The position numbers and the translations under genes were made by a program. This document shows, piece by piece, positions 1-64,000 of a DNA stretch of 64,000 nt. This DNA comes from Synechococcales cyanobacterium CNB. GTDB lineage: Bacteria > Planctomycetota > Phycisphaerae > Phycisphaerales > UBA1924. Location of the stretch: positions 62,001-126,000 of the forward strand of contig SZOZ01000008.1 of assembly GCA_030263455.1 (NCBI GenBank), in the 5' to 3' direction. Within the stretch, counting starts at the first letter, position 1; every line of letters starts with the position of its first letter. The notes under the pieces were generated by a model. That model did not search any database and was not told the origin of the DNA. It saw only the letters and a list, made by a program, of their open reading frames with translations.

Positions 1-1287
1 CCGCGACGCCCAACCCGTCCTGTGTACGTCGGCGACAGCCGCACGGGCATCGTGCAGATCGGCGGCGGGCTTCCGGACTGGGCGGGTCGGGCGACCGCGC
101 CCGCGCCGGTCTCCGTCCAGACCATGACGGCGGGGTACACGCACGACGTGGACGCCTGCGTGGCCGAGATCGACAGGCTGCACGCGGCCGGGGCGGACAT
201 CGTGCGGGTCGCGGTGCCGGAGAAGAAGGACACGGCTGCGCTGCCGGAGATTCTCGCGCGGACCTCGGTGCCGATCGTGGCGGACGTGCATTTCCATTTT
301 CAGCGGGCGTTGGAGGCGGTCGAGGCCGGCGTGCACAAGATCCGGCTGAACCCCGGGAACATCAACGAGCGTGCGCAGGTGGTGGAGGTGATCCGGGCGT
401 GCAAGACCGCGGGCGTCCCGATCCGGGTGGGCGTGAACGAAGGCTCGATCGTTGAGCGTCGCGACAAACAGAAGCGACTGAAGGAACTCGGTGCGGTCTT
501 CAGCGAGCAGAAGCACGGGTACCTGCTTGCCATCATGGTGACGAAGCTCGAGGAGTACCTCGACGTCTTCTACGAGGAGGACTTCCGCGACATCGTGATC
601 AGCGCCAAGAGCATGGATGCGGCGTTGACCATCGACGCGTACACGGAGATTTCGCGCAGGTTCGACCATCCGCTGCACCTGGGCGTGACGCACGCGGGGC
701 CGCGCGAGACCGGGTGCATCCGCTCGGTGGTCGCGCTGGGCACGCTGCTGGCGAACGGCGTGGGGGACACGATCCGCATCTCGTATGCCTCGGACCACGT
801 GGGCGAGGTGGAGGATGGGCTGGAACTGCTCTACGCGCTGGGGCTCCGCGAGCGCAAGGGTGCGGAGCTGATCGCCTGCCCGACGTGCGGGCGCATCCAG
901 GTGGACCTGTTCACGCTGGTTCAGGAGGTTCGGCGGACGCTGACGGCGCGCGTGGAACTGCCGATCAAGGTGGCGGTGATGGGATGCGTGGTGAACGGGC
1001 CTGGCGAGGCGGAGGGGGCGGACGTGGCGGTCTTCGCAGGGGACCGGCGGGGCATCATCTACGTGCAGGGCGAGCGGGTGGCGAACTTGCCGGAAGGGGA
1101 GATTCTGCCCCGGCTGCTCGATGAGTGCCTGCGGTTCCAGGAACGAGTGCGGCGGGGTGAGGCGCGACTGGGAGAAAAGAAGGTCAGCATCGTGCCGCCG
1201 GATCCGCTGGGGGAACTCGGAAGCGGGTGGGAGAAGATGGCGGCGGAGCGAGTGCGCTCGACACCCATTACGATCCGGACGACGTGA
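1..1287 (+). CDS. ispG: 4-hydroxy-3-methylbut-2-enyl diphosphate synthase IspG, 5'-truncated by window edge
   Basis: IspG (GcpE) is the penultimate enzyme of the MEP isoprenoid pathway; it reductively opens cyclic MEcPP to HMBPP using a [4Fe-4S] cluster. The cluster ligands are visible at CPTCG (Cys286 and Cys289 counted from the GTG at 22) and in GCVVNGPGEA (Cys322). The frame is open to base 1, and the residues before that GTG (RRPTRP, then VYVGD) resemble the usual family N terminus, so the real start most likely lies left of the window and the GTG at 22 is internal. The visible part is about 428 residues, the compact bacterial form without a plant-type central insert. It converges with the TraB-like gene across a 91-bp gap. 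Confidence 0.95.
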   Translation, partial: PRRPTRPVYVGDSRTGIVQIGGGLPDWAGRATAPAPVSVQTMTAGYTHDVDACVAEIDRLHAAGADIVRVAVPEKKDTAALPEILARTSVPIVADVHFHFQRALEAVEAGVHKIRLNPGNINERAQVVEVIRACKTAGVPIRVGVNEGSIVERRDKQKRLKELGAVFSEQKHGYLLAIMVTKLEEYLDVFYEEDFRDIVISAKSMDAALTIDAYTEISRRFDHPLHLGVTHAGPRETGCIRSVVALGTLLANGVGDTIRISYASDHVGEVEDGLELLYALGLRERKGAELIACPTCGRIQVDLFTLVQEVRRTLTARVELPIKVAVMGCVVNGPGEAEGADVAVFAGDRRGIIYVQGERVANLPEGEILPRLLDECLRFQERVRRGEARLGEKKVSIVPPDPLGELGSGWEKMAAERVRSTPITIRTT

Positions 1288-1378
1288 GGGCGGAAGCACG
1301 AACTACAGCCGCTCGCCTAGAGTCGCGGTACGCTGCGGTCGCGGCTTGCTGAATGTGCACGAGTCGTCATGGTCGAGG

Positions 1379-2698
1379 TCAGCGTGCTCGCTGAGGCCTC
1401 GCCTGCGCGTCCAACATGCGTGAGACCATGGCTCGCATGGCGCCTGCCTGCTCGGGGTCGATGCCGGCCTCGTCGAGGCGGACGGTGATGGCGGGGAGCC
1501 AGAACTCGCCGGCGACCTCGAAGCCCAACTCCTCGACCATGCGGCGTTCGAGGTCGGGGAAGTGGCCCGCGCCGTAGAAAACGGCGACGCTCTCGACGCC
1601 GGACTGCTCATCCATCAGTCGTCGGAGGTCGTCGAGAACGACGGTGTTGCGATCGACGATGAGGACTTCGAGGAGCCTGCCGGCCTGGCCGAGCTGGGCT
1701 TCGAGGATTTCGTCGGCGCGGGCGACCATTTCGAGCATGGCGAGTTTGGCGGTGGCGCGCATGCCCTCGTTCATACCGACGAAGCGGAGGAGCACGCCGG
1801 CCATGCGCGACATGATGGACTCGCCGGAGAGGGCGCGGAACAACTGGTTCGCGGCGGCGGCGGTGCGCTGGTCTGCCGCGGGAGCGTCGCCGGCGTTGTC
1901 TTCGTTTGCTTCGGCGCCGGCCTGACCGCCGCCCGTGAGCACCGACCGCAACTGCTCGATGGACATGTCGCTGTTTCGCCAGTGTCGGCGGTCGTAGTCG
2001 ATGCCGCGGAGCTGGAACTCCAGTCCGAGGGCGTCTGCGAGTTGCTGCTGTATGCCGGGCAGTCGCGGGAGGTCGGGGCGGACGGAGACGCGCTCCGCCG
2101 CGACTGCGACGGTGAGATCAGCGGCCGCGCCCTCGCCGCCCGGCTGGCGGTCCGCGCCGAGACTGATCAACCGGAATCCGTGCTCGCCGATGCTGGCGGT
2201 GATCGGCGTACCCCAGGCGTCCACGATCGCCCGCTCGACGACGGACGGGTGGATGCCGGGCAGTTTCTCCGCCAGGGCGTCGAGGGTTTGCGGGTACGAA
2301 CCGGACTCGCGCCTTGCGGCGATGAGCAGCATGGCGGCGGCACGGAGGCGTGCCTCGGTGCGTTCGATGTTGATTTCGTCATCGTCGGCGTCGCCGCCGG
2401 TGAAGGGTCTCTCCCCGCCGACGCCCTCGTAGAGCACGAGGTCCTGGGCGTCGAGAAAGGCCTGCACGTCATCGTAGAAGGACTGGTCGGCGACGTGGAC
2501 CGCGCCGACGAGGTGGACGAGGGGTGAGCCTGGCCGCGTCAGCGTCCGCACGGAGAGTTCGAGGGTCGAAGCAAGACCGCCTGCGTCGTCTCGCACGCGC
2601 ATGTATTTCGCGGCGCGTTCGGCCTGTTGGCCGAGGGCTGCCGGTCCCAGGACAACCCCCACGACGCCCGCAATCCAGACCAGTCGCTTCATCCGCAT
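1379..2698 (-). CDS. Secreted TraB/GumN-like protein with an inserted GspG-like domain
   Basis: A 439-residue protein. The start MRMKRL is chosen because AGGGAG lies about 6 bases upstream and the next residues form a signal peptide (hydrophobic stretch ending near AALGQQ). Residues about 58-95 carry GAVHVAD followed by DLVLYEG, the N-terminal signature of the TraB/GumN/Tiki family of putative metallohydrolases. Residues about 108-195 interrupt this fold with a stretch like the C-terminal part of pseudopilin GspG: a helix, then GSYPQTLDAL, VDAWGTPI, EHGFRLISLGAD and a GGEG turn. The TraB part resumes later (VLIVDRNTVVLDDLRR, then FYGAGHFPDLERRM). It probably acts outside the cytoplasm; the substrate is unknown. 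The family call is fairly secure, the role of the insert is not known. Confidence 0.75.
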   Translation of the reverse strand: MRMKRLVWIAGVVGVVLGPAALGQQAERAAKYMRVRDDAGGLASTLELSVRTLTRPGSPLVHLVGAVHVADQSFYDDVQAFLDAQDLVLYEGVGGERPFTGGDADDDEINIERTEARLRAAAMLLIAARRESGSYPQTLDALAEKLPGIHPSVVERAIVDAWGTPITASIGEHGFRLISLGADRQPGGEGAAADLTVAVAAERVSVRPDLPRLPGIQQQLADALGLEFQLRGIDYDRRHWRNSDMSIEQLRSVLTGGGQAGAEANEDNAGDAPAADQRTAAAANQLFRALSGESIMSRMAGVLLRFVGMNEGMRATAKLAMLEMVARADEILEAQLGQAGRLLEVLIVDRNTVVLDDLRRLMDEQSGVESVAVFYGAGHFPDLERRMVEELGFEVAGEFWLPAITVRLDEAGIDPEQAGAMRAMVSRMLDAQARPQRAR

Positions 2699-2789
2699 CG
2701 CTCGCTCCCTGTCGGCACTGATGTCACCCGCCACATGATGTTCCGGTTCTCCGCCGTCGGGTTGCAGGCCGGCCTGCCCACCCCCGGCT

Positions 2790-4886
2790 TCAGCGTCCCG
2801 CGCGCCCTGCGACGATGCCTCTCACCCTCGCCGCGCAGGCGGCGGCGCGGCGTCGGACGCGATCGTCGTTCTCGCCGCGTGCCATCTGGACGACCTGCGA
2901 GGCGAGTTCCGTCCACCGCCTGCCGACGGAGGTTCGCCCGTCGATGGTGAGCGCGCGCGAGGCGAGCCAGACGGCGGCGAGCCGATGGCCGGGGCGTTCG
3001 TCGCGCAACATGCCGACGAGTTCGCCTGCGGCCGCCTGGCTGTCGCCGAGCGCGAGCATCGCGCGCAGGGCGTTGGCGCGGACGCGGTGATGGCCGTCGG
3101 CCTTGAACTCGATGACAGACGGCGCCTCCCCGGGCGCCGACTTCTGGTCCGGGAAGTCGGTGCGCTCGCGGCGCATCCGTCGCGCCAGCGCCTCGACGGC
3201 GTTCGCGCGCACGCGATCGTCCGAGTGCGAGAGACAGGAGCGGAGCGTTGCATCGGCGTTTGGCGGCGCGCCGGCGTCGCCGAGCGCGGCGACGGCGGTG
3301 GCGACCTCGCGGTCGGTCGCGCCCGCGCCGCCAGCGGCGAGGGTGAGCAGGGCATCCTCAACTTGCCGGTGCAGCCCGAACCGGCGTACGACGCCGAGCG
3401 CGCGGAGTCTGGGCGCCTCGGCAGCCTGGACGAGCAGCCCGCGCAGCATCGAGACGAGTTCGTCGGGGTTCAGGGCGAGCAGGCGGCGGGCCGCGAGCCG
3501 GGAGGCGGCGGAGTCGGGGTCGAGCGGGTCGAGGCGATCGCGGTCGGCCTCGGCGATGAGTCGCACGCATCGGTGCGGGGAGAGGCAGAGCCGACCGGCA
3601 AACCTGCGGCGTGCCGCATCGGACGGTCTCGGCCCGCTCGGCACCCCGCCGACTGCGGACCAGAGGAGGGTCGCGGTGCGGGCGACGATCGGGTCGGGGT
3701 CGAGGCAGTAGTCGGGGAGTTCGGCTGCGGACGCGGCCCGCGCCGCGGCGAAGCGAACCGACGGCTCCGGATCGGTGACGAGCGGGCCGAGCGCGGCGGA
3801 GCGCGTCGCTTCGTCGAGTGCCAACGCCTCGACGAGGGCTGGCAGGCCCGTTCTCGCCTGGGCGGAGAGGCGGCAGAGGGTCGCGCCGTCCGGCAGCGGG
3901 CCGCCCGACGCCACGAGGCGGGAGCGGGGGTCAGTCGCGCCCTCGACGGGACGAGTGCGGACCTGCATCCGGCGCACACGGTGCCGGCGAGCCGGCCTGG
4001 CCAGGAGGTGCCAGGCGCGCAGCACGGCCTCGTGTTCGGCGATCGACTCCGCCCTGCCGAGGCGTTCGAGGGCGGCCGGCGCGACCGCGCGATCCGCGAG
4101 CCACCACAGGGCGAGCCGTCGCGCAACGGCCGAATCGGAACGGCGGAGCGCCGCTCGCACGCCCGCGTGGTCGTCGCTCGAACGCAGCTCGGAGGCGAGA
4201 CGGGCACGCCCCGGTCCGAGTTGGTCCGCCTCGAAGGGGCGAGGGAGCAAGACCATCGCGCAGAGCGCGAGTTGGCGTGTGCGTCGGATCGATGCGCCGG
4301 CCATGCACCGCGCGACGATCCCGGCGAGTTCATCGGCGGCGTCCGCGGCGTCCGGCGCGCCCGGGTCCATGGGCTTGGCCAGCACGTCGGAGGGCGCATC
4401 GGAGCCGAGGAGCGCACGAGACTCGACACCGGACGCGCGCGCGCAGAGCCGCAGCAGCCCCGCGCCCGCGGCGGCGGCGATGCGCCGGTCCGGATCGGCC
4501 AGCATGTCGGCGAGCAGTGGCGCGAGGACGGGGTCGCCGGACTCCTGCGCAACGCGGACCGCGGCATAGCGGGCGGCAGGATCGCTGTCCGCAACGACCA
4601 CGCGGAGCGCATCTTCCCATCGGCCGCGGCCGGCAGCGAGGGTGATCCTGCGCAGGCACGGCCCGAAGCGCCGCCAAGTGCGCGCGACCTCGACCAGCGC
4701 CGCGTCGGCCACCTCTCGTCGCGCCGACGAGGCCCGCTCGGGGATCAGGGCGAGTTCGATGAGTTCCGTCCCGAGGGTCTCGACGTCTTCGTCCGGGGCA
4801 TCACGGACGGCCTGAGCGATCGCTCCCAACCTCCGCCCCGGGGGGAGTTTGCGCAACGCATCGACACGGGCGGCGAAGCCGGCCAT
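2790..4886 (-). CDS. HEAT-repeat protein
   Basis: A 698-residue alanine- and arginine-rich protein made almost entirely of short helical repeats, for example SDPAARYAAVRVAQESG and DDRVRANAVEALARRM, typical of HEAT/PBS-lyase-like scaffolds that mediate protein contacts. No catalytic motif or signal peptide is visible. ATG at 4886 (MAGFAARV) is preferred over an upstream TTG at 4937 because GAGGGA sits about 7 bases before it. It follows the next minus-strand start by 91 bp and is divergent from the gene at 5168. The specific partner cannot be read from sequence. Confidence 0.8.
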   Translation of the reverse strand: MAGFAARVDALRKLPPGRRLGAIAQAVRDAPDEDVETLGTELIELALIPERASSARREVADAALVEVARTWRRFGPCLRRITLAAGRGRWEDALRVVVADSDPAARYAAVRVAQESGDPVLAPLLADMLADPDRRIAAAAGAGLLRLCARASGVESRALLGSDAPSDVLAKPMDPGAPDAADAADELAGIVARCMAGASIRRTRQLALCAMVLLPRPFEADQLGPGRARLASELRSSDDHAGVRAALRRSDSAVARRLALWWLADRAVAPAALERLGRAESIAEHEAVLRAWHLLARPARRHRVRRMQVRTRPVEGATDPRSRLVASGGPLPDGATLCRLSAQARTGLPALVEALALDEATRSAALGPLVTDPEPSVRFAAARAASAAELPDYCLDPDPIVARTATLLWSAVGGVPSGPRPSDAARRRFAGRLCLSPHRCVRLIAEADRDRLDPLDPDSAASRLAARRLLALNPDELVSMLRGLLVQAAEAPRLRALGVVRRFGLHRQVEDALLTLAAGGAGATDREVATAVAALGDAGAPPNADATLRSCLSHSDDRVRANAVEALARRMRRERTDFPDQKSAPGEAPSVIEFKADGHHRVRANALRAMLALGDSQAAAGELVGMLRDERPGHRLAAVWLASRALTIDGRTSVGRRWTELASQVVQMARGENDDRVRRRAAACAARVRGIVAGRAGR

Positions 4887-5167
4887 TCGCGTGTCCCTCG
4901 CGGGGTTCCCCCCCCTGGGTCCGAAAAAGTCGCCCAAAACATGCTAGTCATTGTGGACACGGGGCGGATGAGTCAATATCTTGGGCCGCATGTGGGGGCC
5001 TGCCAAGGCTGGCTGGGGTTGGCGCCGGGAACGGACGACAGCACGCACCCTCGGCCTACAGTCGCTGCTACCTCACGTGGGGACCGGGAGGGTCGCCGGG
5101 ACGGAGTCCGGGCGGCCGCGACGGTGGCGTTCGGCCGAGGCCGGGACGCTCGAATCCAGGAGCACGC

Positions 5168-5710
5168 ATGGACACGCAGACGAATCCGAGCAGTCTCCAA
5201 TCGTACCAGGTGGTTCTCTATGACCGGGCGCTGCACCCTGAACTGTTTCAGCTCAAGGGTCGGAAGGTCGTCAAGCACGGGGCGTACGAGTTCGAGGGCT
5301 GGCTGATGGGGGGCGCGCACCTGCTGCGCTTCGAGCACGGGCCGGTGTGCGCGTGCGAGCTTGTGACGGACGAGGAGCACAGCCTGCCGACGGCGGGCGT
5401 GGTGACGGCGTTCTTCTGCGCCGGTGAGCGGGACTTCGATCACAAGTTCCGCGACACGCCGGTGAACTACATGACGACGGTGCAGACCGAGACGCTGAGC
5501 GAGAACCTGTACCTGGCCACGTTCGAGGAGCTGGTGGAGTTCGCGCGCGAGGCGCGTGCTCTGGTTCACCGCTGGACGGACGTCGCCGGCCCATGCCTCT
5601 CGATCCTCGACATCCAGCGATTCAGCCGCGAGGTGCACGCCCAGTCGTACCACCTGTTGGCCACAGGGGGCGTGGTGCTGCGAACGCAGACGATCTTCGA
5701 GCACGCGTGA
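5168..5710 (+). CDS. Conserved-looking hypothetical protein
   Basis: A 180-residue soluble protein that I do not recognise. It starts at an ATG preceded by AGGAG six bases upstream. It has no signal peptide or membrane segment, is rich in aromatic and acidic residues, and contains several charged His-bearing stretches (FEHGPVCACELVTDEEH, FDHKFRDTP, REVHAQSYHL). The even amino-acid usage and good ribosome binding site make it a real gene. It lies between the divergent HEAT gene and ileS (133 bp downstream), with no clear operon link. Confidence 0.75.
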   Translation: MDTQTNPSSLQSYQVVLYDRALHPELFQLKGRKVVKHGAYEFEGWLMGGAHLLRFEHGPVCACELVTDEEHSLPTAGVVTAFFCAGERDFDHKFRDTPVNYMTTVQTETLSENLYLATFEELVEFAREARALVHRWTDVAGPCLSILDIQRFSREVHAQSYHLLATGGVVLRTQTIFEHA

Positions 5711-5843
5711 GCGAGCGGCTTTCGGCTTGGGCATGCCCGCGGGTGTGACCCCCATGGGTCCGCGTGGACCCGTGGTGTTGTCTGCGTGCCCCGCCCCATA
5801 CCATGCTCCCTCTGTCCGTCCCCCACTCCCGCGAGCGACGCCC

Positions 5844-8744
5844 ATGACCGGATCGACCACGCCCGACGCCAAGCCCGGCTATCGCCAGACGCTGAACCTG
5901 CCGCAGACGGCCTTTGCGATGAAGGCGAACCTGGTGCAGAACGAGCCTGAGTCCATCCGTCGTTGGACGGCGATGGGGCTGTACCGCCGGTTGCGCGAGC
6001 GTGCGGCGGCCGAGGGGCGGCGTCGCTGGCACTTCCACGACGGCCCTCCCTATGCGAACGGTTCGCTGCACCTCGGGCACATCCTGAACAAGTCGCTCAA
6101 GGATTTCGTGGTGCGGTCGCGCTCCATGATGGGGCTGGACGTGCCGTACGTACCGGGGTGGGACTGCCACGGGCTGCCGATCGAGCACCAGGTGATGACG
6201 AGCCTGGTGGAGAGCGGCAAGTCGGCGAAGCTGGCGGAACTAGACGACGACCGTCGCAAGATCGCGGTGCGTCGCGACTGCCGGGCGCACGCCGAGAGGT
6301 TCATCAAGCTCCAGTCCGGGCAGATGGTGCGGCTGCTGACTCTGGCGGATTACGAGCGGCCGTACCTGACGATGGACCCGGCGTTCGAGGGGGCGACGCT
6401 GGAGGTGCTGGCGGACCTGGTGGAGCAGGGGCTGGTGTACCGCGCGCTGAAGCCGGTGCACTGGAGCATCGCCAACGAGACCGCGCTGGCGGAGGCGGAA
6501 CTCGAGTACGAGGACCGGGTGGACCCGTCGATCTACGTGGACTTCGAGGCGGAGGACGGCGCGGCTGTCTTCAAGGCGTTCGGGCTTGCGACGCCCGCGG
6601 CGGGTTCGGTCGGGTTCATGATCTGGACGACCACGCCCTGGACGCTGCCGGCGAACCTGGCGATCGCGGTGCATCCTCGGTTCGAGTATGCGCTGGTGGA
6701 GGTGGACGGGCGGACGACGGTGACCGCGGCCGCGCTCGTCGAGCGGGTGACGAAGGCAGCGAAGGCGAAGAGCGTGCGCACGCTGGCGACGGCGACTGGC
6801 GAGAGGCTGCTCGGCCTGCGCTACAGGCGCCCGATCGAGGCCGCGATTCCGGGTGTCACGCCCGCCGTGTACACCATCGTCCCGGCCGAGTACGTGACGC
6901 TCGATGACGGCACGGGCCTCGTCCACACGGCCCCCGGGCACGGGGCGGAGGACTTCGCCACCGGCAGGCGCGAGGGGCTGCCCGTCTACTGCCCCGTGCG
7001 GCACGACGGGACGTACGACGAGACCGTGCCCGACTGGCTGCGCGGCGTTGATATCTGGAAGGCGAACGACCTCATCACCGCGAATCTGCGCACGAACGCG
7101 CGCCTGTTCCACATGGAACGGATCACACACTCGTATCCGCACGACTGGCGGAGCAAGACGCCGGTCATCTTCCGGTGCACGGAGCAGTGGTTCGTGGGCG
7201 TGGACGTGCCGACGCGCCGCGAGGGTCGCACGCTGCGCCAACTCGCGCTGGACGCGACTGCGGCGTCGGTGGCGTTCGTCCCCGAGTGGGGCCGCAACCG
7301 GATGCGGGGGATGCTCGAATCGCGTCCGGACTGGTGCATCAGCCGACAGCGATCGTGGGGTCTGCCGATCCCGGCGTTCTTCCTCGAGGACGGCTCGGCG
7401 CTGCTGACGGCGGCGAGCGTGCGTGCCGTGGCGAAACTGGTGCGTGAGAAGGGGAGCGACGCGTGGTTCACGAGCGGGCCGGCGGAGTTGCTGCGCCATT
7501 ACGACGCGGCGAGCGATCCCGATGCGCCGGAGTCCGTGCGGCGTGACCCGGCCGCGCTGCGCACGGCGCGCAAGGGGCCGGACATCCTGGACGTGTGGTT
7601 CGAGTCCGGCTCGACGTGGAACGGGGTGATGCGGGAGCGTGAGGGGCGCGACGCGGTGCCGGTGGAGTTGTATCTCGAAGGGTCGGACCAGCACCGGGGC
7701 TGGTTCCAGTCGTCGCTGCTGGCCGCGCTGGGGGCGACGGGCGGTCCGCCGTACAAGGCGATCCTGACGCACGGTTTCATGGTGGACAAGGACGGTCGGA
7801 AGCTGAGCAAGAGCAAGGGGCACAGCGTCGAGGACCTGTTCAAGTTGTACGGGGCGGACGTGGTGCGGTGGTGGGCGTCGTCGCTGGCGTACGAGCAGGA
7901 CATGAAGACGGACGACGAGTTCTTCCGGCTCGCCGGGGAGAGTTATCGCAAGGTGCGGAACACGCTGCGTTTCATGCTGAGCAACCTGTATGACTTCACG
8001 GCGGAGCGGGCGAAGGCGGCCGGGACGCCGGACCCGCTCGGGCTGGACGCCTGGGCGCTGTCGGAATACGGCGACGTGGAGCGTCGCGTCATCGCGGCTT
8101 ATGAGCGGTACGACTTCCGCACGGCGCACCTGGCTGTCTACGACTTCTGCAACGACTCGCTGAGCGCGGTGTACCTAGCGGCGGTGAAGGATCGGCTTTA
8201 CTGCGACAAGCCGGACTCGGCGAGGCGGCGATCGACGCAGGCCGCGCTGTGGCGGATCACGGATGGGTTATGCCGTCTGGTCGCGCCGATCCTGTGCCAC
8301 ACGGCGGACGAGGCGTGGCGCGCGTTGCACGGGGCGGGCGCCGGGGATGCGGAGAAGTGCGTGCATCTTGAGACGTTCGGGGGCACTGCTGAAGGGGAGT
8401 TGGCGTGCGATCCGCGGTGGGCGAGGGTGATGGCGGCACGCGAGGCCGCGCTCGCGGTCGTCGAGCGTGCCAAGGCCGAACTCGGCGTCGACAACCCGCT
8501 GGACGCCGGCGTGACGCTGCCCGATCCGGACGGCGATCTGGCGGCGTTCGACGCACGCGACCTGGCGGACCTGCTCGGTGTCAGCCGGGTATCGCTCGAC
8601 CCGAAGGCGCGAGCGCCGATCGTGCATGACCTGCGGTCCGAGCCGAGATGCGAGCGGTCGTGGAAGAGGGACGGCACGGTGCGCCAGCGGAGCGATGGTG
8701 GGATGCTCTCGGACCGGGACGCGGAGGCGGTGGGCGTGTCCTGA
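5844..8744 (+). CDS. ileS: Isoleucyl-tRNA synthetase
   Basis: Charges tRNA-Ile in the cytoplasm. The 966-residue protein has the class I signatures HLGH (residues 76-79, the HIGH box) and KLSKS (residues 653-657, the KMSKS loop), the IleS-typical GWDCHGLPIE just after the first, an editing domain (WTTTPWTLPANLA) and a tRNA-anticodon helical domain. The start MTGSTT is chosen because the frame before it has no family resemblance. The C-terminal zinc-finger region is degenerate: RCERSWKR keeps one Cys and the later Cys pair is replaced by SDRDAEAV. Comparable Cys-poor tails occur in other bacterial IleS proteins as far as I recall, so the enzyme is probably functional. Confidence 0.96.
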   Translation: MTGSTTPDAKPGYRQTLNLPQTAFAMKANLVQNEPESIRRWTAMGLYRRLRERAAAEGRRRWHFHDGPPYANGSLHLGHILNKSLKDFVVRSRSMMGLDVPYVPGWDCHGLPIEHQVMTSLVESGKSAKLAELDDDRRKIAVRRDCRAHAERFIKLQSGQMVRLLTLADYERPYLTMDPAFEGATLEVLADLVEQGLVYRALKPVHWSIANETALAEAELEYEDRVDPSIYVDFEAEDGAAVFKAFGLATPAAGSVGFMIWTTTPWTLPANLAIAVHPRFEYALVEVDGRTTVTAAALVERVTKAAKAKSVRTLATATGERLLGLRYRRPIEAAIPGVTPAVYTIVPAEYVTLDDGTGLVHTAPGHGAEDFATGRREGLPVYCPVRHDGTYDETVPDWLRGVDIWKANDLITANLRTNARLFHMERITHSYPHDWRSKTPVIFRCTEQWFVGVDVPTRREGRTLRQLALDATAASVAFVPEWGRNRMRGMLESRPDWCISRQRSWGLPIPAFFLEDGSALLTAASVRAVAKLVREKGSDAWFTSGPAELLRHYDAASDPDAPESVRRDPAALRTARKGPDILDVWFESGSTWNGVMREREGRDAVPVELYLEGSDQHRGWFQSSLLAALGATGGPPYKAILTHGFMVDKDGRKLSKSKGHSVEDLFKLYGADVVRWWASSLAYEQDMKTDDEFFRLAGESYRKVRNTLRFMLSNLYDFTAERAKAAGTPDPLGLDAWALSEYGDVERRVIAAYERYDFRTAHLAVYDFCNDSLSAVYLAAVKDRLYCDKPDSARRRSTQAALWRITDGLCRLVAPILCHTADEAWRALHGAGAGDAEKCVHLETFGGTAEGELACDPRWARVMAAREAALAVVERAKAELGVDNPLDAGVTLPDPDGDLAAFDARDLADLLGVSRVSLDPKARAPIVHDLRSEPRCERSWKRDGTVRQRSDGGMLSDRDAEAVGVS

Positions 8745-8894
8745 TCCGCGGCGTGAGAAACCGCTGCCTGACGGTCTGGACTCGCAGCGTGGTCCGATAG
8801 CCGCGGTTGCGGCATTGCAACGGGATCGCTGCCGGGTTCGTGATGACGTGGCGGATCGGCAACGCCGGGCTTGAGGCGCGGCGTCGGCGTGTCG

Positions 8895-9791
8895 ATGAAA
8901 CGCCGCATGGAGAGGAACTTTTCTGAGTCGGGGCCTGAGTTGCCCCGCCCCGAACAGCCGCCCCGCCCCGGTGACGCGGCACACCCCACGCCGTCCGCTC
9001 GCGCGGAAGGAACGAAGTTCCGGCGTGCGGACCCGGAGGACTCGCCGCCGGTGGTGGAACGGCTTGAGGCGCTGGCGCACGAGCTGGGCAACCTGCTTGA
9101 CGGCTCGATGCGCACGCTGCTGCAGGCGGAGCGGTCGCTCGGCGACGCGGAGGGGGGGGCGGTCGATGACGCGCGGAAGCGTCTGGACACGGTGCGCGGC
9201 TCGCTGGAGCGCATGGCGGACCTCGTGCACGCGGCGATGCGCGGCACGCCGGGGCTGATCGGCTCGCGGACGTTCGGGCCGGGCAGGCCCGTGACGCTCG
9301 CCGAGGCGATCCGGCACGCGGCGGACGTGGTGCGTCCCGACGCGGACGACCTGGGCGTCACCATTGATCTGCGGCTGGACGCGGGCGCGGAAACCGCCGG
9401 GTCGGGGCCGGTGTACCCGATCGTGCTGAACGGTCTTCGGAACGCGGTGGAGGCGATCGCGGCGTGCCGACCGAGCGCGGAGGGCAAGCCGGGCGGGTGC
9501 GTCGAGGTCCATGCGTCGGTCAGCCCGGCGGGTCGTGCGTGCGTGCTGATCCTGGACGACGGCCCCGGCCTGCCGACGAGCAAGGGCGAGGGGCTGTTCC
9601 GGCACGGGTTCACGACCAAGCCCGGCGGGCGCGGGATCGGGCTGTCGCTCAGTCGGAGCGTGGTGCGGGAACTGCCGGACGGCGCGATCGAGTTGCGACA
9701 GCGTACGGACCTGCCGGACCCCGCAAGGCCCGGCGCTGCGCTCGATGTGCGATGGATCGTGCGGGCGGAGGACAGACGGCGTGCGGGGTGA
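8895..9791 (+). CDS. Sensor histidine kinase, soluble
   Basis: A 298-residue kinase with no membrane segment. The H box is ALAHELGNLL (phospho-acceptor His about residue 62), the N box NGLRNAVEAI, G1 DDGPGLP, and the F/G2 boxes FTTKPGGRGIGLSLSR. The N-terminal 50 residues are Pro-rich and hold no sensor domain, so the signal may arrive through a partner. The ATG at 8895 is used; a TTG at 8871 would add eight residues and neither start has a strong ribosome binding site. The response regulator begins 10 bp downstream, so the two form a two-component pair like NtrB/NtrC. Confidence 0.88.
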   Translation: MKRRMERNFSESGPELPRPEQPPRPGDAAHPTPSARAEGTKFRRADPEDSPPVVERLEALAHELGNLLDGSMRTLLQAERSLGDAEGGAVDDARKRLDTVRGSLERMADLVHAAMRGTPGLIGSRTFGPGRPVTLAEAIRHAADVVRPDADDLGVTIDLRLDAGAETAGSGPVYPIVLNGLRNAVEAIAACRPSAEGKPGGCVEVHASVSPAGRACVLILDDGPGLPTSKGEGLFRHGFTTKPGGRGIGLSLSRSVVRELPDGAIELRQRTDLPDPARPGAALDVRWIVRAEDRRRAG

Positions 9792-9801
9792 TCGAGAAGC
9801 A

Positions 9802-11241
9802 ATGAACGAGCGACCCGGGGCACGGGTGCTGATCGTTGATGACGACCCGATCGTCGCGGAGTCGCTGGCAGAGTTCATGCGCGGGGAGGGGCACGGCGCG
9901 GCGACGGCGTTCAACGGCGTCGAGGCGCTGGCCGCGCTGGAGGCGGCCGAGGACGAGGGCGACGCCTTCCGGGTGGTGATCTGCGACGTATCGCTGCCTG
10001 GGATGAGCGGGATCGAGCTGCTGAGGCGGATCGTGCGCGAGCGGCCTGGGACAGCGGTCGTGATGCTCACGGGCTACGCGAACGTCGAGACGGCTGTCGA
10101 AGCGTTGCGCGTCGGCGCGGTGGACTACCTGACGAAGCCGGTGGTGGACGAGGAGCTTCGCGTCGCACTGGAACGGGCGCTGCGCCAGCAGGCGTTGATG
10201 GCCGAGAACCAGCGGCTGCGGCGGCAGCTTGACGGGCGGTACAGCCTGGACGGAATCATCGGCGGCGACCACCGGATGCGGCGCATCTTCGAGCTGGTCG
10301 AGGCGGTCGCGCCGACGCGAACGACGGTGCTGATGACGGGCGAGAGCGGGACGGGGAAGAGCCTGATCGCGCACGCGATCCATCACCGCTCGCCGCGGCG
10401 CGATGGGCCGTTCGTGGAGCTGTCGTGCGGGTCGATCCCGGAGACGCTGCTGGAGAGCGAGCTGTTCGGGCACGTGAAGGGGGCGTTCACGGGAGCGCAC
10501 GCGGACAAGGCGGGTCGGTTCCTGGCGGCTGACGGCGGGACGATCTTCCTGGACGAGATCAACAGCGCCAGCCCCGGGATGCAGTTGAAGCTGCTGCGCG
10601 TGCTGCAGGAGCGCCGCTTCGAGCCGGTCGGCTCGACGAAGACGGTCGAGGTCGACGCGCGGGTGGTGCTGGCGAGCAACCAGCCGCTGGAGGACCTGGT
10701 GGCTCGGGGGCAGTTCCGGCAAGACCTGTACTACCGGATCAACGTGGTGAAGATCGAGTTGCCACCGCTGCGTGAACGCGTGGGCGACGTGCCGATGCTG
10801 GCGGAGAAGTTCCTGGAGCGGTACGCGGCCGAGGCGGGCCGTCAGATCGCGGGGATCAGCGGCGAGGCGATGGACGCGCTGCGGCGGTACCCGTTCCCCG
10901 GCAACGTGCGTGAACTGGAGAACGTGATCCAGCGTGCGGTGGTGCTGACGAAGGGGCAGACGATTCTTCTCGAAGACCTGCCGCCGCATGTGACGGGGGA
11001 GTCGGACGCGGGTGTGCTGGCGCGGCTGACGACGGGCGGCACCGAGCGCGACGAGGGCGAGTGGAGGCCGATGGCGCTGGAGGAAGCGCTGCGGGAGCCG
11101 GAGCGGCGGATCATCCTGCGCGCGCTGGAGGCGAACAACTGGAACCGACAGAAGACGGCGGACGACCTGAAGATCAACCGGACGACGCTGTACAAGAAGA
11201 TGAAGGCGCTGGGGATCGACGCGGGGGAAGAGGCGGCGTGA
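9802..11241 (+). CDS. NtrC-family sigma54-dependent response regulator
   Basis: A 479-residue transcriptional activator. The receiver domain (residues 6-120) has the DDD acidic pocket, phospho-acceptor Asp62 in CDVSLPG and Lys112 in LTKP. The AAA+ domain has Walker A GESGTGKS (180-187), the sigma54-contact loop GAFTGA (227-232) and Walker B FLDE (ending Asp251-Glu252). A Fis-type helix-turn-helix lies at the C terminus (NWNRQKTADDLKINRTTLYKK). It should open sigma54 promoters when phosphorylated by the kinase encoded 10 bp upstream. I saw no convincing -24/-12 promoter in this window, so the regulon probably lies elsewhere. Confidence 0.93.
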   Translation: MNERPGARVLIVDDDPIVAESLAEFMRGEGHGAATAFNGVEALAALEAAEDEGDAFRVVICDVSLPGMSGIELLRRIVRERPGTAVVMLTGYANVETAVEALRVGAVDYLTKPVVDEELRVALERALRQQALMAENQRLRRQLDGRYSLDGIIGGDHRMRRIFELVEAVAPTRTTVLMTGESGTGKSLIAHAIHHRSPRRDGPFVELSCGSIPETLLESELFGHVKGAFTGAHADKAGRFLAADGGTIFLDEINSASPGMQLKLLRVLQERRFEPVGSTKTVEVDARVVLASNQPLEDLVARGQFRQDLYYRINVVKIELPPLRERVGDVPMLAEKFLERYAAEAGRQIAGISGEAMDALRRYPFPGNVRELENVIQRAVVLTKGQTILLEDLPPHVTGESDAGVLARLTTGGTERDEGEWRPMALEEALREPERRIILRALEANNWNRQKTADDLKINRTTLYKKMKALGIDAGEEAA

Positions 11242-11272
11242 ACGGACGATGCAGGCGGACTGACCGGGAGAG

Positions 11273-11309
11273 AACGCGGAGTTCGCGGAGGGGCACGGAG
11301 AGCGCGGAG
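11273..11309. repeat. Degenerate short repeat, unit about 9-10 bp (NNCGCGGAG)
   Basis: Four adjoining units, AACGCGGAG, TTCGCGGAG, GGGCACGGAG and AGCGCGGAG, lie in the 83-bp gap between the converging response-regulator and surface-protein genes. A related three-unit copy lies at 32583-32610. No hairpin or coding potential is evident. Confidence 0.6.
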
Positions 11310-11324
11310 TTCATCCGAGCACGA

Positions 11325-13541
11325 TCAATCGGGGATGGCGTCTTCGGAGACGTTCTGGATGGCCCACGCGGGGTTGTCCGCGCTGAAGCGGAGGCGGATG
11401 AGGTCGTTTGTGGTGGAGTCGACGCCGAAGACGTTGAGTTGGCCGCCTTCGAGGTCGGTGACGCGGCTGGTGAGTTGTGAGTTGGGTCGGGGCTGCTCGG
11501 CGGGAAGGTCGGAGGTCATGTCGGCGGTCTGCCAGGTCTGGCCGTTCTGTTCGAGTTCCGGGGACCACCAGTAGATGACGAGTTCGCCGCCGGTGTCGAG
11601 TCCGGCGACGTTGAGGCCGCCCCATGGTGCGACGTAGCTGGTGACGGTACCCCCGTCGAGCGTGGGACCGCCGGCGATGTCGGTGAGGTTGTCGGTCTCC
11701 CAGTCGCCGACGAACTGCGGCACCCACCAGGTGACGACGAGCTGCCCCGCGGCGTTGAGTCCGGCGATGTTGATGCCGTCCCATGAGGTGAGGTAGGCGG
11801 TGAGTCCGCTGGCCATGGGCGGGGCGCCGGTGATGGTGCTGAGGTTGTTTGCGTACCAGACGAGTCCGCCGTCACCGGACCAGACGGACCAGATGTTGCC
11901 GCTCGCGTCCAGCCCGGCGATGTTGAGGCCGTTCCATGAGGTCACGTAGGAGATGAGCGGTCCGACGATGGCGGGCATGGGGATGTTCTTGGGTGAGAGT
12001 TGCGTGGTGACGAGGTTCTCGAAGGACCAGATTTCGATGCCCTGCGAGTCCCGGCCCATGTTCTTGTAGAGCACCATGTTGCCGCCGGTGTCGATGCCTG
12101 CGACGTAGACGCGGCCGTCGAGGTCGGCGAAGACGGTGAGATCGCCGGGGATGCGCGTGGCGGGCGCGAGTTCCTGGGTGAGGTTGCGTGCGGTCCATTC
12201 GTTGGCTTCGTTGCGGGTGTAGACGTAGACGCCCTGGGGCGTCGAGGTGGCGGCGAAGAGTCGCTGGGAGATCGGATCGACCCAGGCCTCGACGTCGGCG
12301 GTTGCGGTGGGCACCGGGCCGTTCGCGCGCGCGATGAGATCGACGACGCGCCAGTCGCCGTCGGGGCGGAGGTCGTAGGCGATGGGGTCGCCGTCGGCGT
12401 TGAGGATGCCGAGGGCGATAAGGGATTCAAGGGGGGGAAGAGGCTCGGCGACGACGCGGGTGCCGACGCCGAGAAGTTTGCGGAAGTCGCCGCTCTGGAA
12501 GATGACGTCGGTGGCGAGGAGGGTGGAGTCGTTGTCGGAGATGATGAACTGGTAGACATCTCCGTTGCCGAGCGTGAGGCGGAGGGTGGTTCCCGAGATG
12601 GACCATGTGCCGGTGAAGGCGGGGTCGGAGCCGCCACCCTCGAAGTCGAGGAGGTCGATGGCGGAGAATGTTCCGTTCTGGTTGAGTGTGAGGGCGAGGT
12701 CGGCAGGCTCGAAGGCGAGGCCGTCGTCGTCGATGTCGGTGAGCGTGAGTCGGTAGAGGCCGGCGACGCCGGCTGCGGTGGGCGAGGGCGCGCCGCGGAC
12801 GCCGATGCCGATGGCGATGTCGCCATCCGCGGCGTCTGCGTCGGACCAGATGATGACGGAACCGTCCGCGCTCATGTAGAGCACGGAATCTTCGAGCCCG
12901 CGCACGAGGTTGAATCGTCCCATCGCGCCTGTGCTGACGATGGCGTGTGACTCGGCGACGGGGGGGGTGCCGGGGGAGCCGGTGAGGGTGACGACGATTG
13001 CGCCCGGGCCGATGCTGGCGGTTCCGCCGTGGACGAAGGCGCGTTCTGCGTCGAAGCTCACGGTCAGCGACTGGAAGAACCACGACCCGACGATGTCGCT
13101 GGTGGTGGCGGAGGTGGGACGTTGCACGGCGAAGGTGAGTTCGGTGCGTGCGCCGCCGGAATCGCGCCCGAAGAACCAGCCGAGGGGGTAGCCGTTTTCT
13201 TCGAGGAAGCGTGCGCCGGTCTGGTCGTCGTAGGGGGTGAAGGCGTCGACGAATCCGATCCGGATGCCACCGTTGGGGCGGTCGGTGACGGAAGCGAAGT
13301 CGATCGGGACGGCGGGGAGCGGGCCTGCGTCGCCGGAGTCGAAGCGACTGCCGGTGAGGGACCCGTCTTCCTGCATGACGGCCTCGGCAAAGTAGACGGT
13401 GGGGCCGCCTTCCATGTACAGCCCGACGCCGGCGAGATTCCACGGGGCGGCGAGCACCACCCGTTGTTCGAGATGCTCAAGGAACGGGCGCGGCTCGGCG
13501 GCGTGTGCGCACGGCTTGAGGGCACGCGGGGGCTTCGGCAT
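11325..13541 (-). CDS. Secreted/surface protein with LEPR-XLL-like N terminus and beta repeats
   Basis: A 738-residue protein. The start MPKPPRALKP has GAGGGAG about 7 bases upstream. Residues about 20-33 (FLEHLEQRVVLAA) fit the planctomycete LEPR-XLL export motif (consensus like LEPRxLLS). The rest is rich in Gly, Asp, Thr and Trp and low in Lys and Cys, typical of extracellular beta proteins. The C-terminal third holds at least three repeats of about 55 residues built around YVTSWNGLNIAGLDASG, YLTSWDGINIAGLNAAG and YVAPWGGLNVAGLDTGG, each followed by Trp-rich strands, which suggests a beta-propeller. No enzymatic motif is visible. The function is unknown; it could be a cell-surface or matrix protein. 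Confidence 0.78.
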   Translation of the reverse strand: MPKPPRALKPCAHAAEPRPFLEHLEQRVVLAAPWNLAGVGLYMEGGPTVYFAEAVMQEDGSLTGSRFDSGDAGPLPAVPIDFASVTDRPNGGIRIGFVDAFTPYDDQTGARFLEENGYPLGWFFGRDSGGARTELTFAVQRPTSATTSDIVGSWFFQSLTVSFDAERAFVHGGTASIGPGAIVVTLTGSPGTPPVAESHAIVSTGAMGRFNLVRGLEDSVLYMSADGSVIIWSDADAADGDIAIGIGVRGAPSPTAAGVAGLYRLTLTDIDDDGLAFEPADLALTLNQNGTFSAIDLLDFEGGGSDPAFTGTWSISGTTLRLTLGNGDVYQFIISDNDSTLLATDVIFQSGDFRKLLGVGTRVVAEPLPPLESLIALGILNADGDPIAYDLRPDGDWRVVDLIARANGPVPTATADVEAWVDPISQRLFAATSTPQGVYVYTRNEANEWTARNLTQELAPATRIPGDLTVFADLDGRVYVAGIDTGGNMVLYKNMGRDSQGIEIWSFENLVTTQLSPKNIPMPAIVGPLISYVTSWNGLNIAGLDASGNIWSVWSGDGGLVWYANNLSTITGAPPMASGLTAYLTSWDGINIAGLNAAGQLVVTWWVPQFVGDWETDNLTDIAGGPTLDGGTVTSYVAPWGGLNVAGLDTGGELVIYWWSPELEQNGQTWQTADMTSDLPAEQPRPNSQLTSRVTDLEGGQLNVFGVDSTTNDLIRLRFSADNPAWAIQNVSEDAIPD

Positions 13542-13683
13542 CGCAGGACTCCCTCTGGGGGTTGCTCGCGGCCCGGGGCTGGGCGCGGGCGTCGGGGCCT
13601 CTCGCGGCTTGCGCGGACCCCACGCACTGATGCAGTGTACCGCACGGCGTTGTGGCCGCCAAGCGGATGGCGGCGTACCGATG

Positions 13684-13712
13684 AAAAACGGGGCGGGCAA
13701 GGCGCCCGCCCC
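13684..13712 (-). terminator. Rho-independent terminator after the tricorn protease gene
   Basis: Read on the minus strand, a 9-bp perfect GC stem (GGGGCGGGC/GCCCGCCCC, loop GCCTT) is followed by GTTTTT. It starts 26 bp after the stop of the tricorn gene and precedes the surface-protein gene, so it should separate the two transcripts. Confidence 0.85.
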
Positions 13713-13738
13713 ACTGGGAATGATTGGTTGAGGTCGGT

Positions 13739-16700
13739 CTACTTGTCCGAGTCGGGCAGCCCCATGCCGCGACGGTCGGGGTCTGCGGGTCGGGGGGCCG
13801 GACGGTAGGGGTTGGTCTCGACGGACTGGAGCATGAGATCGATTGCGGCGTCGAGTTGTGGGTCGTGGCCGCGTGCCATGAGGGAGGGGTCGTCGACGAC
13901 CTCGATGTCGGGGTCAACCCCGTGGCCTTCGACACCCCAAGTGCCGTCGGTCTCGTAGAAGCCGAAGGTGGGGACCGCGGTGTATCCGCCGTCGATGAGT
14001 CCGGGCACGCCGGAGATGCCGACGAGTCCGCCCCAGGTGCGAGTGCCGATGAGTTTGCCGAGTCCGTTGTGTCGGAAGAGCCAGGGGAACATGTCGCCGC
14101 CGGAGCCGGCCAGCCCGTTGATGAGCATGCACTTCGGCCCCTGGTGGGAGTCGGGCGGCCAGGGCCAGTCCTTGCCGTCTCGGCGAGCCCAGTAGTTGGT
14201 GCGGGGGCGGTTGAGGAGTTCGATGAAGCGTGTGGGGATCTGCCCGCCGCCGTTCCATCGTTCGTCGATGATGAGCGCTGCCTTGCCGGTCTGGCCGTAG
14301 AACTGGCGGAAGAGTTCGTTCTGTCCATCGACTCCGGTGTTGGGGACGTAGATGTATCCGACCTTTCCGCTGGTGCGTTCGTCGACGTAGCGGCGGTTGG
14401 CCTCGATCCAGGAGCGGAACCGGAGGTTGGCTTCTGAGCCGATGGGTGTGATGGTGACCTCGCGTTCCTTGCGGGCTTCATCGTCGCCGAAGAGGTTGTC
14501 GGCGAGGGTGAGTGTGGTGTGCTTGCCGGCGAGTCCGATGAATGCCGCCCAGGGGTCCTTCGACGTATCGATGGGTCGTCCGTTGACGGCGAGGAGCCAG
14601 GTTCCGGGTTTGGCGTCGATCCCGGGCTGGCTGAGTGGGCCCCGTGCGTCGGAGTCCCAGGGCGCGCCCTCGTGGATTCTCTTGATGCGATAGGCGGAGC
14701 GTGCTGTGCCGTCGTCGGCGGTGGCGGTGGCGAGTTCGAAGTCCACGCCGAGGAGTCCGACGTTGGCGCTGGGCTGCCCCTCGACGTCGCCGCCCCAGTA
14801 GTAGGCGTGGCCGACGTTGAGTTCGGAGATCATCTCAGAGATGATGTAGCTGACGTCCTCGCGATTCGCGGCGTCCTGCAGCATGGCGTGGTACTGCTTG
14901 TAGATGGCGTCCCAGTCCACGTTGTGGAGGTTCTGGACGTAGAAGAAGTCGCGGTGTCGGCGCCAGGCGTCGGTGAAGAGCTGCTCCCACTCCTCGCGGG
15001 GGTTGACCTGCTTCATGAGTTCCGTGGCGAGGGGCTTGGAGATGGATTGCCCCGCGCGGGCGTCGACGATTCCGAAGCGGTTGTTCTGGTTGATGAGGAG
15101 TTTCTTGCCGTCGGCGGAGACGGCGTAACCGCCGGCGCCGGCGATGACGGTCTTTTCCTCTGCCTTTTCGTCGCGGACGTCGAAGATCTTGATCGAGGGG
15201 GGGGTACCGCGTCCGCCGGCCCGGACGTAGAGGAGTTCGCCCTTGTCGTTGGACGCGAGGCCGAAGAAGCGTCCGGAGGAGACGGGGAGTTGCATGGCGC
15301 GGCCTTCGAACCCGTCGAGGTCGATAACGAGGGGCTTGTCCTTGTCGTCGGCGGCCTTGACGGCGTCGGCGGGCGGCTTCTCGTCGGTCTTCGTGGCCTC
15401 CCAGGTGCCATTGATGCCGAGTTCGGGGACTTCCCAAGTGCCGGCGAGCTTGTCGCCGGCGAGTGTGCCCTCCATCTTTGTCGTCATGCCGTCGCGTGCG
15501 CGGGTGGCGGTGAACTTGCCGGTTGCCTCGTCGAAGGTGACGGCATCGTAGTCGTTGGTCTGGCCCATCGAACTGCTGGAGCCGGTGATGGAGCCGTCGG
15601 CGGCGACGATGATCGTCATCGTGAACTCGACCTCGTCCTGCGGCGCTCCGATCTTGCTGAGTCCCTTGACGGTGCCCTTCCAGACGCCGTGGATAGGGCT
15701 GACGGCGGCGGCGTCCTGCTTCCTGGCGGCGTCGTCGCCGTTCTCGCCGTTTTCGTCCTTCTTGCCGTCGGCGTCGCCGTTGTCCTTCTTCTCCCCGTTG
15801 TCCTTCTTGGCGTCGTCCTTCTTATCTTCCTTCTTGTCGTCCTTCTTCCAGGTCTCCTCGTCGCTCTCGACGAGGCGCGGGTTCTTGACGTCCTTGTTCA
15901 GGGGAACGGCGAGGAGCCTGCCGGTGTCGGCGTAGACGAAGGTCGTGCCGACGTCCTCGTACTGCGGGTTGGAGAAGTCCCGGCTGGAGGAGTAGTAGAG
16001 GAAGTCGCCCTTCTTGCTGAAGACGGGGTTGGAGTCGTCGAAGAAGCCGCTGGTGACCTGGTGTTTCGTGTCGTTCTTGAGGTCGTACAGCCAGATCGAG
16101 CGGGTGCCGGAGTCAGCGTCGGTCTTGGCGTAGGTGATCCAGTTCGAGTCGTGCGACCAGTCGATGCCGGGCTGGTTCGCCCACTCGTCGCGGTCGAGGA
16201 CGCGCTGCTCGCCGGTTTCGGCGTCGACAAGGATGATGTTGGCAGCCTTGTCGGTGACGATGATCTTCTTCGAGTCCGGCGACCAGAGGGCGCGGAAGAA
16301 GAAGGTCTTGTTGCCCTTGGTGACCTGGCGCGGCTCGTCCTTGCCGTCGGACTGTCGGACCCAGAGTTCGTACTCGCCCGAGGCGTCGGAGAAGTAGGCG
16401 ATCCAGCGGCCGTCGGGGCTCCAGGCGGGGCTGCGCTCGGCGGCGCCGGAGGTGTCTGTGAGTTGGCGGACGGGGCCTTTCTCGGCGGGGACGGTCCAGA
16501 TGTCGCCGCGTGCTTCCATCACGGCGCGTTTGCCGGTGGGAGAGACGGCCCATGCGCCCATGTTTCGTCCGGCGTCGATCATCTGCGGGCGCAGGCGGGG
16601 GCGATCGCCGGGGATGACGACCTCGACCGCGCGCGAGCGTCCCGTGCGCAGGTCGAGGAGCATGAGCGAGGAGCCGAGCTGGTAGACGATCTCACCGCGG

Positions 16701-17524
16701 TTGCGTTCGCCGGGACCGATGGAGGGAAACTTGACGTCGTAATCGGCGTGCTTGGTGATCTGCTCGCGTTTTCCGGTCTTCTGGTCGTAGGACCAGATGT
16801 TCTGTCGGTGCTCCGGCCCCTGGTCGGAGAGGTAGTAGAGCGTCTCACCGTGCCACATGGGGGAGGTGTCGGTGCCTTCCCAGTCGGTTGCCTGCTTCCA
16901 CTCGTAGGTCTCGAGGTTGAAGAGCCAGATGTCGGTCTGCATCCCGCCGCGGTACCGCTTCCAGGTGCGGAAGTCGATGGAGTGCGGGGTGTAGGCGAGC
17001 CACTTGCCGTCCGGGCTGATGGCGGCGTTGGTGCCGTAGGGGACGGGGAGTTGCTCGGGCAGGCCGCCGGAGGGGGAGGTAACGAAGAGCTGGGTCTGTC
17101 GGCCGAGTCCGGCGAGAGCGTTGCTGGAGAAGAGGAGTTTGCCGTCCGGGGTCCAGTCGCAGAGGAACTCGCCTGCGGGGTGGTGGGTGACGCGGGTGGG
17201 GATGCCGCCGGTAACGGGGACGGTGTAGAGATCGCGGTTGCCGTCGTAGTTGCCGATGAAGGCGATGGTGGTGCCGTCGGCATTGAAGCGTGGGAAACCT
17301 TCCTGTCCCGGCGGGCTGGCGAGTGGTGTCGCCTGTCCGCCGGCGCGTGGGACGATCCAGATGTCGTTGGCGTAAACGAAGGCGATGTGTGTCGCGCTGA
17401 CGTCTGGGTAGCGGAGCATGCCTGCGTGGGGCTTGATGTCGTCGGAGGCGGCCGAGACCGTGCCGGCGACGAGCGGAAGGAAAAGGCAGAGCGCGGCACG
17501 GACAGCGAGTGAACGGCGGTGCAT
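13739..17524 (-). CDS. Tricorn-protease homologue, exported S41-type peptidase
   Basis: A 1261-residue protein. The start MHRRSLAV has AGGAG 6 bases upstream and leads a signal peptide ending near GTVSAA. Residues about 30-540 form TolB/WD-like propeller repeats (SPDGKWLAYTPH, SPDGRWIAYFSDASG, SPDSKKIIV). A Lys/Asp/Asn-rich linker (about 548-600) and an extra beta domain (about 608-718) follow. A PDZ-like segment (GTWLLAVNGRPID) lies near residue 970 and the S41 catalytic domain at the C terminus, with the nucleophile in GSGGD (Ser1141). Tricorn enzymes cut peptides to small fragments; this one is predicted extracytoplasmic. A rho-independent terminator follows it. Confidence 0.9.
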   Translation of the reverse strand: MHRRSLAVRAALCLFLPLVAGTVSAASDDIKPHAGMLRYPDVSATHIAFVYANDIWIVPRAGGQATPLASPPGQEGFPRFNADGTTIAFIGNYDGNRDLYTVPVTGGIPTRVTHHPAGEFLCDWTPDGKLLFSSNALAGLGRQTQLFVTSPSGGLPEQLPVPYGTNAAISPDGKWLAYTPHSIDFRTWKRYRGGMQTDIWLFNLETYEWKQATDWEGTDTSPMWHGETLYYLSDQGPEHRQNIWSYDQKTGKREQITKHADYDVKFPSIGPGERNRGEIVYQLGSSLMLLDLRTGRSRAVEVVIPGDRPRLRPQMIDAGRNMGAWAVSPTGKRAVMEARGDIWTVPAEKGPVRQLTDTSGAAERSPAWSPDGRWIAYFSDASGEYELWVRQSDGKDEPRQVTKGNKTFFFRALWSPDSKKIIVTDKAANIILVDAETGEQRVLDRDEWANQPGIDWSHDSNWITYAKTDADSGTRSIWLYDLKNDTKHQVTSGFFDDSNPVFSKKGDFLYYSSSRDFSNPQYEDVGTTFVYADTGRLLAVPLNKDVKNPRLVESDEETWKKDDKKEDKKDDAKKDNGEKKDNGDADGKKDENGENGDDAARKQDAAAVSPIHGVWKGTVKGLSKIGAPQDEVEFTMTIIVAADGSITGSSSSMGQTNDYDAVTFDEATGKFTATRARDGMTTKMEGTLAGDKLAGTWEVPELGINGTWEATKTDEKPPADAVKAADDKDKPLVIDLDGFEGRAMQLPVSSGRFFGLASNDKGELLYVRAGGRGTPPSIKIFDVRDEKAEEKTVIAGAGGYAVSADGKKLLINQNNRFGIVDARAGQSISKPLATELMKQVNPREEWEQLFTDAWRRHRDFFYVQNLHNVDWDAIYKQYHAMLQDAANREDVSYIISEMISELNVGHAYYWGGDVEGQPSANVGLLGVDFELATATADDGTARSAYRIKRIHEGAPWDSDARGPLSQPGIDAKPGTWLLAVNGRPIDTSKDPWAAFIGLAGKHTTLTLADNLFGDDEARKEREVTITPIGSEANLRFRSWIEANRRYVDERTSGKVGYIYVPNTGVDGQNELFRQFYGQTGKAALIIDERWNGGGQIPTRFIELLNRPRTNYWARRDGKDWPWPPDSHQGPKCMLINGLAGSGGDMFPWLFRHNGLGKLIGTRTWGGLVGISGVPGLIDGGYTAVPTFGFYETDGTWGVEGHGVDPDIEVVDDPSLMARGHDPQLDAAIDLMLQSVETNPYRPAPRPADPDRRGMGLPDSDK

Positions 17525-17722
17525 GGTGGACTCCTGGCTGGATCGTCGAACTCGGGGCCACGGACCCCGCGTGGTATGGCTTCTTCCGAGGGAGGCGGGC
17601 GCAGTTGCAACGAGAACTGAACCCACGTGAAAGGGGAGGGGATGCGCCGCAACGCTCCTTCCGTCGCGCATCCCGCCCGGAAGCGCACAACCCCCGGCGC
17701 GTGACCGGGGGTCGTTCTCAAG

Positions 17723-17794
17723 AGCGGGTGAAGGGACTCGAACCCTCGACTTTCACGTTGGCAACGTGACGCTCTACCACTGAGCTACACCCGC
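17723..17794 (-). tRNA. tRNA-Gly (anticodon GCC)
   Basis: On the minus strand the 72-nt sequence folds as a cloverleaf: acceptor GCGGGTG with CACCCGC, a D arm with AGTGGTA, an anticodon stem TCACG/CGTGA around loop TTGCCAA (anticodon GCC), and a T arm with loop TTCGAGT. The discriminator base is T and no CCA is encoded. It lies between dsbD and the tricorn gene. Confidence 0.97.
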
Positions 17795-17872
17795 GCCCCT
17801 GTCCCCGGATCGCGTCCCGGAGGACACGCTGAAAGTACGCGCCGGGGTGGGGGGAGTCAAACAGGAGGAGCC

Positions 17873-19783
17873 TCAGCGCTGGGGCGGCCGGGACGCCCGA
17901 TCGAGCGTCTCCATGACCTGCTGGGCTGTGTAGGCGTTGGAGAGCCACGGCTCGGAGAGGCCCGGACCGTCGATCACGAGCAGTGGGATGCCGGTCTGGC
18001 CGAGGTCGCGGAGGGTCGTCCAGCCCGGCGCGGAGGTGCTGGTGAGGTCCGCGGTCAAGGGAAGGACGCCAGCCGCTCGGAGGCGGCTTTTCACCGGCTC
18101 GCGGTTGAGGACGGCGGCCTTGAGGGCCTTGCAGTTGAGGCACCACTCGGCGGTGAAGTCAATGACGACCACGCGGCCCGAGGTGCGAGTCTCGGCCCAG
18201 AGTTGAGGATCGAACGCCACCCAGAAGTTGTCGCGTGCCTTGGCGGACATGTCCACCGCGACAAAGACGCTCGAACCCGCGAGAGCCAGGGCGATGGCCG
18301 AGAACGCTCCTCGCCTGCCCGGGCTGGCGGTGATGGCGAAGGTTCGTCGCAGCAGCCAAGCGGCAGCGACGAGGACGAACGCGGCGATCACCCACCAGTG
18401 GAGGACACGGACATACCAGGGGAGGGCGAGCAGGCCGCCCGGTCGTTCGCTCAGGATGGCGAGGAGCCCCGAGCCGACGAAGTAGGCGGCGGCGGCGAGG
18501 AGCAGCAGGCCCATGACCTGCTTGACGAGTTCGCTCGCTGGGCCTGTGCGTGGGACGCGGGCGAGGAGTTTCGGGTTGGCTGAGAGCACGAGGTAGGGGG
18601 AAGCCATGCCGACGCCGAGCGCGGTGAAGATGACCATGACGACGCCCGGCGGCAGCGCGGCCGCGCCGGCCAGGAGCGCGCCGGCAACGAACCCGAAGCA
18701 GGGCAGGCCGAGCACGGCGGTCATGACACCGAAGACGAACGATCCCCAGGCCGAGTCGGCCTTGGGGTTGATGGCGTAGACGGACCTGGGCAGGTTGATG
18801 GAGAACGCGCCCATGATGCCGACGCCCATCGCGCCGATGAGCAGGCCGATGCCGAGCGTAACCCACCAGACCCCGAAGATGCGTGAGGGGTCTGTGACGC
18901 TGGCGAAGAGGGCCATGGGGAGGCCGATTCCGACCCAGAACGCGATGACGCCGAGGGCCATCCACAGGCCGAGCGCGAGCGAACGGCCGGGCGAGCCGGC
19001 GTGCTGGCTGATGGTGAGCACCTTGATGGGGATGACGGGCAGGACGCAGGGGGTGAGGTTGAGGATGAAGCCCCCCACCGCCGCGAGGAGCGCGACGATG
19101 GCGACGCCGGCCGCGCCGTCCGCGCTCGGGAGCGTGATGCCGAAGAAGGACCGCCCCGAAGGACCCGGGGGCGGTGATGGGGGTTGCGCACCCCAGCGGT
19201 CGCGGTCGGCGAAGACGGAGGCATCGAAGGCGGTGAAGAGCGCGGTATCCGTGGGTTCGCCCGCGGCGATGGGGATGCGGACCTCGAACGGGTAGATCTC
19301 GGGGATGAGGCATCCGACGTCGTCACAGGCCTGGAGTTCGACTTCGATGGCGAGCGAGACTTCGCCGCTCGCGGACTCGTCGATCTCAACCGGGATGAAG
19401 GCGACGGCCGTGCCCTCGAAGACGGGGTACGGCTCGGGTCGGCCCGTGCCGGCAAGATCGATGCGAATCTCGTGGACTTCGGGCCACTGGATCGGACCGA
19501 CGGAGAGGCCCGGGGAGGGCTTGAGGTCGATGGTGGTCGGGATGGGAACAAAGCCGGCCCATGATGCGGGCACGACGGGGGCGTTCGTGTGGGTGTGCCA
19601 GCCCGGGGCGTGGTCGATGACGACGGCGACGGCAAACCTGGCGCCCGGCTCGGCGGCGGACACGGCGGGGACGACCCGGACGGTCACCTTGTCGCCGCCC
19701 AGGGGCTGTGCGGCGAGGTCGGAGAGCGGAGCGAGCCAGAGCATCAGCAGCAGGGGAAACGTGAGGCGGAAGAGGTGTGGCAT
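17873..19783 (-). CDS. dsbD: Thiol:disulfide interchange protein DsbD
   Basis: An inner-membrane protein that carries electrons from cytoplasmic thioredoxin to the periplasm. The 636 residues give a signal peptide (LLLMLWLAPLSDLAAQ), a periplasmic alpha domain to about residue 210 with a Cys pair at QACDDVGC, eight or so membrane segments with the paired Cys in LTPCVLPV and LGLPCFGF, and a C-terminal thioredoxin-like domain with WCLNCK (Cys548 and Cys551). All three redox Cys pairs are present, so it looks complete. The start lacks a strong ribosome binding site. It is divergent from fliM, and trxB, the usual electron donor branch, is encoded at about 50.2 kb. Confidence 0.92.
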   Translation of the reverse strand: MPHLFRLTFPLLLMLWLAPLSDLAAQPLGGDKVTVRVVPAVSAAEPGARFAVAVVIDHAPGWHTHTNAPVVPASWAGFVPIPTTIDLKPSPGLSVGPIQWPEVHEIRIDLAGTGRPEPYPVFEGTAVAFIPVEIDESASGEVSLAIEVELQACDDVGCLIPEIYPFEVRIPIAAGEPTDTALFTAFDASVFADRDRWGAQPPSPPPGPSGRSFFGITLPSADGAAGVAIVALLAAVGGFILNLTPCVLPVIPIKVLTISQHAGSPGRSLALGLWMALGVIAFWVGIGLPMALFASVTDPSRIFGVWWVTLGIGLLIGAMGVGIMGAFSINLPRSVYAINPKADSAWGSFVFGVMTAVLGLPCFGFVAGALLAGAAALPPGVVMVIFTALGVGMASPYLVLSANPKLLARVPRTGPASELVKQVMGLLLLAAAAYFVGSGLLAILSERPGGLLALPWYVRVLHWWVIAAFVLVAAAWLLRRTFAITASPGRRGAFSAIALALAGSSVFVAVDMSAKARDNFWVAFDPQLWAETRTSGRVVVIDFTAEWCLNCKALKAAVLNREPVKSRLRAAGVLPLTADLTSTSAPGWTTLRDLGQTGIPLLVIDGPGLSEPWLSNAYTAQQVMETLDRASRPPQR

Positions 19784-19926
19784 CGTTTGATTAAAGGTCG
19801 GGAGGGGGTTCGGGGTTTCAGAGCGGGCGGCTGCTTCAAGCGGATCGGTCCCCGGGGCCGATAGTCGGGCGTGGCCCGGCGGGCACGGGGTGTTCGTGCG
19901 CGGGGGGCCTGTCGGAACACGGCTCC

Positions 19927-20940
19927 ATGGCGAACGTGCTGGACCAGAGCGAGATCGATGCCCTGCTCGCGGCGGCGGAGCCGGACGAGAGCGAAACGCA
20001 GCAGGCGGAGGTTCGGGTCTTCAGCCGGAAGCATCGGGACGCGCCGCCGGAGATCAGGCCGTACGACTTCAAGCGTCCTGAGCGTGTGAGCAAGGACCAG
20101 ATGCGTGCCTTGCAGACGCTGCACGAAGGGTTCGCACGGAACTTCGGGGCGTCGCTGTCGGGCTTCCTGCGGACGATCGTGGAGGTCCGAGTCGCGGACT
20201 GCGAGCAGATGACGTACTCGGAGTTCATCTCCGGGCTTCCGAACCCGACGAGCTTCAACCTGATCCAGACGAGCGCGCTGGAGGGGCAGATGTGCCTCGA
20301 GGTCAGCCCGCTGATCATTTACCCGATCATCGACCGTCTGCTGGGAGGGACGAGCCAGGACCTGTTCGTACCGCAACGGCCGATGACGCTGATCGAGACG
20401 CGGCTGATCGGGAACGTGATCCGGCGTGCGTTGGCCGCGCTGTCGGAGGCGTGGTCGGGCGTGAAGGAACTGCAGTTCGAGGTGAGCGCGACGGAGAGCA
20501 ACCCCCAGCTTGTGCAGATCGTGCCGCCGAATGAGGTGGTGGTGGTGATCGTGTTCGAGTTGAAGACCTCGAACCGCGCGGGAACGATGAACCTTTGCAT
20601 TCCGTACAACGTGATCGAGCCGGTGGTGGAGCAGCTGAGTTCTCAGAGCTGGTTCAGCGTGGCGAAGAACCAGCGTTCGGAGGAGATCGAGCGTCGGCTT
20701 GCTCGCGGGCTTGGGCACGCGAGCCTGGACCTCCGGGCGATCCTCGCGGAGACGACCATCACGCTGCGCGACCTGGCGTACATGGCTCCCGGGGACGTGA
20801 TCGTGACGGAGACGGAAGCCACTCGGCCGGCGGTGCTGTGGGTGGGGCACGAGCGGAAGTTCACGGCGGAGGTCGGGCAGTACCGCGGCTCGCGGGCGCT
20901 GCGCGTGGTTCGGGCGATCTCCCGCGACGACCGGGTGTAA
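19927..20940 (+). CDS. fliM: Flagellar motor switch protein FliM
   Basis: A 337-residue C-ring protein that binds phospho-CheY and sets the rotation direction. The N-terminal LDQSEIDALL is the CheY-binding segment. The middle domain (GFARNFGASLSGFLRT, LIIYPIIDRLLGG) resembles CheC-type folds, and the C-terminal SpoA domain (about 260-330) contacts FliN and FliG. Length is normal for the family. No other flagellar gene lies in the window, so it is a lone copy next to nusA. The start ATG has only a weak ribosome binding site. Confidence 0.93.
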   Translation: MANVLDQSEIDALLAAAEPDESETQQAEVRVFSRKHRDAPPEIRPYDFKRPERVSKDQMRALQTLHEGFARNFGASLSGFLRTIVEVRVADCEQMTYSEFISGLPNPTSFNLIQTSALEGQMCLEVSPLIIYPIIDRLLGGTSQDLFVPQRPMTLIETRLIGNVIRRALAALSEAWSGVKELQFEVSATESNPQLVQIVPPNEVVVVIVFELKTSNRAGTMNLCIPYNVIEPVVEQLSSQSWFSVAKNQRSEEIERRLARGLGHASLDLRAILAETTITLRDLAYMAPGDVIVTETEATRPAVLWVGHERKFTAEVGQYRGSRALRVVRAISRDDRV

Positions 20941-20962
20941 GCGGGGATGCTCCGGTCGGGGG

Positions 20963-20992
20963 TTGACCGGGGGGTCGCGGTGTCTCTACAGT
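20963..20992 (+). promoter_or_regulatory. Candidate sigma70-type promoter for nusA-infB
   Basis: TTGACC and TACAGT are separated by 18 bp, starting 22 bp after the fliM stop. The -35 overlaps the inverted repeat CCGGTC/GACCGG, which could also be a weak fliM terminator. It is the best promoter-like pair in the gap; the transcription start would lie near 20999. Confidence 0.4.
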
Positions 20993-21131
20993 TGTGGGTA
21001 GGTTTGGTCTCGGGCGGAGGTACGCCCCGGGAGTGACGTGGTATGCAGGTACTCGCCGACCATGGCCGCTGATCGGACGAAGCACGGCTGCGCTCGTCCG
21101 GCGCGCGCCCTGCCCCTGACGGGGCGGGGAC

Positions 21132-21207
21132 AGGAGGACGCTCCGATGGGTTAGCCCGGAGCGCCATGGCGGACGCCCCGACGGCGCGGAAGGCCGGCGA
21201 GGCGTGA
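21132..21207 (+). promoter_or_regulatory. Possible nusA leader: micro-ORFs within a hairpin
   Basis: AGGAGG at 21132-21137 is followed after 8 bases by ATG GGT TAG (21146-21154), a two-codon frame whose ATG lies in the loop of the GCTCCG/CGGAGC hairpin. A second small frame, ATG at 21166 to TGA at 21205-21207, encodes MADAPTARKAGEA. Either could be a translated leader that influences nusA expression, or chance. The coordinates and sequence are direct observations; regulation is inference. Confidence 0.3.
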
Positions 21208-21322
21208 CGGCGGGGCCACCTGCGCGCGGGCGCTCGTGGCCCTCGTGCTTTTTCAGGAACGAACGCCCCGCGAGCGGGCCGACAGGACAACCAGACAACC
21301 CGACAACTCGGAGCAGGACGGC

Positions 21323-22750
21323 ATGAACACGCAGGAAATGATGCGGATCATCGATTCGATCTCGCGGGATCGCAACATCGACCGGCAGCTGCTGATCGCG
21401 GACCTCGAGGCGGCGATGGTCTCGGCGGCGCGGCGGTACTTCAACACGCTCGACACGGAAGAGTTCACGTGCTCGGTGGACCCTCTCTCGGGTCAGATTC
21501 AGATCTACCGGCACGGTCAGCCGCTGGAGATGCCTCCGGAGGCGTTCGGTCGCATCGCGGCGCAGACGTTCAAGCAGGTGATGATCCAGCGATTCCGGGA
21601 GGACGAGCGCAACAGCATCCTGGAGGAGTTCTCGAAGCGTGTGGGGGAGATCGCCACGGGCGTGGCGCAGCGTTACGAGGGCGGCGCTCTGGTGGTGACG
21701 GTCGACCGGGCGGAGGCGTTCATGCCCCGGAGCGAGCAGATTCCGGGCGAGCAGTTCCAGCCTGGGGACCGGGTGCGTTGCCTGATCCTGGACGTTCGCG
21801 ACGCGGGCAACCAGGTGAAGATCGTGCTGAGCCGGGCGCACCCGGACTTCATCAAGCGTCTCTTCGAGGTTGAAGTGCCCGAGGTCGCGGAACGGATCAT
21901 CGAGATCAAGGCGATGGCGCGCGAGGCCGGGTACCGGACGAAGATCGCGGTGAGTTCGATCGACTCGAAGGTTGACGCGGTGGGCGCGTGCGTGGGCGTG
22001 CGCGGGAGCAGGATCAAGAACATCGTTGACGAGCTGAACGGCGAGAAGATCGACATCATCCGGTGGAACGAGTCGAGCCAGATCCTGATCCAGAACTCGC
22101 TGAAGCCGGCGGAAGTGCAGGAGATCAGCCTGTGCTTCGAGCTGGGGCGGGCGACGGTGGTGGTGCGCGACGACCAGCTGAGCCTTGCGATCGGCAAGCG
22201 CGGGCAGAACGTTCGCCTCGCGGCGCGGCTGACGGGCTGGGACGTGGACATCCTGACGCCCGAGGAGTTCAACAAGGGCCTTGAGATCATGTCCGAGACG
22301 CTGCTGGGCATCGAGGGCGTGACGGAGGAGCACGTGGACCGGCTGGCCGCGCTGGGCATCGTGAGCGTGTTCGACGTCGAGGAGGTCGGCGCGGAGGTGC
22401 TGGCGACGGAGCTTGAACTGGACGAGTCGGTGGCGTCTGCGGTGGTGGAGGCGGCGTCGGCGCGTGCGAAGATCGTCGCCGAGCAGCAGCAGCGCGAGAA
22501 GGAGGAAGCGGAGGCGCGCCGCAAGGAGGAGGAAGAGGCGGCGCGGCGTCTGCTCAGCGGGGAGGGGCTGCCGACGACGGAGGAGGGCGCCGTCGATCCG
22601 GAGCTTGCGGCGGCGGCGATCCTGGGGATCGGCACGCGCGGGGCGAGCGGCGGCGGGAGCGATGGCGGCTCGTCGGGCGGTGCCGGCGCGACGAGCGCGG
22701 CGGCGGACGAGCGCGCGGCGGACATCCTGGGGGGAGACAAGAAGGACTGA
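21323..22750 (+). CDS. nusA: Transcription termination/antitermination protein NusA
   Basis: A 475-residue RNA-polymerase-binding factor that modulates pausing and termination. It has the N-terminal polymerase-binding domain (MNTQEMMRIIDSISRDRNI), an S1 domain (about 130-200), tandem KH domains (GACVGVRGSRIKNIVDELNGE; IGKRGQNVRLAARL), a helix-hairpin-helix-like segment (about 325-370), then an unusual Glu/Arg-rich coiled stretch and a Gly/Ser/Ala-rich tail. The start MNTQ is chosen by family similarity. It heads a nusA-infB-ylxP-rbfA cluster; rimP and ylxR are absent from it. Confidence 0.95.
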   Translation: MNTQEMMRIIDSISRDRNIDRQLLIADLEAAMVSAARRYFNTLDTEEFTCSVDPLSGQIQIYRHGQPLEMPPEAFGRIAAQTFKQVMIQRFREDERNSILEEFSKRVGEIATGVAQRYEGGALVVTVDRAEAFMPRSEQIPGEQFQPGDRVRCLILDVRDAGNQVKIVLSRAHPDFIKRLFEVEVPEVAERIIEIKAMAREAGYRTKIAVSSIDSKVDAVGACVGVRGSRIKNIVDELNGEKIDIIRWNESSQILIQNSLKPAEVQEISLCFELGRATVVVRDDQLSLAIGKRGQNVRLAARLTGWDVDILTPEEFNKGLEIMSETLLGIEGVTEEHVDRLAALGIVSVFDVEEVGAEVLATELELDESVASAVVEAASARAKIVAEQQQREKEEAEARRKEEEEAARRLLSGEGLPTTEEGAVDPELAAAAILGIGTRGASGGGSDGGSSGGAGATSAAADERAADILGGDKKD

Positions 22751-22807
22751 CCCGACGAAGGGACACACGCCGCCGGACCCGGCGAGCCTGTGCGAGTGGA
22801 GCGACGA

Positions 22808-25588
22808 TTGGCCAGACGCGTATTCGAAATTGCGAAGGACCTCGACATCAACTCCAAGGCGATCGTGGCGAAGTGCCGCGCGGAGGGGATCCCCGAGGAG
22901 GTCATCAAGAACCACATGTCCACGGTGTCGGCCGGGCTTGAGGCGACGATCCGTGAGTGGTTCACCGCCGGGGAGGCGGCGACCGCGGTCGAAACGACGG
23001 ACCGCGTGGACTTGGACAAGGTGCGCGCCAAGCCGCGGCGTCGTTCGCGGAAGTCGGACGGCTCGGACGACGCCTCCTCCGGGGATGTATCGGACTCGAC
23101 GACGGCGACGCTGGAGCCGAGCGTTCCGGCCGCGCCGGAAGCGCCGCGTGCCCGTGCGCTTCCGAGGCCCGCGCCCGCCGCGCCGGAGGCGCCTGCGCGA
23201 GCGGTCGTCCCCCCCCCCACGGTGGTGGAGAGGGCGGCCGCTCCGGCGGAGGCGCCCGCGCCGCCGTCCGAGGCGGCGCGCCCCGCGGCATCGACGTCCG
23301 CGCCGCCGGCGCCCCCTGCGCCGCCAGCGCCGGTCGTGCCCGCGCCGCAGAACGTGCCCGACCGTCCGAAGGTGGTGAAGCCCGCGGGTCCGCAGTTGCA
23401 GGATCCTGCGCGCGTGAAGCTGGCGGGTCCGAAGGTCGTGCGCATCGAGGCTCCGGAAGCGATCGAGGCGCCGCGTCCGCGAAGCCCGCGCACCGGGCCG
23501 CCGATGGGCGGTCGCGGCGTTCCCGGCCCGATGGCGGGCGACGTGATGGACGATCGGACGCGCAGCCCTCGTCGGCGCGGCGACCGGGCGTCCAAGGCAC
23601 GTCCCGCGACCGCGGCGCCCCAGCAGCCCCGGCGAAAGACGGACTCGGACGAGTGGCGTCCCGGCCCCGGCCACTTCACCGAGGCGGATCTGGCCGAGCG
23701 CGAGGCGCGGTTGCAGCGATCGGGCGGCTACCTGAAACAGCGGCGTCAGCAGGCGAAGCTTCGCGGGCAGACGCAGGCGGGGGATCGGCCTGCGACGCCG
23801 GCGGAGATGGGGGGGAAGGTCCGGATCGCGGCCCCGTTCACGATCAAGGATCTCTCGGCGGCGACGGGCGTGAAGGCTGCGGAGATCGTCAAGAAGCTCT
23901 TCCTGCAGGGCATCATGGCGACGATCAACTCGGGGATCGATACCGAGCGCGCCCAGGAGATCATGATCGACTACGACATCGAGCTCGAGGTCGTCGAGTC
24001 GAAGTCGGCGGAGGAGAAGGTCTCCGCGGCGTTCGAGGGCCGCGAGATGGTGGACGAGCGACCGCGCGGCCCGGTCGTCACGATCCTCGGGCACGTGGAC
24101 CACGGCAAGACGAGCCTGCTGGACCGGATTCGCAAGACGAACGTGGCGGCGGGCGAGGCGGGGGGCATCACGCAGGCGACGAGCGCGTTCCGCGTGCCGG
24201 TGCATGTCGGCGATGAGGAGAAGCAGATCGTCTTCATCGACACGCCCGGCCACGAGGCGTTCACGGAGATGCGTGCCCGTGGAGCGAACGTGACGGACAT
24301 CGCTGTGCTGGTGGTCGCTGCGGACGACGGGGTGATGCCGCAGACGGTGGAGTCGATCAACCACGCGAAGGCGGCGGGCGTGCCGATCGTGGTCGCGCTG
24401 AACAAGATCGACAAGCCGGAGGCGACGGACGCGAACATCCACCGCATCCTCGGGCAGCTGGCGGAGCACGGGCTGAACCCGACGGAATGGGGCGGGGACA
24501 CGGAGGTCGTGCGGACGAGCGCGACGACGGGCAAGGGCGTGCAGGACCTGCTCGAAGTGCTGGATTACCAGTCGCAGTTGCTCGAACTGAAGGCGGACTT
24601 CGGCGGCCCTGCGCGGGGGACGGTCATCGAGGCGCGCGTGCTCGAGGGCCGGGGGCCTGTGGCGAGCGTGCTGGTGCGCGACGGCGAGCTGAAGGTCGGC
24701 GACTTCGTGGTGGCCGGTCGCGCGTTCGGTCGCGTGCGCGACATCACGGACGACCGCGGTCGGCGTCTGAGGGACGCGCAGCCGCCGATGCCGGTGCAGA
24801 TTTCGGGGCTGGACGAGCTCCCGGACGCGGGGGACGCCTTCTACTGCGTGTCGTCGCTCAAGCAGGCGCAGGACGCGGCCGAGCAGCGCAAGCAGCGCGA
24901 CCGCGAGCAGCAGTTGGCGCAGCCGAAGGTCACGCTGGACAGCCTGTTCGGCCAGATGGCGGAGAGCGAGGTCAAGGAGATCCTGATCGTCCTGAAGGCG
25001 GACGTGCAGGGTTCGGTGGACGTGCTGCGGAACGAGATCGAGAAGGTCTCGACGGCGGAGGTGAAGATTCGCGTGCTGCACGCGGCCGTGGGCGGCATCA
25101 CGGAGAGCGACGTGCTGCTGGCGGACGCGTCTCGTGCGGTCATCATCGGGTTCAACGTCATCCCGTCGTCGAAGGCGCGCGCGCTGGCGGACGCCAAGAG
25201 CGTCGAGATCCGCACGTACCAGGTGATCTACCACATCACGGAGGACGTGCGCAAGGCGGCGGAGGGCATGCTGGAGCCGGAGCTGCGCCAGGACATCCTG
25301 GGGCACGCCGAGGTGCGCCAGGTGTTCAAGGTCTCGCGTGTGGGTGCGATCGCGGGGTGCTACGTCACCGACGGGGTGGTGGAGCGCGACGCGCTGGTCC
25401 GTGTTACGCGCAACGGCGTCGTGATCGAGAACGACCGCAGACTCTCGCAGCTCAAGCGGTTCAAGGACGACGCCAAGGAGGTCCGCGCGGGCATGGAGTG
25501 CGGCATGAAGATCGACGGGTACGACGACATCAAGGAGGGCGACGTGCTCGAGTGCTACAAGAACGTGGAGGTCAAGAGGACGCTGTAG
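22808..25588 (+). CDS. infB: Translation initiation factor IF-2
   Basis: A GTPase of 926 residues that places initiator tRNA on the 30S subunit. The TTG at 22808 is chosen because it gives the canonical [15 protein letters not shown] and has GGAG six bases upstream; GTG codons at 22790 and 22796 are alternatives. Residues 1-55 are an IF2-N domain, followed by about 270 residues rich in Pro, Ala and Arg, then a second IF2-N domain. The G domain has GHVDHGKT (428-435), DTPGHEAF and NKIDK. Domains II-IV follow to the C terminus. A 10-base C run (23209-23218) lies in the linker. An 8-bp-period repeat begins just after the stop. Confidence 0.96.
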
Positions 25589-25593
25589 AAGGC

Positions 25594-25723
25594 GTGACGA
25601 AGTGAGGGAGTGACGGAGTCACGGATTGGGACCGGGACGCGGGGCGTTCGCGGACCGGGTGGGTCAAACACTTCGCCACTGCTCACATCGCCGCTCCGTC
25701 AGTCCTGCATTCCGCCATTCCCC
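25594..25723. repeat. Degenerate 8-bp-period repeat, inverted pair, in the infB-ylxP gap
   Basis: The left arm (25594-25625) reads GTGACGAA, GTGAGGGA, GTGACGGA, GTCACGGA. The right arm (about 25669-25723) carries the complementary pattern in the same 8-bp rhythm: CTCCGTCA, GTCCTGCA, TTCCGCCA among more degenerate units. The arms are separated by 43 bp. The right arm ends at the ATG of ylxP, so it occupies the ribosome-binding region and no normal Shine-Dalgarno is left. The transcript could fold into a long imperfect hairpin. Related units occur at 37745 and 48478. Confidence 0.65.
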
Positions 25724-26197
25724 ATGGTGATCGGCGTGCTCCAGTTCGAGTTGGTGATCCCGGAGAGCGGGTCGCTCAAGGACAAGCGTCGCGTGGTGCG
25801 CTCGCTGCGGGACCGGCTGCACCGCGAGCACATGGTCTCGGTCGCCGAGGTGGCTGCGCAGGACTCGGTGAACATCGCGGTCATGGCGGCGGCGGTGGTC
25901 GCCACCGACGGGCGGCGCGCGGGGGAAGTGCTCGACCACGTCGCCGAGAAGCTCCGCTCGCTGCGGGACGCGGAACTGGGGAGCGTGCGGCGCGACATCC
26001 TGCAAGGGGAAGACGGATCGGTCGAGGGCGATGGGGAAGACGGGCAGGAGGATCGGGATGCGCTGGCCGTGGAGATGAGGCGGTATTACGAAGATCAGTC
26101 GGGGCCAGGGATGGCCCCGCCCCAGCAAGGCTCGGGGCAGGGAGCGGAACCGACCCTGAAGAGCGAGACATTGACACGGAAGGAGGCGCGGCCGTGA
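25724..26197 (+). CDS. DUF503/YlxP-family protein
   Basis: A 157-residue small protein. The N-terminal 90 residues match the DUF503 pattern: MVIGVLQFELVIPESGSLKDKRRVV, then LRDRLHREHMVSVAEVAAQD and a beta-rich end. The last 55 residues are a low-complexity Gly/Glu/Gln tail that the core family lacks. The family is usually found between infB and rbfA and is thought to have a ribosome-related role, but its biochemical function is unknown to me. It overlaps rbfA by 4 bp (GTGA), which implies coupled translation. Confidence 0.85.
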   Translation: MVIGVLQFELVIPESGSLKDKRRVVRSLRDRLHREHMVSVAEVAAQDSVNIAVMAAAVVATDGRRAGEVLDHVAEKLRSLRDAELGSVRRDILQGEDGSVEGDGEDGQEDRDALAVEMRRYYEDQSGPGMAPPQQGSGQGAEPTLKSETLTRKEARP

Positions 26198-26592
26198 ACC
26201 GGCGGGCCGAGCGGGTGGCGTCGGCGGTGCAGGCCGCGGTGCAGACCGTGCTGGCTCGGGGGTTGTCCGATCCTCGCGTTCGCGGGCTGATCACGGTGAC
26301 GGGGGTGACGGTGACGGACGACCTGCGGCAGGCGTTCGTGCGGGTGTCGATCATGCCCGCGGAGCACGAGGAGTTGACGATGCACGGTCTGCGTGCTGCG
26401 TCGGCGCACGTGCGCCATGCGATCGGCGATGCGCTGGACATGCGGCGCACGCCGGAGATCGAGTTCCGGCTCGACCGTGCGACGAAGCGCCAGGCGGCGG
26501 TGCTGGAGGCGTTGGAGAAGGCGCGGCGGGTGACGCCTCCCGTCGAGGCCGAACGCGGAGGCGCACCGAATGCCGAGGAGGGGGGGGCGTGA
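26194..26592 (+). CDS. rbfA: Ribosome-binding factor A
   Basis: A 132-residue 30S maturation factor with a KH-like fold. The family pattern is clear: NRRAERVASAVQAAVQTVL, GLSDPRVRGLITVTGVTVTDDLRQAFVRVSI, then RHAIGDALDMRRTPEIEFRLD. GTG start within the ylxP stop. A disordered tail of about 20 residues ends in an 8-base G run (26580-26587). Its stop overlaps the GTG of the next gene, so ylxP, rbfA and the HhH-like gene are translationally coupled. Confidence 0.93.
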   Translation: MNRRAERVASAVQAAVQTVLARGLSDPRVRGLITVTGVTVTDDLRQAFVRVSIMPAEHEELTMHGLRAASAHVRHAIGDALDMRRTPEIEFRLDRATKRQAAVLEALEKARRVTPPVEAERGGAPNAEEGGA

Positions 26593-27272
26593 GCGCGACG
26601 GATCGAACACGGGAGCTGCGTTCGCTGCTGTTCCGGCTGCGCAAGCGCTTGAAGCCGCTCGGGTCCGGGCACGCGGGCACGCCGCCGGAGGGGACGGACC
26701 CGGTGGTGCACGAGCTCGTGTACTCGTTCCTGGCGTGGGAAGCCTCGGCGCCGCTCGCGACGGGCGCGCTGAACCGGATGCAAGGAGCGGTGGTCGATTA
26801 CAACGAGTTGCGGGTGTGCTACCCGCAGGAGCTCGCCTCGCTGATGGGTGAGGGTTACCCGCTGGCGTTGGAGCGTGCGACGAGGCTGCGTGCCGCGTTG
26901 ACCGAGGTGTACCGGCGCGAGCACGGGATCGCGCTGGCGCGTCTGGTTGATCTGCCGAAGCGCGACGCCCGGGTGTACCTCGAAACGCTGGAGGGTGTGC
27001 CGCCGTTCGTCGCTGCGCGGGTGGTGCTGCTCGCGCTCGGCGGCCACGCGGTCCCGCTGGACTCGGTGCTGCACGGGCTGCTCGCGGCGGAAGAGGCGGT
27101 CGAGCCGGGGAGCACGGTCGCGGATGCGATGGGCTGGCTGGAGCGGACGCTCCGCGCGAAGGAATCTGAAGAGGCGTACCTGCTGCTCGAGGCATGGCGG
27201 AAGCGCAAGGCGCCGAAGATTGGAACGGCGGAGGGCGCGAAGGCGAAGCGAACGGGAAAGGCACGGGGTTGA
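26589..27272 (+). CDS. HhH-GPD-like protein with altered catalytic motif
   Basis: A 227-residue protein overlapping rbfA by 4 bp. The stretch LETLEGVPPFVAARVVLLALGG followed by AVPLDSVLHGLL resembles the helix-hairpin-helix of endonuclease III-type DNA glycosylases (normally LPGVGxKTA, then VDTHV). The Asp of the second motif is kept (LDSV), but the catalytic Lys position in the first is lost (VPPFVA) and there is no C-terminal Fe-S Cys cluster. It may be a non-catalytic DNA- or RNA-binding relative. A basic tail (KAKRTGKARG) ends it. Its place beside rbfA suggests an RNA or ribosome link, which is only inference. Confidence 0.6.
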   Translation: MSATDRTRELRSLLFRLRKRLKPLGSGHAGTPPEGTDPVVHELVYSFLAWEASAPLATGALNRMQGAVVDYNELRVCYPQELASLMGEGYPLALERATRLRAALTEVYRREHGIALARLVDLPKRDARVYLETLEGVPPFVAARVVLLALGGHAVPLDSVLHGLLAAEEAVEPGSTVADAMGWLERTLRAKESEEAYLLLEAWRKRKAPKIGTAEGAKAKRTGKARG

Positions 27273-27294
27273 TCGCGAGAGGACGGACGGAGCG

Positions 27295-30200
27295 ATGACG
27301 ATGCGGCCGCGCCATCCTGGGTCTCACGCCACGCGGCCGGCCGCGGCCGTCATCGCGGCGCTGCTGCTCGGTGCGGCCGGATTCGCGCCGGGGTGCGCAT
27401 CGCGCGGGGGACCGGGTGCGACGCGATCGGAGACGGACCGTCAACCGGCGTCGAAGGGCGCGGAGGAGCGGCTTCGCTGGCTCGCGGCCGCGCAGGAACG
27501 GCAGCCGAACCGACGCGCCGCATCGCTCGGGCCTCCGCCGGGCATCGACCCGCTGGTGCTTCAGCCGATCGAGCGTGAGAGCGAGTCGTGGCGTCGGGCG
27601 ATGCTGAGCCACGAGGACGCCGTGCGCGAGGCGGCCTCGTCCGCACGCCCGGTCGAGAGCGTCGAGCCTTCGGCGAGACGCGACGACTCGACGGACGCGC
27701 TGCGGCTGTACGCCTCGGGCCGCCAGAGGCTGTTGGACGGCGACGCGGTCGGCGCGGTGCGCGACCTCGAACGGGCGACGATCCTCGACCCCGGCTCGGC
27801 GGAGGTGTGGCGTGCGCTGGGCGCGGCGCAGGGCGCGGCGGGCCAGACGAGCGGGGCGATGGCGTCGATGCGAAGGGCGGTTGCGCTCGGGCTGGTGGAT
27901 GCGCAGGCGTTCGCCGCGCTCGGCCGACACGCGCTGCGCCTGGGCGACGATGCGGACGCGGTCGCGATGCTCTCCCGCGCGCTGGCGTCGAACCCGAACG
28001 AGTCGGACCCCGCGCTGCGAACGGTCGTGCTGATCGACCTCGCGGACGCGCTGCACGAGCAGGGCTACCTGTCCGCGAGCGCGGAGGCGGTGCGCCGTGC
28101 GATCGAGCAGCCGGAGCGCATCTCCGGCTCGACGGCGTACCGTGCGGAACTGGGCGCGATCGTGCGCCGGGCGGGCGAACTCTGGCGTCGCGTGGGCGAC
28201 GACGCGTGCAGGCTCGGCGACTTCGATCGTGCGTTGTCGGCGTATCGGCGCGCGGCGGCATCGCCAGCGCTGGACCCCGGCGCCGTCGCGCCGCGCCGCG
28301 TGTACGCCTCGCTGCGGCTGGGCCGGTCCGCGGAGGCCGCGCTGGCGATCCTCGAGGAGTTCCGCCACGAGACGGGGCGGACGGACCCTCGCCTGGTGGG
28401 GCTTGTTCGGCACGTGGCTTCCGGGGGCGAAGCGGAAGCGCGTCTTCTCGCCGAGGCCATCGGCGAGCAACTGCGTGCGCTCGGCGTGGACGCGCCCGCG
28501 AGCCTTGCGGCGCGGCTGGTGCGGGCGAAGGCGGCCGCGTTGCCGCCCGCCGAGGCCCGTCGCGCGCTGCGGGAGCATCTCTCCGTGCGGCCGACGGACG
28601 CCGATGCGCTGGACGACCTGCTGCGGCTCGCGTCGGGGCTTCGTGCCGCGGCCGAGGAGACGGTCGCGCTCGCCGAGAGGCACCCCATCGAAGCGGATGA
28701 GTTCGCGGCGGCGCTGCTCACCGTGGCGCCGAGCGCGGACGCCGCGATCGGAGCCGTGGAGGGGCGCGGCGCGGGAGCGCTGGTTCGCGCGTTCCTGTTG
28801 ATCGGCGCCTCGCGGCCGGACGAAGCGGTGGAGGCGGTCGCGGGCGGTGCGCCGCGCGGGGTTGCGCCGGAAGGGTGGGCGTTCGCGCAGGTCGCTGCCG
28901 CGACGGCGGCGGGTCGATGGGCGGACGCGGAGCGTGCGCTGAGCGCTCTCGAGTCGCCTCGGTCGGCGTCGCAGCGGCACGCGCTGGTGCGTTCGTTGCG
29001 GGCGATGCAGCGGTTCGCGGCCGCGCTGCGCGAGGTGGAGCCGCTGCTCGGCCCCGGGGCCGGGGTGGACATGCTGGTGCGCGGGTCGGAGTTGTACCTC
29101 GGGTTCGGGCGTGCGGCGGAGGCCGAGGCCCTGCTCGGGCGTGCGCACGCGCTCGACCGCTACGACGAGCGTGTGTACGAGGGCCTGCTCTCGCTGTACC
29201 AGCAGGGCTCGCCGCTGGAGAATCCGCAGCGGCAGGCGGCGGTGGCGCGCGAACTGCGCGAGACGATCCCGTCGAGCCGTCTGCTGCGCTGGCTGGCGGC
29301 GCAGGAGTTGGCGCAGCGCGGGCTGCTGGACGAGGCGGAGCGCGCGCTGCTGGACCTTGCCTCCGAGGGCCGCGGCACGGAGCGCGCCGTCGAGATGCTG
29401 GTGCAGGTGTGGGACGCGGTCGCGCAGCGCGATGGGCCGGACGCCCTGGCGGACGCGGAGGCGTGGGTGCGCGGGCGAGTGTCGGAGCGTCCCGGCAACG
29501 CGGTGCTGAACGCGGCGCTGGCCCGCGTGCTGCTCGCACGGGGGAAGGTCGACGAGGGCGTGGCGTGCCTTGCCGGGCGGCGCGATCTCTCGCCGAACCT
29601 GGCGAGGCTGCACGAGCAGGTGCTGCGGTCGGTGCTCGGCCGCACGGACGAGGCGAACGGGCTTGCATTGACGCGGCTGTTCGCCTCGCCGCCGACGATC
29701 GACAACTCGCTGGAGCTGGCGGGCGTGCTGGCGCAGTCGGGGATGTTCGCCGAGGCGGTCGAGCCTGTCGCGAGGGCGGTTCCGGCGGGCGTGACGCTGA
29801 CGGCGCGGCAGAAGTCGTCGCTGCTGGCGGTGCTGGCGATGGTGGGCGAGGCGGCGACGGCCGGGGGCGATACGGACGCGGCCCGGGCCGGGCTGGCGAT
29901 GATGGACGGCGTGCTTTCGCGCGGGATCGACCTGCCGTGGCCGTTCCATCGGGCGCGGTGGGGCATGATGGACGACGTTCCGGGCGTGCCCGAGAACGCC
30001 TTCGCGGAGGCGGCGATCTCGCTGGTCGAGGCCGCGCCGGACGTCGCGTCGATCGAGGAACTGATCGGCCCGCCGCAGGACGGGGCGCCGGCGTGGACGC
30101 TCGACACGGCGCGTGCGGAGCTCGCGTACATGCTGGCGAGCACGCTGTGGAGCACGGGGCGGGAGGAGGCGTCGCTGGCCGTGTACCGGGCCGCGCTGCG

Positions 30201-30714
30201 CTACAACCCCGAGCACGCGTGGTCCAGCAACGACCTCGGCTACTTCCTCGTGGAGCGCGGCGAGGACATGGCCGAGGCGGAGCGGCTGCTGGAGCAGGCG
30301 TACCGGCTCAGGCCGGACGAGGCGAGCATCGTCGATTCGCTCGGGTGGCTGCGCTACCGGCAGGGGCGGTTCGAGGACTGGCAGGACGACGACGGCACGC
30401 GGCACGAGGGGGCGATCTCGCTGCTGCGCCGGGCGACCCAGCTGCCGTCGGGCGTCGAGAACCAGACGCTGCACGACCACCTGGGCGACGCCCTCTGGGC
30501 GGCGGGGCGGAAGCAGGAGGCGATCTCGGCGTGGCAGCGGGCCGACCGCTGGGCGACGATCGCGCTCACGCGGCTCGTGGGGGAGCCGGACTCGCCGCGC
30601 CAGGCACGGCTCAGGGAGCAGCACGCGCGGATCACGGCCAAGCTCCGGGCGGCGCGCGAGGGCGGAGAGCCGGAGATCGCGCCGCTCTTCGGATCGCCCG
30701 GCGGCGGGGGCTGA
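27295..30714 (+). CDS. Large exported TPR-repeat protein, possible lipoprotein
   Basis: A 1139-residue protein. The start MTMRPRH follows a GAGAGGACGGACGGAGCG purine-rich stretch. The N terminus has a hydrophobic segment and a lipobox-like end (GAAGFAPGCAS) that suggests an outer-membrane or periplasmic lipoprotein, although the -3 to -1 residues are not ideal. Tandem TPR motifs follow, for example LYASGRQRLLDGDAVGAVRDLERA and AWSSNDLGYFLVERGEDMAEAERLL near the C terminus, the latter being typical of TPR proteins near cell-envelope machinery. The middle (about 350-800) is Ala/Arg-rich helical solenoid. No enzymatic domain is seen. Confidence 0.82.
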   Translation: MTMRPRHPGSHATRPAAAVIAALLLGAAGFAPGCASRGGPGATRSETDRQPASKGAEERLRWLAAAQERQPNRRAASLGPPPGIDPLVLQPIERESESWRRAMLSHEDAVREAASSARPVESVEPSARRDDSTDALRLYASGRQRLLDGDAVGAVRDLERATILDPGSAEVWRALGAAQGAAGQTSGAMASMRRAVALGLVDAQAFAALGRHALRLGDDADAVAMLSRALASNPNESDPALRTVVLIDLADALHEQGYLSASAEAVRRAIEQPERISGSTAYRAELGAIVRRAGELWRRVGDDACRLGDFDRALSAYRRAAASPALDPGAVAPRRVYASLRLGRSAEAALAILEEFRHETGRTDPRLVGLVRHVASGGEAEARLLAEAIGEQLRALGVDAPASLAARLVRAKAAALPPAEARRALREHLSVRPTDADALDDLLRLASGLRAAAEETVALAERHPIEADEFAAALLTVAPSADAAIGAVEGRGAGALVRAFLLIGASRPDEAVEAVAGGAPRGVAPEGWAFAQVAAATAAGRWADAERALSALESPRSASQRHALVRSLRAMQRFAAALREVEPLLGPGAGVDMLVRGSELYLGFGRAAEAEALLGRAHALDRYDERVYEGLLSLYQQGSPLENPQRQAAVARELRETIPSSRLLRWLAAQELAQRGLLDEAERALLDLASEGRGTERAVEMLVQVWDAVAQRDGPDALADAEAWVRGRVSERPGNAVLNAALARVLLARGKVDEGVACLAGRRDLSPNLARLHEQVLRSVLGRTDEANGLALTRLFASPPTIDNSLELAGVLAQSGMFAEAVEPVARAVPAGVTLTARQKSSLLAVLAMVGEAATAGGDTDAARAGLAMMDGVLSRGIDLPWPFHRARWGMMDDVPGVPENAFAEAAISLVEAAPDVASIEELIGPPQDGAPAWTLDTARAELAYMLASTLWSTGREEASLAVYRAALRYNPEHAWSSNDLGYFLVERGEDMAEAERLLEQAYRLRPDEASIVDSLGWLRYRQGRFEDWQDDDGTRHEGAISLLRRATQLPSGVENQTLHDHLGDALWAAGRKQEAISAWQRADRWATIALTRLVGEPDSPRQARLREQHARITAKLRAAREGGEPEIAPLFGSPGGGG

Positions 30715-30822
30715 CGGCGGAAGGCGGGCGAGGAGCCGCGGAGAATGAGGGAAGGATCGGGAGCCGCGACGGAGCGGCGGGGCGCCCGGGGCGGCGCCCG
30801 GGACGAACGCGAGGAGGCGCCG

Positions 30823-31566
30823 GTGGCCGGACACAGCAAGTGGGCCAACATCAAGCACCGCAAGGAGAAGCAGGACCGCAGGCGCGGCAAGGTGTGGTCC
30901 AAGTGCTCGCGGGCGATCATCGCGGCTGCCCGCGCGGGGGGGGGTGACCCGGCGACGAACCTCGCGCTGCGCTACGCCATCGACGAGGCCAAGTACGCCA
31001 ACATGCCCAAGGACACCATCCAGCGGGCGGTCGAGAAGGGCGCGGGCGGCGGCGGCGGCGAGAACTACGAGACCGTCACCTACGAGGGCTACGGGCCGGG
31101 CGGGGTCGCGGTGCTGGTCGATGCCCTGACCGACAACCGCGCCCGCACCGCGCCCGACCTGCGGCTGATCTTCTCGAAGCACGGCGGCAACCTGGGGAGC
31201 ACGGGTTCGGTCGCGTTCCAGTTCGAGACGCGGGGGCGCGTGGTGGTCGATGCCGCGCTCGCGGACGAGGAGCGGATCATGCAGATCGCGCTCGACGCCG
31301 GGGCGGACGACGTGCAGCCGCCGGAGCCGGACGACGACGGGCCGGGGTTCTGGACGCTGCTGGTCGAGCCCGCCGGGCTGCTGCGGCTGAAGGAGGCGCT
31401 GGAGAAGGCGGGCATCGAGCCGGCCGAGGCGGAGATCGCCCGCATCGCGCAGCAGACGACCGAGGTCCGAGGCGAGGACGCCAAGCGCCTGCTGGCGCTG
31501 ATCGACGCCCTCGAGGACAACGACGACGTGCAGAAGGTGTACACGAACGCGGAGGTGGTGGAGTAG
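30823..31566 (+). CDS. yebC: YebC/PmpR-family regulator or translation factor
   Basis: A 247-residue protein with the hallmark start AGHSKWANIKHRKEKQD, then YANMPKDTIQRAVEKG and YEGYGPGGVAVLV. The GTG start has GAGGAGG six bases upstream. The family has been described as DNA-binding regulators and, more recently, as factors that ease ribosome stalling. It follows the TPR gene by 108 bp. A 9-base G run (30936-30944) encodes part of AGGGD near residue 40. Confidence 0.94.
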   Translation: MAGHSKWANIKHRKEKQDRRRGKVWSKCSRAIIAAARAGGGDPATNLALRYAIDEAKYANMPKDTIQRAVEKGAGGGGGENYETVTYEGYGPGGVAVLVDALTDNRARTAPDLRLIFSKHGGNLGSTGSVAFQFETRGRVVVDAALADEERIMQIALDAGADDVQPPEPDDDGPGFWTLLVEPAGLLRLKEALEKAGIEPAEAEIARIAQQTTEVRGEDAKRLLALIDALEDNDDVQKVYTNAEVVE

Positions 31567-31659
31567 TCGTCGGGCATCGGGCGAGGCGCGACGCCCGGTC
31601 CCGATGGTTTCATCCCGCGCGCGCGATCCCCGCTCTTCCCGGCGCCTGGTGCCTTCCCC

Positions 31660-32583
31660 GTGGGCTTGATGCTCCTCCTTTTCGTCGGCCTCGTGCTGCT
31701 CTGGGCGGCGACGGTCGCCTGGACGGCGTGGCTGCTCACGCACCCGCCGCGGCGGACGATCGCGTGGGCGATCTCGCGCGGCGTGCCCGCGGACCCGTCG
31801 CAGATGCCGGCGCCGCGGCGCTTCGGCGAGTGGACCTTCCGCACACGCGGCCTCGACCTGCCGGTGTGGGACGTGCAGGGCGACGACCCCGGCGGGCCGG
31901 TTGTGGTGATGACCTACGGCTGGAGCGACTCGCGCATCGGCGCGCTGCGGCGGCTGGAGGCGGTCGCGCCGGTCGCGTCGCGGGTCATCGTGTGGGAGCA
32001 GGAGGGGCACGGCGACCCGCACGACGTGCCGGGCCTCTGCCGCCTCGGCACGCGCGAGCCGGACGACCTGTGCGCGCTGCTGGAGCGCATCGACGACGGC
32101 GGGCGCGGGCCCGCGGGGGTGGTGCTGTTCGGGTGGTCGCTGGGGGCGGGGGCGTCGATCGTCGCGGCGGCGCGCGAGGGGGCGCGTCGGCGTGTGCGGG
32201 CCGTCATCGCCGAGGCCCCCTACCGCTTCGCGCCGACGCCCGCGCGCAACGTGCTCCGCCTGCGCGGGATGCCGTGGCGGGCGACGCTGATGCCGGCGAT
32301 GTGGCTGATCGGCGTGGTGCAGCGGAACCCGCCGAACTGGGGCACGGGCCGCGCCTTCGACCGCGCCGCCCACGCCGCCCGCCTCGCCTGCCCGCTGCTC
32401 GTGCTGCACGGCACGGACGACGAGGTCAGCCCGGTGCGCGACGGCCGCGAGATCGCCGCCGCGGCCCCGCGCGGACGGATCGTCGAGATCGAGGGGGGGA
32501 GGCACAACACGCTGTGGACGGACGATGGGCAGAGGGCGAGCGCGGAGGCCGCGGTGCGGGCGGCGATCGGCGGGAAGGGTTGA
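31660..32583 (+). CDS. Membrane-anchored alpha/beta hydrolase
   Basis: A 307-residue protein with an N-terminal membrane segment (LLLFVGLVLLWAATVAWTAWLL) that would anchor it with the catalytic part outside. The alpha/beta-hydrolase triad is visible: nucleophile Ser in GWSLGAG, Asp in HGTDDEVSP and His in GGRHN near the C terminus. The substrate cannot be inferred; such proteins are often esterases or peptidases of the prolyl-oligopeptidase clan. GTG at 31660 is used, with ATG at 31669 an alternative. Confidence 0.85.
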   Translation: MGLMLLLFVGLVLLWAATVAWTAWLLTHPPRRTIAWAISRGVPADPSQMPAPRRFGEWTFRTRGLDLPVWDVQGDDPGGPVVVMTYGWSDSRIGALRRLEAVAPVASRVIVWEQEGHGDPHDVPGLCRLGTREPDDLCALLERIDDGGRGPAGVVLFGWSLGAGASIVAAAREGARRRVRAVIAEAPYRFAPTPARNVLRLRGMPWRATLMPAMWLIGVVQRNPPNWGTGRAFDRAAHAARLACPLLVLHGTDDEVSPVRDGREIAAAAPRGRIVEIEGGRHNTLWTDDGQRASAEAAVRAAIGGKG

Positions 32584-32610
32584 GCGCGGAGGATGCAGAG
32601 GGGCTTGGAG
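32583..32610. repeat. Degenerate short repeat (AGCGCGGAG-like), 3 units
   Basis: AGCGCGGAG, GATGCAGAG and GGGCTTGGAG follow the hydrolase stop directly and end 7 bp before the methyltransferase promoter. The units match the repeat at 11273-11309. It lies at the left boundary of the restriction-modification module. Confidence 0.45.
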
Positions 32611-32617
32611 CCGCTGT

Positions 32618-32647
32618 TTGACACTCTCTTCTCAGATCAGGTATGCT
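32618..32647 (+). promoter_or_regulatory. Sigma70-type promoter of the restriction-modification module
   Basis: A perfect -35 TTGACA and a -10 TATGCT are separated by 18 bp. The -10 covers an in-frame ATG at 32643, which therefore cannot be the translation start if this promoter is used. It is one of the best promoter matches in the window, as expected for a module that must be expressed on its own. Confidence 0.7.
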
Positions 32648-32681
32648 AACGTCATCCGTACCGGCTCGCCCCCGAAACCGT

Positions 32682-32686
32682 GGAGG
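32682..32686 (+). promoter_or_regulatory. Ribosome binding site that sets the methyltransferase start
   Basis: GGAGG lies 7 bases before the TTG at 32694 and downstream of the promoter, which supports that TTG over the ATG at 32643. Confidence 0.6.
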
Positions 32687-32693
32687 ATTCGCC

Positions 32694-33674
32694 TTGTCGC
32701 CACAACCTCCGGTTGAGACCGCTGCACAACTGGGCTTCGCAACCCCCGTCATCCATGACCGGTTCTCGGAGGATACCGAGGTCGTCATCGCACAGGGCGA
32801 CTGCGCTGAGACCTTGCGGACCCTCCCTTCGGGGTTCTGCCAACTCGTCATCACTTCCCCGCCGTACAACATCGGCAAGGAGTACGAGCGGGCCACTGAA
32901 CTTGACAGGTATCTCGAAGCGCTGTCGCCCGTTGTGGACGAGCTGATCCGAGTCCTGTCGCCGCGTGGTTCGCTCGTTTGGCAGGTCGGCAACTACGTCG
33001 AGAACTCCGAGATTTTCCCGCTCGACATTTTCTACTACCCGTTCTTCAAGAAGCACGGGCTCAAGCTGCGCAACCGCATCGTGTGGCATTTCGCACACGG
33101 ACTGCACGCAAGCAAGCGGTTCTCCGGACGCTACGAAGTGCTGCTGTGGTTCACGAAGGGAGATCAGTACACGTTCAACCTTGATGACGTGCGTGTTCCC
33201 TCGAAGTACCCGGGCAAGCGGCACTTCAAGGGCGAGAAGTACGGCCAGCCTTCGGGCAATCCGCTCGGCAAGAACCCCTCCGACATCTGGACCATCATGG
33301 CTCATGAGTGGGAGACCGGCCTCTGGGACATCCCGAACGTGAAGGCCAATCACCCGGAGAAGACGAACCATCCGTGCCAGTTCCCGATTGAGCTCGTCGA
33401 ACGGTGCGTACTCGCGCTCACCTCGCCGGGAGACTGGGTGCTCGACCCGTTCTCCGGCGTCGGTTCCGCCATGCTCGCCGCATTGCGCCGGAATCGCCGC
33501 GCGATCGGTTGTGAGCTTGACCCGCAGTACAACTCCATCGCGAGACGACGGATCGAGCAGTTCTTCGCGGGCGAACTGCCGTACCGTCCGCTCGGCAAGC
33601 CTGTCCACCAGCCCTCGGGTCGGGAGAAGGTGTCACAGATTCCCGCCGAGTGGCGGCAGGACGTGGACCAGTGA
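32694..33674 (+). CDS. Type II DNA methyltransferase (beta-class order)
   Basis: A 326-residue adenine-N6 or cytosine-N4 methyltransferase. The catalytic motif IV is TSPPYN (54-59) and the AdoMet motif I is DPFSGVG (251-257), so motif IV comes before I, as in beta-class enzymes. SPPY is common in m4C enzymes but does not settle the base modified. A target-recognition region lies between them. The nuclease gene overlaps its stop by 4 bp, so it is the protective half of a restriction-modification pair. Base composition is visibly less GC-rich than flanking genes. The start is TTG at 32694; a longer form from 32643 is less likely. Confidence 0.88.
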   Translation: MSPQPPVETAAQLGFATPVIHDRFSEDTEVVIAQGDCAETLRTLPSGFCQLVITSPPYNIGKEYERATELDRYLEALSPVVDELIRVLSPRGSLVWQVGNYVENSEIFPLDIFYYPFFKKHGLKLRNRIVWHFAHGLHASKRFSGRYEVLLWFTKGDQYTFNLDDVRVPSKYPGKRHFKGEKYGQPSGNPLGKNPSDIWTIMAHEWETGLWDIPNVKANHPEKTNHPCQFPIELVERCVLALTSPGDWVLDPFSGVGSAMLAALRRNRRAIGCELDPQYNSIARRRIEQFFAGELPYRPLGKPVHQPSGREKVSQIPAEWRQDVDQ

Positions 33675-34240
33675 GAATCGTCGGCCGGTACTCATTCAAG
33701 GACGGAGAGCGCATCGTGACGCGGGAGTATGCGCCCCTGCTCCGCGAAATCGAGGCGGCGATCGGCGCGGTCGATGCAGCACTATACAAGACCAAGGAGA
33801 GCCTCGAGAAAACGATGGCGGGGAAGATGCTCTTCAACCCGATCTCCATCAACAGGGCCTTCAAGGAGCAGTTCGGATCGCGCGGATGGGTTCCGATCCG
33901 CGTGCGATGCGACTACTCGACGGAGCATTACGTCGCGGGCTACGAACCCAAAGCGCTCAACGCCGGCGCATTCCGCGAGATGGACTTCGTCAAGGACGAA
34001 CTCGGCGTCGAGGTTCAGTTTGGCAAGTACGCCTTCATGGTTTACAACGTCTGCGCCAAGATGACCATCTTCAAGAACCTCGCCCACATCAAGGCGGGGG
34101 TCGAGATCGTGCCGGTCAAGGCGTTCGCAGACGAGATGTCCAGTGGTGTGTCGTACTTCGAGCAGTTCGTGTGGGACTTGAACGCGCGGGGGGTAGCGGA
34201 TATCGACGTGCCCGTGTTGATCCTGGGGATAGACGCTTGA
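33671..34240 (+). CDS. Type II restriction endonuclease, BglII/BstYI-like
   Basis: A 189-residue nuclease. The GTG start overlaps the methyltransferase stop (GTGA), so translation is coupled and the nuclease follows the protective enzyme. Asp105, Glu114 and Gln116 in MDFVKDELGVEVQFGKY give D-x8-E-x-Q, the active-site spacing I recall for BglII and BstYI, and the following AFMVYNVCAKMTIFKN looks like the same family. If so it would cut AGATCT or RGATCY; the specificity is inference. AT content is higher than in neighbours (31 of 60 bases are G or C in 33781-33840, against 51 of 60 in 32161-32220), which suggests recent transfer. Confidence 0.78.
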   Translation: MRIVGRYSFKDGERIVTREYAPLLREIEAAIGAVDAALYKTKESLEKTMAGKMLFNPISINRAFKEQFGSRGWVPIRVRCDYSTEHYVAGYEPKALNAGAFREMDFVKDELGVEVQFGKYAFMVYNVCAKMTIFKNLAHIKAGVEIVPVKAFADEMSSGVSYFEQFVWDLNARGVADIDVPVLILGIDA

Positions 34241-34251
34241 CGTCTCGGCGG

Positions 34252-34279
34252 CACCGGCCTCCCAAAGCGGAGGTCGGTG
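34252..34279. terminator. Strong hairpin between converging nuclease and serS genes
   Basis: An 11-bp stem with a single G-T pair (CACCGGCCTCC with GGAGGTCGGTG, loop CAAAGC) sits 12 bp past either stop. No U tract follows on either strand, so termination is inferred from position and stem strength. It also marks the right border of the restriction-modification module. Confidence 0.6.
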
Positions 34280-34291
34280 GCACGGGGAATG

Positions 34292-35683
34292 TCACCCGAT
34301 GGTGCCCCGGCCGCCCAGGTAGGGGCGCAGGGGGGAGGGCACGGTGACGGTGCCGTCGGCGTTCTGGTGGATCTCGAGGATGGGGATGAGCAGGCGGGGG
34401 CTGGCGGCGACGGTGTTGTTGAGGGAGTGGCAGAAGGCGGTCTCGCCGCGGCCGGCCGCGCCGCCGGGGCGGGTGCGCATGTTGAGGCGGCGGCACTGGA
34501 AGTCGGAGAGGCGGCTGGCGGAGTGGGTCTCGCCGTAGGCGCCGCGGGCGTTCTCGCCGCGGCCGGGCATCCAGCACTCGACGTCGATCATGTCGGCGTT
34601 CTTGGGGCCGAGGTCGGCGGTGCAGCAGCGCAGCAGGCGGTAGGGCAGGCCGAGCGACTGCAGGAACTCCTCGACGTACCCGATCATCCGGGCGTGCCAG
34701 GCACGGCTCTCCTCCTCGTCCGGTCGGCAGATGACGACCTGCTCGACCTTGTCGAACTGGTGGATGCGGTAGAGGCCGGCGGTGTCCTTGCCGGCCGCGC
34801 CCGCCTCGCGCCGGAAGCAGGTGCTGACGGTGCAGTAGCGCAGGGGCAGGTCGGCCCCGTCGATGATCTCGCCCGCGTGCAGGCCCATGAGCGAGACCTC
34901 GCCGGTGCCGGTCAGGTAGAGGTCGTAGCCCCCCCCTCGCGAGGTCTCGGCGACGTGGTAGGCCTGCTCGCGGCCCGCCGGGAAGAAGCCCGTGCCGACC
35001 ATCGCCTCCTCGCGCACCAGCACGGGCACCGTCAGGGGCGTGAAGCCCCTGGCGGCGATGAAGTCCAGGGCGTAGCCCAGCACGGCGTGGTGCAGGCGCG
35101 CCCCGTCGCCGCGGAGGACGTACGACCGCGAGCCGGCGAGCTTCACGCCGCGCTCGAAGTCGGCGAGTCCCAGCCGCTCGACGAGTTCGAGGTGCGTGCG
35201 CGGCGCGAAGCCGCGCTGCTCGGCGAAGGGGACGGCCGGGTCGAAGCCCGGCGGGTTCCAGCGGCGCAGCTCGACGTTGTCGTCGCTGGACCGGCCGCGG
35301 GGCACGTCCGGGTCCGGCGGGAGGGGCACCTGGAGGAGCAGCGCGTCGATCTCGGGGTCGAGGGCGGCGGCCCGGGCCTCGAGCTCCTGGACGCGGGCCT
35401 TGAGCGCGGCGGGGCGGGCCTTCAGCTCGTCGAGGCGTGCTTCGAGCGCGGCTCGCTCCGAACCCTCGGCCTTCCCGATCCGGGCGGCGAGGCGGCCGAT
35501 CTCGGGGCCCGACTCCCTGGCGATGCGGTTCTGCTCGGCGCGGAGGGATTCCATCTCGGCGAGGACCGCCCGCCGCCGGGCGTCGAGTTCGAGGAGGCGG
35601 TCGATGTCGGCGTCGATCTTCTTGAGGCGCGCGCCCTCCCGGTAGCGGTCGGGTCGCTCGCGCAGGTCGCGCAGGTCGATCAT
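34292..35683 (-). CDS. serS: Seryl-tRNA synthetase
   Basis: Charges tRNA-Ser (and tRNA-Sec where present) in the cytoplasm. The 463 residues give an N-terminal tRNA-binding coiled coil (about 25-110, Arg/Glu/Ala-rich) and a class II core with motif 2 (CFRREAGAAGKDTAGLYRIHQF) and motif 3 (LLIPILEIHQ). Length is close to the bacterial norm. The start MIDLRDLRERP is the family-typical N terminus. It converges with the nuclease gene and is divergent from the FHA-GspE gene with a 91-bp gap. Confidence 0.95.
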   Translation of the reverse strand: MIDLRDLRERPDRYREGARLKKIDADIDRLLELDARRRAVLAEMESLRAEQNRIARESGPEIGRLAARIGKAEGSERAALEARLDELKARPAALKARVQELEARAAALDPEIDALLLQVPLPPDPDVPRGRSSDDNVELRRWNPPGFDPAVPFAEQRGFAPRTHLELVERLGLADFERGVKLAGSRSYVLRGDGARLHHAVLGYALDFIAARGFTPLTVPVLVREEAMVGTGFFPAGREQAYHVAETSRGGGYDLYLTGTGEVSLMGLHAGEIIDGADLPLRYCTVSTCFRREAGAAGKDTAGLYRIHQFDKVEQVVICRPDEEESRAWHARMIGYVEEFLQSLGLPYRLLRCCTADLGPKNADMIDVECWMPGRGENARGAYGETHSASRLSDFQCRRLNMRTRPGGAAGRGETAFCHSLNNTVAASPRLLIPILEIHQNADGTVTVPSPLRPYLGGRGTIG

Positions 35684-35774
35684 GGGCGGCAGTGTAGCCG
35701 GCGCGAGCAACCGCCCGCCGCCCCATCCCTTACCATGAAGCACGGCGGCAGCCGTCGGGAGGCGACCACGCGCG

Positions 35775-37406
35775 ATGAGCCGGATGCGGATCAGGCCGAT
35801 GGAGGGGGGCGGGCGGCCCATCCCGCTGGATTTCGAGCCGGTCTCGCTGGGCCGGCACCCGGCGAGCACGCTGCGCGTGGAGGACGAGCGGGCCAGCCGC
35901 AAGCACTGCGTCATCGAGCCTGCGGCGGAGGGGCAGTGGGTGGTGCGCGACCTCGGGTCGCGGAACGGGACGAAGCTGAACGGCCTTGCGATCGATGAGG
36001 CGGTGCTGACGCCGGGCGACGTGATCCGGATCGGCAAGGCCGAGTTCGTGGTCGAGGAAGCGCCGGGCAACGGTGAGGAGGCGTCCGGGACGAAGGCCGG
36101 CGACGCGGAGGGGGGGGCGGTTGACGGCGGCGGCTCGGCGTGGGTGGTGGAACTGGAGGGCGTCCTCGGCGGGCTGCCGCCGAAGGGCGAGACCGCGCCG
36201 GACATCACGCCGATCTTCGCCAACGGGAAGCCTTCGGCCGCGCTCAAGAGCGGCGGCGACGGGCCGCGCTGCCTGACGCTGCTGCTGCAGATCGCGTCCA
36301 AGGCGCGGGCGACGGACATCCACATCGAGCCGAAGCAGGACGCGGCGCAGGTGCGGATGCGCGTGGACGGGCAGATGGTGTGGATCGTGGACCTGCCGCG
36401 CCGGACGGGCGAGCTGGTCGGGGGGATGATCAAGACGCTGTGCCTGATGAAGACGGCGGCGAGCGACTCGGTGCTGGACGGGCACTTCTCGGCGCGGTTC
36501 CCGGATCGGCGGGTGGACTACCGGGTGAGTTTCACGCCGTCGGTCCACGGGCAGAAGCTCGTGGTGCGCGTGCTGGACGACCGGGAGATCCCGCACTCGA
36601 TCTCGGAACTGGGGCTGGCGCCGTGGATGGAAGAGCGGCTGCGGCGCATCTGCGAGGCGGACTCGGGCCTGCTGCTGAGCGTGGGGCCGACGGGCAGCGG
36701 CAAGACGACGACGCTCTACAACGTGCTGCGCGGGATCGACCGCGAGAAGCGGAACGTGATCACGATCGAAGACCCGGTCGAGTACCACGTCGACGGGGTG
36801 ACGCAGATCCCGATCAACGAGCAGCGCGGCAACACGTTCCACTCGCTGCTGCGGTCGGTGCTCCGGCAGGACCCGGACGTGATCCTGCTGGGGGAGATTC
36901 GGGACGAGGAGACGGCGCGGACGGGGATGCAGGCCGCGCTGACGGGGCACGTGGTGCTGAGCACGCTGCACGCGAAGGACACGATCTCGGCGGTGTTCCG
37001 GCTGCTGGACCTGAAGATCGAGCCGTACCTGGTGGCGAACGCGCTGGACCTCGTGCTGGCGCAGCGGCTGGTGCGGATGCTGTGCGAGCAGTGCAAGCGG
37101 GAGGTGCCGGTCGCGCCCGGGCAGGCGACCCGGATCGGGAAGTACCTCGGGGGCCGGACGAAGACGAACGTGGCGGTGGGATGCGCGGCGTGCCTGAAGA
37201 CGGGCTATCGCGGGCGGCGGGCCATCTTCGAGATGCTGGACTTCCGCAACGACGAGCTGCGCGACGTGGTGCTGGGCGAGCCGAGCGTGCAGGCGATGCG
37301 CAAGATCGCGTCGCAGGGGCTCTTCATCACGCTGCAGCAGGCGGGGTGGAAACTGGCGGCCGAGGGCGTTGCGAGCCTGGACGAGGTGGAGCACATCGCG
37401 GGGTGA
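35775..37406 (+). CDS. GspE/PilB-type secretion ATPase fused to an N-terminal FHA domain
   Basis: A 543-residue ATPase that would power a type II secretion or type IV pilus-like machine at the inner membrane. Residues about 15-95 are an FHA phosphothreonine-binding domain (SLGRHPASTLRVEDERASRKHC, RDLGSRNGTKLNG). After a Gly/Glu linker the ATPase domain shows Walker A GPTGSGKTTT, DIHIEP upstream, GEIRDEETA (Walker B) and the His box LSTLHAKD. A zinc site has CEQC and CAAC. FHA replaces the usual GspE N-domain, so assembly may respond to Thr phosphorylation. No other T2SS gene adjoins it; a secretin lies 5 kb away. Confidence 0.9.
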   Translation: MSRMRIRPMEGGGRPIPLDFEPVSLGRHPASTLRVEDERASRKHCVIEPAAEGQWVVRDLGSRNGTKLNGLAIDEAVLTPGDVIRIGKAEFVVEEAPGNGEEASGTKAGDAEGGAVDGGGSAWVVELEGVLGGLPPKGETAPDITPIFANGKPSAALKSGGDGPRCLTLLLQIASKARATDIHIEPKQDAAQVRMRVDGQMVWIVDLPRRTGELVGGMIKTLCLMKTAASDSVLDGHFSARFPDRRVDYRVSFTPSVHGQKLVVRVLDDREIPHSISELGLAPWMEERLRRICEADSGLLLSVGPTGSGKTTTLYNVLRGIDREKRNVITIEDPVEYHVDGVTQIPINEQRGNTFHSLLRSVLRQDPDVILLGEIRDEETARTGMQAALTGHVVLSTLHAKDTISAVFRLLDLKIEPYLVANALDLVLAQRLVRMLCEQCKREVPVAPGQATRIGKYLGGRTKTNVAVGCAACLKTGYRGRRAIFEMLDFRNDELRDVVLGEPSVQAMRKIASQGLFITLQQAGWKLAAEGVASLDEVEHIAG

Positions 37407-37421
37407 CTTCCCGACAACCCC

Positions 37422-38648
37422 TTACTCCAGCCCGAAGCGTGCAACCGGCACCGTGCCGGGCACGGACGATCGCTCCACGCGACCGCGGCGCAGGCACGAG
37501 ACGAGGTCTGCCATGTCCGGCGGCACCGGCGCGGTGAAGACCATCGGCTCGCCCGAGGCGGGGTGCTCGAAGGCCAGCAGGCCGGCGTGCAGGGCCTGGC
37601 GAGCGATGACGGTGCGCCCGGTCTCGTCGGTGAAGGGCCGGCCGCCGTACATGTCGTCGCCGACGATGGGCCAGCCGAGGTGCGAGAGATGGACGCGGAT
37701 CTGGTGCGTGCGGCCGGTCTTCAGTTCGAGTTCGACAAGCGAGAAGCGACGGAGCGACGGCGCGACGGCGTGACGGGGCCACGACTCCGGCAGTTCGTAG
37801 CGTTCGTGCACGCGGCAGATCGTTACGCTCGGGCGGCCGAGGTCGTCGTGGCGCACGACCTGCTTCTCGCGGTAGCCCTTCTCGCGCGAGGGGTGAGGGC
37901 CGATGGGCAGGTCGATGACGTCCGTGACCGGCTCGACCCGACCTTGCACGACGGCGAGGTAGCGTTTGTCCACGGTACGTCGCTCGAACTGACGACCGAG
38001 CCGCCAGTGCGCCTCGTCGTCCTTGGCGAAGACGATGCAGCCGGAGGTGTGCCGGTCGAGCCGGTGGACGACACCGGGGCGGGCGAACTCTTCCCCCACC
38101 GCCGAGAGGCTGCCGCCGGAGACGTTGCGGAATCGCCAGGCGAGGCCGTTGATGAGGGTGCCGGAGAGTTCGGAGCGTGCGGGGTGGACGATGACGTCCG
38201 GCGCCTTGTTGAGGACGATGAGGCGGGCGTCCTCGTAGAGCACGTCGAGGGGCATCTCCTCGGGCTGGAGCCCCTTCTCCTGAGGGGGGGGGACGACGAC
38301 CTCGACGCGGTCGCCAAGCCCGAGTCGGGTCGATGGCTTGGCGGGCCGATCGTTGACGGTCACGCCGCCGGACTCGATGAGCCGCTGGAGCCGGGTGCGG
38401 CTCATGAAGGTGATGCGGCTGGTGAGATAGACGTCGAGACGCGCGTGGAGGTCGCGCTGGAGCGTGAAGGTCACGCGGGGGAGTCGCTCGTCCTCGTCCG
38501 ATTCGGCGTCGGCGGCGGCCGCCGCCCGCTCACGGGCGCGCTCGACGGCGCGCCGGATGGCGTCGGGGTCCACCTTGCCGCCGGGGAGCAGGAGGTCCTC
38601 GCCCAGCGACGCCTGCACGGTATCGGGGTTGTCAGGTCGGGCGGTCAT
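37422..38648 (-). CDS. rluD: RluD-like pseudouridine synthase
   Basis: A 408-residue enzyme that isomerises uridines in 23S rRNA. It has a 65-residue charged N-terminal extension, an S4 RNA-binding domain (about 65-125) and the RluA/RluD catalytic domain with Asp198 in HRLDRHTSG, then ELKTGRTHQIRVHLSHLGWPIVGD. An extra segment of about 15 residues, PESWPRHAVAPSLRR, lies just before that and is encoded by an 8-bp-period repeat (37745-37776). ATG start overlaps the stop of the upstream TPR-like gene (ATGA), implying coupling. A 9-base run (38284-38292) encodes part of VVVPPP. Confidence 0.9.
   Translation of the reverse strand: MTARPDNPDTVQASLGEDLLLPGGKVDPDAIRRAVERARERAAAAADAESDEDERLPRVTFTLQRDLHARLDVYLTSRITFMSRTRLQRLIESGGVTVNDRPAKPSTRLGLGDRVEVVVPPPQEKGLQPEEMPLDVLYEDARLIVLNKAPDVIVHPARSELSGTLINGLAWRFRNVSGGSLSAVGEEFARPGVVHRLDRHTSGCIVFAKDDEAHWRLGRQFERRTVDKRYLAVVQGRVEPVTDVIDLPIGPHPSREKGYREKQVVRHDDLGRPSVTICRVHERYELPESWPRHAVAPSLRRFSLVELELKTGRTHQIRVHLSHLGWPIVGDDMYGGRPFTDETGRTVIARQALHAGLLAFEHPASGEPMVFTAPVPPDMADLVSCLRRGRVERSSVPGTVPVARFGLE
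37745..37776. repeat. Four-unit 8-bp repeat inside the rluD-like gene
   Basis: Plus-strand units AGCGACGG, AGCGACGG, CGCGACGG and CGTGACGG, read in the minus-strand gene as part of an extra segment relative to RluD proteins I know. The unit is close to GTGACGGA found at 25594 and 48478, so it belongs to the same repeat family. Confidence 0.65.
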
Positions 38649-39514
38649 CGACCGTCGTCGTCGGGGCCGTCGGCCTGCTCGGAGACGCGTCCCTCCGGCT
38701 CGCCTTCCGCGCCGGCCGGCTGGTCCGCTGCTTCCGGCGCGGGCGGCCCGGCTTCCCCCGATTCCATCAGCTCGTCGAGCGTGGGCGGTCGCGGCGCGGG
38801 CAACTCCGGGAGCGGCGCGAGATCGCTCGCGCGATACAGACGGATCGGCGCGGCGCCGTTCGCGAGCGCCGTGATCCGTTCGCGTGCGATGACGACGTGC
38901 TGCGGGTAGCCGCGTTTCTCGGCGAGCATGAGGGCCTGGTCGAGGACATTGCGCGCGGCTTCGAGGTCGCCCACGCACTCCGCGACCGCGGCCAGGCCGT
39001 AGAGCGCGCCGAGCGTGTGCAGCGTCATGGCGGGGTTGCCGACGGTGTCGGCGTGCGCCCGGCGGTAGAGCCGCTCGGCCTCGTCGAGGAAACGGGCGCG
39101 CTCCTCGGGCTTGAGTTCGTCCTCGGGGTCGAGGACGACGCCGCCGGGGCCGAGCTCGGAGCCCGGGCGCAGGTTGCGTCGCACGGCCCGCAGGTACTCG
39201 TCCGCGGCGGCGAGGCGTGCCATCGCGCCGATGCCGCGCACGTCGCCGAACGCTTCCGCGATGCCGACGAGGGACTCCGGGCTCGGGTTCGACGACATGG
39301 CAACCACGGTGAACTGACGGAAGGCGTCCGCGGTGCGCTCGCGCCTGGCCTCCTGCTGTCGGGTGTAGAGGAAGTAGCCGACGGCCGCGATCGCGAGGAT
39401 CAGCAGGACCGGCGTGCTCCACTTGCGCAGGAAGTCGACGAACTCGACGTTCAACCGGGATTCGTCGAGTCCCGCGCCCTCCTTGATCTCGGTGTGCCGT
39501 TTGTCGATCGCCAT
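38645..39514 (-). CDS. Single-pass membrane TPR-like protein
   Basis: A 289-residue protein with one membrane segment (about residues 33-50, TPVLLILAIAAVGYFLYTR) and a helical repeat region that resembles YfgM-type TPR proteins (AERLYRRAHADTVGNPAMTLHTLGALYGLAAVAECVGD, LEAARNVLDQALMLAEKRG). The last 60 residues are Pro/Glu/Ala-rich and disordered. YfgM-like proteins sit at the inner membrane as assembly or chaperone partners; the role here is inference. It overlaps the rluD-like gene by 4 bp. Confidence 0.8.
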   Translation of the reverse strand: MAIDKRHTEIKEGAGLDESRLNVEFVDFLRKWSTPVLLILAIAAVGYFLYTRQQEARRERTADAFRQFTVVAMSSNPSPESLVGIAEAFGDVRGIGAMARLAAADEYLRAVRRNLRPGSELGPGGVVLDPEDELKPEERARFLDEAERLYRRAHADTVGNPAMTLHTLGALYGLAAVAECVGDLEAARNVLDQALMLAEKRGYPQHVVIARERITALANGAAPIRLYRASDLAPLPELPAPRPPTLDELMESGEAGPPAPEAADQPAGAEGEPEGRVSEQADGPDDDGR

Positions 39515-39621
39515 GTCGGCGGGTCTCCGTGGTGGGTCGAGAAGTGTAGGGCGGGGGTGGGAAAGGGACCGGGCATCGGGCACGAGCCGGCGGTGCAGAA
39601 GCGGTCGAGGGCGGCGAACGG

Positions 39622-40581
39622 CTACCAGAACTTCCAGGGGCGAGGGTCGTCGAGCATCGAGCGCGGCACGAGGCGCTCGCGGATGAGGGCGGCCAGCGCG
39701 GCGACCCCCTCGGCACGCTGGGCGCAGACGACGGCATCGGCGTGCCACCCGGGCAGGCCGAGGTCGGCACGGAGGGCGACGCGCAGCACGCCGACGGTGG
39801 CCGGCAGGTCGAGCGTGGGCGGCGGCGTGCGTGCATCGCCGCAGAGCAGGACAAGGTCTGCGGCGCGGACGAGGGTGAGCGCGATCTCGACTGCCTCGCT
39901 TTCCGCGGGGTTGTCCGTTTCGCGCAGGCCTGGGCAGTCGGCGTATCGGACGACCAGGCCCGCCAGTTCCAGCAGCACGCCGACGTGGTCGCGGGTCGTG
40001 CCCGGCTCGTCGGCGACCAGGGCGACGGTTCGGCCGGCGAGCGCGTTGAGGAGGGTGGACTTGCCGACGTTCGCGGGGCCGATCGCCGCCACAAGGGGGG
40101 GGGTGAGGAGCCGTCGCAGCGTCGCACCGTGTGCCCCGTCAGGGGCGGGGTGGTCCTCCGGCGGGTCGGGCGTGCCGGCCTCCGCCCAACGCCGCGGCTG
40201 ATCGGCGAGCAGGTCGATGGCGAGCGGGCTGGCCGCGCGGGCGATCGCGTCGAGCATCCGTGCTTCGAGCGAGGTCGCCGCTTCGGGATGCTGCGATCGT
40301 GCGTCGCGACCTTCTTGTATGCCCGCGCCTGTCAGGGCCCGGCCGATCGCCCGTACGACGTGGGTTCCCGCGTGGGGCATGAGTTGCAGGGTGTGCGTGC
40401 GCGGGCGCGCGACGAGGCCGCGATCGATGCCGAAGAGGTCGCGCAGGCCGAACCGCCCCACGGCCACCGGCGTGATGCCCGTCGCGGTGAAGATGCCTTC
40501 GGCATCGCCCTCGATCTGGATGATGGCGATCGCGCCCGGGCCGCCCGGCGTCTGGAGACTCCAGGACGCGGGCATGGTCAT
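39622..40581 (-). CDS. Shortened MnmE-like GTPase
   Basis: A 319-residue protein. The N terminus (LQTPGGPGAIAIIQIEGD, then THTLQLMPHAGTHVVRAIGRAL) corresponds to the folate-binding domain of MnmE, and the G domain has GPANVGKSTLLNAL, GTTRD and DCPGLRE. MnmE is normally about 450 residues. Here the NKxD specificity motif is absent and the C-terminal FCIGK with its catalytic Cys is missing (the protein ends WKFW). It may be a regulatory or divergent GTPase rather than a working tRNA-modification enzyme, even though mnmG is intact at 57-59 kb. It overlaps coaX by 4 bp (ATGA). A 9-base run lies at 40095-40103. Confidence 0.78.
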   Translation of the reverse strand: MTMPASWSLQTPGGPGAIAIIQIEGDAEGIFTATGITPVAVGRFGLRDLFGIDRGLVARPRTHTLQLMPHAGTHVVRAIGRALTGAGIQEGRDARSQHPEAATSLEARMLDAIARAASPLAIDLLADQPRRWAEAGTPDPPEDHPAPDGAHGATLRRLLTPPLVAAIGPANVGKSTLLNALAGRTVALVADEPGTTRDHVGVLLELAGLVVRYADCPGLRETDNPAESEAVEIALTLVRAADLVLLCGDARTPPPTLDLPATVGVLRVALRADLGLPGWHADAVVCAQRAEGVAALAALIRERLVPRSMLDDPRPWKFW

Positions 40582-41375
40582 GCGCCCTCCGCGTCCCCCG
40601 CGGCCATGGCGGCCTCGACCGCGGCCTGGATGCCGATGAGCTGCAGGTCCGGCACGATGTCATCGACGAGGCCGTCGTCTTCGAAGAGCGTCGCGGCGTC
40701 GCCGCCGGTGGCGATGACCTGGGGGTACGCGCCGTAGACCTCGGCGTAGCGTTCGACGAGCATGCGGACCATGCCCTGCGCCGCCGCCCGCACGCCGAGG
40801 ATCATGGCGTGGCGCGTGTCCTTGCCGATCGGGCCGCGGTCGGGGCCAGGCGGCTCGTGTCGCAAGGCGGGGAGGGCGGCGGTGGAGCGATGCAGGGCGT
40901 CGAGCATGGCGTTGAGGCCCGGCGCGATCGCGCCGCCGTGGAAGACGCCTTCGCCGTCGATGAAATCGACGGTGATGGCGGTGCCGGCGTCCACGATGAC
41001 GCACGCCTGTCGCGCACGGGCGAACGCGGCGATGGCGTTCAGGGCACGGTCCTGACCGAGTGTCGAGGCGTCGTCAAGCGAGTGCGTGAGGTCAAGGGGC
41101 AGTCCGTCTCCCACACGCTCGATGCGGGCGTTGACCCTCTCCGACAAGGCCTCGAGGAGGGGCCGAGCGAACGGCTCGTTGACGGATGCCACCGCGACAA
41201 CCTCCACGCCTGCCGCGTCCGGTCCGATGCGCTCCGCCAGAGCGGCGGGGTCGAGGTTCGGCTCCGCGTGGGATCGAAGCAGTTCTCGCCCGCGGAAGGT
41301 TGCCCAGCGGGTTCTGGTGTTCCCCACGGCCAGGGCGAGAATCGGCAGGTTGCTCGAGAATCCCGGCTCGTGCAT
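40578..41375 (-). CDS. coaX: Type III pantothenate kinase, first motif altered
   Basis: The first step of coenzyme A synthesis. The 265 residues fit CoaX: GQDRALNAIAAFARAR, VIVDAGTAITVDFID (Asp129), GAIAPGLNAM and ATGGDA near the C terminus. The first phosphate-binding motif, usually DVGNT, reads LAVGNT, with Ala16 where Asp is expected. The motifs after it are intact, so this may be a variant rather than a pseudogene, but activity is in question. It overlaps the MnmE-like gene by 4 bp. Confidence 0.85.
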   Translation of the reverse strand: MHEPGFSSNLPILALAVGNTRTRWATFRGRELLRSHAEPNLDPAALAERIGPDAAGVEVVAVASVNEPFARPLLEALSERVNARIERVGDGLPLDLTHSLDDASTLGQDRALNAIAAFARARQACVIVDAGTAITVDFIDGEGVFHGGAIAPGLNAMLDALHRSTAALPALRHEPPGPDRGPIGKDTRHAMILGVRAAAQGMVRMLVERYAEVYGAYPQVIATGGDAATLFEDDGLVDDIVPDLQLIGIQAAVEAAMAAGDAEGA

Positions 41376-41429
41376 CCGGCGAGCCTATGCGCTCCACGAA
41401 CGGGGGGCTTCCCGGGTAGAGTCTGGCCG

Positions 41430-42425
41430 ATGGTCGGCTGTGCGGTTGACACTTCGGTCGAGCGGGTCCAGATGGGGGACATGCGGTTCCCGCTGGGGGT
41501 TTATCCCGTGGAGCCGATGCAGCCGGTGCAGGGGTACACGCTGACATTCGAGCCATCGGACGGGGACGACGACGAGGGCGACTGGGAGGAGTGGCCGGAC
41601 CGCTACGTCTTCGACGCGGTGATCTCGGCCGAGCGCGTCGAGCCGCTGTGCCGGATGCTGTTCTCGCTGATGCCCGGACGGGTGTACCCGATCCTTGACG
41701 TGATCGGGCGTGACGCGTACCGGGAGATCGACCCGTACGTGGCGTATGACCCGATCGCGCTGGATCGGTTTCTCGACGCCGTGCGGGCGTTTCGGGGGTT
41801 TTTCTTCGAGGACGGGATGTGCGGCTTCGGTGCGATGAGCCAGGAGCCGTTCTTCTATGTTTTCGTCGACGAGCACAAGATCGTGACGATCCGTGGGCAG
41901 GCCGACCTGAAGGAGAAGATCGAGGGCGTGCTCCAGGCGTTTGACCTGGCCGTGTGCGAGGAGCCTGCCGGAGCGGATGCGGCCGTTCACGAGCACCGGA
42001 GCGTGGTGATCGCGCCTGAGGATCGCCCGGAACTGCTGAGTTTCGACGAGATCGTCGAGCGGTTGCGGCACGACTGGCGGCTGGTGCTGAACATCGACCC
42101 CGATACCAACGTGGACGACGACGGTCGAGACCTCGGCGTGACGGGGTGGCGGTGCATCGCGGTTGCGCGGTTCGAGGGGGATGGGGCGCCGAAGTACGCG
42201 GAAATCCTGCTGCGGGCCGGGTCGCTCAACGACGCCGAGGACCTCGCGCAGGAGGCGACGGACGGGCTGATCGACGCCCTGGAAGGGCCGGAGTGCATCG
42301 AGGCGGAACTGGTGGCGACCGATCGGCTGCGACCCGAGACTCTGAAGGCGCTCGCCAAGCAGGCCGGCGCAAAGCTCAAGGGCCAGATGTCCCGAGTCGG
42401 AGTCGTGTCGGCCCGTTTCCTCTGA
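41430..42425 (+). CDS. Hypothetical protein
   Basis: A 331-residue acidic soluble protein that I do not recognise. It has no signal peptide, membrane segment or known catalytic motif. Regions of note are an Asp/Glu-rich stretch (SDGDDDEGDWEEWPD) near residue 40, aromatic-rich middle segments (FRGFFFEDGMCGFGAM, EPFFYVFVDEHKIV) and a helical C-terminal part. ATG at 41430 is used; ATGs at 41472 and 41481 are possible. Divergent from coaX with a 54-bp gap. Confidence 0.65.
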   Translation: MVGCAVDTSVERVQMGDMRFPLGVYPVEPMQPVQGYTLTFEPSDGDDDEGDWEEWPDRYVFDAVISAERVEPLCRMLFSLMPGRVYPILDVIGRDAYREIDPYVAYDPIALDRFLDAVRAFRGFFFEDGMCGFGAMSQEPFFYVFVDEHKIVTIRGQADLKEKIEGVLQAFDLAVCEEPAGADAAVHEHRSVVIAPEDRPELLSFDEIVERLRHDWRLVLNIDPDTNVDDDGRDLGVTGWRCIAVARFEGDGAPKYAEILLRAGSLNDAEDLAQEATDGLIDALEGPECIEAELVATDRLRPETLKALAKQAGAKLKGQMSRVGVVSARFL

Positions 42426-42517
42426 ATGGCCGCGTTTTGTTTGGACTGAAGGTGGGGTCGTGGAATAGACGGACGGCCGCGAGGGGGCCGATCGGGCGAG
42501 TTGTCCGCGACGGGGAG

Positions 42518-42546
42518 TTGCGTTTCGCCGATCGGTCCTCTATGTT
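42518..42546 (+). promoter_or_regulatory. Candidate promoter of the secretin gene
   Basis: TTGCGT and TATGTT separated by 17 bp, about 180 bp before the start codon. It would give a long leader containing the hairpin at 42609. Confidence 0.5.
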
Positions 42547-42608
42547 GTTGGCCCGTAGGCAGGGACTAACCTGCGGGCCGGCCCGGCGACGGGCCTGACG
42601 AACGCGGC

Positions 42609-42633
42609 GGGAAGGGCGGCGAAGCGCCCTCCC
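42609..42633 (+). promoter_or_regulatory. Hairpin in the secretin leader
   Basis: The stem GGG-A-AGGGCG with CGCCCT-CCC (one bulged A, loop GCGAAG) lies about 90 bases before the start. No U tract follows. It could stabilise the transcript or act in regulation; the function is unknown. Confidence 0.35.
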
Positions 42634-42724
42634 TCACCCACCTGCAAGCACACACGACCCCGCGCGGGTCGGACGGGATGCGCCACGACGGCCGCCCGAC
42701 GCACAGCCTGTCGGAGAACTGCTC

Positions 42725-45700
42725 ATGCTGTCGAACAAGCCACGCTCGGTTCGTTCCCTCCTCGCGGCTGCGGCGGCCTTCGCGGGCGCGCCGTGCATCC
42801 TTGTCGCTCCGGCCATCGCGCAGGCGACGATGCCGGCGGCGACCGCCCAGAGCGCGAGCGATGTGCTCGAGCGCGTGGACGAGCTGCTCAAGTCCGGCAA
42901 GCCGGTCTACGCGAGGCACCTGCTCGAAACGCTGCACGAGCGCGACGGCGGGCGTTCGCTCAGCGACCCCGAGCGGGCGCGGCTGATCTCGCTGCTCACC
43001 TCGTCGAGCCGCATGATCCGCGCGACGAGCGAGATCGAACTCAGCCTGCAGAAGGCGGAACTCGCGATCGACACGGGCGACCTCCGCGTTGCGAATCGTC
43101 ACCTCGACGCGATCGAGCGCACCCCGTCGGTCGAGCCGTCGGATGCGGCTCGCGCGAGCGAACTGCGGACGAAACTGGACGCGAAACGGGCTGACCTTGC
43201 CCCGTTGATGGCCGGGCGCGCCGGCGATGCGGAGCAGGCGTTCGAGTCGGGCGACTTCGCGCGTGCCAAGGCGATTCTCACCGAGATCGACCGCTCCGGC
43301 GTGGACCTTGACGAGGCTTCGGCCGCGAAGGTCGCCGCATACCGGGAGCGGCTCTTCGACCTGGAGTCCGTCTCGCCGCGCCTGATCGACGGCGGCGCGT
43401 TGGCGGCCGGCGCGATGCAGCCGGGCGTGGTGCGCCGGCAGGAGAACGGGACGCCGCCGGCGTCGCAGGGTGAGATGCAGGAGGTTCAGCCCGCGTCGCA
43501 GCCGGCGGCCCAGCCCTCCGCGCAGGAAGAGGCCCAGCCCGCCCCACAACCCGAGCCGATGCCGAGCCAGGACGACCTGATCGAGCGTGCGCTGCGGTAC
43601 GAGGCCCAGAGCGAACTGGCGCAGGCGGACCGTGCGTTCGACGAGCGGCGCCTGAACGAGGCGCTCTCGCGCTACGACCGCCTGCTGAGGCAACTCCGCC
43701 GGCACCTGACGCCCGAGCAGGCGGCGCACGCGGAGAACCGTCTCGCGGAGACGCAGATCCTGCTCCGGGGCCAGCCGGGGGGGGTGCTGATCGACGACAC
43801 GATCGAAGGCCGGCAGATGGCGCTGGCGCAGAAGCGTGCGGAGTTCCGCAACGAGATGGACCAGGCTGAGCGGGCGCTGGCGAGCGGCGACACGCAGCGG
43901 GCGCGAGACCTGGCGGCCAAGGCGCAGCTCACGCTGAACACGGCGCGTCAGGTGATGAGCGACGCGGAGTTCGAGACGCTCACCAAGCAGGTCACGGACC
44001 TGCGCGGGCGCATCGGGCGGACGGAGGAGCAGCTGCGCATCGCCGAGACAAACGAGCGTGAGCGTCGGCTGGCCGAGGAAGCGAGGCGGCAGTCCACGCA
44101 GATGCAGCAGGACCGCGAGCGGAAGATCGTGGAGGCGCTCGACCGGGTGCGCGCGCTGCAGGCTGAACTGAAGTACGACGAGGCGCTCCAGATCGTCGAG
44201 GACCAGATCCTGTTCCTGGACCCGATCAATCCCGCGGGCCTGCTGCTGAAGGACCTGCTGCGCGATGCGATCATCTACCGGCACATGAACAAGATGGCGC
44301 AGGAGCGCAACTTCGGGTTCATGTACCAGGGGATGGAGAACGCCGAGGCGTCGATCCCGCCTCGCGGCATCATCAACTACCCGCCGGACTGGCCAGCGAT
44401 CAGCTTCCTTCGCGGCCAGGGCATCGGCTACTCCGAGAGCGCGGAGGACCGTCGCGTGCTGGCGCTGATGGACCGTCAGCGCGTGCCGGTGACGTTCCAG
44501 AACAACACGCTCGCGGACGTCTTCGCGTTCATCGAGCAGGTCGCGCAGGTGGACATCGACGTGGACTGGGACTCGCTGGAGGAGATCGGCGTCGAGCCGT
44601 CCACGACGGTCTCGCTGAACCTGCGGAACGTTCCGCTCAAGTCGGTGATGGACCGGGTGCTGGACAAGGTCAGCTTCAGCCCGATCACGCGTGCGGGCTG
44701 GGCGGTGAACGACGGGACGATCCAGGTGGCGACCGAGGAGAAACTCCGGCGGCACACGATCATCGAGATCTACGACATCCGCGACCTGGTCTTCGAGGTG
44801 CCCAACTACGACGAGGCGCCGGAGATCGACCTGCAGTCCGTGCTCCAGAGCGGGCGGGGGGGCGGCGGCGGCGGGCAAAGCCCGTTCCGCGACAACCAGC
44901 AGCAGGACGTCGAGCGCGAACCGCTGCAGGACCGCATCGACCGCATCAAGGACATCATCACCCGCAACGTCGATGAGGAGAGCTGGCCCGAGGGCGGCGG
45001 CACCACCGGCTTCATCCAGGAACTGGGCGCGAGCCTCATCATCCGCAACACGCCCAAGAACCACCGCGAGATCCGCGGCCTGCTCAGCAAGCTGCGCGAG
45101 GTTCGCGCGATGCAGATCAACGTCGAGACGCGGTTCCTGCTCGTGAGCCAGGACTTCTTCGAGCAGATCGGGTTCGACCTCGACGTGTACTTCAACGCGA
45201 ACAACAACCAGTTCCGGGCCGCGGGCGCGAACGACCCGACGCTGCGTGCCAGCGACTTCTTCGACTTCCCGGGCGGCGTGCGGGGCAGCGTGACCGGGCA
45301 GGTCGCGCCGACCGCCCCCGTGACCGGCGGGGCGGACGGGACGCAGATCACGCAGGGCGTGGTGCGCCCGAGGCCGTGGTCGCCGATCGGGTTCCCGCAG
45401 AACTCGCTCGGCCTCGCCTCTTCGCTCATGCCCCAGGAGGGCATCGCCGGCGCGGTGCTCGGTTCCGCCCCCGCGCTGGGCATCGCGGGGCAGTTCCTCG
45501 ACGATATCCAGGTGGACTTCCTGGTGCAGGCGACGCAGGCCGACCGCCGGTCGATCTCGCTGACCGCTCCGCGGCTCACGTTCACGAACGGGCAGACCGC
45601 GAACATCTACGTCGTGACGCAGCAGTCGTTCGTCTCCGACCTTGAGCCGGTGGTGAGCGACTCGGCGGTCGGGTTCGATCCGACGCTCGACGTTGTGGCC

Positions 45701-46156
45701 GAGGGCGTCGTGATGCTGGTCGAGGGCACGATCTCCGCTGATCGCCGCTACGTGACGCTGAACGTGGACACGGCGACGTCGCAGATCGTCGACATGGGGA
45801 GCGAGGAGGTCGTGGCGGTCGCGGGCGGCCAGCTGGTCAGTTCGCAGATCGCCCAGTCCGCGATCCAGCTGCCGATCGTGACGGTGACCCGCGTGCAGAC
45901 GACGGTGACCGTTCCGGATCAGGGCACGGTGCTGCTGGGCGGCCAGCGGCTCGTGAACGAGACCGAGGTGGAGACGGGCGTGCCGGTGCTGAGCAAGATC
46001 CCGATCCTCAACCGCTTCTTCTCGAACCGGATCGAGGCGCGCGAGGAGCAGACCCTGATGATCCTGATCAAGCCGACCGTGCTGATCCAGCCGGAGCAGG
46101 AGGAGCGTGCCTTCCCGGGTCTGGGCGAGTCGCTCGGGGTGAACTTCGGCGGGTGA
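42725..46156 (+). CDS. Type II/III-type secretin with a long helical N-terminal extension
   Basis: A 1143-residue outer-membrane channel protein. GGAG lies 8 bases before the ATG. A signal peptide ends near PAIAQA (about residue 33). Residues about 40-540 are helical repeats and coiled coil rich in Gln, Arg and Glu, with a Pro/Gln spacer near 265. Residues about 585-680 form an STN/N0-like domain (VPVTFQNNTLADVFAFIEQ). A Gly-rich linker follows, then the secretin beta-barrel domain with the signature VPDQGTVLLGGQRL (near 1062) and VPVLSKIPILNRFFS. Such long N-terminal extensions are unusual for GspD. It may serve a type II secretion or pilus-like system with the FHA-GspE ATPase at 35.8 kb. 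Confidence 0.9.
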   Translation: MLSNKPRSVRSLLAAAAAFAGAPCILVAPAIAQATMPAATAQSASDVLERVDELLKSGKPVYARHLLETLHERDGGRSLSDPERARLISLLTSSSRMIRATSEIELSLQKAELAIDTGDLRVANRHLDAIERTPSVEPSDAARASELRTKLDAKRADLAPLMAGRAGDAEQAFESGDFARAKAILTEIDRSGVDLDEASAAKVAAYRERLFDLESVSPRLIDGGALAAGAMQPGVVRRQENGTPPASQGEMQEVQPASQPAAQPSAQEEAQPAPQPEPMPSQDDLIERALRYEAQSELAQADRAFDERRLNEALSRYDRLLRQLRRHLTPEQAAHAENRLAETQILLRGQPGGVLIDDTIEGRQMALAQKRAEFRNEMDQAERALASGDTQRARDLAAKAQLTLNTARQVMSDAEFETLTKQVTDLRGRIGRTEEQLRIAETNERERRLAEEARRQSTQMQQDRERKIVEALDRVRALQAELKYDEALQIVEDQILFLDPINPAGLLLKDLLRDAIIYRHMNKMAQERNFGFMYQGMENAEASIPPRGIINYPPDWPAISFLRGQGIGYSESAEDRRVLALMDRQRVPVTFQNNTLADVFAFIEQVAQVDIDVDWDSLEEIGVEPSTTVSLNLRNVPLKSVMDRVLDKVSFSPITRAGWAVNDGTIQVATEEKLRRHTIIEIYDIRDLVFEVPNYDEAPEIDLQSVLQSGRGGGGGGQSPFRDNQQQDVEREPLQDRIDRIKDIITRNVDEESWPEGGGTTGFIQELGASLIIRNTPKNHREIRGLLSKLREVRAMQINVETRFLLVSQDFFEQIGFDLDVYFNANNNQFRAAGANDPTLRASDFFDFPGGVRGSVTGQVAPTAPVTGGADGTQITQGVVRPRPWSPIGFPQNSLGLASSLMPQEGIAGAVLGSAPALGIAGQFLDDIQVDFLVQATQADRRSISLTAPRLTFTNGQTANIYVVTQQSFVSDLEPVVSDSAVGFDPTLDVVAEGVVMLVEGTISADRRYVTLNVDTATSQIVDMGSEEVVAVAGGQLVSSQIAQSAIQLPIVTVTRVQTTVTVPDQGTVLLGGQRLVNETEVETGVPVLSKIPILNRFFSNRIEAREEQTLMILIKPTVLIQPEQEERAFPGLGESLGVNFGG

Positions 46157-46274
46157 CGGCGGGCTTCGGGATGGAACGGGGCGAGCGCGGAGCGTTTCGC
46201 CTAGACTGGCGCGTGGCGGGTGGCCGCGCGTGCCACGGGTTGGTTCGCGCGGTCGGACCGGCAGGAGATGCACG

Positions 46275-46631
46275 ATGGCCCCCGCGGATTCAAGGCTCCG
46301 CGTCCGCAGAACGGACGGCGTGACGCAGATCGAGTTCGTCGATCGCAACATTCTGGACGAGGCGAACATCCAGTCGATCGGGGAGGAGATCGCCTCGATC
46401 ATCGAGGCGGAGGAGAAGCCGAAACTGCTGATCAGTTTCGCCAACGTTGACCATCTCTCCTCGGCCGCGCTGGGGACACTGATCACGATCAACAACAAGG
46501 TCCGCAGCCGCGACGGGGAGCTGCGCCTGGCGGACATCGACCCTCAGATTTACGAGGTCTTCGTCATCACTCGGCTGAACAAGCTGTTCCAGATCCTGGA
46601 TACCTCTGAAGAGGCGATGAGGAGCTTCTGA
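46275..46631 (+). CDS. STAS-domain anti-sigma factor antagonist
   Basis: A 118-residue protein of the SpoIIAA/RsbV type. The conserved phosphorylation site is in DHLSSAALGTL. ATG at 46275 follows AGGAG 8 bases upstream. Such proteins bind or release an anti-sigma kinase depending on Ser phosphorylation. The next gene, 80 bp on, is a HATPase-type kinase that fits as the partner. Confidence 0.88.
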   Translation: MAPADSRLRVRRTDGVTQIEFVDRNILDEANIQSIGEEIASIIEAEEKPKLLISFANVDHLSSAALGTLITINNKVRSRDGELRLADIDPQIYEVFVITRLNKLFQILDTSEEAMRSF

Positions 46632-46711
46632 CCGTCCGGCCGGCCCCCGGGCCGTGCGGGTCGGCGACCCGTGGCCCGTGCTCGCCGCGCCGGTCGGCGC
46701 ACGGCACGCCG

Positions 46712-47143
46712 ATGTCGCAGGATCAGCGCCACAGCACGACGTCTGCCACGATCGAACTGGTCAACGACCGGGACGCGATCGACTCGGTCGAGGACCGGAT
46801 CGTTGAGCTTGCCGAGGCGGCGGGCTTCTCGAAGAGCGCCCGTTTCGCGCTGCGGCTTGCGGTTGAGGAGGCGATCATCAACGCCTTCAAGCACGGGCAC
46901 GCGACGCTCTCGCCGGACACGCCGGTCACGGTCGAGTACGAGGTCGGTCCTTCGCGGGTCTTCGTCGCGGTCGAGGACCAGGGGCCGGGGTTCGTGCCCG
47001 AGGCGGTGCCGGACCCGACGCTCGACGAGAATCTGGAACTTCCCTCGGGACGCGGGCTGGTGCTCATCCGCGCGTACATGACCTCGGTCACGTACAACGA
47101 GCGGGGGAACCGAGTGGAGCTGGTTCTGGAGCGCAAGGGATAG
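46712..47143 (+). CDS. RsbW/SpoIIAB-type serine kinase (anti-sigma)
   Basis: A 143-residue HATPase-family protein. The N box is EEAIINAFKHGH, the G1 box EDQGPGF and the G2 box GRGLVLI. It lacks a phospho-acceptor His, so it belongs to the anti-sigma serine kinase class, which phosphorylates STAS antagonists such as the one encoded immediately upstream and holds a sigma factor or another partner. No sigma factor gene adjoins; a sigma-70 family gene lies at 52.9 kb. Confidence 0.87.
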   Translation: MSQDQRHSTTSATIELVNDRDAIDSVEDRIVELAEAAGFSKSARFALRLAVEEAIINAFKHGHATLSPDTPVTVEYEVGPSRVFVAVEDQGPGFVPEAVPDPTLDENLELPSGRGLVLIRAYMTSVTYNERGNRVELVLERKG

Positions 47144-47156
47144 GCTCGGCTCGGGC

Positions 47157-47185
47157 TTGTCCAGTTCAGAGCGTGGCGATATCAT
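47157..47185 (+). promoter_or_regulatory. Candidate promoter of the iscS-iscU-iscA cluster
   Basis: TTGTCC and TATCAT are 17 bp apart, about 50 bp before the iscS ATG and just after the anti-sigma kinase stop. I see no IscR-type palindrome. Confidence 0.5.
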
Positions 47186-47234
47186 GGAATGATTCTAAAA
47201 CGCAAAGCCGGCCCTGCCGGATGGGGATGCTGCC

Positions 47235-48470
47235 ATGGTGAAACTCCCGATCTACATGGACCACGCGGCGACGACGCCGTGCGACCCGCGGGTGGTCGAG
47301 GCGATGCTGCCGTATTTCACCGAGAAGTTCGGCAACCCCGGGAGCCGCAACCACCGATTCGGGTGGGAGGCGGAGGAGGCGGTCGAGCGAGCGCGGGAGC
47401 AGGTAGCCTCGCTGCTCGGGGCGGACCGCAAGGAGATCATCTTCACGTCGGGCGCGACGGAGAGCAACAACCTGGCGATCAAGGGTGCGGCGAGCATGTA
47501 CGCCAAAGCGCCTGCGGGCAGCGAGAAGCGGGGGCATATCGTCACGTGCCGCATCGAGCACAAGGCGGTGCTGGACCCGTGCAAGCGGCTGCAGAAGGAG
47601 GGTTTCGAGGTCACGTTCCTCGACCCTCCGCGCGATGGCGTGATCACGCGGCAGATGGTCGAGTCCGCCCTGCGCGAGGACACGATCCTGGTGTCGATCA
47701 TGTGGGCGAACAACGAGATCGGAACGATCAACGAGGTTCCGGCGATCGGGGCGCTCTGCCACGAGCGGGAGATCGTCTTCCACACGGACGCGACGCAGTG
47801 GGCGGGCAAGATGCCGACGGACGTGGAGCGTGACAACGTGGACCTGCTCTCGATGAGCGGGCACAAGATCTACGGGCCGAAGGGGGTGGGCGCGCTGTAC
47901 GTCCGGCGCCGGCGACCGCGGGTGCGGCTCACGGCCGTTCAGGAGGGCGGGGGGCAGGAGCGCGGCTTCCGCTCGGGCACGCTGAACGTGCCGGGCATCG
48001 TGGGGCTTGGGGCCGCCGCCGAGATCTGCCGCACCGAGATGGACACCGAGCGTGAGCGGCTGCTGCGGTTGCGTCAGCGGCTGGAGAAGGGCATCACGTC
48101 GCGTCTGGACGTGGTGCAGGTGAACGGGCACGCCGAGAAGCGGCTGCCGCACCTGGCGAACGTCTCGTTCGGTTTCGTCGAGGGCGAGAGCCTGATGATG
48201 GCCTGCAAGGACGTGGCGATGAGCAGCGGGTCGGCGTGCACGTCGGCCTCGCTCGAGCCGAGCTACGTGCTCAAGGGCCTCGGCGTGGGCGACGACCTGG
48301 CCCACAGCTCGCTCCGCTTCAGCCTCGGGCGGTGGACAACGGAGGAAGAGGTGAACTACGTGATCGACAACGTGGTGAATGCGGTCGAGAAGCTCCGGCT
48401 GCTCAGCCCGCTCTACGACATGCACAAGGAAGGCATCGACATCACGAAGATCGAGTGGCAGGCGCACTGA
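47235..48470 (+). CDS. iscS: Cysteine desulfurase IscS/NifS
   Basis: A 411-residue PLP enzyme that releases sulfur from cysteine for Fe-S cluster assembly. The PLP Lys is in [12 protein letters not shown] (Lys211) and the persulfide Cys in [14 protein letters not shown] (Cys335), both at the usual positions. The N terminus [18 protein letters not shown] is typical. It heads iscS-iscU-iscA. A degenerate 8-bp-period repeat fills the gap to iscU. Confidence 0.95.
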
Positions 48471-48477
48471 GCCTGAA

Positions 48478-48517
48478 GTGACGGAATGACGAAGCGATCG
48501 AGTGGGAGAGCGGGCGA
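48478..48517. repeat. Degenerate 8-bp-period repeat between iscS and iscU
   Basis: Five units, GTGACGGA, ATGACGAA, GCGATCGA, GTGGGAGA and GCGGGCGA, begin 7 bp after the iscS stop and end 20 bp before iscU. The first unit is identical to the third unit of the infB-ylxP left arm. Confidence 0.6.
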
Positions 48518-48536
48518 TCTCCGGACGAGGTGAATC

Positions 48537-48971
48537 ATGGCGTACAGCAGTAAAGTGATCGACCACTACGAGAACCCGCGGAACGTCGGCTCGTTCGGGA
48601 CAACGGGCGAGGTCAAGCAGCGCAAGGACGTCGGCGTGGGGCTTGTCGGCGCGCCGGAGTGCGGCGACGTGATGCAGCTTCAGATCCGCGTCAATCCCGA
48701 CACCGGCGTCATCGAGGACGCCCGCTTCAAGTGCTTCGGGTGCGGGTCGGCGATCGCGTCCAGTTCGCTCGCCACCGAGTGGCTCAAGGGCCGCACCGTG
48801 GACGAAGGGCTGGCGATCAAGAACACGCAGATCGTCGAGGAGCTGAGCCTGCCGCCGGTGAAGATTCACTGCTCGGTGCTCGCCGAGGACGCGATCCGTG
48901 CGGCGATCGAGGACTACAAGCACAAGAACGGGCTTGGCGCGGAGGCGGCGAGCGACGCCCGCGCCCGCTGA
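48537..48971 (+). CDS. iscU: Iron-sulfur scaffold IscU/NifU-type
   Basis: A 144-residue scaffold on which Fe-S clusters are built with sulfur from IscS. The three cluster Cys are visible: Cys42 in APECGD (with Asp44), Cys69 in CFGCGSAI and Cys112 in IHCSVLAED. An extra Cys66 precedes the second. The C-terminal 20 residues are an Ala/Arg-rich tail. A 16-bp tandem repeat covers the stop codon. Confidence 0.95.
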   Translation: MAYSSKVIDHYENPRNVGSFGTTGEVKQRKDVGVGLVGAPECGDVMQLQIRVNPDTGVIEDARFKCFGCGSAIASSSLATEWLKGRTVDEGLAIKNTQIVEELSLPPVKIHCSVLAEDAIRAAIEDYKHKNGLGAEAASDARAR

Positions 48972-49009
48972 CGTCCGCGCCCGCTGACGTCAGCGCCCGC
49001 TGACGCCCG
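48962..49009. repeat. Three-copy 16-bp tandem repeat at the iscU stop
   Basis: CGCCCGCTGACGTCCG, CGCCCGCTGACGTCAG and CGCCCGCTGACGCCCG follow each other exactly. The first copy contains the iscU stop codon. The unit may be two 8-bp modules. Confidence 0.85.
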
Positions 49010-49073
49010 CGAACCGACCCGCCGCCGCCCCGCGTAGAATGTGCATCGACGGGCCGAGGCCCGAGGAGCCAGC

Positions 49074-49430
49074 ATGAGCACAGCCGACACGCAGACAACG
49101 GGCATCATCCTGACCGAGACCGCCGCGCGAGAGATCCGCACGATCATCGAGCAGCAGGAGCTCGATGCGGAGAAGGTCCGGCTGCGGGTGGGCGTGAAGG
49201 GTGGCGGGTGCTCCGGCTTCAGTTACGTGCTGGACCTCACCGAGACCCAGAAGGAGACGGACGAGGAGTTCGAGCAGCACGGGATCAGGATCATCTGCGA
49301 CCCCAAGAGCCTGCTCTACCTGGGCGGCACCACCATCGATTTCCGAGACGAGATCATGGGCCGGGGATTTGTCTTCCAGAACCCGAACGCCCACACCTCC
49401 TGCGGGTGCGGGTCGAGTTTCTCCGTCTGA
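49074..49430 (+). CDS. iscA: HesB/IscA-type Fe-S carrier
   Basis: A 118-residue A-type carrier that passes iron or clusters to targets. The conserved Cys are Cys46 in GGGCSGF and Cys110/Cys112 in CGCG at the C terminus. GAGGAGCC precedes the ATG. It completes the iscS-iscU-iscA set; hscA, hscB, fdx and iscR are not in the window. Confidence 0.92.
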   Translation: MSTADTQTTGIILTETAAREIRTIIEQQELDAEKVRLRVGVKGGGCSGFSYVLDLTETQKETDEEFEQHGIRIICDPKSLLYLGGTTIDFRDEIMGRGFVFQNPNAHTSCGCGSSFSV

Positions 49431-49479
49431 AGCGGCTTGGCGGCCCCCACTGCCCTGCAACGCCTGTCCGACCCGCGCC

Positions 49480-49508
49480 ATTCCGCCTGCAAGGGCGGAA
49501 TTTGCTTT
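49480..49508 (+). terminator. Rho-independent terminator after iscA
   Basis: An 8-bp stem ATTCCGCC/GGCGGAAT with loop TGCAAG is followed by TTGCTTT, 50 bp past the iscA stop. Confidence 0.75.
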
Positions 49509-49532
49509 CCAAGGCGATCCGGGGTTGATAAT
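49502..49532 (+). promoter_or_regulatory. Possible promoter of the ACT-domain gene
   Basis: TTGCTT and GATAAT with a 19-bp spacer, right behind the iscA terminator and about 150 bp before the ACT gene. The spacing is at the loose end. Confidence 0.35.
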
Positions 49533-49681
49533 CTGGACAACAGCGGCCACAGTCCCTCGACCCTGCGGAGGGCGGTCTCGGGGGCTGTCCCGGGGTGGTT
49601 CCCCGGCTTTGGGTGGCCGCCGTGGGGCTTGTGAGTTGCTCGGCCCACAGGGATGGGAGCGGGGATCGCTCCGGAGGCCGC

Positions 49682-50161
49682 ATGAGTCAGGCACCGACGC
49701 CACTGGAAACGACGCACGGGTACTCGCCGCCGACAGTAAGGCAGTTCAGCGTCTTCCTGACGAACCGTGTGGGGCAGCTGCACGACCTTGTGGCGGGATT
49801 CGACGGATCGAAGTGCTCCATCTGCGCCCTGAGCGTGCATGAAGCGAGCGACCACGCCGTGGTGCGGATGATCACGAGCGACTCGGACGAGGCGAGGCGG
49901 ATTCTCCGCGAGCACAAGGTCGCATTCTGTGAGAAGGACGTGCTGATCGTCGAACTCTCGAAGGGGCACACGCTGACCAGCCTGTGCCTCTCGCTTTTGG
50001 CGGCGGAACTGAACATTCACTTTGCGTACCCGCTGATGCTTCGGCCGAACGGGACGCCGACGATCGCGCTGGCGGTAGACGACCATGTGCTCGCGGGGCA
50101 GATCCTGCGGCGCAAGGACTTCCGCCTCTTCGGCGAGGCGGACATCCAGCACGTGCATTAG
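49682..50161 (+). CDS. ACT-domain protein, unknown ligand
   Basis: A 159-residue protein of two ACT-like repeats: RQFSVFLTNRVGQLHDLVAGFDGSKC and a second half from TLTSLCLSLLAAEL to NGTPTIALAVDD. ACT domains bind amino acids or similar small ligands and regulate enzymes. ATG at 49682 has GGAGG just upstream. It converges with trxB, with 4 bp between their stops. Confidence 0.8.
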   Translation: MSQAPTPLETTHGYSPPTVRQFSVFLTNRVGQLHDLVAGFDGSKCSICALSVHEASDHAVVRMITSDSDEARRILREHKVAFCEKDVLIVELSKGHTLTSLCLSLLAAELNIHFAYPLMLRPNGTPTIALAVDDHVLAGQILRRKDFRLFGEADIQHVH

Positions 50162-50165
50162 GCCG

Positions 50166-51164
50166 CTACACCAGCCCCTTCGCCCCCAGCCAGCGTTCGG
50201 CGTCGAGGGCGGCCTGGCAGCCCATGCCCGCGGCCGTCACCGCCTGGCGGTAGTGGGCGTCCGCCACGTCGCCGGCCGCGAAGACACCGTTGATGTTCGT
50301 CGCGCTGGACCGGCTGCGGAGCAGCACGTACCCCTGCTCGTCCATCTCGACGCCGGAGCCTTTGAGGAACTTCGTGGCGGGGGTGTGCCCGATCGCCACG
50401 AACAGGCCCCCCACTTCGAGTTCCGACCGCTCGCCGTTGGTCGTGCTCTCCAGCGCGACGGCCCGGAGTTTCTCGTTGCCGTGCTGGTCCTTGGCGCTCA
50501 GGCAGTCCACGACCACGCTGTTCCAGATGACTTTCGCGTTGGGCTTGGAGAGGAACCGCTCCTGCATGATCTTGCTGGCGCGGAGCGAGTCGCGCCGGTG
50601 GATGACGTAGACGGTGGAGGCGAACTTGGTGAGGTAGGTAGCCTCTTCCATGGCGGTGTCGCCGCCGCCCACGACCGCGAGCGGGCGGCCTCGGAACATC
50701 GGGAGCGCACCGTCGCAGACCGCGCAGGCGGAGACACCGCCGCCGGCCCGGGCGAGGCGGAGTTCGCTCTCGAGTCCCAGCCAGTTTGCTGTCGCGCCGG
50801 TGGCGATGATGACGGCGTGAGCGTGCTCGACCGTTCCCTTGTTCGTGTGTAGTTCGAAGGGTCGCTTCGAGAAGTCGCAACGGACGACATCCTGCCCGAG
50901 CACCTTCGTGCCGAAGCGTTCGGCCTGCTTCTGGAACTTTTCCATCATTTCCGGCCCGGCGACGCCCTCCGGGAAACCGGGGTAGTTCTCGACGTCCGTG
51001 GTCAGCATGAGCTGCCCGCCGGGGAGGATGGGACCGGGGTCGTTCTTGGGCACGCCTGCGAAGACGACGGGCGAAAGGCTCGCCCTGGCGGCATAGATCG
51101 CTGCGGTCCAGCCGGCGGGGCCGGAGCCGATGATCGCGAGGGCGTGCGGCTTGGCGTCGATCAT
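50166..51164 (-). CDS. trxB: Thioredoxin reductase
   Basis: A 332-residue FAD/NADPH enzyme that reduces thioredoxin. FAD motif GSGPAG at the N terminus, redox CAVCD (Cys147 and Cys150), NADPH motif GGGDTAMEEA, and C-terminal GVFAAGDVAD. It sits downstream of a secreted hypothetical gene on the same strand. Together with DsbD it supplies reductant to cytoplasm and periplasm. Confidence 0.95.
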   Translation of the reverse strand: MIDAKPHALAIIGSGPAGWTAAIYAARASLSPVVFAGVPKNDPGPILPGGQLMLTTDVENYPGFPEGVAGPEMMEKFQKQAERFGTKVLGQDVVRCDFSKRPFELHTNKGTVEHAHAVIIATGATANWLGLESELRLARAGGGVSACAVCDGALPMFRGRPLAVVGGGDTAMEEATYLTKFASTVYVIHRRDSLRASKIMQERFLSKPNAKVIWNSVVVDCLSAKDQHGNEKLRAVALESTTNGERSELEVGGLFVAIGHTPATKFLKGSGVEMDEQGYVLLRSRSSATNINGVFAAGDVADAHYRQAVTAAGMGCQAALDAERWLGAKGLV

Positions 51165-51182
51165 GGTCGCTCCGGTGCGCGT

Positions 51183-52784
51183 TCAGCGGAGTTGGCCGGT
51201 CTGCATGAGTTCCTGGCGCACGAGCGAGAGGACGGGCGGCCAGATGAGGTAGTCGCGCCCGGAGGGGGCGTTGATGGTGTTCTGGACTTCCTCGGCCCAG
51301 TTGCGGCCGCCGTCCGCGCCGACGGAATAGAGCACGAACTGGTCGTCTCGCAGTCGGATCGCCAAGTTCGGTGCGTCGGGCGAAAGGACGTTGATGGTAT
51401 GTGGCTGCACCTGCTCACGCTCGCCGAAGCGGCCGGCGGTGTCTCGCATGGGCACGAAGAACTCCAGGGGAGGCTCGCGGCCGCGGGCGCGGTCGGGGTT
51501 GAAAGGATCGGCCTCGATGCGCTCGATGTAGTGCGGGCGGGCGGCGGCGATGTCGCGTGGGAACCCGCCGCTGGAGACGCGGAAGGCGAGCAGGGCGAGG
51601 GCATGGCGTGTGCCGACGGCCTCGACACGGAGCAGCTGGCGCTGATCGAAGAGTGGGCGCATGTTGGGGTAGGACTCGAGGATGACGGCCCATCGTTCGT
51701 GGCGCCGGGAGATGAGGTTGTACATCGGCGGCTCGCGCAGCACGGGGTCGTGCCACGAGCGCGACCAGCGGTCGTTGAACTCAGCGATGACGGCGGTGAG
51801 GTGCTCCGTGGTGTCGAACCAGTTGGCATGCTCGGTCGCGCCGCCGGACCACCGCGCGGACTCGCCGAAGAGCCGCAGCGGCCGTTCCGTCGTCGCCAGG
51901 CGGGACATCGTCTGGGCGTAGACCTCGGGGCGGACGCGGCCCCTCTCCTGCATCACGAACGCCACGAGCTGGCGTGCGGCCTCGGCATCGGCCGGCGGCA
52001 GGAGAATCCGGTCGATTCCGAGGGGACCACGCTGCTCCTCGAGACGCTTGACGATCGCCACGAGTTCACCTGCGGCGGCGCGGCGTCCGTCGCGGAAGTC
52101 CGTGTACATCACGTCGCGGATGCGCTCCAGCACGTCGATCATGGTGCGCAGCGCCCAGTCCATCTCGGTCTTGAACTCGCGGTCGGCGATCTGCCTCGCG
52201 AAGAAGAGCCAGTCCACGAGGGCGTTGGCGGCGTCGGCGGGCCTGCCCTCGGCGAGGAGTCGTGTCGCTTCGACGTGGTAGAGGCAGGTGGCGTCCTCGA
52301 AGACGGGCAGATAGAGGTGGCGCGCGGCCGCGAGCAGGGGCGGGTCGCCCAGGTCGGTGTAGAGCCGCGCGGAGATAAGCGCGATCTGCTCCGGGCTTGC
52401 GCCCAACTCGGCCAGACCGTAGGGCTGTCCGAAGGCCATCATTTCTCGCCAGTCGGTGGCCTGCGTGACCTTGTGGACAGCGTCGATGACGGCCCGCTGC
52501 GGTTCTGCGTTGGCCCACTCGAGGGCGGCGGGCCATGCCGCGCCGCCGGCGGGGGCGAGGCGGGCCTTGGCTGGGGTGTCCACGCCGAGCGGTGGCTTGT
52601 CCATCTTCGCCATCGCGGGGAGGACGATGACGTCGCTGCGGCGTTCGGGCCTGATCTCGGCGAGCGGTGCGTTGACGCGGTTGATGAACTCGTCAGCCGC
52701 GGCCTGCCGGAGCGGGATCAGGCAGAGTGTCAGGGCGACGGTCGCCGTGAGCCATGAGGGAATCCGCCGTCGAACTGCCGTCAT
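51183..52784 (-). CDS. Secreted hypothetical protein
   Basis: A 533-residue protein with a signal peptide (LTATVALTLCLIPLRQAAA) and the start chosen by GGGAG 8 bases upstream. It is largely helical, with Arg-, Trp- and Glu-rich repeats and no catalytic motif that I recognise. Several segments (EWANAEPQRAVIDAVHKVTQATDW, RLYTDLGDPPLLAAARHLYLPVFEDA, LDVLERIRDVMYTDFRDGRRAAAGEL) suggest a helical secreted fold. It precedes trxB by 18 bp, so the two may be co-transcribed. Confidence 0.75.
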   Translation of the reverse strand: MTAVRRRIPSWLTATVALTLCLIPLRQAAADEFINRVNAPLAEIRPERRSDVIVLPAMAKMDKPPLGVDTPAKARLAPAGGAAWPAALEWANAEPQRAVIDAVHKVTQATDWREMMAFGQPYGLAELGASPEQIALISARLYTDLGDPPLLAAARHLYLPVFEDATCLYHVEATRLLAEGRPADAANALVDWLFFARQIADREFKTEMDWALRTMIDVLERIRDVMYTDFRDGRRAAAGELVAIVKRLEEQRGPLGIDRILLPPADAEAARQLVAFVMQERGRVRPEVYAQTMSRLATTERPLRLFGESARWSGGATEHANWFDTTEHLTAVIAEFNDRWSRSWHDPVLREPPMYNLISRRHERWAVILESYPNMRPLFDQRQLLRVEAVGTRHALALLAFRVSSGGFPRDIAAARPHYIERIEADPFNPDRARGREPPLEFFVPMRDTAGRFGEREQVQPHTINVLSPDAPNLAIRLRDDQFVLYSVGADGGRNWAEEVQNTINAPSGRDYLIWPPVLSLVRQELMQTGQLR

Positions 52785-52935
52785 TCCGTTGTCTCCCGCC
52801 GGGTCGTCGTCCCGACCGTGCGTGTGGGCCGGGCATGGTAGCAACCTGGCGCGGGATGGCCGTGCGGGGAGGCGCAACGAAAGCCGGCCGTCACGGGGAC
52901 GGCCGGCTGCTGGGGCGCGGTTGGGGCACGGGGCG

Positions 52936-53889
52936 TTACCCTGCCTTCGACCTGCGGGGCGCGGGTCGATTGAGCGGCTCGGCATCCTCCATCGGGTCAA
53001 CGCCGGGCCGCCGGTTCTCCTTGAAGAACCTGGTGGGTCGATTGTCGTTGATCTGTGCGTTGAGCTTGGTGAGGGCCTCGTCGACGATCTGGCGGACTCG
53101 CTCTCGGCTGATGCCGACCTCATCGGCGATTTGCTTGAGGGTGAGGGGCTCCTGCCCGTCCAGCCCGAAGCGGAGGCGGAGGATGCGGGCCTCGCGTTCG
53201 TCGATGGATTCGAGGAGTTTGCGGAGGGTGGCGGTTTCGTCGGTCTTGAGGATCGGGTCCTCGGGCATCCCATGGCGGGAATCGGCGATGAGTTCGCCCA
53301 GGCCGACGAGGTCGCCACTGGCGTCGGTCGGCTCCTGGCTCGGGGCCTGCATGGCGCGGATGGCTCGGCGGATGATGCGGACCTTCTTGGCGGGCAGGTC
53401 CATCGCACGGGCGAGGTCTTCGATGGTGGGCGGGTGTCCGAGTTCGGCCTCGAGCTTGCGGGAGGCGACCTTCCACTTGGCGATGAGTTCGACCATGTAG
53501 GCGGGGATGTGGATCGGCTGGGTGGCGTTGATGAGGGCGCGCTTAATGGCCTGCTTGATCCACCAGCTCGCGTAGGTGGAGAAGCGTGCGCCCTGCGAGG
53601 GGTCGAAGCCCTCGACGGCGCGCATCAGCCCGATGTTGCCCTCTTCGATGAGGTCGTTGAGGGGGAGTCCGCGTCCGACGTAGTTCTTGGCGATGGCGAC
53701 GACGAGGCGGAGGTTGGCGCGGATCATTCGCTCGCGCGAGGCCGGGCAGTTGTCGTTGATGATCGCCCAACCGAGTTCGCGTTCCTCCTCGGCGGTGAGG
53801 AGGGGCGTGCGATTGATCTCTCTCAGGTACAGCTGGAGGTCGGACTGCAGCCCGCCCTCTTCCGTTGCACGACTCCGGATTGCACTCAC
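52936..53889 (-). CDS. Sigma-70 family RNA polymerase sigma factor
   Basis: A 317-residue factor with regions 1.2 ([19 protein letters not shown]), 2 ([53 protein letters not shown]), 3 and 4 ([20 protein letters not shown]). It lacks the long N-terminal region 1.1, so it is a compact group 1/2 type. GTG at 53889 is preferred because AGGTGGGAAG precedes it; GTG at 53901 is an alternative. It may be the primary or a stress/stationary factor. Confidence 0.92.
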
Positions 53890-53927
53890 TTCTCTTCCCA
53901 CCTTTCGCGACGCGGAACGTGGCGCTC

Positions 53928-53933
53928 ACTATA
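53928..53933 (-). promoter_or_regulatory. -10 element of the sigma-factor gene
   Basis: On the minus strand TATAGT lies about 40 bp upstream of the sigma-factor start. The matching -35 is poor, so only the -10 is convincing. Confidence 0.35.
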
Positions 53934-54125
53934 CCCACGATTCGTGCCGCACTGCCACATCACGGTTCGCTCCGGAGGCCGTCCGGGTTGCATCGGAAGG
54001 GGCGGTGTCGGACTTGACGCCGGTCGAGTCGGCCCCAGTCGGGCGGCGTGTGGCCCGATACGACTGCGCCGCCTACAGGGAATGCGCGGCTCAGGCCCGA
54101 TTTGGCCAGGCAAGTCCGAATTTTT

Positions 54126-54154
54126 CTGGCACGCCCCGAAACCCGTTCTATAGT
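54126..54154 (+). promoter_or_regulatory. Promoter of the UVR-domain gene
   Basis: CTGGCA and TATAGT are 17 bp apart, ending 37 bp before the ATG at 54192. It also argues against a longer upstream frame for that gene. Confidence 0.5.
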
Positions 54155-54191
54155 CAACCAATTCGGGACGCCGATCGGCCCCCTACCGGCC

Positions 54192-54986
54192 ATGAGCGAA
54201 GATCTTTCCGATTTTTTGAGTTCCTGGCCCTACGAGCCTGGGAAACTGAACGTTCGGATCGTGCGGGCGACCGACGGGCGCCCCGTGGTCCAAGTCCGGC
54301 TTGACCTGGGCATCCTGCAGATGGAACTCGACGGCCGTCCCGACGGGCTTCGGCCCGAGGGGTTTGAGAGCCTGCTCGACCTCTACGAGGACCGGGAGGA
54401 AGAGTGGGACGCGGGACTGCTTGATCCTGACGGCACGGAGCGCGAACTGGCCGACGCCAAGCCGCCGGAGGGCGAGTTTACGCTCTCGCCGGATGACTGC
54501 CGTGCCCTGCGCGACGAGGCGATGCAGTACTCGCACCGGTACGTGGCGTTGCTGGCGGCAGAGGACTACGAGCGTGTCGTGCGGGATACGACGCGGAACC
54601 TGCGCCTCTTCGACTTCTGCGCCAAGCACGCGGAGACGGAGGCCGACCGGAGCGTCCTCGAGCAGTTCCGGCCGTACGTCACGATGGTGCGTGCCCGGGC
54701 GCTGGCGAGTCAGGCGCTGAAGGACAACGAGCCGAAGGCGGCGATCCTTGCGATCGACGACGGTCTGAACGCGCTCCGGCAGCACTTCGCGAACGCGGGG
54801 CATACAGAGGCGTACAACGCCTCGAACGAGGTTCGGATGCTTCAGAGCATGCGCGACGCGCTGGTGCCGAAGCTACCCGTCAGCCAGAAGAGCGAGCTGC
54901 GCCGCCGGCTGGATCGGGCGTTGGCGCAGGAGAACTACGAGCTGGCGGCGATCCTGCGGGACGAACTGAAGCAGCTGCCCGAGTGA
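54192..54986 (+). CDS. UVR-domain (UvrB/UvrC-motif) protein
   Basis: A 264-residue protein. The last 35 residues (KSELRRRLDRALAQENYELAAILRDELKQL) form a UVR domain, the helical hairpin with which UvrB and UvrC contact each other and which McsA-like proteins share. The N-terminal 230 residues are acidic and unknown; no nuclease, helicase or Zn finger is seen. It is divergent from the sigma factor and has its own promoter. It may bind UvrC-like partners or a McsB-type kinase; the role is inference. Confidence 0.75.
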   Translation: MSEDLSDFLSSWPYEPGKLNVRIVRATDGRPVVQVRLDLGILQMELDGRPDGLRPEGFESLLDLYEDREEEWDAGLLDPDGTERELADAKPPEGEFTLSPDDCRALRDEAMQYSHRYVALLAAEDYERVVRDTTRNLRLFDFCAKHAETEADRSVLEQFRPYVTMVRARALASQALKDNEPKAAILAIDDGLNALRQHFANAGHTEAYNASNEVRMLQSMRDALVPKLPVSQKSELRRRLDRALAQENYELAAILRDELKQLPE

Positions 54987-54990
54987 CGGA

Positions 54991-56775
54991 TCAGGACGCG
55001 GGCGTCACGTCGGTGGTCGCGGGTGGCGAACGCCTGGCCTTCACGCGCTCGACGACCCGCTCCTGCATCGTCGCGGCGGTCGCCACCTCCTCGACGACGA
55101 CGAGGTCCGCACCGAGCGACTCGGCGACCATTCCCTTGCTCATGTACGATGATCGCACGGCGATGAAGGCGTTGGGCGCCATCGAACGGGCGAGCCGGCA
55201 GGCACGAAGCGTCGCGTCGTCGTCCGGGATCGTGAGGACAATGGCGTCGGCGGTCGAGATGCCCGCCGAACGGAGCACCTCCGGGTTCGTCACGTCGCCG
55301 TAGATGATCGGCCTGCCCATGCGCGCCTGCTTGCGGACGGTGGCGACGTTCAACTCGACGACGACGCAGGGGACGCCCGCCTGTTCGAGAAGTTCCACGA
55401 CGGCGCGGCCGCAGACGCCGAACCCCGCGACGATCACGTGGCGCCCGGCACGCGGGTCGCCCGACTGTCCTCGCTCGCCCGGCTCAGGCTCCTGCTCGCT
55501 GAGCGCGGCGGGGGCGCGGCGGCGCAGCCACGGCGCGAGCGGGAGCCGGCTCACCGGCCCGTGAACGCGCTTGCCCGCGTCGTAGACGAACGGCGTGACG
55601 ATGAGCGAGAGGACGATGAGGGCGATCAACTTCGACTGCACGGCGGCGTCGATCAGCCCCACGTTGGCCGTCGCGGCGACGACGACCAGCCCGAACTCGC
55701 CGGCCTGGGCCAGCAGGAGCGCGGCGGCGAGGCTGGCGGCGGGGGTTGCGCCGACGGCCCAGCACGAGAGGCCGATGATGCCGCCCTTGACGACGAACTG
55801 CACGAGGAGCGCGAGGAGGATGATCCACCATCCGGAGAGGAGGACGTCCGGGTCCATGGTGAGGCCGATGGCGCAGAAGAAGACGGCCATGAAGAGGTCG
55901 CGCATGGGGTCGAGCTGGCCGGCGATCTGGTACCGGAAGGGGGTTGTGGCCAGAACGAAGCCGGCGAGGAATGCGCCGAGTTCGGGCGTGAACCCGAGGG
56001 CTGCGGTCGCAACCGCGGCGCCGAGGGCAACGGCCGCCGTCAGCACGAGGAGCACTTCGCCGGCGACGCCCGCGGCGGTCTGCATGAGGCGCGGCAGGAC
56101 GAGCCGCCCGAAGGCGACGAGGAGCGTGACGCCGCCGAGAGCGATGACGCCGCGCCAGACCATCTCCCAGAGGCGTTGCCAGAGGGTTGGGCCGTCGGCG
56201 GCGAGCGCGGCCTGGCCGCTGGCGCTCCAGAGGGCGAGCGCGGGCAGGAGCGCGAGCACGGCGACGGAGAGCAGGTCCTGCACGAGCGAGACGCCGACGG
56301 CGAGCCGACCCGGCACGCGGTTGAGTTCGCGGCGCGCCTGGAGCACGCGGAGGCTGATCGCGGTGGAGGACATGGTCATGGCCATTGCCACCGCCAGGGC
56401 GGCGCTGGGCGAGAGGCCGAAGACGACGCCGATGGGCCAGCAGACGAGCGCGGAGGCGGCGGTGGAGATCACGCCGACGAGGAGGATGGCCCGCACGCCG
56501 CCGCGGAGCGCGCCGAGGTCGAGGGACAGCCCGACGCTGAACATGAGCAGGATGATGGCGAGCCGCCCGATGGTCTGGACGCTGTCGGGATCGCCGACGA
56601 ATCCGAGCGCGTGCGGGCCGATGAGCGCGCCCGCGATGAGGTAGCCCGGGATGGTCGCCAGGCGCAGGCGATGCAGGACCGTCGTGACGAGCGCGGCGGC
56701 GGCGAGGAGCTTGAGCAGGTCGAGCACCGTGCCAGCGGGCGCGGCCTGAGCCAGCGTCAAGATTCCCGCGAGCAT
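54991..56775 (-). CDS. KefB/CPA2-type cation:proton antiporter with TrkA-N domain
   Basis: A 594-residue inner-membrane protein with about 12 membrane segments (to about residue 400) of the CPA2 type (GYLIAGALIGPHALGF, LLMFSVGLSLDLGALR, LGAFLAGFVLA, AQAGEFGLV) and a cytoplasmic TrkA-N domain with the nucleotide motif GFGVCG (about 455). Such proteins exchange potassium or sodium for protons, often gated by NAD(H) or glutathione conjugates. It lies 41 bp downstream of mnmG on the same strand. Confidence 0.9.
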   Translation of the reverse strand: MLAGILTLAQAAPAGTVLDLLKLLAAAALVTTVLHRLRLATIPGYLIAGALIGPHALGFVGDPDSVQTIGRLAIILLMFSVGLSLDLGALRGGVRAILLVGVISTAASALVCWPIGVVFGLSPSAALAVAMAMTMSSTAISLRVLQARRELNRVPGRLAVGVSLVQDLLSVAVLALLPALALWSASGQAALAADGPTLWQRLWEMVWRGVIALGGVTLLVAFGRLVLPRLMQTAAGVAGEVLLVLTAAVALGAAVATAALGFTPELGAFLAGFVLATTPFRYQIAGQLDPMRDLFMAVFFCAIGLTMDPDVLLSGWWIILLALLVQFVVKGGIIGLSCWAVGATPAASLAAALLLAQAGEFGLVVVAATANVGLIDAAVQSKLIALIVLSLIVTPFVYDAGKRVHGPVSRLPLAPWLRRRAPAALSEQEPEPGERGQSGDPRAGRHVIVAGFGVCGRAVVELLEQAGVPCVVVELNVATVRKQARMGRPIIYGDVTNPEVLRSAGISTADAIVLTIPDDDATLRACRLARSMAPNAFIAVRSSYMSKGMVAESLGADLVVVEEVATAATMQERVVERVKARRSPPATTDVTPAS

Positions 56776-56816
56776 GATCGATCACCCCGCGCGAGCGAAC
56801 GCCCGCTCTCTGCGGC

Positions 56817-58814
<1,998 letters not shown>

Positions 58815-58847
58815 GCAGAATGGTACGCGACGGCACCGAACTCCCGT

Positions 58848-59117
58848 TCAAGCGACCCCCTGCGCCTCGCCGTTGGCCTCAAAGCCGAGGCGGGTCTGGA
58901 GGTCACGGAGGGTCTGGACGCCGCGATCGGTCACCTGCGGATCGCCGCCGTTGTGTGCGGGACGGACGAGTCCGCCACGTTCGAGCCTGAGGCGCATGGG
59001 CACCCAGGCGTCGCCGAAGCCGAGCCAGAGGGCGTCCTCGTAGCGACGAGCGTCACCCGCGGCGAGCGAGCCGAGAGCGCGCGCCAACCACCGCTGCTGT
59101 TCCGGGTCAAGCCGCAT
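58848..59117 (-). CDS. Small hypothetical protein, possible winged helix
   Basis: An 89-residue protein starting MRLDPEQQRWLARAL, with GGAG 10 bases upstream. The helical N-terminal half is followed by LRLERGGLVRPAHNGGDPQVTDRGVQTL, which resembles the wing of a winged-helix domain. I do not recognise the family. It precedes mnmG by 33 bp. Confidence 0.55.
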   Translation of the reverse strand: MRLDPEQQRWLARALGSLAAGDARRYEDALWLGFGDAWVPMRLRLERGGLVRPAHNGGDPQVTDRGVQTLRDLQTRLGFEANGEAQGVA

Positions 59118-59546
59118 CGTGCTGGCTCTCCGTGTCGGTCCTCCAGCGGGTCCGGCCCTGCCTGCGTGCGGCTCCCGAACCCGCCCGACCTTCGGCGCAT
59201 CCCCTTGCGCTCCGGATGTCCATACGGCTGAACGGGTTTCCTGCTTCACGAAACCTCCGACTCCGGGGCGTTCCCGGACGCTCAGAAAGGGCGGGACAGT
59301 CCCAGAGGGGTGGCCTCGACCAAGCACTCGCGGGCGTGATGGCACCGTGAACGAGGCAGGCACTGCCGGGACAGGCCCTGCGGACGGGTTGTCGGTGGGG
59401 ACCGTCGGTACCGCGAATGCGGGACGGAAGGAAGATGGATCGGATGAGGCCGGGTGGCCGCTGCGTGGACGGAATCCCCTCCGGCCGGAAGACGCTCCGG
59501 CCGGCACTCTGTACGCCGATGGCTGCGTTGAGGTTCCCGTGCCTGA
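59118..59546. other. 429-bp gap without a gene
   Basis: No credible coding frame. It holds one strong hairpin (59481-59504). Otherwise ordinary GC-rich sequence; I see no repeat unit or RNA gene. Confidence 0.5.
59481..59504 (-). terminator. Hairpin after the sugar-transferase gene
   Basis: A perfect 9-bp inverted repeat CCGGCCGGA/TCCGGCCGG with a 6-base loop lies 43 bp past the stop of the minus-strand sugar transferase. No U tract is seen, so termination is inferred. Confidence 0.45.
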
Positions 59547-61001
59547 TCAGTGGGCGTTGCGGTGGACGAAGCCGCGGAAGAGGGTGAGCCAGAGGATTTT
59601 GAGGTCGAACCAGACCGACCAGTGGCGGATGTAGTGGAGGTCGTACTGGAGGCGTTTCTTGAGCGAGGTATCGCCGCGCAGTCCGTTGACCTGCGCCCAT
59701 CCGGTCATGCCTGCCTTGACGTGCTGCCGGATCATGTAGCCGCGCCAGTCTTCTCGGAAGCGTTCGATGAGTTCGGGCCTTTCGGGTCGTGGTCCGACGA
59801 GTGACATCTGGCCCTTGAGGACGTTGAGGAGTTGCGGGAGTTCGTCGAGGCTCGCGCGGCGGAGAAGGCGGCCGACGGGCGTGATGCGCGGGTCGTTGCG
59901 TTCGGTCCAGCGGGCGTCCGCGGGTCGCTGCTCGTCCTCGACCTGGTACATGGTGCGGAACTTGTAGATTTTGAAGGTTTCGCCGCCGATGGAGACGCGC
60001 CGTTGCTTGAAGATGATCGGCCCCGGCCCGCTGAGACGGACGGCAATCGCGCACGCGAGCATGACGGGCGAGAAGACGAGGAGGCCGATGGACGAGCCGA
60101 GGATGTCCACGGCGCGCTTGGTCAGCCCGCCCAGGCCATGGAGCGGGCACTCGCGGTAGGAGAGGATGGGCATGCCGTCGAGTTCGCTGACGGTCATGCT
60201 CTGGGGCAGGTACCGCGGCTGAACGTCGGGAATGATGCGGACGTCCACGGCGAACCGTTCGAGCCTGCGCAGGATGTCGGGCACGCAGCTCGCCTGGGCG
60301 TTCGGTATGGCGAGGTAGACGGCGTCCACGGGGTGGCGTTCGAGCGTCGCTTCGAGGTCGTCCAGCCCGCCGAGCACTGGCCGCTCGAGGCAGGTGTCAC
60401 GGCGAGCGCGTGGGCGATGCGAGATGAAATAGGCCACGTTGATACCGGTCCATGAGTTGCGTTCGAGTGTCCGCACGGTGATCTGCCCGAGCCGACCGAC
60501 GCCGATCACCGCGGCGTGGCGGAGGTTCCAGCCGCGCCGACGGAGCATTCGCAGGAACGTGCGGAAGGCAAGCCTGTTGATGCCGAGGAAGACGGGCAGG
60601 AGCACGGCGAGCCATCCGAGTTGCGTGCGGCCCGCGTCGAGATGCAGTGCCCTTGTCGAGCCATCGGTGATGACCGCGTTGCCGACCAGCCAGAGGACCA
60701 CGACGACAAGCAGCATCGAGAGCATCGACGCGCGCAGGATGGCGCCCTGCTCGCTCCACACGGAGCGGTCGCGCCGAGCGCGGTACAGCCCGTTGGCGCG
60801 CATGACGACGATCGTGATCGGCACGACGAACGCAACGAGCGGGTTCTTGAAGTAACTCTCCCAGAACTCGGGCAAGGCCGGGAAGTAGCCCTCGCAGGTG
60901 AGGCGCCGGATCGCCCAGGCCGCATAGCAAGCCACCGAGATCACGAAGCAATCCCAGAGGCCCAGCAGGGCGACGAGAAGGCGGTGCTGTTGCTTGACCA
61001 C
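59547..61001 (-). CDS. Undecaprenyl-phosphate sugar phosphotransferase (WcaJ-type)
   Basis: A 484-residue inner-membrane enzyme that starts exopolysaccharide repeat-unit synthesis by moving a sugar phosphate to undecaprenyl phosphate. GTG at 61001 is chosen because GGAGGG lies 6 bases upstream; an ATG at 61103 would add 34 non-family residues. Four membrane segments and a CoA-binding-like domain (about 165-280, AAVIGVGRLG) precede the catalytic domain with KIYKFRTM, SLDELPQLLNVLKG and VGPRPERPE. Neighbouring polysaccharide genes are not in the window. Confidence 0.92.
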   Translation of the reverse strand: MVKQQHRLLVALLGLWDCFVISVACYAAWAIRRLTCEGYFPALPEFWESYFKNPLVAFVVPITIVVMRANGLYRARRDRSVWSEQGAILRASMLSMLLVVVVLWLVGNAVITDGSTRALHLDAGRTQLGWLAVLLPVFLGINRLAFRTFLRMLRRRGWNLRHAAVIGVGRLGQITVRTLERNSWTGINVAYFISHRPRARRDTCLERPVLGGLDDLEATLERHPVDAVYLAIPNAQASCVPDILRRLERFAVDVRIIPDVQPRYLPQSMTVSELDGMPILSYRECPLHGLGGLTKRAVDILGSSIGLLVFSPVMLACAIAVRLSGPGPIIFKQRRVSIGGETFKIYKFRTMYQVEDEQRPADARWTERNDPRITPVGRLLRRASLDELPQLLNVLKGQMSLVGPRPERPELIERFREDWRGYMIRQHVKAGMTGWAQVNGLRGDTSLKKRLQYDLHYIRHWSVWFDLKILWLTLFRGFVHRNAH

Positions 61002-61112
61002 GCGGTTCCCTCCGTCGAGGCGGCGCCGGTCCTTCGGCGCGGGCCAGTCTCCCCCAACGTGCACCGGGCTGTCAATACGACGGACTCGCGGCGGCCGCAC
61101 CACTCCACCCGA

Positions 61113-62090
61113 TCAGCGGCCCGCGACACTCGGCCAGTCCCCGCCGGTTCGAGGCTGGGGCGTCAGGCGGCCGACCTCCTCGATCAGCCGTCGCTGCTCG
61201 GTGGTCAGGATAGCCGGGTTCGGGGGGATGATCCGCACAATGGCGTACAGGTCTCCGATTCGGCCGTCGGCGGCTTGGATGCCCTTGCCCTTGACCCGCA
61301 ATCGACGGCCGCTGGGCGTGCCGGCGGGTACGGTCAGTTCGATGGGCCCGTCCAGAGAGGGAATGGGCACGCGCCCACCGAGCGTGGCCTCGGCGATAGT
61401 CAGGGGTAGGTCGAAGACGAGGTCCAGCCCCGAACCGGGCCTGGAGCCGCCTTCACGACGAAAGAGCGCGTGGGGCAGAACCCGTACCCGGAGGATCAGG
61501 TCGCCAGGCTTGCCGTTCGGGCGGGCGGAAGCCTTCCCGGCCCCTCGGACCCGGAGTCGCGCACCGTCCTCCGTGCCGGCGGGTACCGCAACTTGGATCG
61601 TTCGGCCATCTACGGGCGACCGGAAGGACTCCTGCCCCCCCTTGGCCGCCAGAAGGAAGGGGACCGGCAGCTCGGCCTCGACGTCGGCACCGCGGGCGGA
61701 ACCACGAGTGGCCCGCGTGCCGGCGGTCGAGCCGAAGCCTGCGGAACCGGCTCGGCCGCCGAAGAAGGCATCGAACATCGAGCCGAGATCGTCCATGTCG
61801 ACGCCTTCGGGGAAGCCGCCGCCGGTGGAGGACCATGAATAGCGTGCCCCCGCACTGCCGCCGCCCTGAGAGGCGGCCGCGTGTCCGAGCCGGTCGTACA
61901 TGCCCCGCTTCTTCTCGTCGGAGAGGACGTCGTAGGCCTGCTGGAGTTCGGCGAAGCGTTCCGCGGCGTCGGGGGCCTTGTTCACATCCGGATGGAGTTG
62001 CCGCGCCTTCGTCCGGTAGGCGCGCCGGATGTCGTCAGCGGAGGCGCCGCGTGTGACGCCGAGAATCTCGTAGTAATCGCGCACGGACAT
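61113..62090 (-). CDS. DnaJ/CbpA-type co-chaperone without zinc finger
   Basis: A 325-residue Hsp70 co-chaperone. The J domain has HPD at 33-35 within [15 protein letters not shown] Gly/Ser-rich region follows, then two C-terminal beta domains (about 135-310) that bind clients; the Cys-rich zinc region of true DnaJ is absent. Such CbpA-like proteins often work with DnaK under stress. No dnaK or grpE is adjacent. Confidence 0.93.
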
Positions 62091-62135
62091 CTGTTGACTG
62101 TATGTCGGAGACGAGCGATCGCGAGCCAGCGACGG

Positions 62136-63266
62136 TCAGTGCCCGTTGTGGTCGTGATCGTCGTGCTCGCCACCCTGCTCGCCGGCCGGGGCGGGCAGGT
62201 CGTCCGGACGGCGGATGAACATGCACTCGACCTCGAAGACGAGGGTGGCGTTCGGGGGAATGCGTCCGTTCCCCGCGCCGCTCGCGCCGTAGGCCTGATC
62301 GGGCGGGAGGATGAACTTACGGACATCGCCGAGGCGCATGCCGTAGGTCGCGGTCCGCCAGCCGGGGATGAGTCGTCCTGGCGCCTGGTAGGTCAGCGGG
62401 CGGCCGCCGGGGCGGAGGGAGGAGTCGAACATCGTGCCGTCGGTGAGCCAGCCGCTGTAGTGGAAGGAGACCTGGTCGTTGTCGTCGAGGGCGACACCCT
62501 CGGAGCCGGAGCGCATGATGATGACCTTGACGCCGTCGTCGCGGTCTTGGAGCCGGAACGGATGGTCGAACCGCTCGTAGGAGTAGTTCGCGTCGCCTGC
62601 CGCGCCCCAGACGACCTTGCCGTCGGCGTCGTACCCGCGGTCGGCGGTGGTGAGGCGATTGCGTGTGATGGTCAGTTCGCTGGTCATCTCGACCGCGCCT
62701 CCTGCGGCCGTGGGGTAGGGGTAGGGTGTCTTGCCCTTGTAGCCATCGCCGTCGCGGCTGAGCGCGAGGTCAAGGGTGGCGATGAGGGAATCGCGTGGCA
62801 CGTCGGGAAAGAGGCCGGGGGTGAGCCAGATGCCGGTCATCATGCCGACGGTCTCGTGCTCCGGGTTGCGGAACTCGAGCGTGCGGAGTCGGACGTTACC
62901 CGAGTGGCGGTACAACTGGAAGATGGCGCGCCTGTACGGGCGGTGCAGCGCGTCGGCGCGTGCGATCTCGGCGTAGAGGGCGTCGGGGATCTGGGAGAGA
63001 CGGACCGGGGTGACGGTCATGACGATCTCGACGGAGCCGCCGCCGTCCGCGACGGCCACGCCCGAGGTCGTGCGCCACGACCCGCTGAGCATGTCGGCGA
63101 TGCGTCCGAACTCGGGGTCCGACCACGCGGGCGTGTACGACAGCTCGACCGGGGCGGCGGGTGGAGCGGGCTGTGGTCCGTCCTGAGCGAACGAGGTGGC
63201 GGCGGCGAGCGCCGCCGCGCCGATCGCGCACGATGCGAGCAGCCTGGTGATGGACGCCTTGATCAT
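62136..63266 (-). CDS. Exported CpcT-like/FKBP peptidyl-prolyl isomerase fusion
   Basis: A 376-residue protein. The start MIKASITRLL has GGAG about 9 bases upstream and leads a signal peptide (SCAIGAAALAAATSFAQ). Residues about 50-210 resemble the CpcT/CpeT chromophore-lyase family (LSGSWRTTSG, ALYAEIARAD, PYRRAIFQLYR). Residues about 245-355 are an FKBP domain with the key aromatic and Asp residues (HYSGWLTDGTMFDSS, PGWRTATYGMRLGD, QAYGASGAGNGRIPPNATLVFEVE). A His/Asp tail (HDDHDHNGH) could bind metal. It follows mdh by 38 bp. Confidence 0.78.
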   Translation of the reverse strand: MIKASITRLLASCAIGAAALAAATSFAQDGPQPAPPAAPVELSYTPAWSDPEFGRIADMLSGSWRTTSGVAVADGGGSVEIVMTVTPVRLSQIPDALYAEIARADALHRPYRRAIFQLYRHSGNVRLRTLEFRNPEHETVGMMTGIWLTPGLFPDVPRDSLIATLDLALSRDGDGYKGKTPYPYPTAAGGAVEMTSELTITRNRLTTADRGYDADGKVVWGAAGDANYSYERFDHPFRLQDRDDGVKVIIMRSGSEGVALDDNDQVSFHYSGWLTDGTMFDSSLRPGGRPLTYQAPGRLIPGWRTATYGMRLGDVRKFILPPDQAYGASGAGNGRIPPNATLVFEVECMFIRRPDDLPAPAGEQGGEHDDHDHNGH

Positions 63267-63304
63267 GGTTCCGATCTCCATCCTTCGGTCGATCCGTTGG
63301 CGGA

Positions 63305-64000
63305 TCAGGCCAGTTCGGGGAACATGCGCCGCACGACGCCGACGAGATCCTTCACGTGCGCGACGGACTCGGCGAAGAGTTTCTGCTCGTCGGGCTGGAG
63401 CTTGAACTCGACGATCCGCTCGACGCCGGCGGAGCCGAGCACGGCGGGGACGCCGACGAAGTATCCGCCGACGCCGAACTCGCGGTCGCAGTATGCGGCG
63501 CTGGGGATGATGCGTTTCTTGTCCTTGACGATGGCCTCGACCATCTGGACGGTTCCGCTGGCGGGCGCGTAGTAGGCGCTGGTGCCCATGAGTTTGACGA
63601 TTTCGCCGCCGCCGACCTTGGCGCGTTCGACGCAGGCGTCGATCTTTTCCTTGGGGAGCAGGTCGGCGATGGGGATGCCGTGGACGCTGGTGAGGCGCGG
63701 GAGGGGGACCATGTCATCGCCGTGCCCGCCGAGGAGCAGGGCGGAGATGTCCTCGATCGAGCAGCCGAGTTCCATGGCGAGGAACGCGCGGAACCGAGCC
63801 ACGTCCAGCGCGCCGGCCTGCCCCATGATCCGGGAGGTTGGGAAGCCCGTCGCCTTCCACGCCGTGTAGACCATCGCGTCGAGTGGGTTCGAGACGACGA
63901 TGACGATGGACTTCGGGGCGTGCTCGGCGACCTGCTCGGAGACGCTCTTGACGATCTTGACGTTGGTCTCGATGAGGTCGTCGCGGCTCATGCCGGGCTT
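63305..64000 (-). CDS. mdh: Malate dehydrogenase, 5'-truncated by window edge
   Basis: The visible 231 residues end a lactate/malate dehydrogenase. KPGMSRDDLI is the family signature at the window edge, followed by VSNPLDAM, catalytic His in GGHGDDMVPL and a C-terminal SVAHVKDLVGVV. It oxidises malate to oxaloacetate in the TCA cycle. The N terminus with the NAD site lies beyond base 64000. The type (LDH-like MDH) is inferred from RKPGM-like spacing and loop residues. Confidence 0.93.
   Translation of the reverse strand, partial: KPGMSRDDLIETNVKIVKSVSEQVAEHAPKSIVIVVSNPLDAMVYTAWKATGFPTSRIMGQAGALDVARFRAFLAMELGCSIEDISALLLGGHGDDMVPLPRLTSVHGIPIADLLPKEKIDACVERAKVGGGEIVKLMGTSAYYAPASGTVQMVEAIVKDKKRIIPSAAYCDREFGVGGYFVGVPAVLGSAGVERIVEFKLQPDEQKLFAESVAHVKDLVGVVRRMFPELA

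Follow-up and report, generated by a model that had tools for sequence, protein, structure and literature searches.

An in-frame octamer array in a Phycisphaerales RluD gene and its putative relatives in other genes, spacers and genomes

Arrays of seven- or eight-base units recur in distant bacterial phyla, and the available sections of the related literature establish no mechanism for their origin. In Geobacter metallireducens, tandem octanucleotide sites of two classes (1 and 2) are paired on opposite strands at variable distance and heptanucleotide elements occur both between and within genes, with recognition by IHF/HU suggested by the authors (PMC2700814). The GGGAATC and GGGGAYT heptamer arrays of Xanthomonas and Nostoc are dispersed, form convergent inverted pairs in Xanthomonas, have been discussed as G-quadruplexes and are under-represented in genes (PMC4692102). 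Rickettsia palindromic elements (RPE) and the GTAG/CGTC REPs are palindromes that occur inside conserved genes, in frame in the case of Rickettsia, and uvrB and genes for tRNA pseudouridine synthases are among the REP/RPE hosts in other bacteria (PMC3733652). Marine Beggiatoaceae carry abundant, short TAACTGA direct repeats, intergenic according to the title of the report (PMC4679880). All four papers are cited here from excerpts. Arrays of the kind treated below are already published for the Geobacter, Xanthomonas/Nostoc and REP/RPE systems; literature searches on octamer repeats in Planctomycetes or Phycisphaerae returned nothing relevant. Here we analyse an octamer array inside a pseudouridine synthase gene that was pointed out in a first-pass annotation of the window, a stretch of 64,000 nucleotides from the planctomycete assembly GCA_030263455.1.

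The RluD array and related spacers in the window

The host gene (37422-38648, minus strand) encodes a protein with Pfam domains S4 and PseudoU_synth_2 and the conserved TGRTHQIRVH, with ribosomal large subunit pseudouridine synthase D as best PDB match (E 2e-45), which identifies it as RluD, a 23S rRNA pseudouridine synthase. At 37745-37776 TRF reports period 8, 4.0 copies and 91% matches with consensus AGCGACGG, and the lag-8 score is 22 of 24; on the coding (minus) strand the four units are of TCGCTCCG type and form a pyrimidine arm. The array is translated in frame as PRHAVAPSLRR, part of an extra segment, PESWPRHAVAPSLRR (37746-37790, minus strand), in a length-variable loop before FSLVELELKTGRTHQIRVH. 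A lag-8 scan of the 64 kb that required at least 20 of 24 matches found two places only, this array and 25594-25625.

RluD orthologues from 50 of 61 genomes were aligned, 34 from the window's own family (f1) and 16 from families f2-f5; G008, G027 and G032 of f1 as well as G040, G041, G045, G048, G049, G053, G057 and G060 were left out, and family f6 lies outside the comparison. In the 16 orthologues from f2-f5 at most a few residues separate the two conserved blocks and the segment is absent, in agreement with the first-pass annotation, which had seen an extra segment there; on this alignment it is an insertion. A conserved protein domain or lineage signature was rejected, as the segment is limited to the genus among the 50 aligned orthologues. 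Within f1 the loop measures 0 to about 60 residues. A period-8 array occupies it in six of the 34 f1 orthologues, those of three congeners (the window's own genome, G000, with G001 and G002) and of G030, G034 and G013, with lag-8 scores of 18 to 24 of 24; the best other scorable loop scores 14. Mapped on a tree built without the loop, this label takes 4 changes, at least 3 of them forced by well-supported branches, so the arrays reached the loop more than once or arrived early and were repeatedly lost. As few as 4 changes were found in 9 of 500 label shuffles, a low number probably due to the clustering of the three congeners. All three share the same 78-nt stretch, and the insertion is therefore older than the genus as sampled; substitutions are the only differences, without any change in loop length among the three.

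The octamer is common to the second place, as had been claimed: the array at 25594-25625 (plus strand, TRF) consists of GTGACGRA units, a purine arm, and lies between infB, recognized by Pfam, and a gene that is, by its sequence, presumably ylxP. The whole spacer (25589-25723, plus strand) is predicted to form a single long imperfect hairpin of -60.3 kcal/mol, an energy given without shuffle control, in which the array pairs with a decayed partner; its 3' side contains CACTTCGCCACT...GCTCCGTCA, and the strict inverted-partner score is only 9.5 against 7 for the control. The proposed link to the iscS-iscU spacer is weak. One exact GTGACGGA is present between the genes with Aminotran_5 and NifU_N domains (Pfam), yet its neighbours are decayed, with 5 mismatches to the consensus in 24 bases (48474-48497, plus strand). 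The window also contains, at 48954-49011, a tandem repeat with a period of 16 bases and 3.6 copies, GACGCCCGCGCCCGCT (TRF).

Dispersal, abundance and orientation

Three TCACTCCG units with at most 3 mismatches were used to search the own genome and 100 relatives for the family (TCACTYCG)n, which was matched in 22 of the 101, in keeping with the dispersal that had been proposed. Counted as overlapping matches rather than arrays, G013 has 80, G030 49, G019 45, G001 43 and the own genome 7 at 5 places. The reversed-pattern control is 0 in G000, G001, G013 and G019. It is not clean in G030 (48 against 49 matches) and G002 (6 against 14), exceeds the matches in G082 (8 against 0), G012 and G035 (each 3 against 0), and gives single matches in G018, G048, G052, G066, G073 and G088. 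A looser count in the own genome, with up to 3 mismatches, has 47 matches where the control has 25, so that only the close ones are informative in this count. A second unit, GGGATCGA, is matched in 20 of the 101 genomes (48 matches in G001, the uvrB site discussed below among them), and a third, GGCACGGA, in 29, where the reversed-pattern control is void because the repeat reads the same backwards. Judged by these sequence matches, the RluD array is a member of a dispersed octamer family.

Among 84,980 species, a scan for four exact TCACTYCG units found 61 stretches, several sharing a genome; 40 have titles that name Planctomycetota, with Phycisphaer- in 30 cases, and the other 21 belong to different phyla. 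Named strains of unrelated phyla with such arrays are Microbacterium oxydans BEL163 (L165), Pandoraea nosoerga LMG 31109 (L167) and Salinimicrobium nanhaiense J15B81-2 (L162); most remaining non-Planctomycetota stretches are from metagenome bins, in which single contigs may be contaminants. In bins of Bacteroidia and Kapaibacterium (L133, L148, L159) long octamer arrays, of up to ~420 bases in L133, have units that drift along the array. In L129 and L147 the units change within one run, GGCACGGA/GGCACGAA giving way to GTGACGGA, which looks like one family grown onto another. Arrays lie at or near contig ends in G002 (C1, C250, C100) and in L137, L142 and L150, and one array site of the own genome has its flanks split between two contigs of G002; assemblies may break at arrays.

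Abundance was evaluated in samples of 206 kb (own contig), 240 kb (G001) and 400 kb (G013), with genes called by a simple codon-usage script, some of whose calls may be wrong (G000:C8:55707, an array at the start of a called gene, is a possible example). The own sample has three period-8 arrays, whereas ten order-3 Markov sequences average 0.0. Two of its period-8 arrays are in called genes, where shuffling the codons of each gene leaves an expectation of 0.1; chance from codon usage is thereby rejected, and the observation of an octamer run in RluD that is in frame and above chance holds. Strict period-8 arrays number 3, 3 and 10 in the own, G001 and G013 samples and strict period-7 arrays 0, 10 and 15, so that period 8 is enriched in all three and period 7 in two; periods 5, 10, 11 and 13 give 0 or 1, and periods at multiples of three also exceed expectation. 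The period-7 arrays (G013 L193-L212, G001 L282-L293) have units such as GGGGAGC, GGGCATT and AAAAGCG, some with inverted partners; in number they equal or exceed the octamers, and the orientation rule described below applies to both.

With the criteria relaxed slightly, G013 shows a strong intergenic excess of period-7/8 arrays: 30 of 34 lie in spacers, which make up 14% of its sample. In G001 the figure is 9 of 21, with 9% spacer, and for the own sample it is 2 of 6, with 11% spacer; by count, these two samples have more arrays inside called genes than between them. Of the 41 intergenic arrays, 36 have a gene end at most 60 bases away. The purine-rich strand points inward from the spacer edge in 34 of these 36 (periods 7 and 8 and all three samples pooled, with 27 of the 36 from G013 and the arms of one pair not independent). 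Owing to the inward purine strands, pairs of arrays can form hairpins. A strict test for inverted partners of period-8 arrays was positive in G013 for 4 of 10, in the own sample for 0 of 3 and in G001 for 0 of 3. A partner was detected in 12 of 29 array-selected G013 rows; a score of at least 12 was also reached by random control pieces for 5 of these rows, probably because they fell on other arrays.

These results bear on ordinary slippage, by which chance seeds in loosely constrained sequence would have expanded, with shared units reflecting nothing but base composition. The RluD and UvrB loops are indeed variable and of low complexity in much of the family, with or without arrays, and the lack of strict period-7 arrays in the own sample also fits slippage. 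The enrichment of periods 8 and 7 but not of 5, 10, 11 and 13, the recurrence of a single unit at different sites, where the reversed pattern has 0 matches in the own genome, G001 and G013, and the inward orientation argue against it. We regard slippage of chance seeds as highly improbable, since the shared unit and the orientation largely refute it.

Coding copies and turnover between congeners

The UvrB and RluD loops can be aligned across species and are constrained by reading frame, by which unit replacement, transposition and slippage can be told apart. Besides RluD, in-frame arrays in open frames occur in uvrB and der of the own genome, purL of G001 and uvrD of G013, genes whose products are presumably functional. 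An in-frame array in an essential-type gene, which had been considered unusual, is thus not unique to RluD here.

Loci of uvrB were collected from 30 of 59 genomes with a match and 27 showed the motif (G036, G045 and G053 did not); G016 was read in part only. Two G002 stretches, L272 and L273, were set aside. The loop before DESHVT carries a lag-8 array in 7 of 25 f1 genomes, with scores of 15 to 19 of 20 where other lags and array-free loops reach 14, which makes G030 marginal (15 of 20 against 14 for the best non-array loop). The repeat unit is not fixed: the genus keeps the uvrB site and changes the octamer, which is of GTGACGGA/GTGGCAGA types in G000, GTGGCAAA in G002 and GGGATCRA in G001. 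Outside the genus the units are GGCACGGA in G026, GCGACGGA in G022 and, in the 3' arm of G034, TCTCTYCG. Judged by eye in the seven genomes, the uvrB unit is also used elsewhere in the genome in four clear cases: in G026, with 23 GGCACGGA matches (two being the uvrB site) against 1 for TCACTCCG; in G001; and in G034 and G022, whose family matches, TCTCTCCG and TCGCTCCG respectively, are on contigs other than that of uvrB. G000 and G002 fit and G030 is unclear.

Hairpin pairing at the uvrB site beats 200 of 200 shuffles in G001, G002 and G030; in G000 and G034, 13 and 47 of 200 shuffles are as good. By eye, the polarity of the spacer arrays recurs in the in-gene copies, with the purine arm 5' and the pyrimidine arm 3' in RluD of G030, G034 and G013, in uvrB of five genomes and in uvrD. 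All frames of a perfect GTGACGGA array contain a stop and those of the complement contain none, so that coding copies either show the TCACTCCG strand or have purine arms with mostly TGG for TGA, as for instance in purL and uvrB.

Arrays are seen to be gained or lost, in either species, when the sequences of congeners are compared. Of 18 array sites in G001, 13 are alignable in the own sample, which keeps an array at 2 (one being RluD) and lacks it at 11; conversely, three of six own sites have an array in G001 and three do not. Among the six sites aligned in detail, one has a heptamer pair in G001 and none in the own genome, and for the pair at G001:C16:65772 the own genome retains a decayed left arm only. 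An intact gene, presumably MnmG-like, has a heptamer array in G001, where fixed anchors enclose exactly 21 nt more than in the own genome (66 and 45 nt) and both frames are open. Another in-gene array, at 50734 in G001, shows a difference of 18 nt, which is not a multiple of its 7-base unit. For five own sites the flanks were found in both congeners, one split over two G002 contigs. The first-pass annotation had suggested that the repeats expand or move; gain or loss between congeners agrees with this, whereas RluD itself shows substitutions and no length change within the genus.

The arrays could also be selected sites, either for regulators or nucleoid proteins or as mRNA hairpins near gene ends, with coding copies as by-products. 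The strong placement at gene ends and the fixed orientation would be expected of such sites, and in the excerpted text paired octamers of G. metallireducens are interpreted as sites of a global regulator (PMC2700814). However, units differ between congeners at one site, and a congener is often without the array (11 of the 13 alignable G001 sites, 3 of the 6 own sites), and selected sites appear quite improbable to us.

The main rival is a transposable REP/RPE-like element, of which a trans-acting enzyme would move whole hairpins, the arrays being their arms and the in-frame copies the survivors. Gain or loss between congeners speaks for it, as do the in-frame copies in uvrB and a pseudouridine synthase gene, hosts also reported for REP/RPE in the excerpts at hand (PMC3733652), and matches to the Y1 transposase in 21 of 22 array-bearing compared to 57 of 79 other genomes (p 0.02). 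Restricted to strong Y1 matches, the difference lacks significance (p 0.07, and 0.17 inside the family), the own genome has weak ones only, and G019, with its 45 array matches, has no Y1_Tnp match; a RAYT as required partner was accordingly rejected, the association being weak. Furthermore the element sequence is not fixed, since unit, number and centre differ among the own-genome sites compared. At the six aligned G001/own sites, whose edges are blurred, no target duplication is visible (0 of 6). Transposition is a serious contender, though an unlikely one.

Proposed rewriting of palindrome arms and comparison with known systems

Our preferred reading, held tentatively and with a little less than even confidence, treats the array in RluD as one arm of a palindromic element with octamer arms, which came to lie in a tolerant loop before the genus split and whose units are rewritten within the genome. 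Such elements would be carried by many genomes of the window's family. They would consist of a purine-rich array with units of 7 or 8 bases, then a spacer, then the same array in inverted form, often with only one arm recognizable, and would be placed mainly at gene edges and between genes. Units might be homogenised within a genome by concerted evolution. Slippage, and template switching to arrays at other sites, would rewrite the arms, and a site would persist while its unit changes. Octamers shift the reading frame unless they are added or removed three at a time; in-gene copies may survive only in loops that tolerate extra residues, with frame-keeping length changes (three units, 21 or 24 bases). 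The copies probably do nothing useful for RluD.

This proposed rewriting of arms takes in what the genome comparisons document, namely dispersal, the orientation rule, in-frame copies in conserved genes, gain or loss, and unit differences at one coding site. In its favour the uvrB unit tracks the genome, with different units at the same site in three congeners, the 21-nt heptamer difference fits the frame rule and one arm can be lost. Against it stand the failures of the strict partner test, the two weak uvrB hairpins, the constant RluD length, the marginal uvrB score of G030, the matching of units by eye with a void control for GGCACGGA, and the 18-nt site. Neither a target duplication nor a clean insertion boundary was detected; template switching was not observed, nor was any donor-recipient pair traced. 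We further consider whether a shared active process writes and rewrites 7-/8-base arrays in inverted pairs, from a genome-specific pool of units, in spacers and coding loops, which we find distinctly doubtful. If it did, a dedicated enzyme or an RNA template could be the source of its product, and the RluD and UvrB loops would record the unit current in each lineage. For annotation, the SLRHSVTP-like peptides encoded by such arrays count as translated DNA repeats and not as protein domains.

Among the known systems, the Beggiatoaceae repeat is, from the excerpt, a heptamer of other sequence (PMC4679880). REP/RPE have a recognizable palindrome and tag, while the arms here are tandem octamers that change sequence between species; as for the GTAG/CGTC tags, CGTC is present in TCACTCCG, and GGGATCGA, GTGGCAAA and GGCACGGA are without both. 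The likeness to RPE, as far as the excerpts describe them, is in the in-frame copies in RluD, uvrB, der, purL and uvrD (PMC3733652). In the excerpted literature on these systems we found no switching of units at one coding site between congeners, and the G. metallireducens work, as excerpted, makes no between-species comparison of units at one coding site (PMC2700814). As in G. metallireducens, tandem octamer units recur at many sites here, and the class 2 consensus TCTCCGTS(Y), as given in the available text, is compatible with a rotation of TCTCTCCG and one base from TCACTCCG (PMC2700814). Unlike the heptamers of Xanthomonas and Nostoc, the unit here has eight bases, GTGACGGA/TCACTYCG, and no GGG run. 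A G-quadruplex element was rejected for the GTGACGGA unit, which has no run of three G, and quadruplexes therefore cannot explain the shared architecture for that unit; G-rich heptamer arrays do occur in G013. In Xanthomonas, according to the excerpted text, the purine strand is sense after stops and antisense before starts (PMC4692102), and the same rule is followed by the 34 of 36 arrays near gene ends here.
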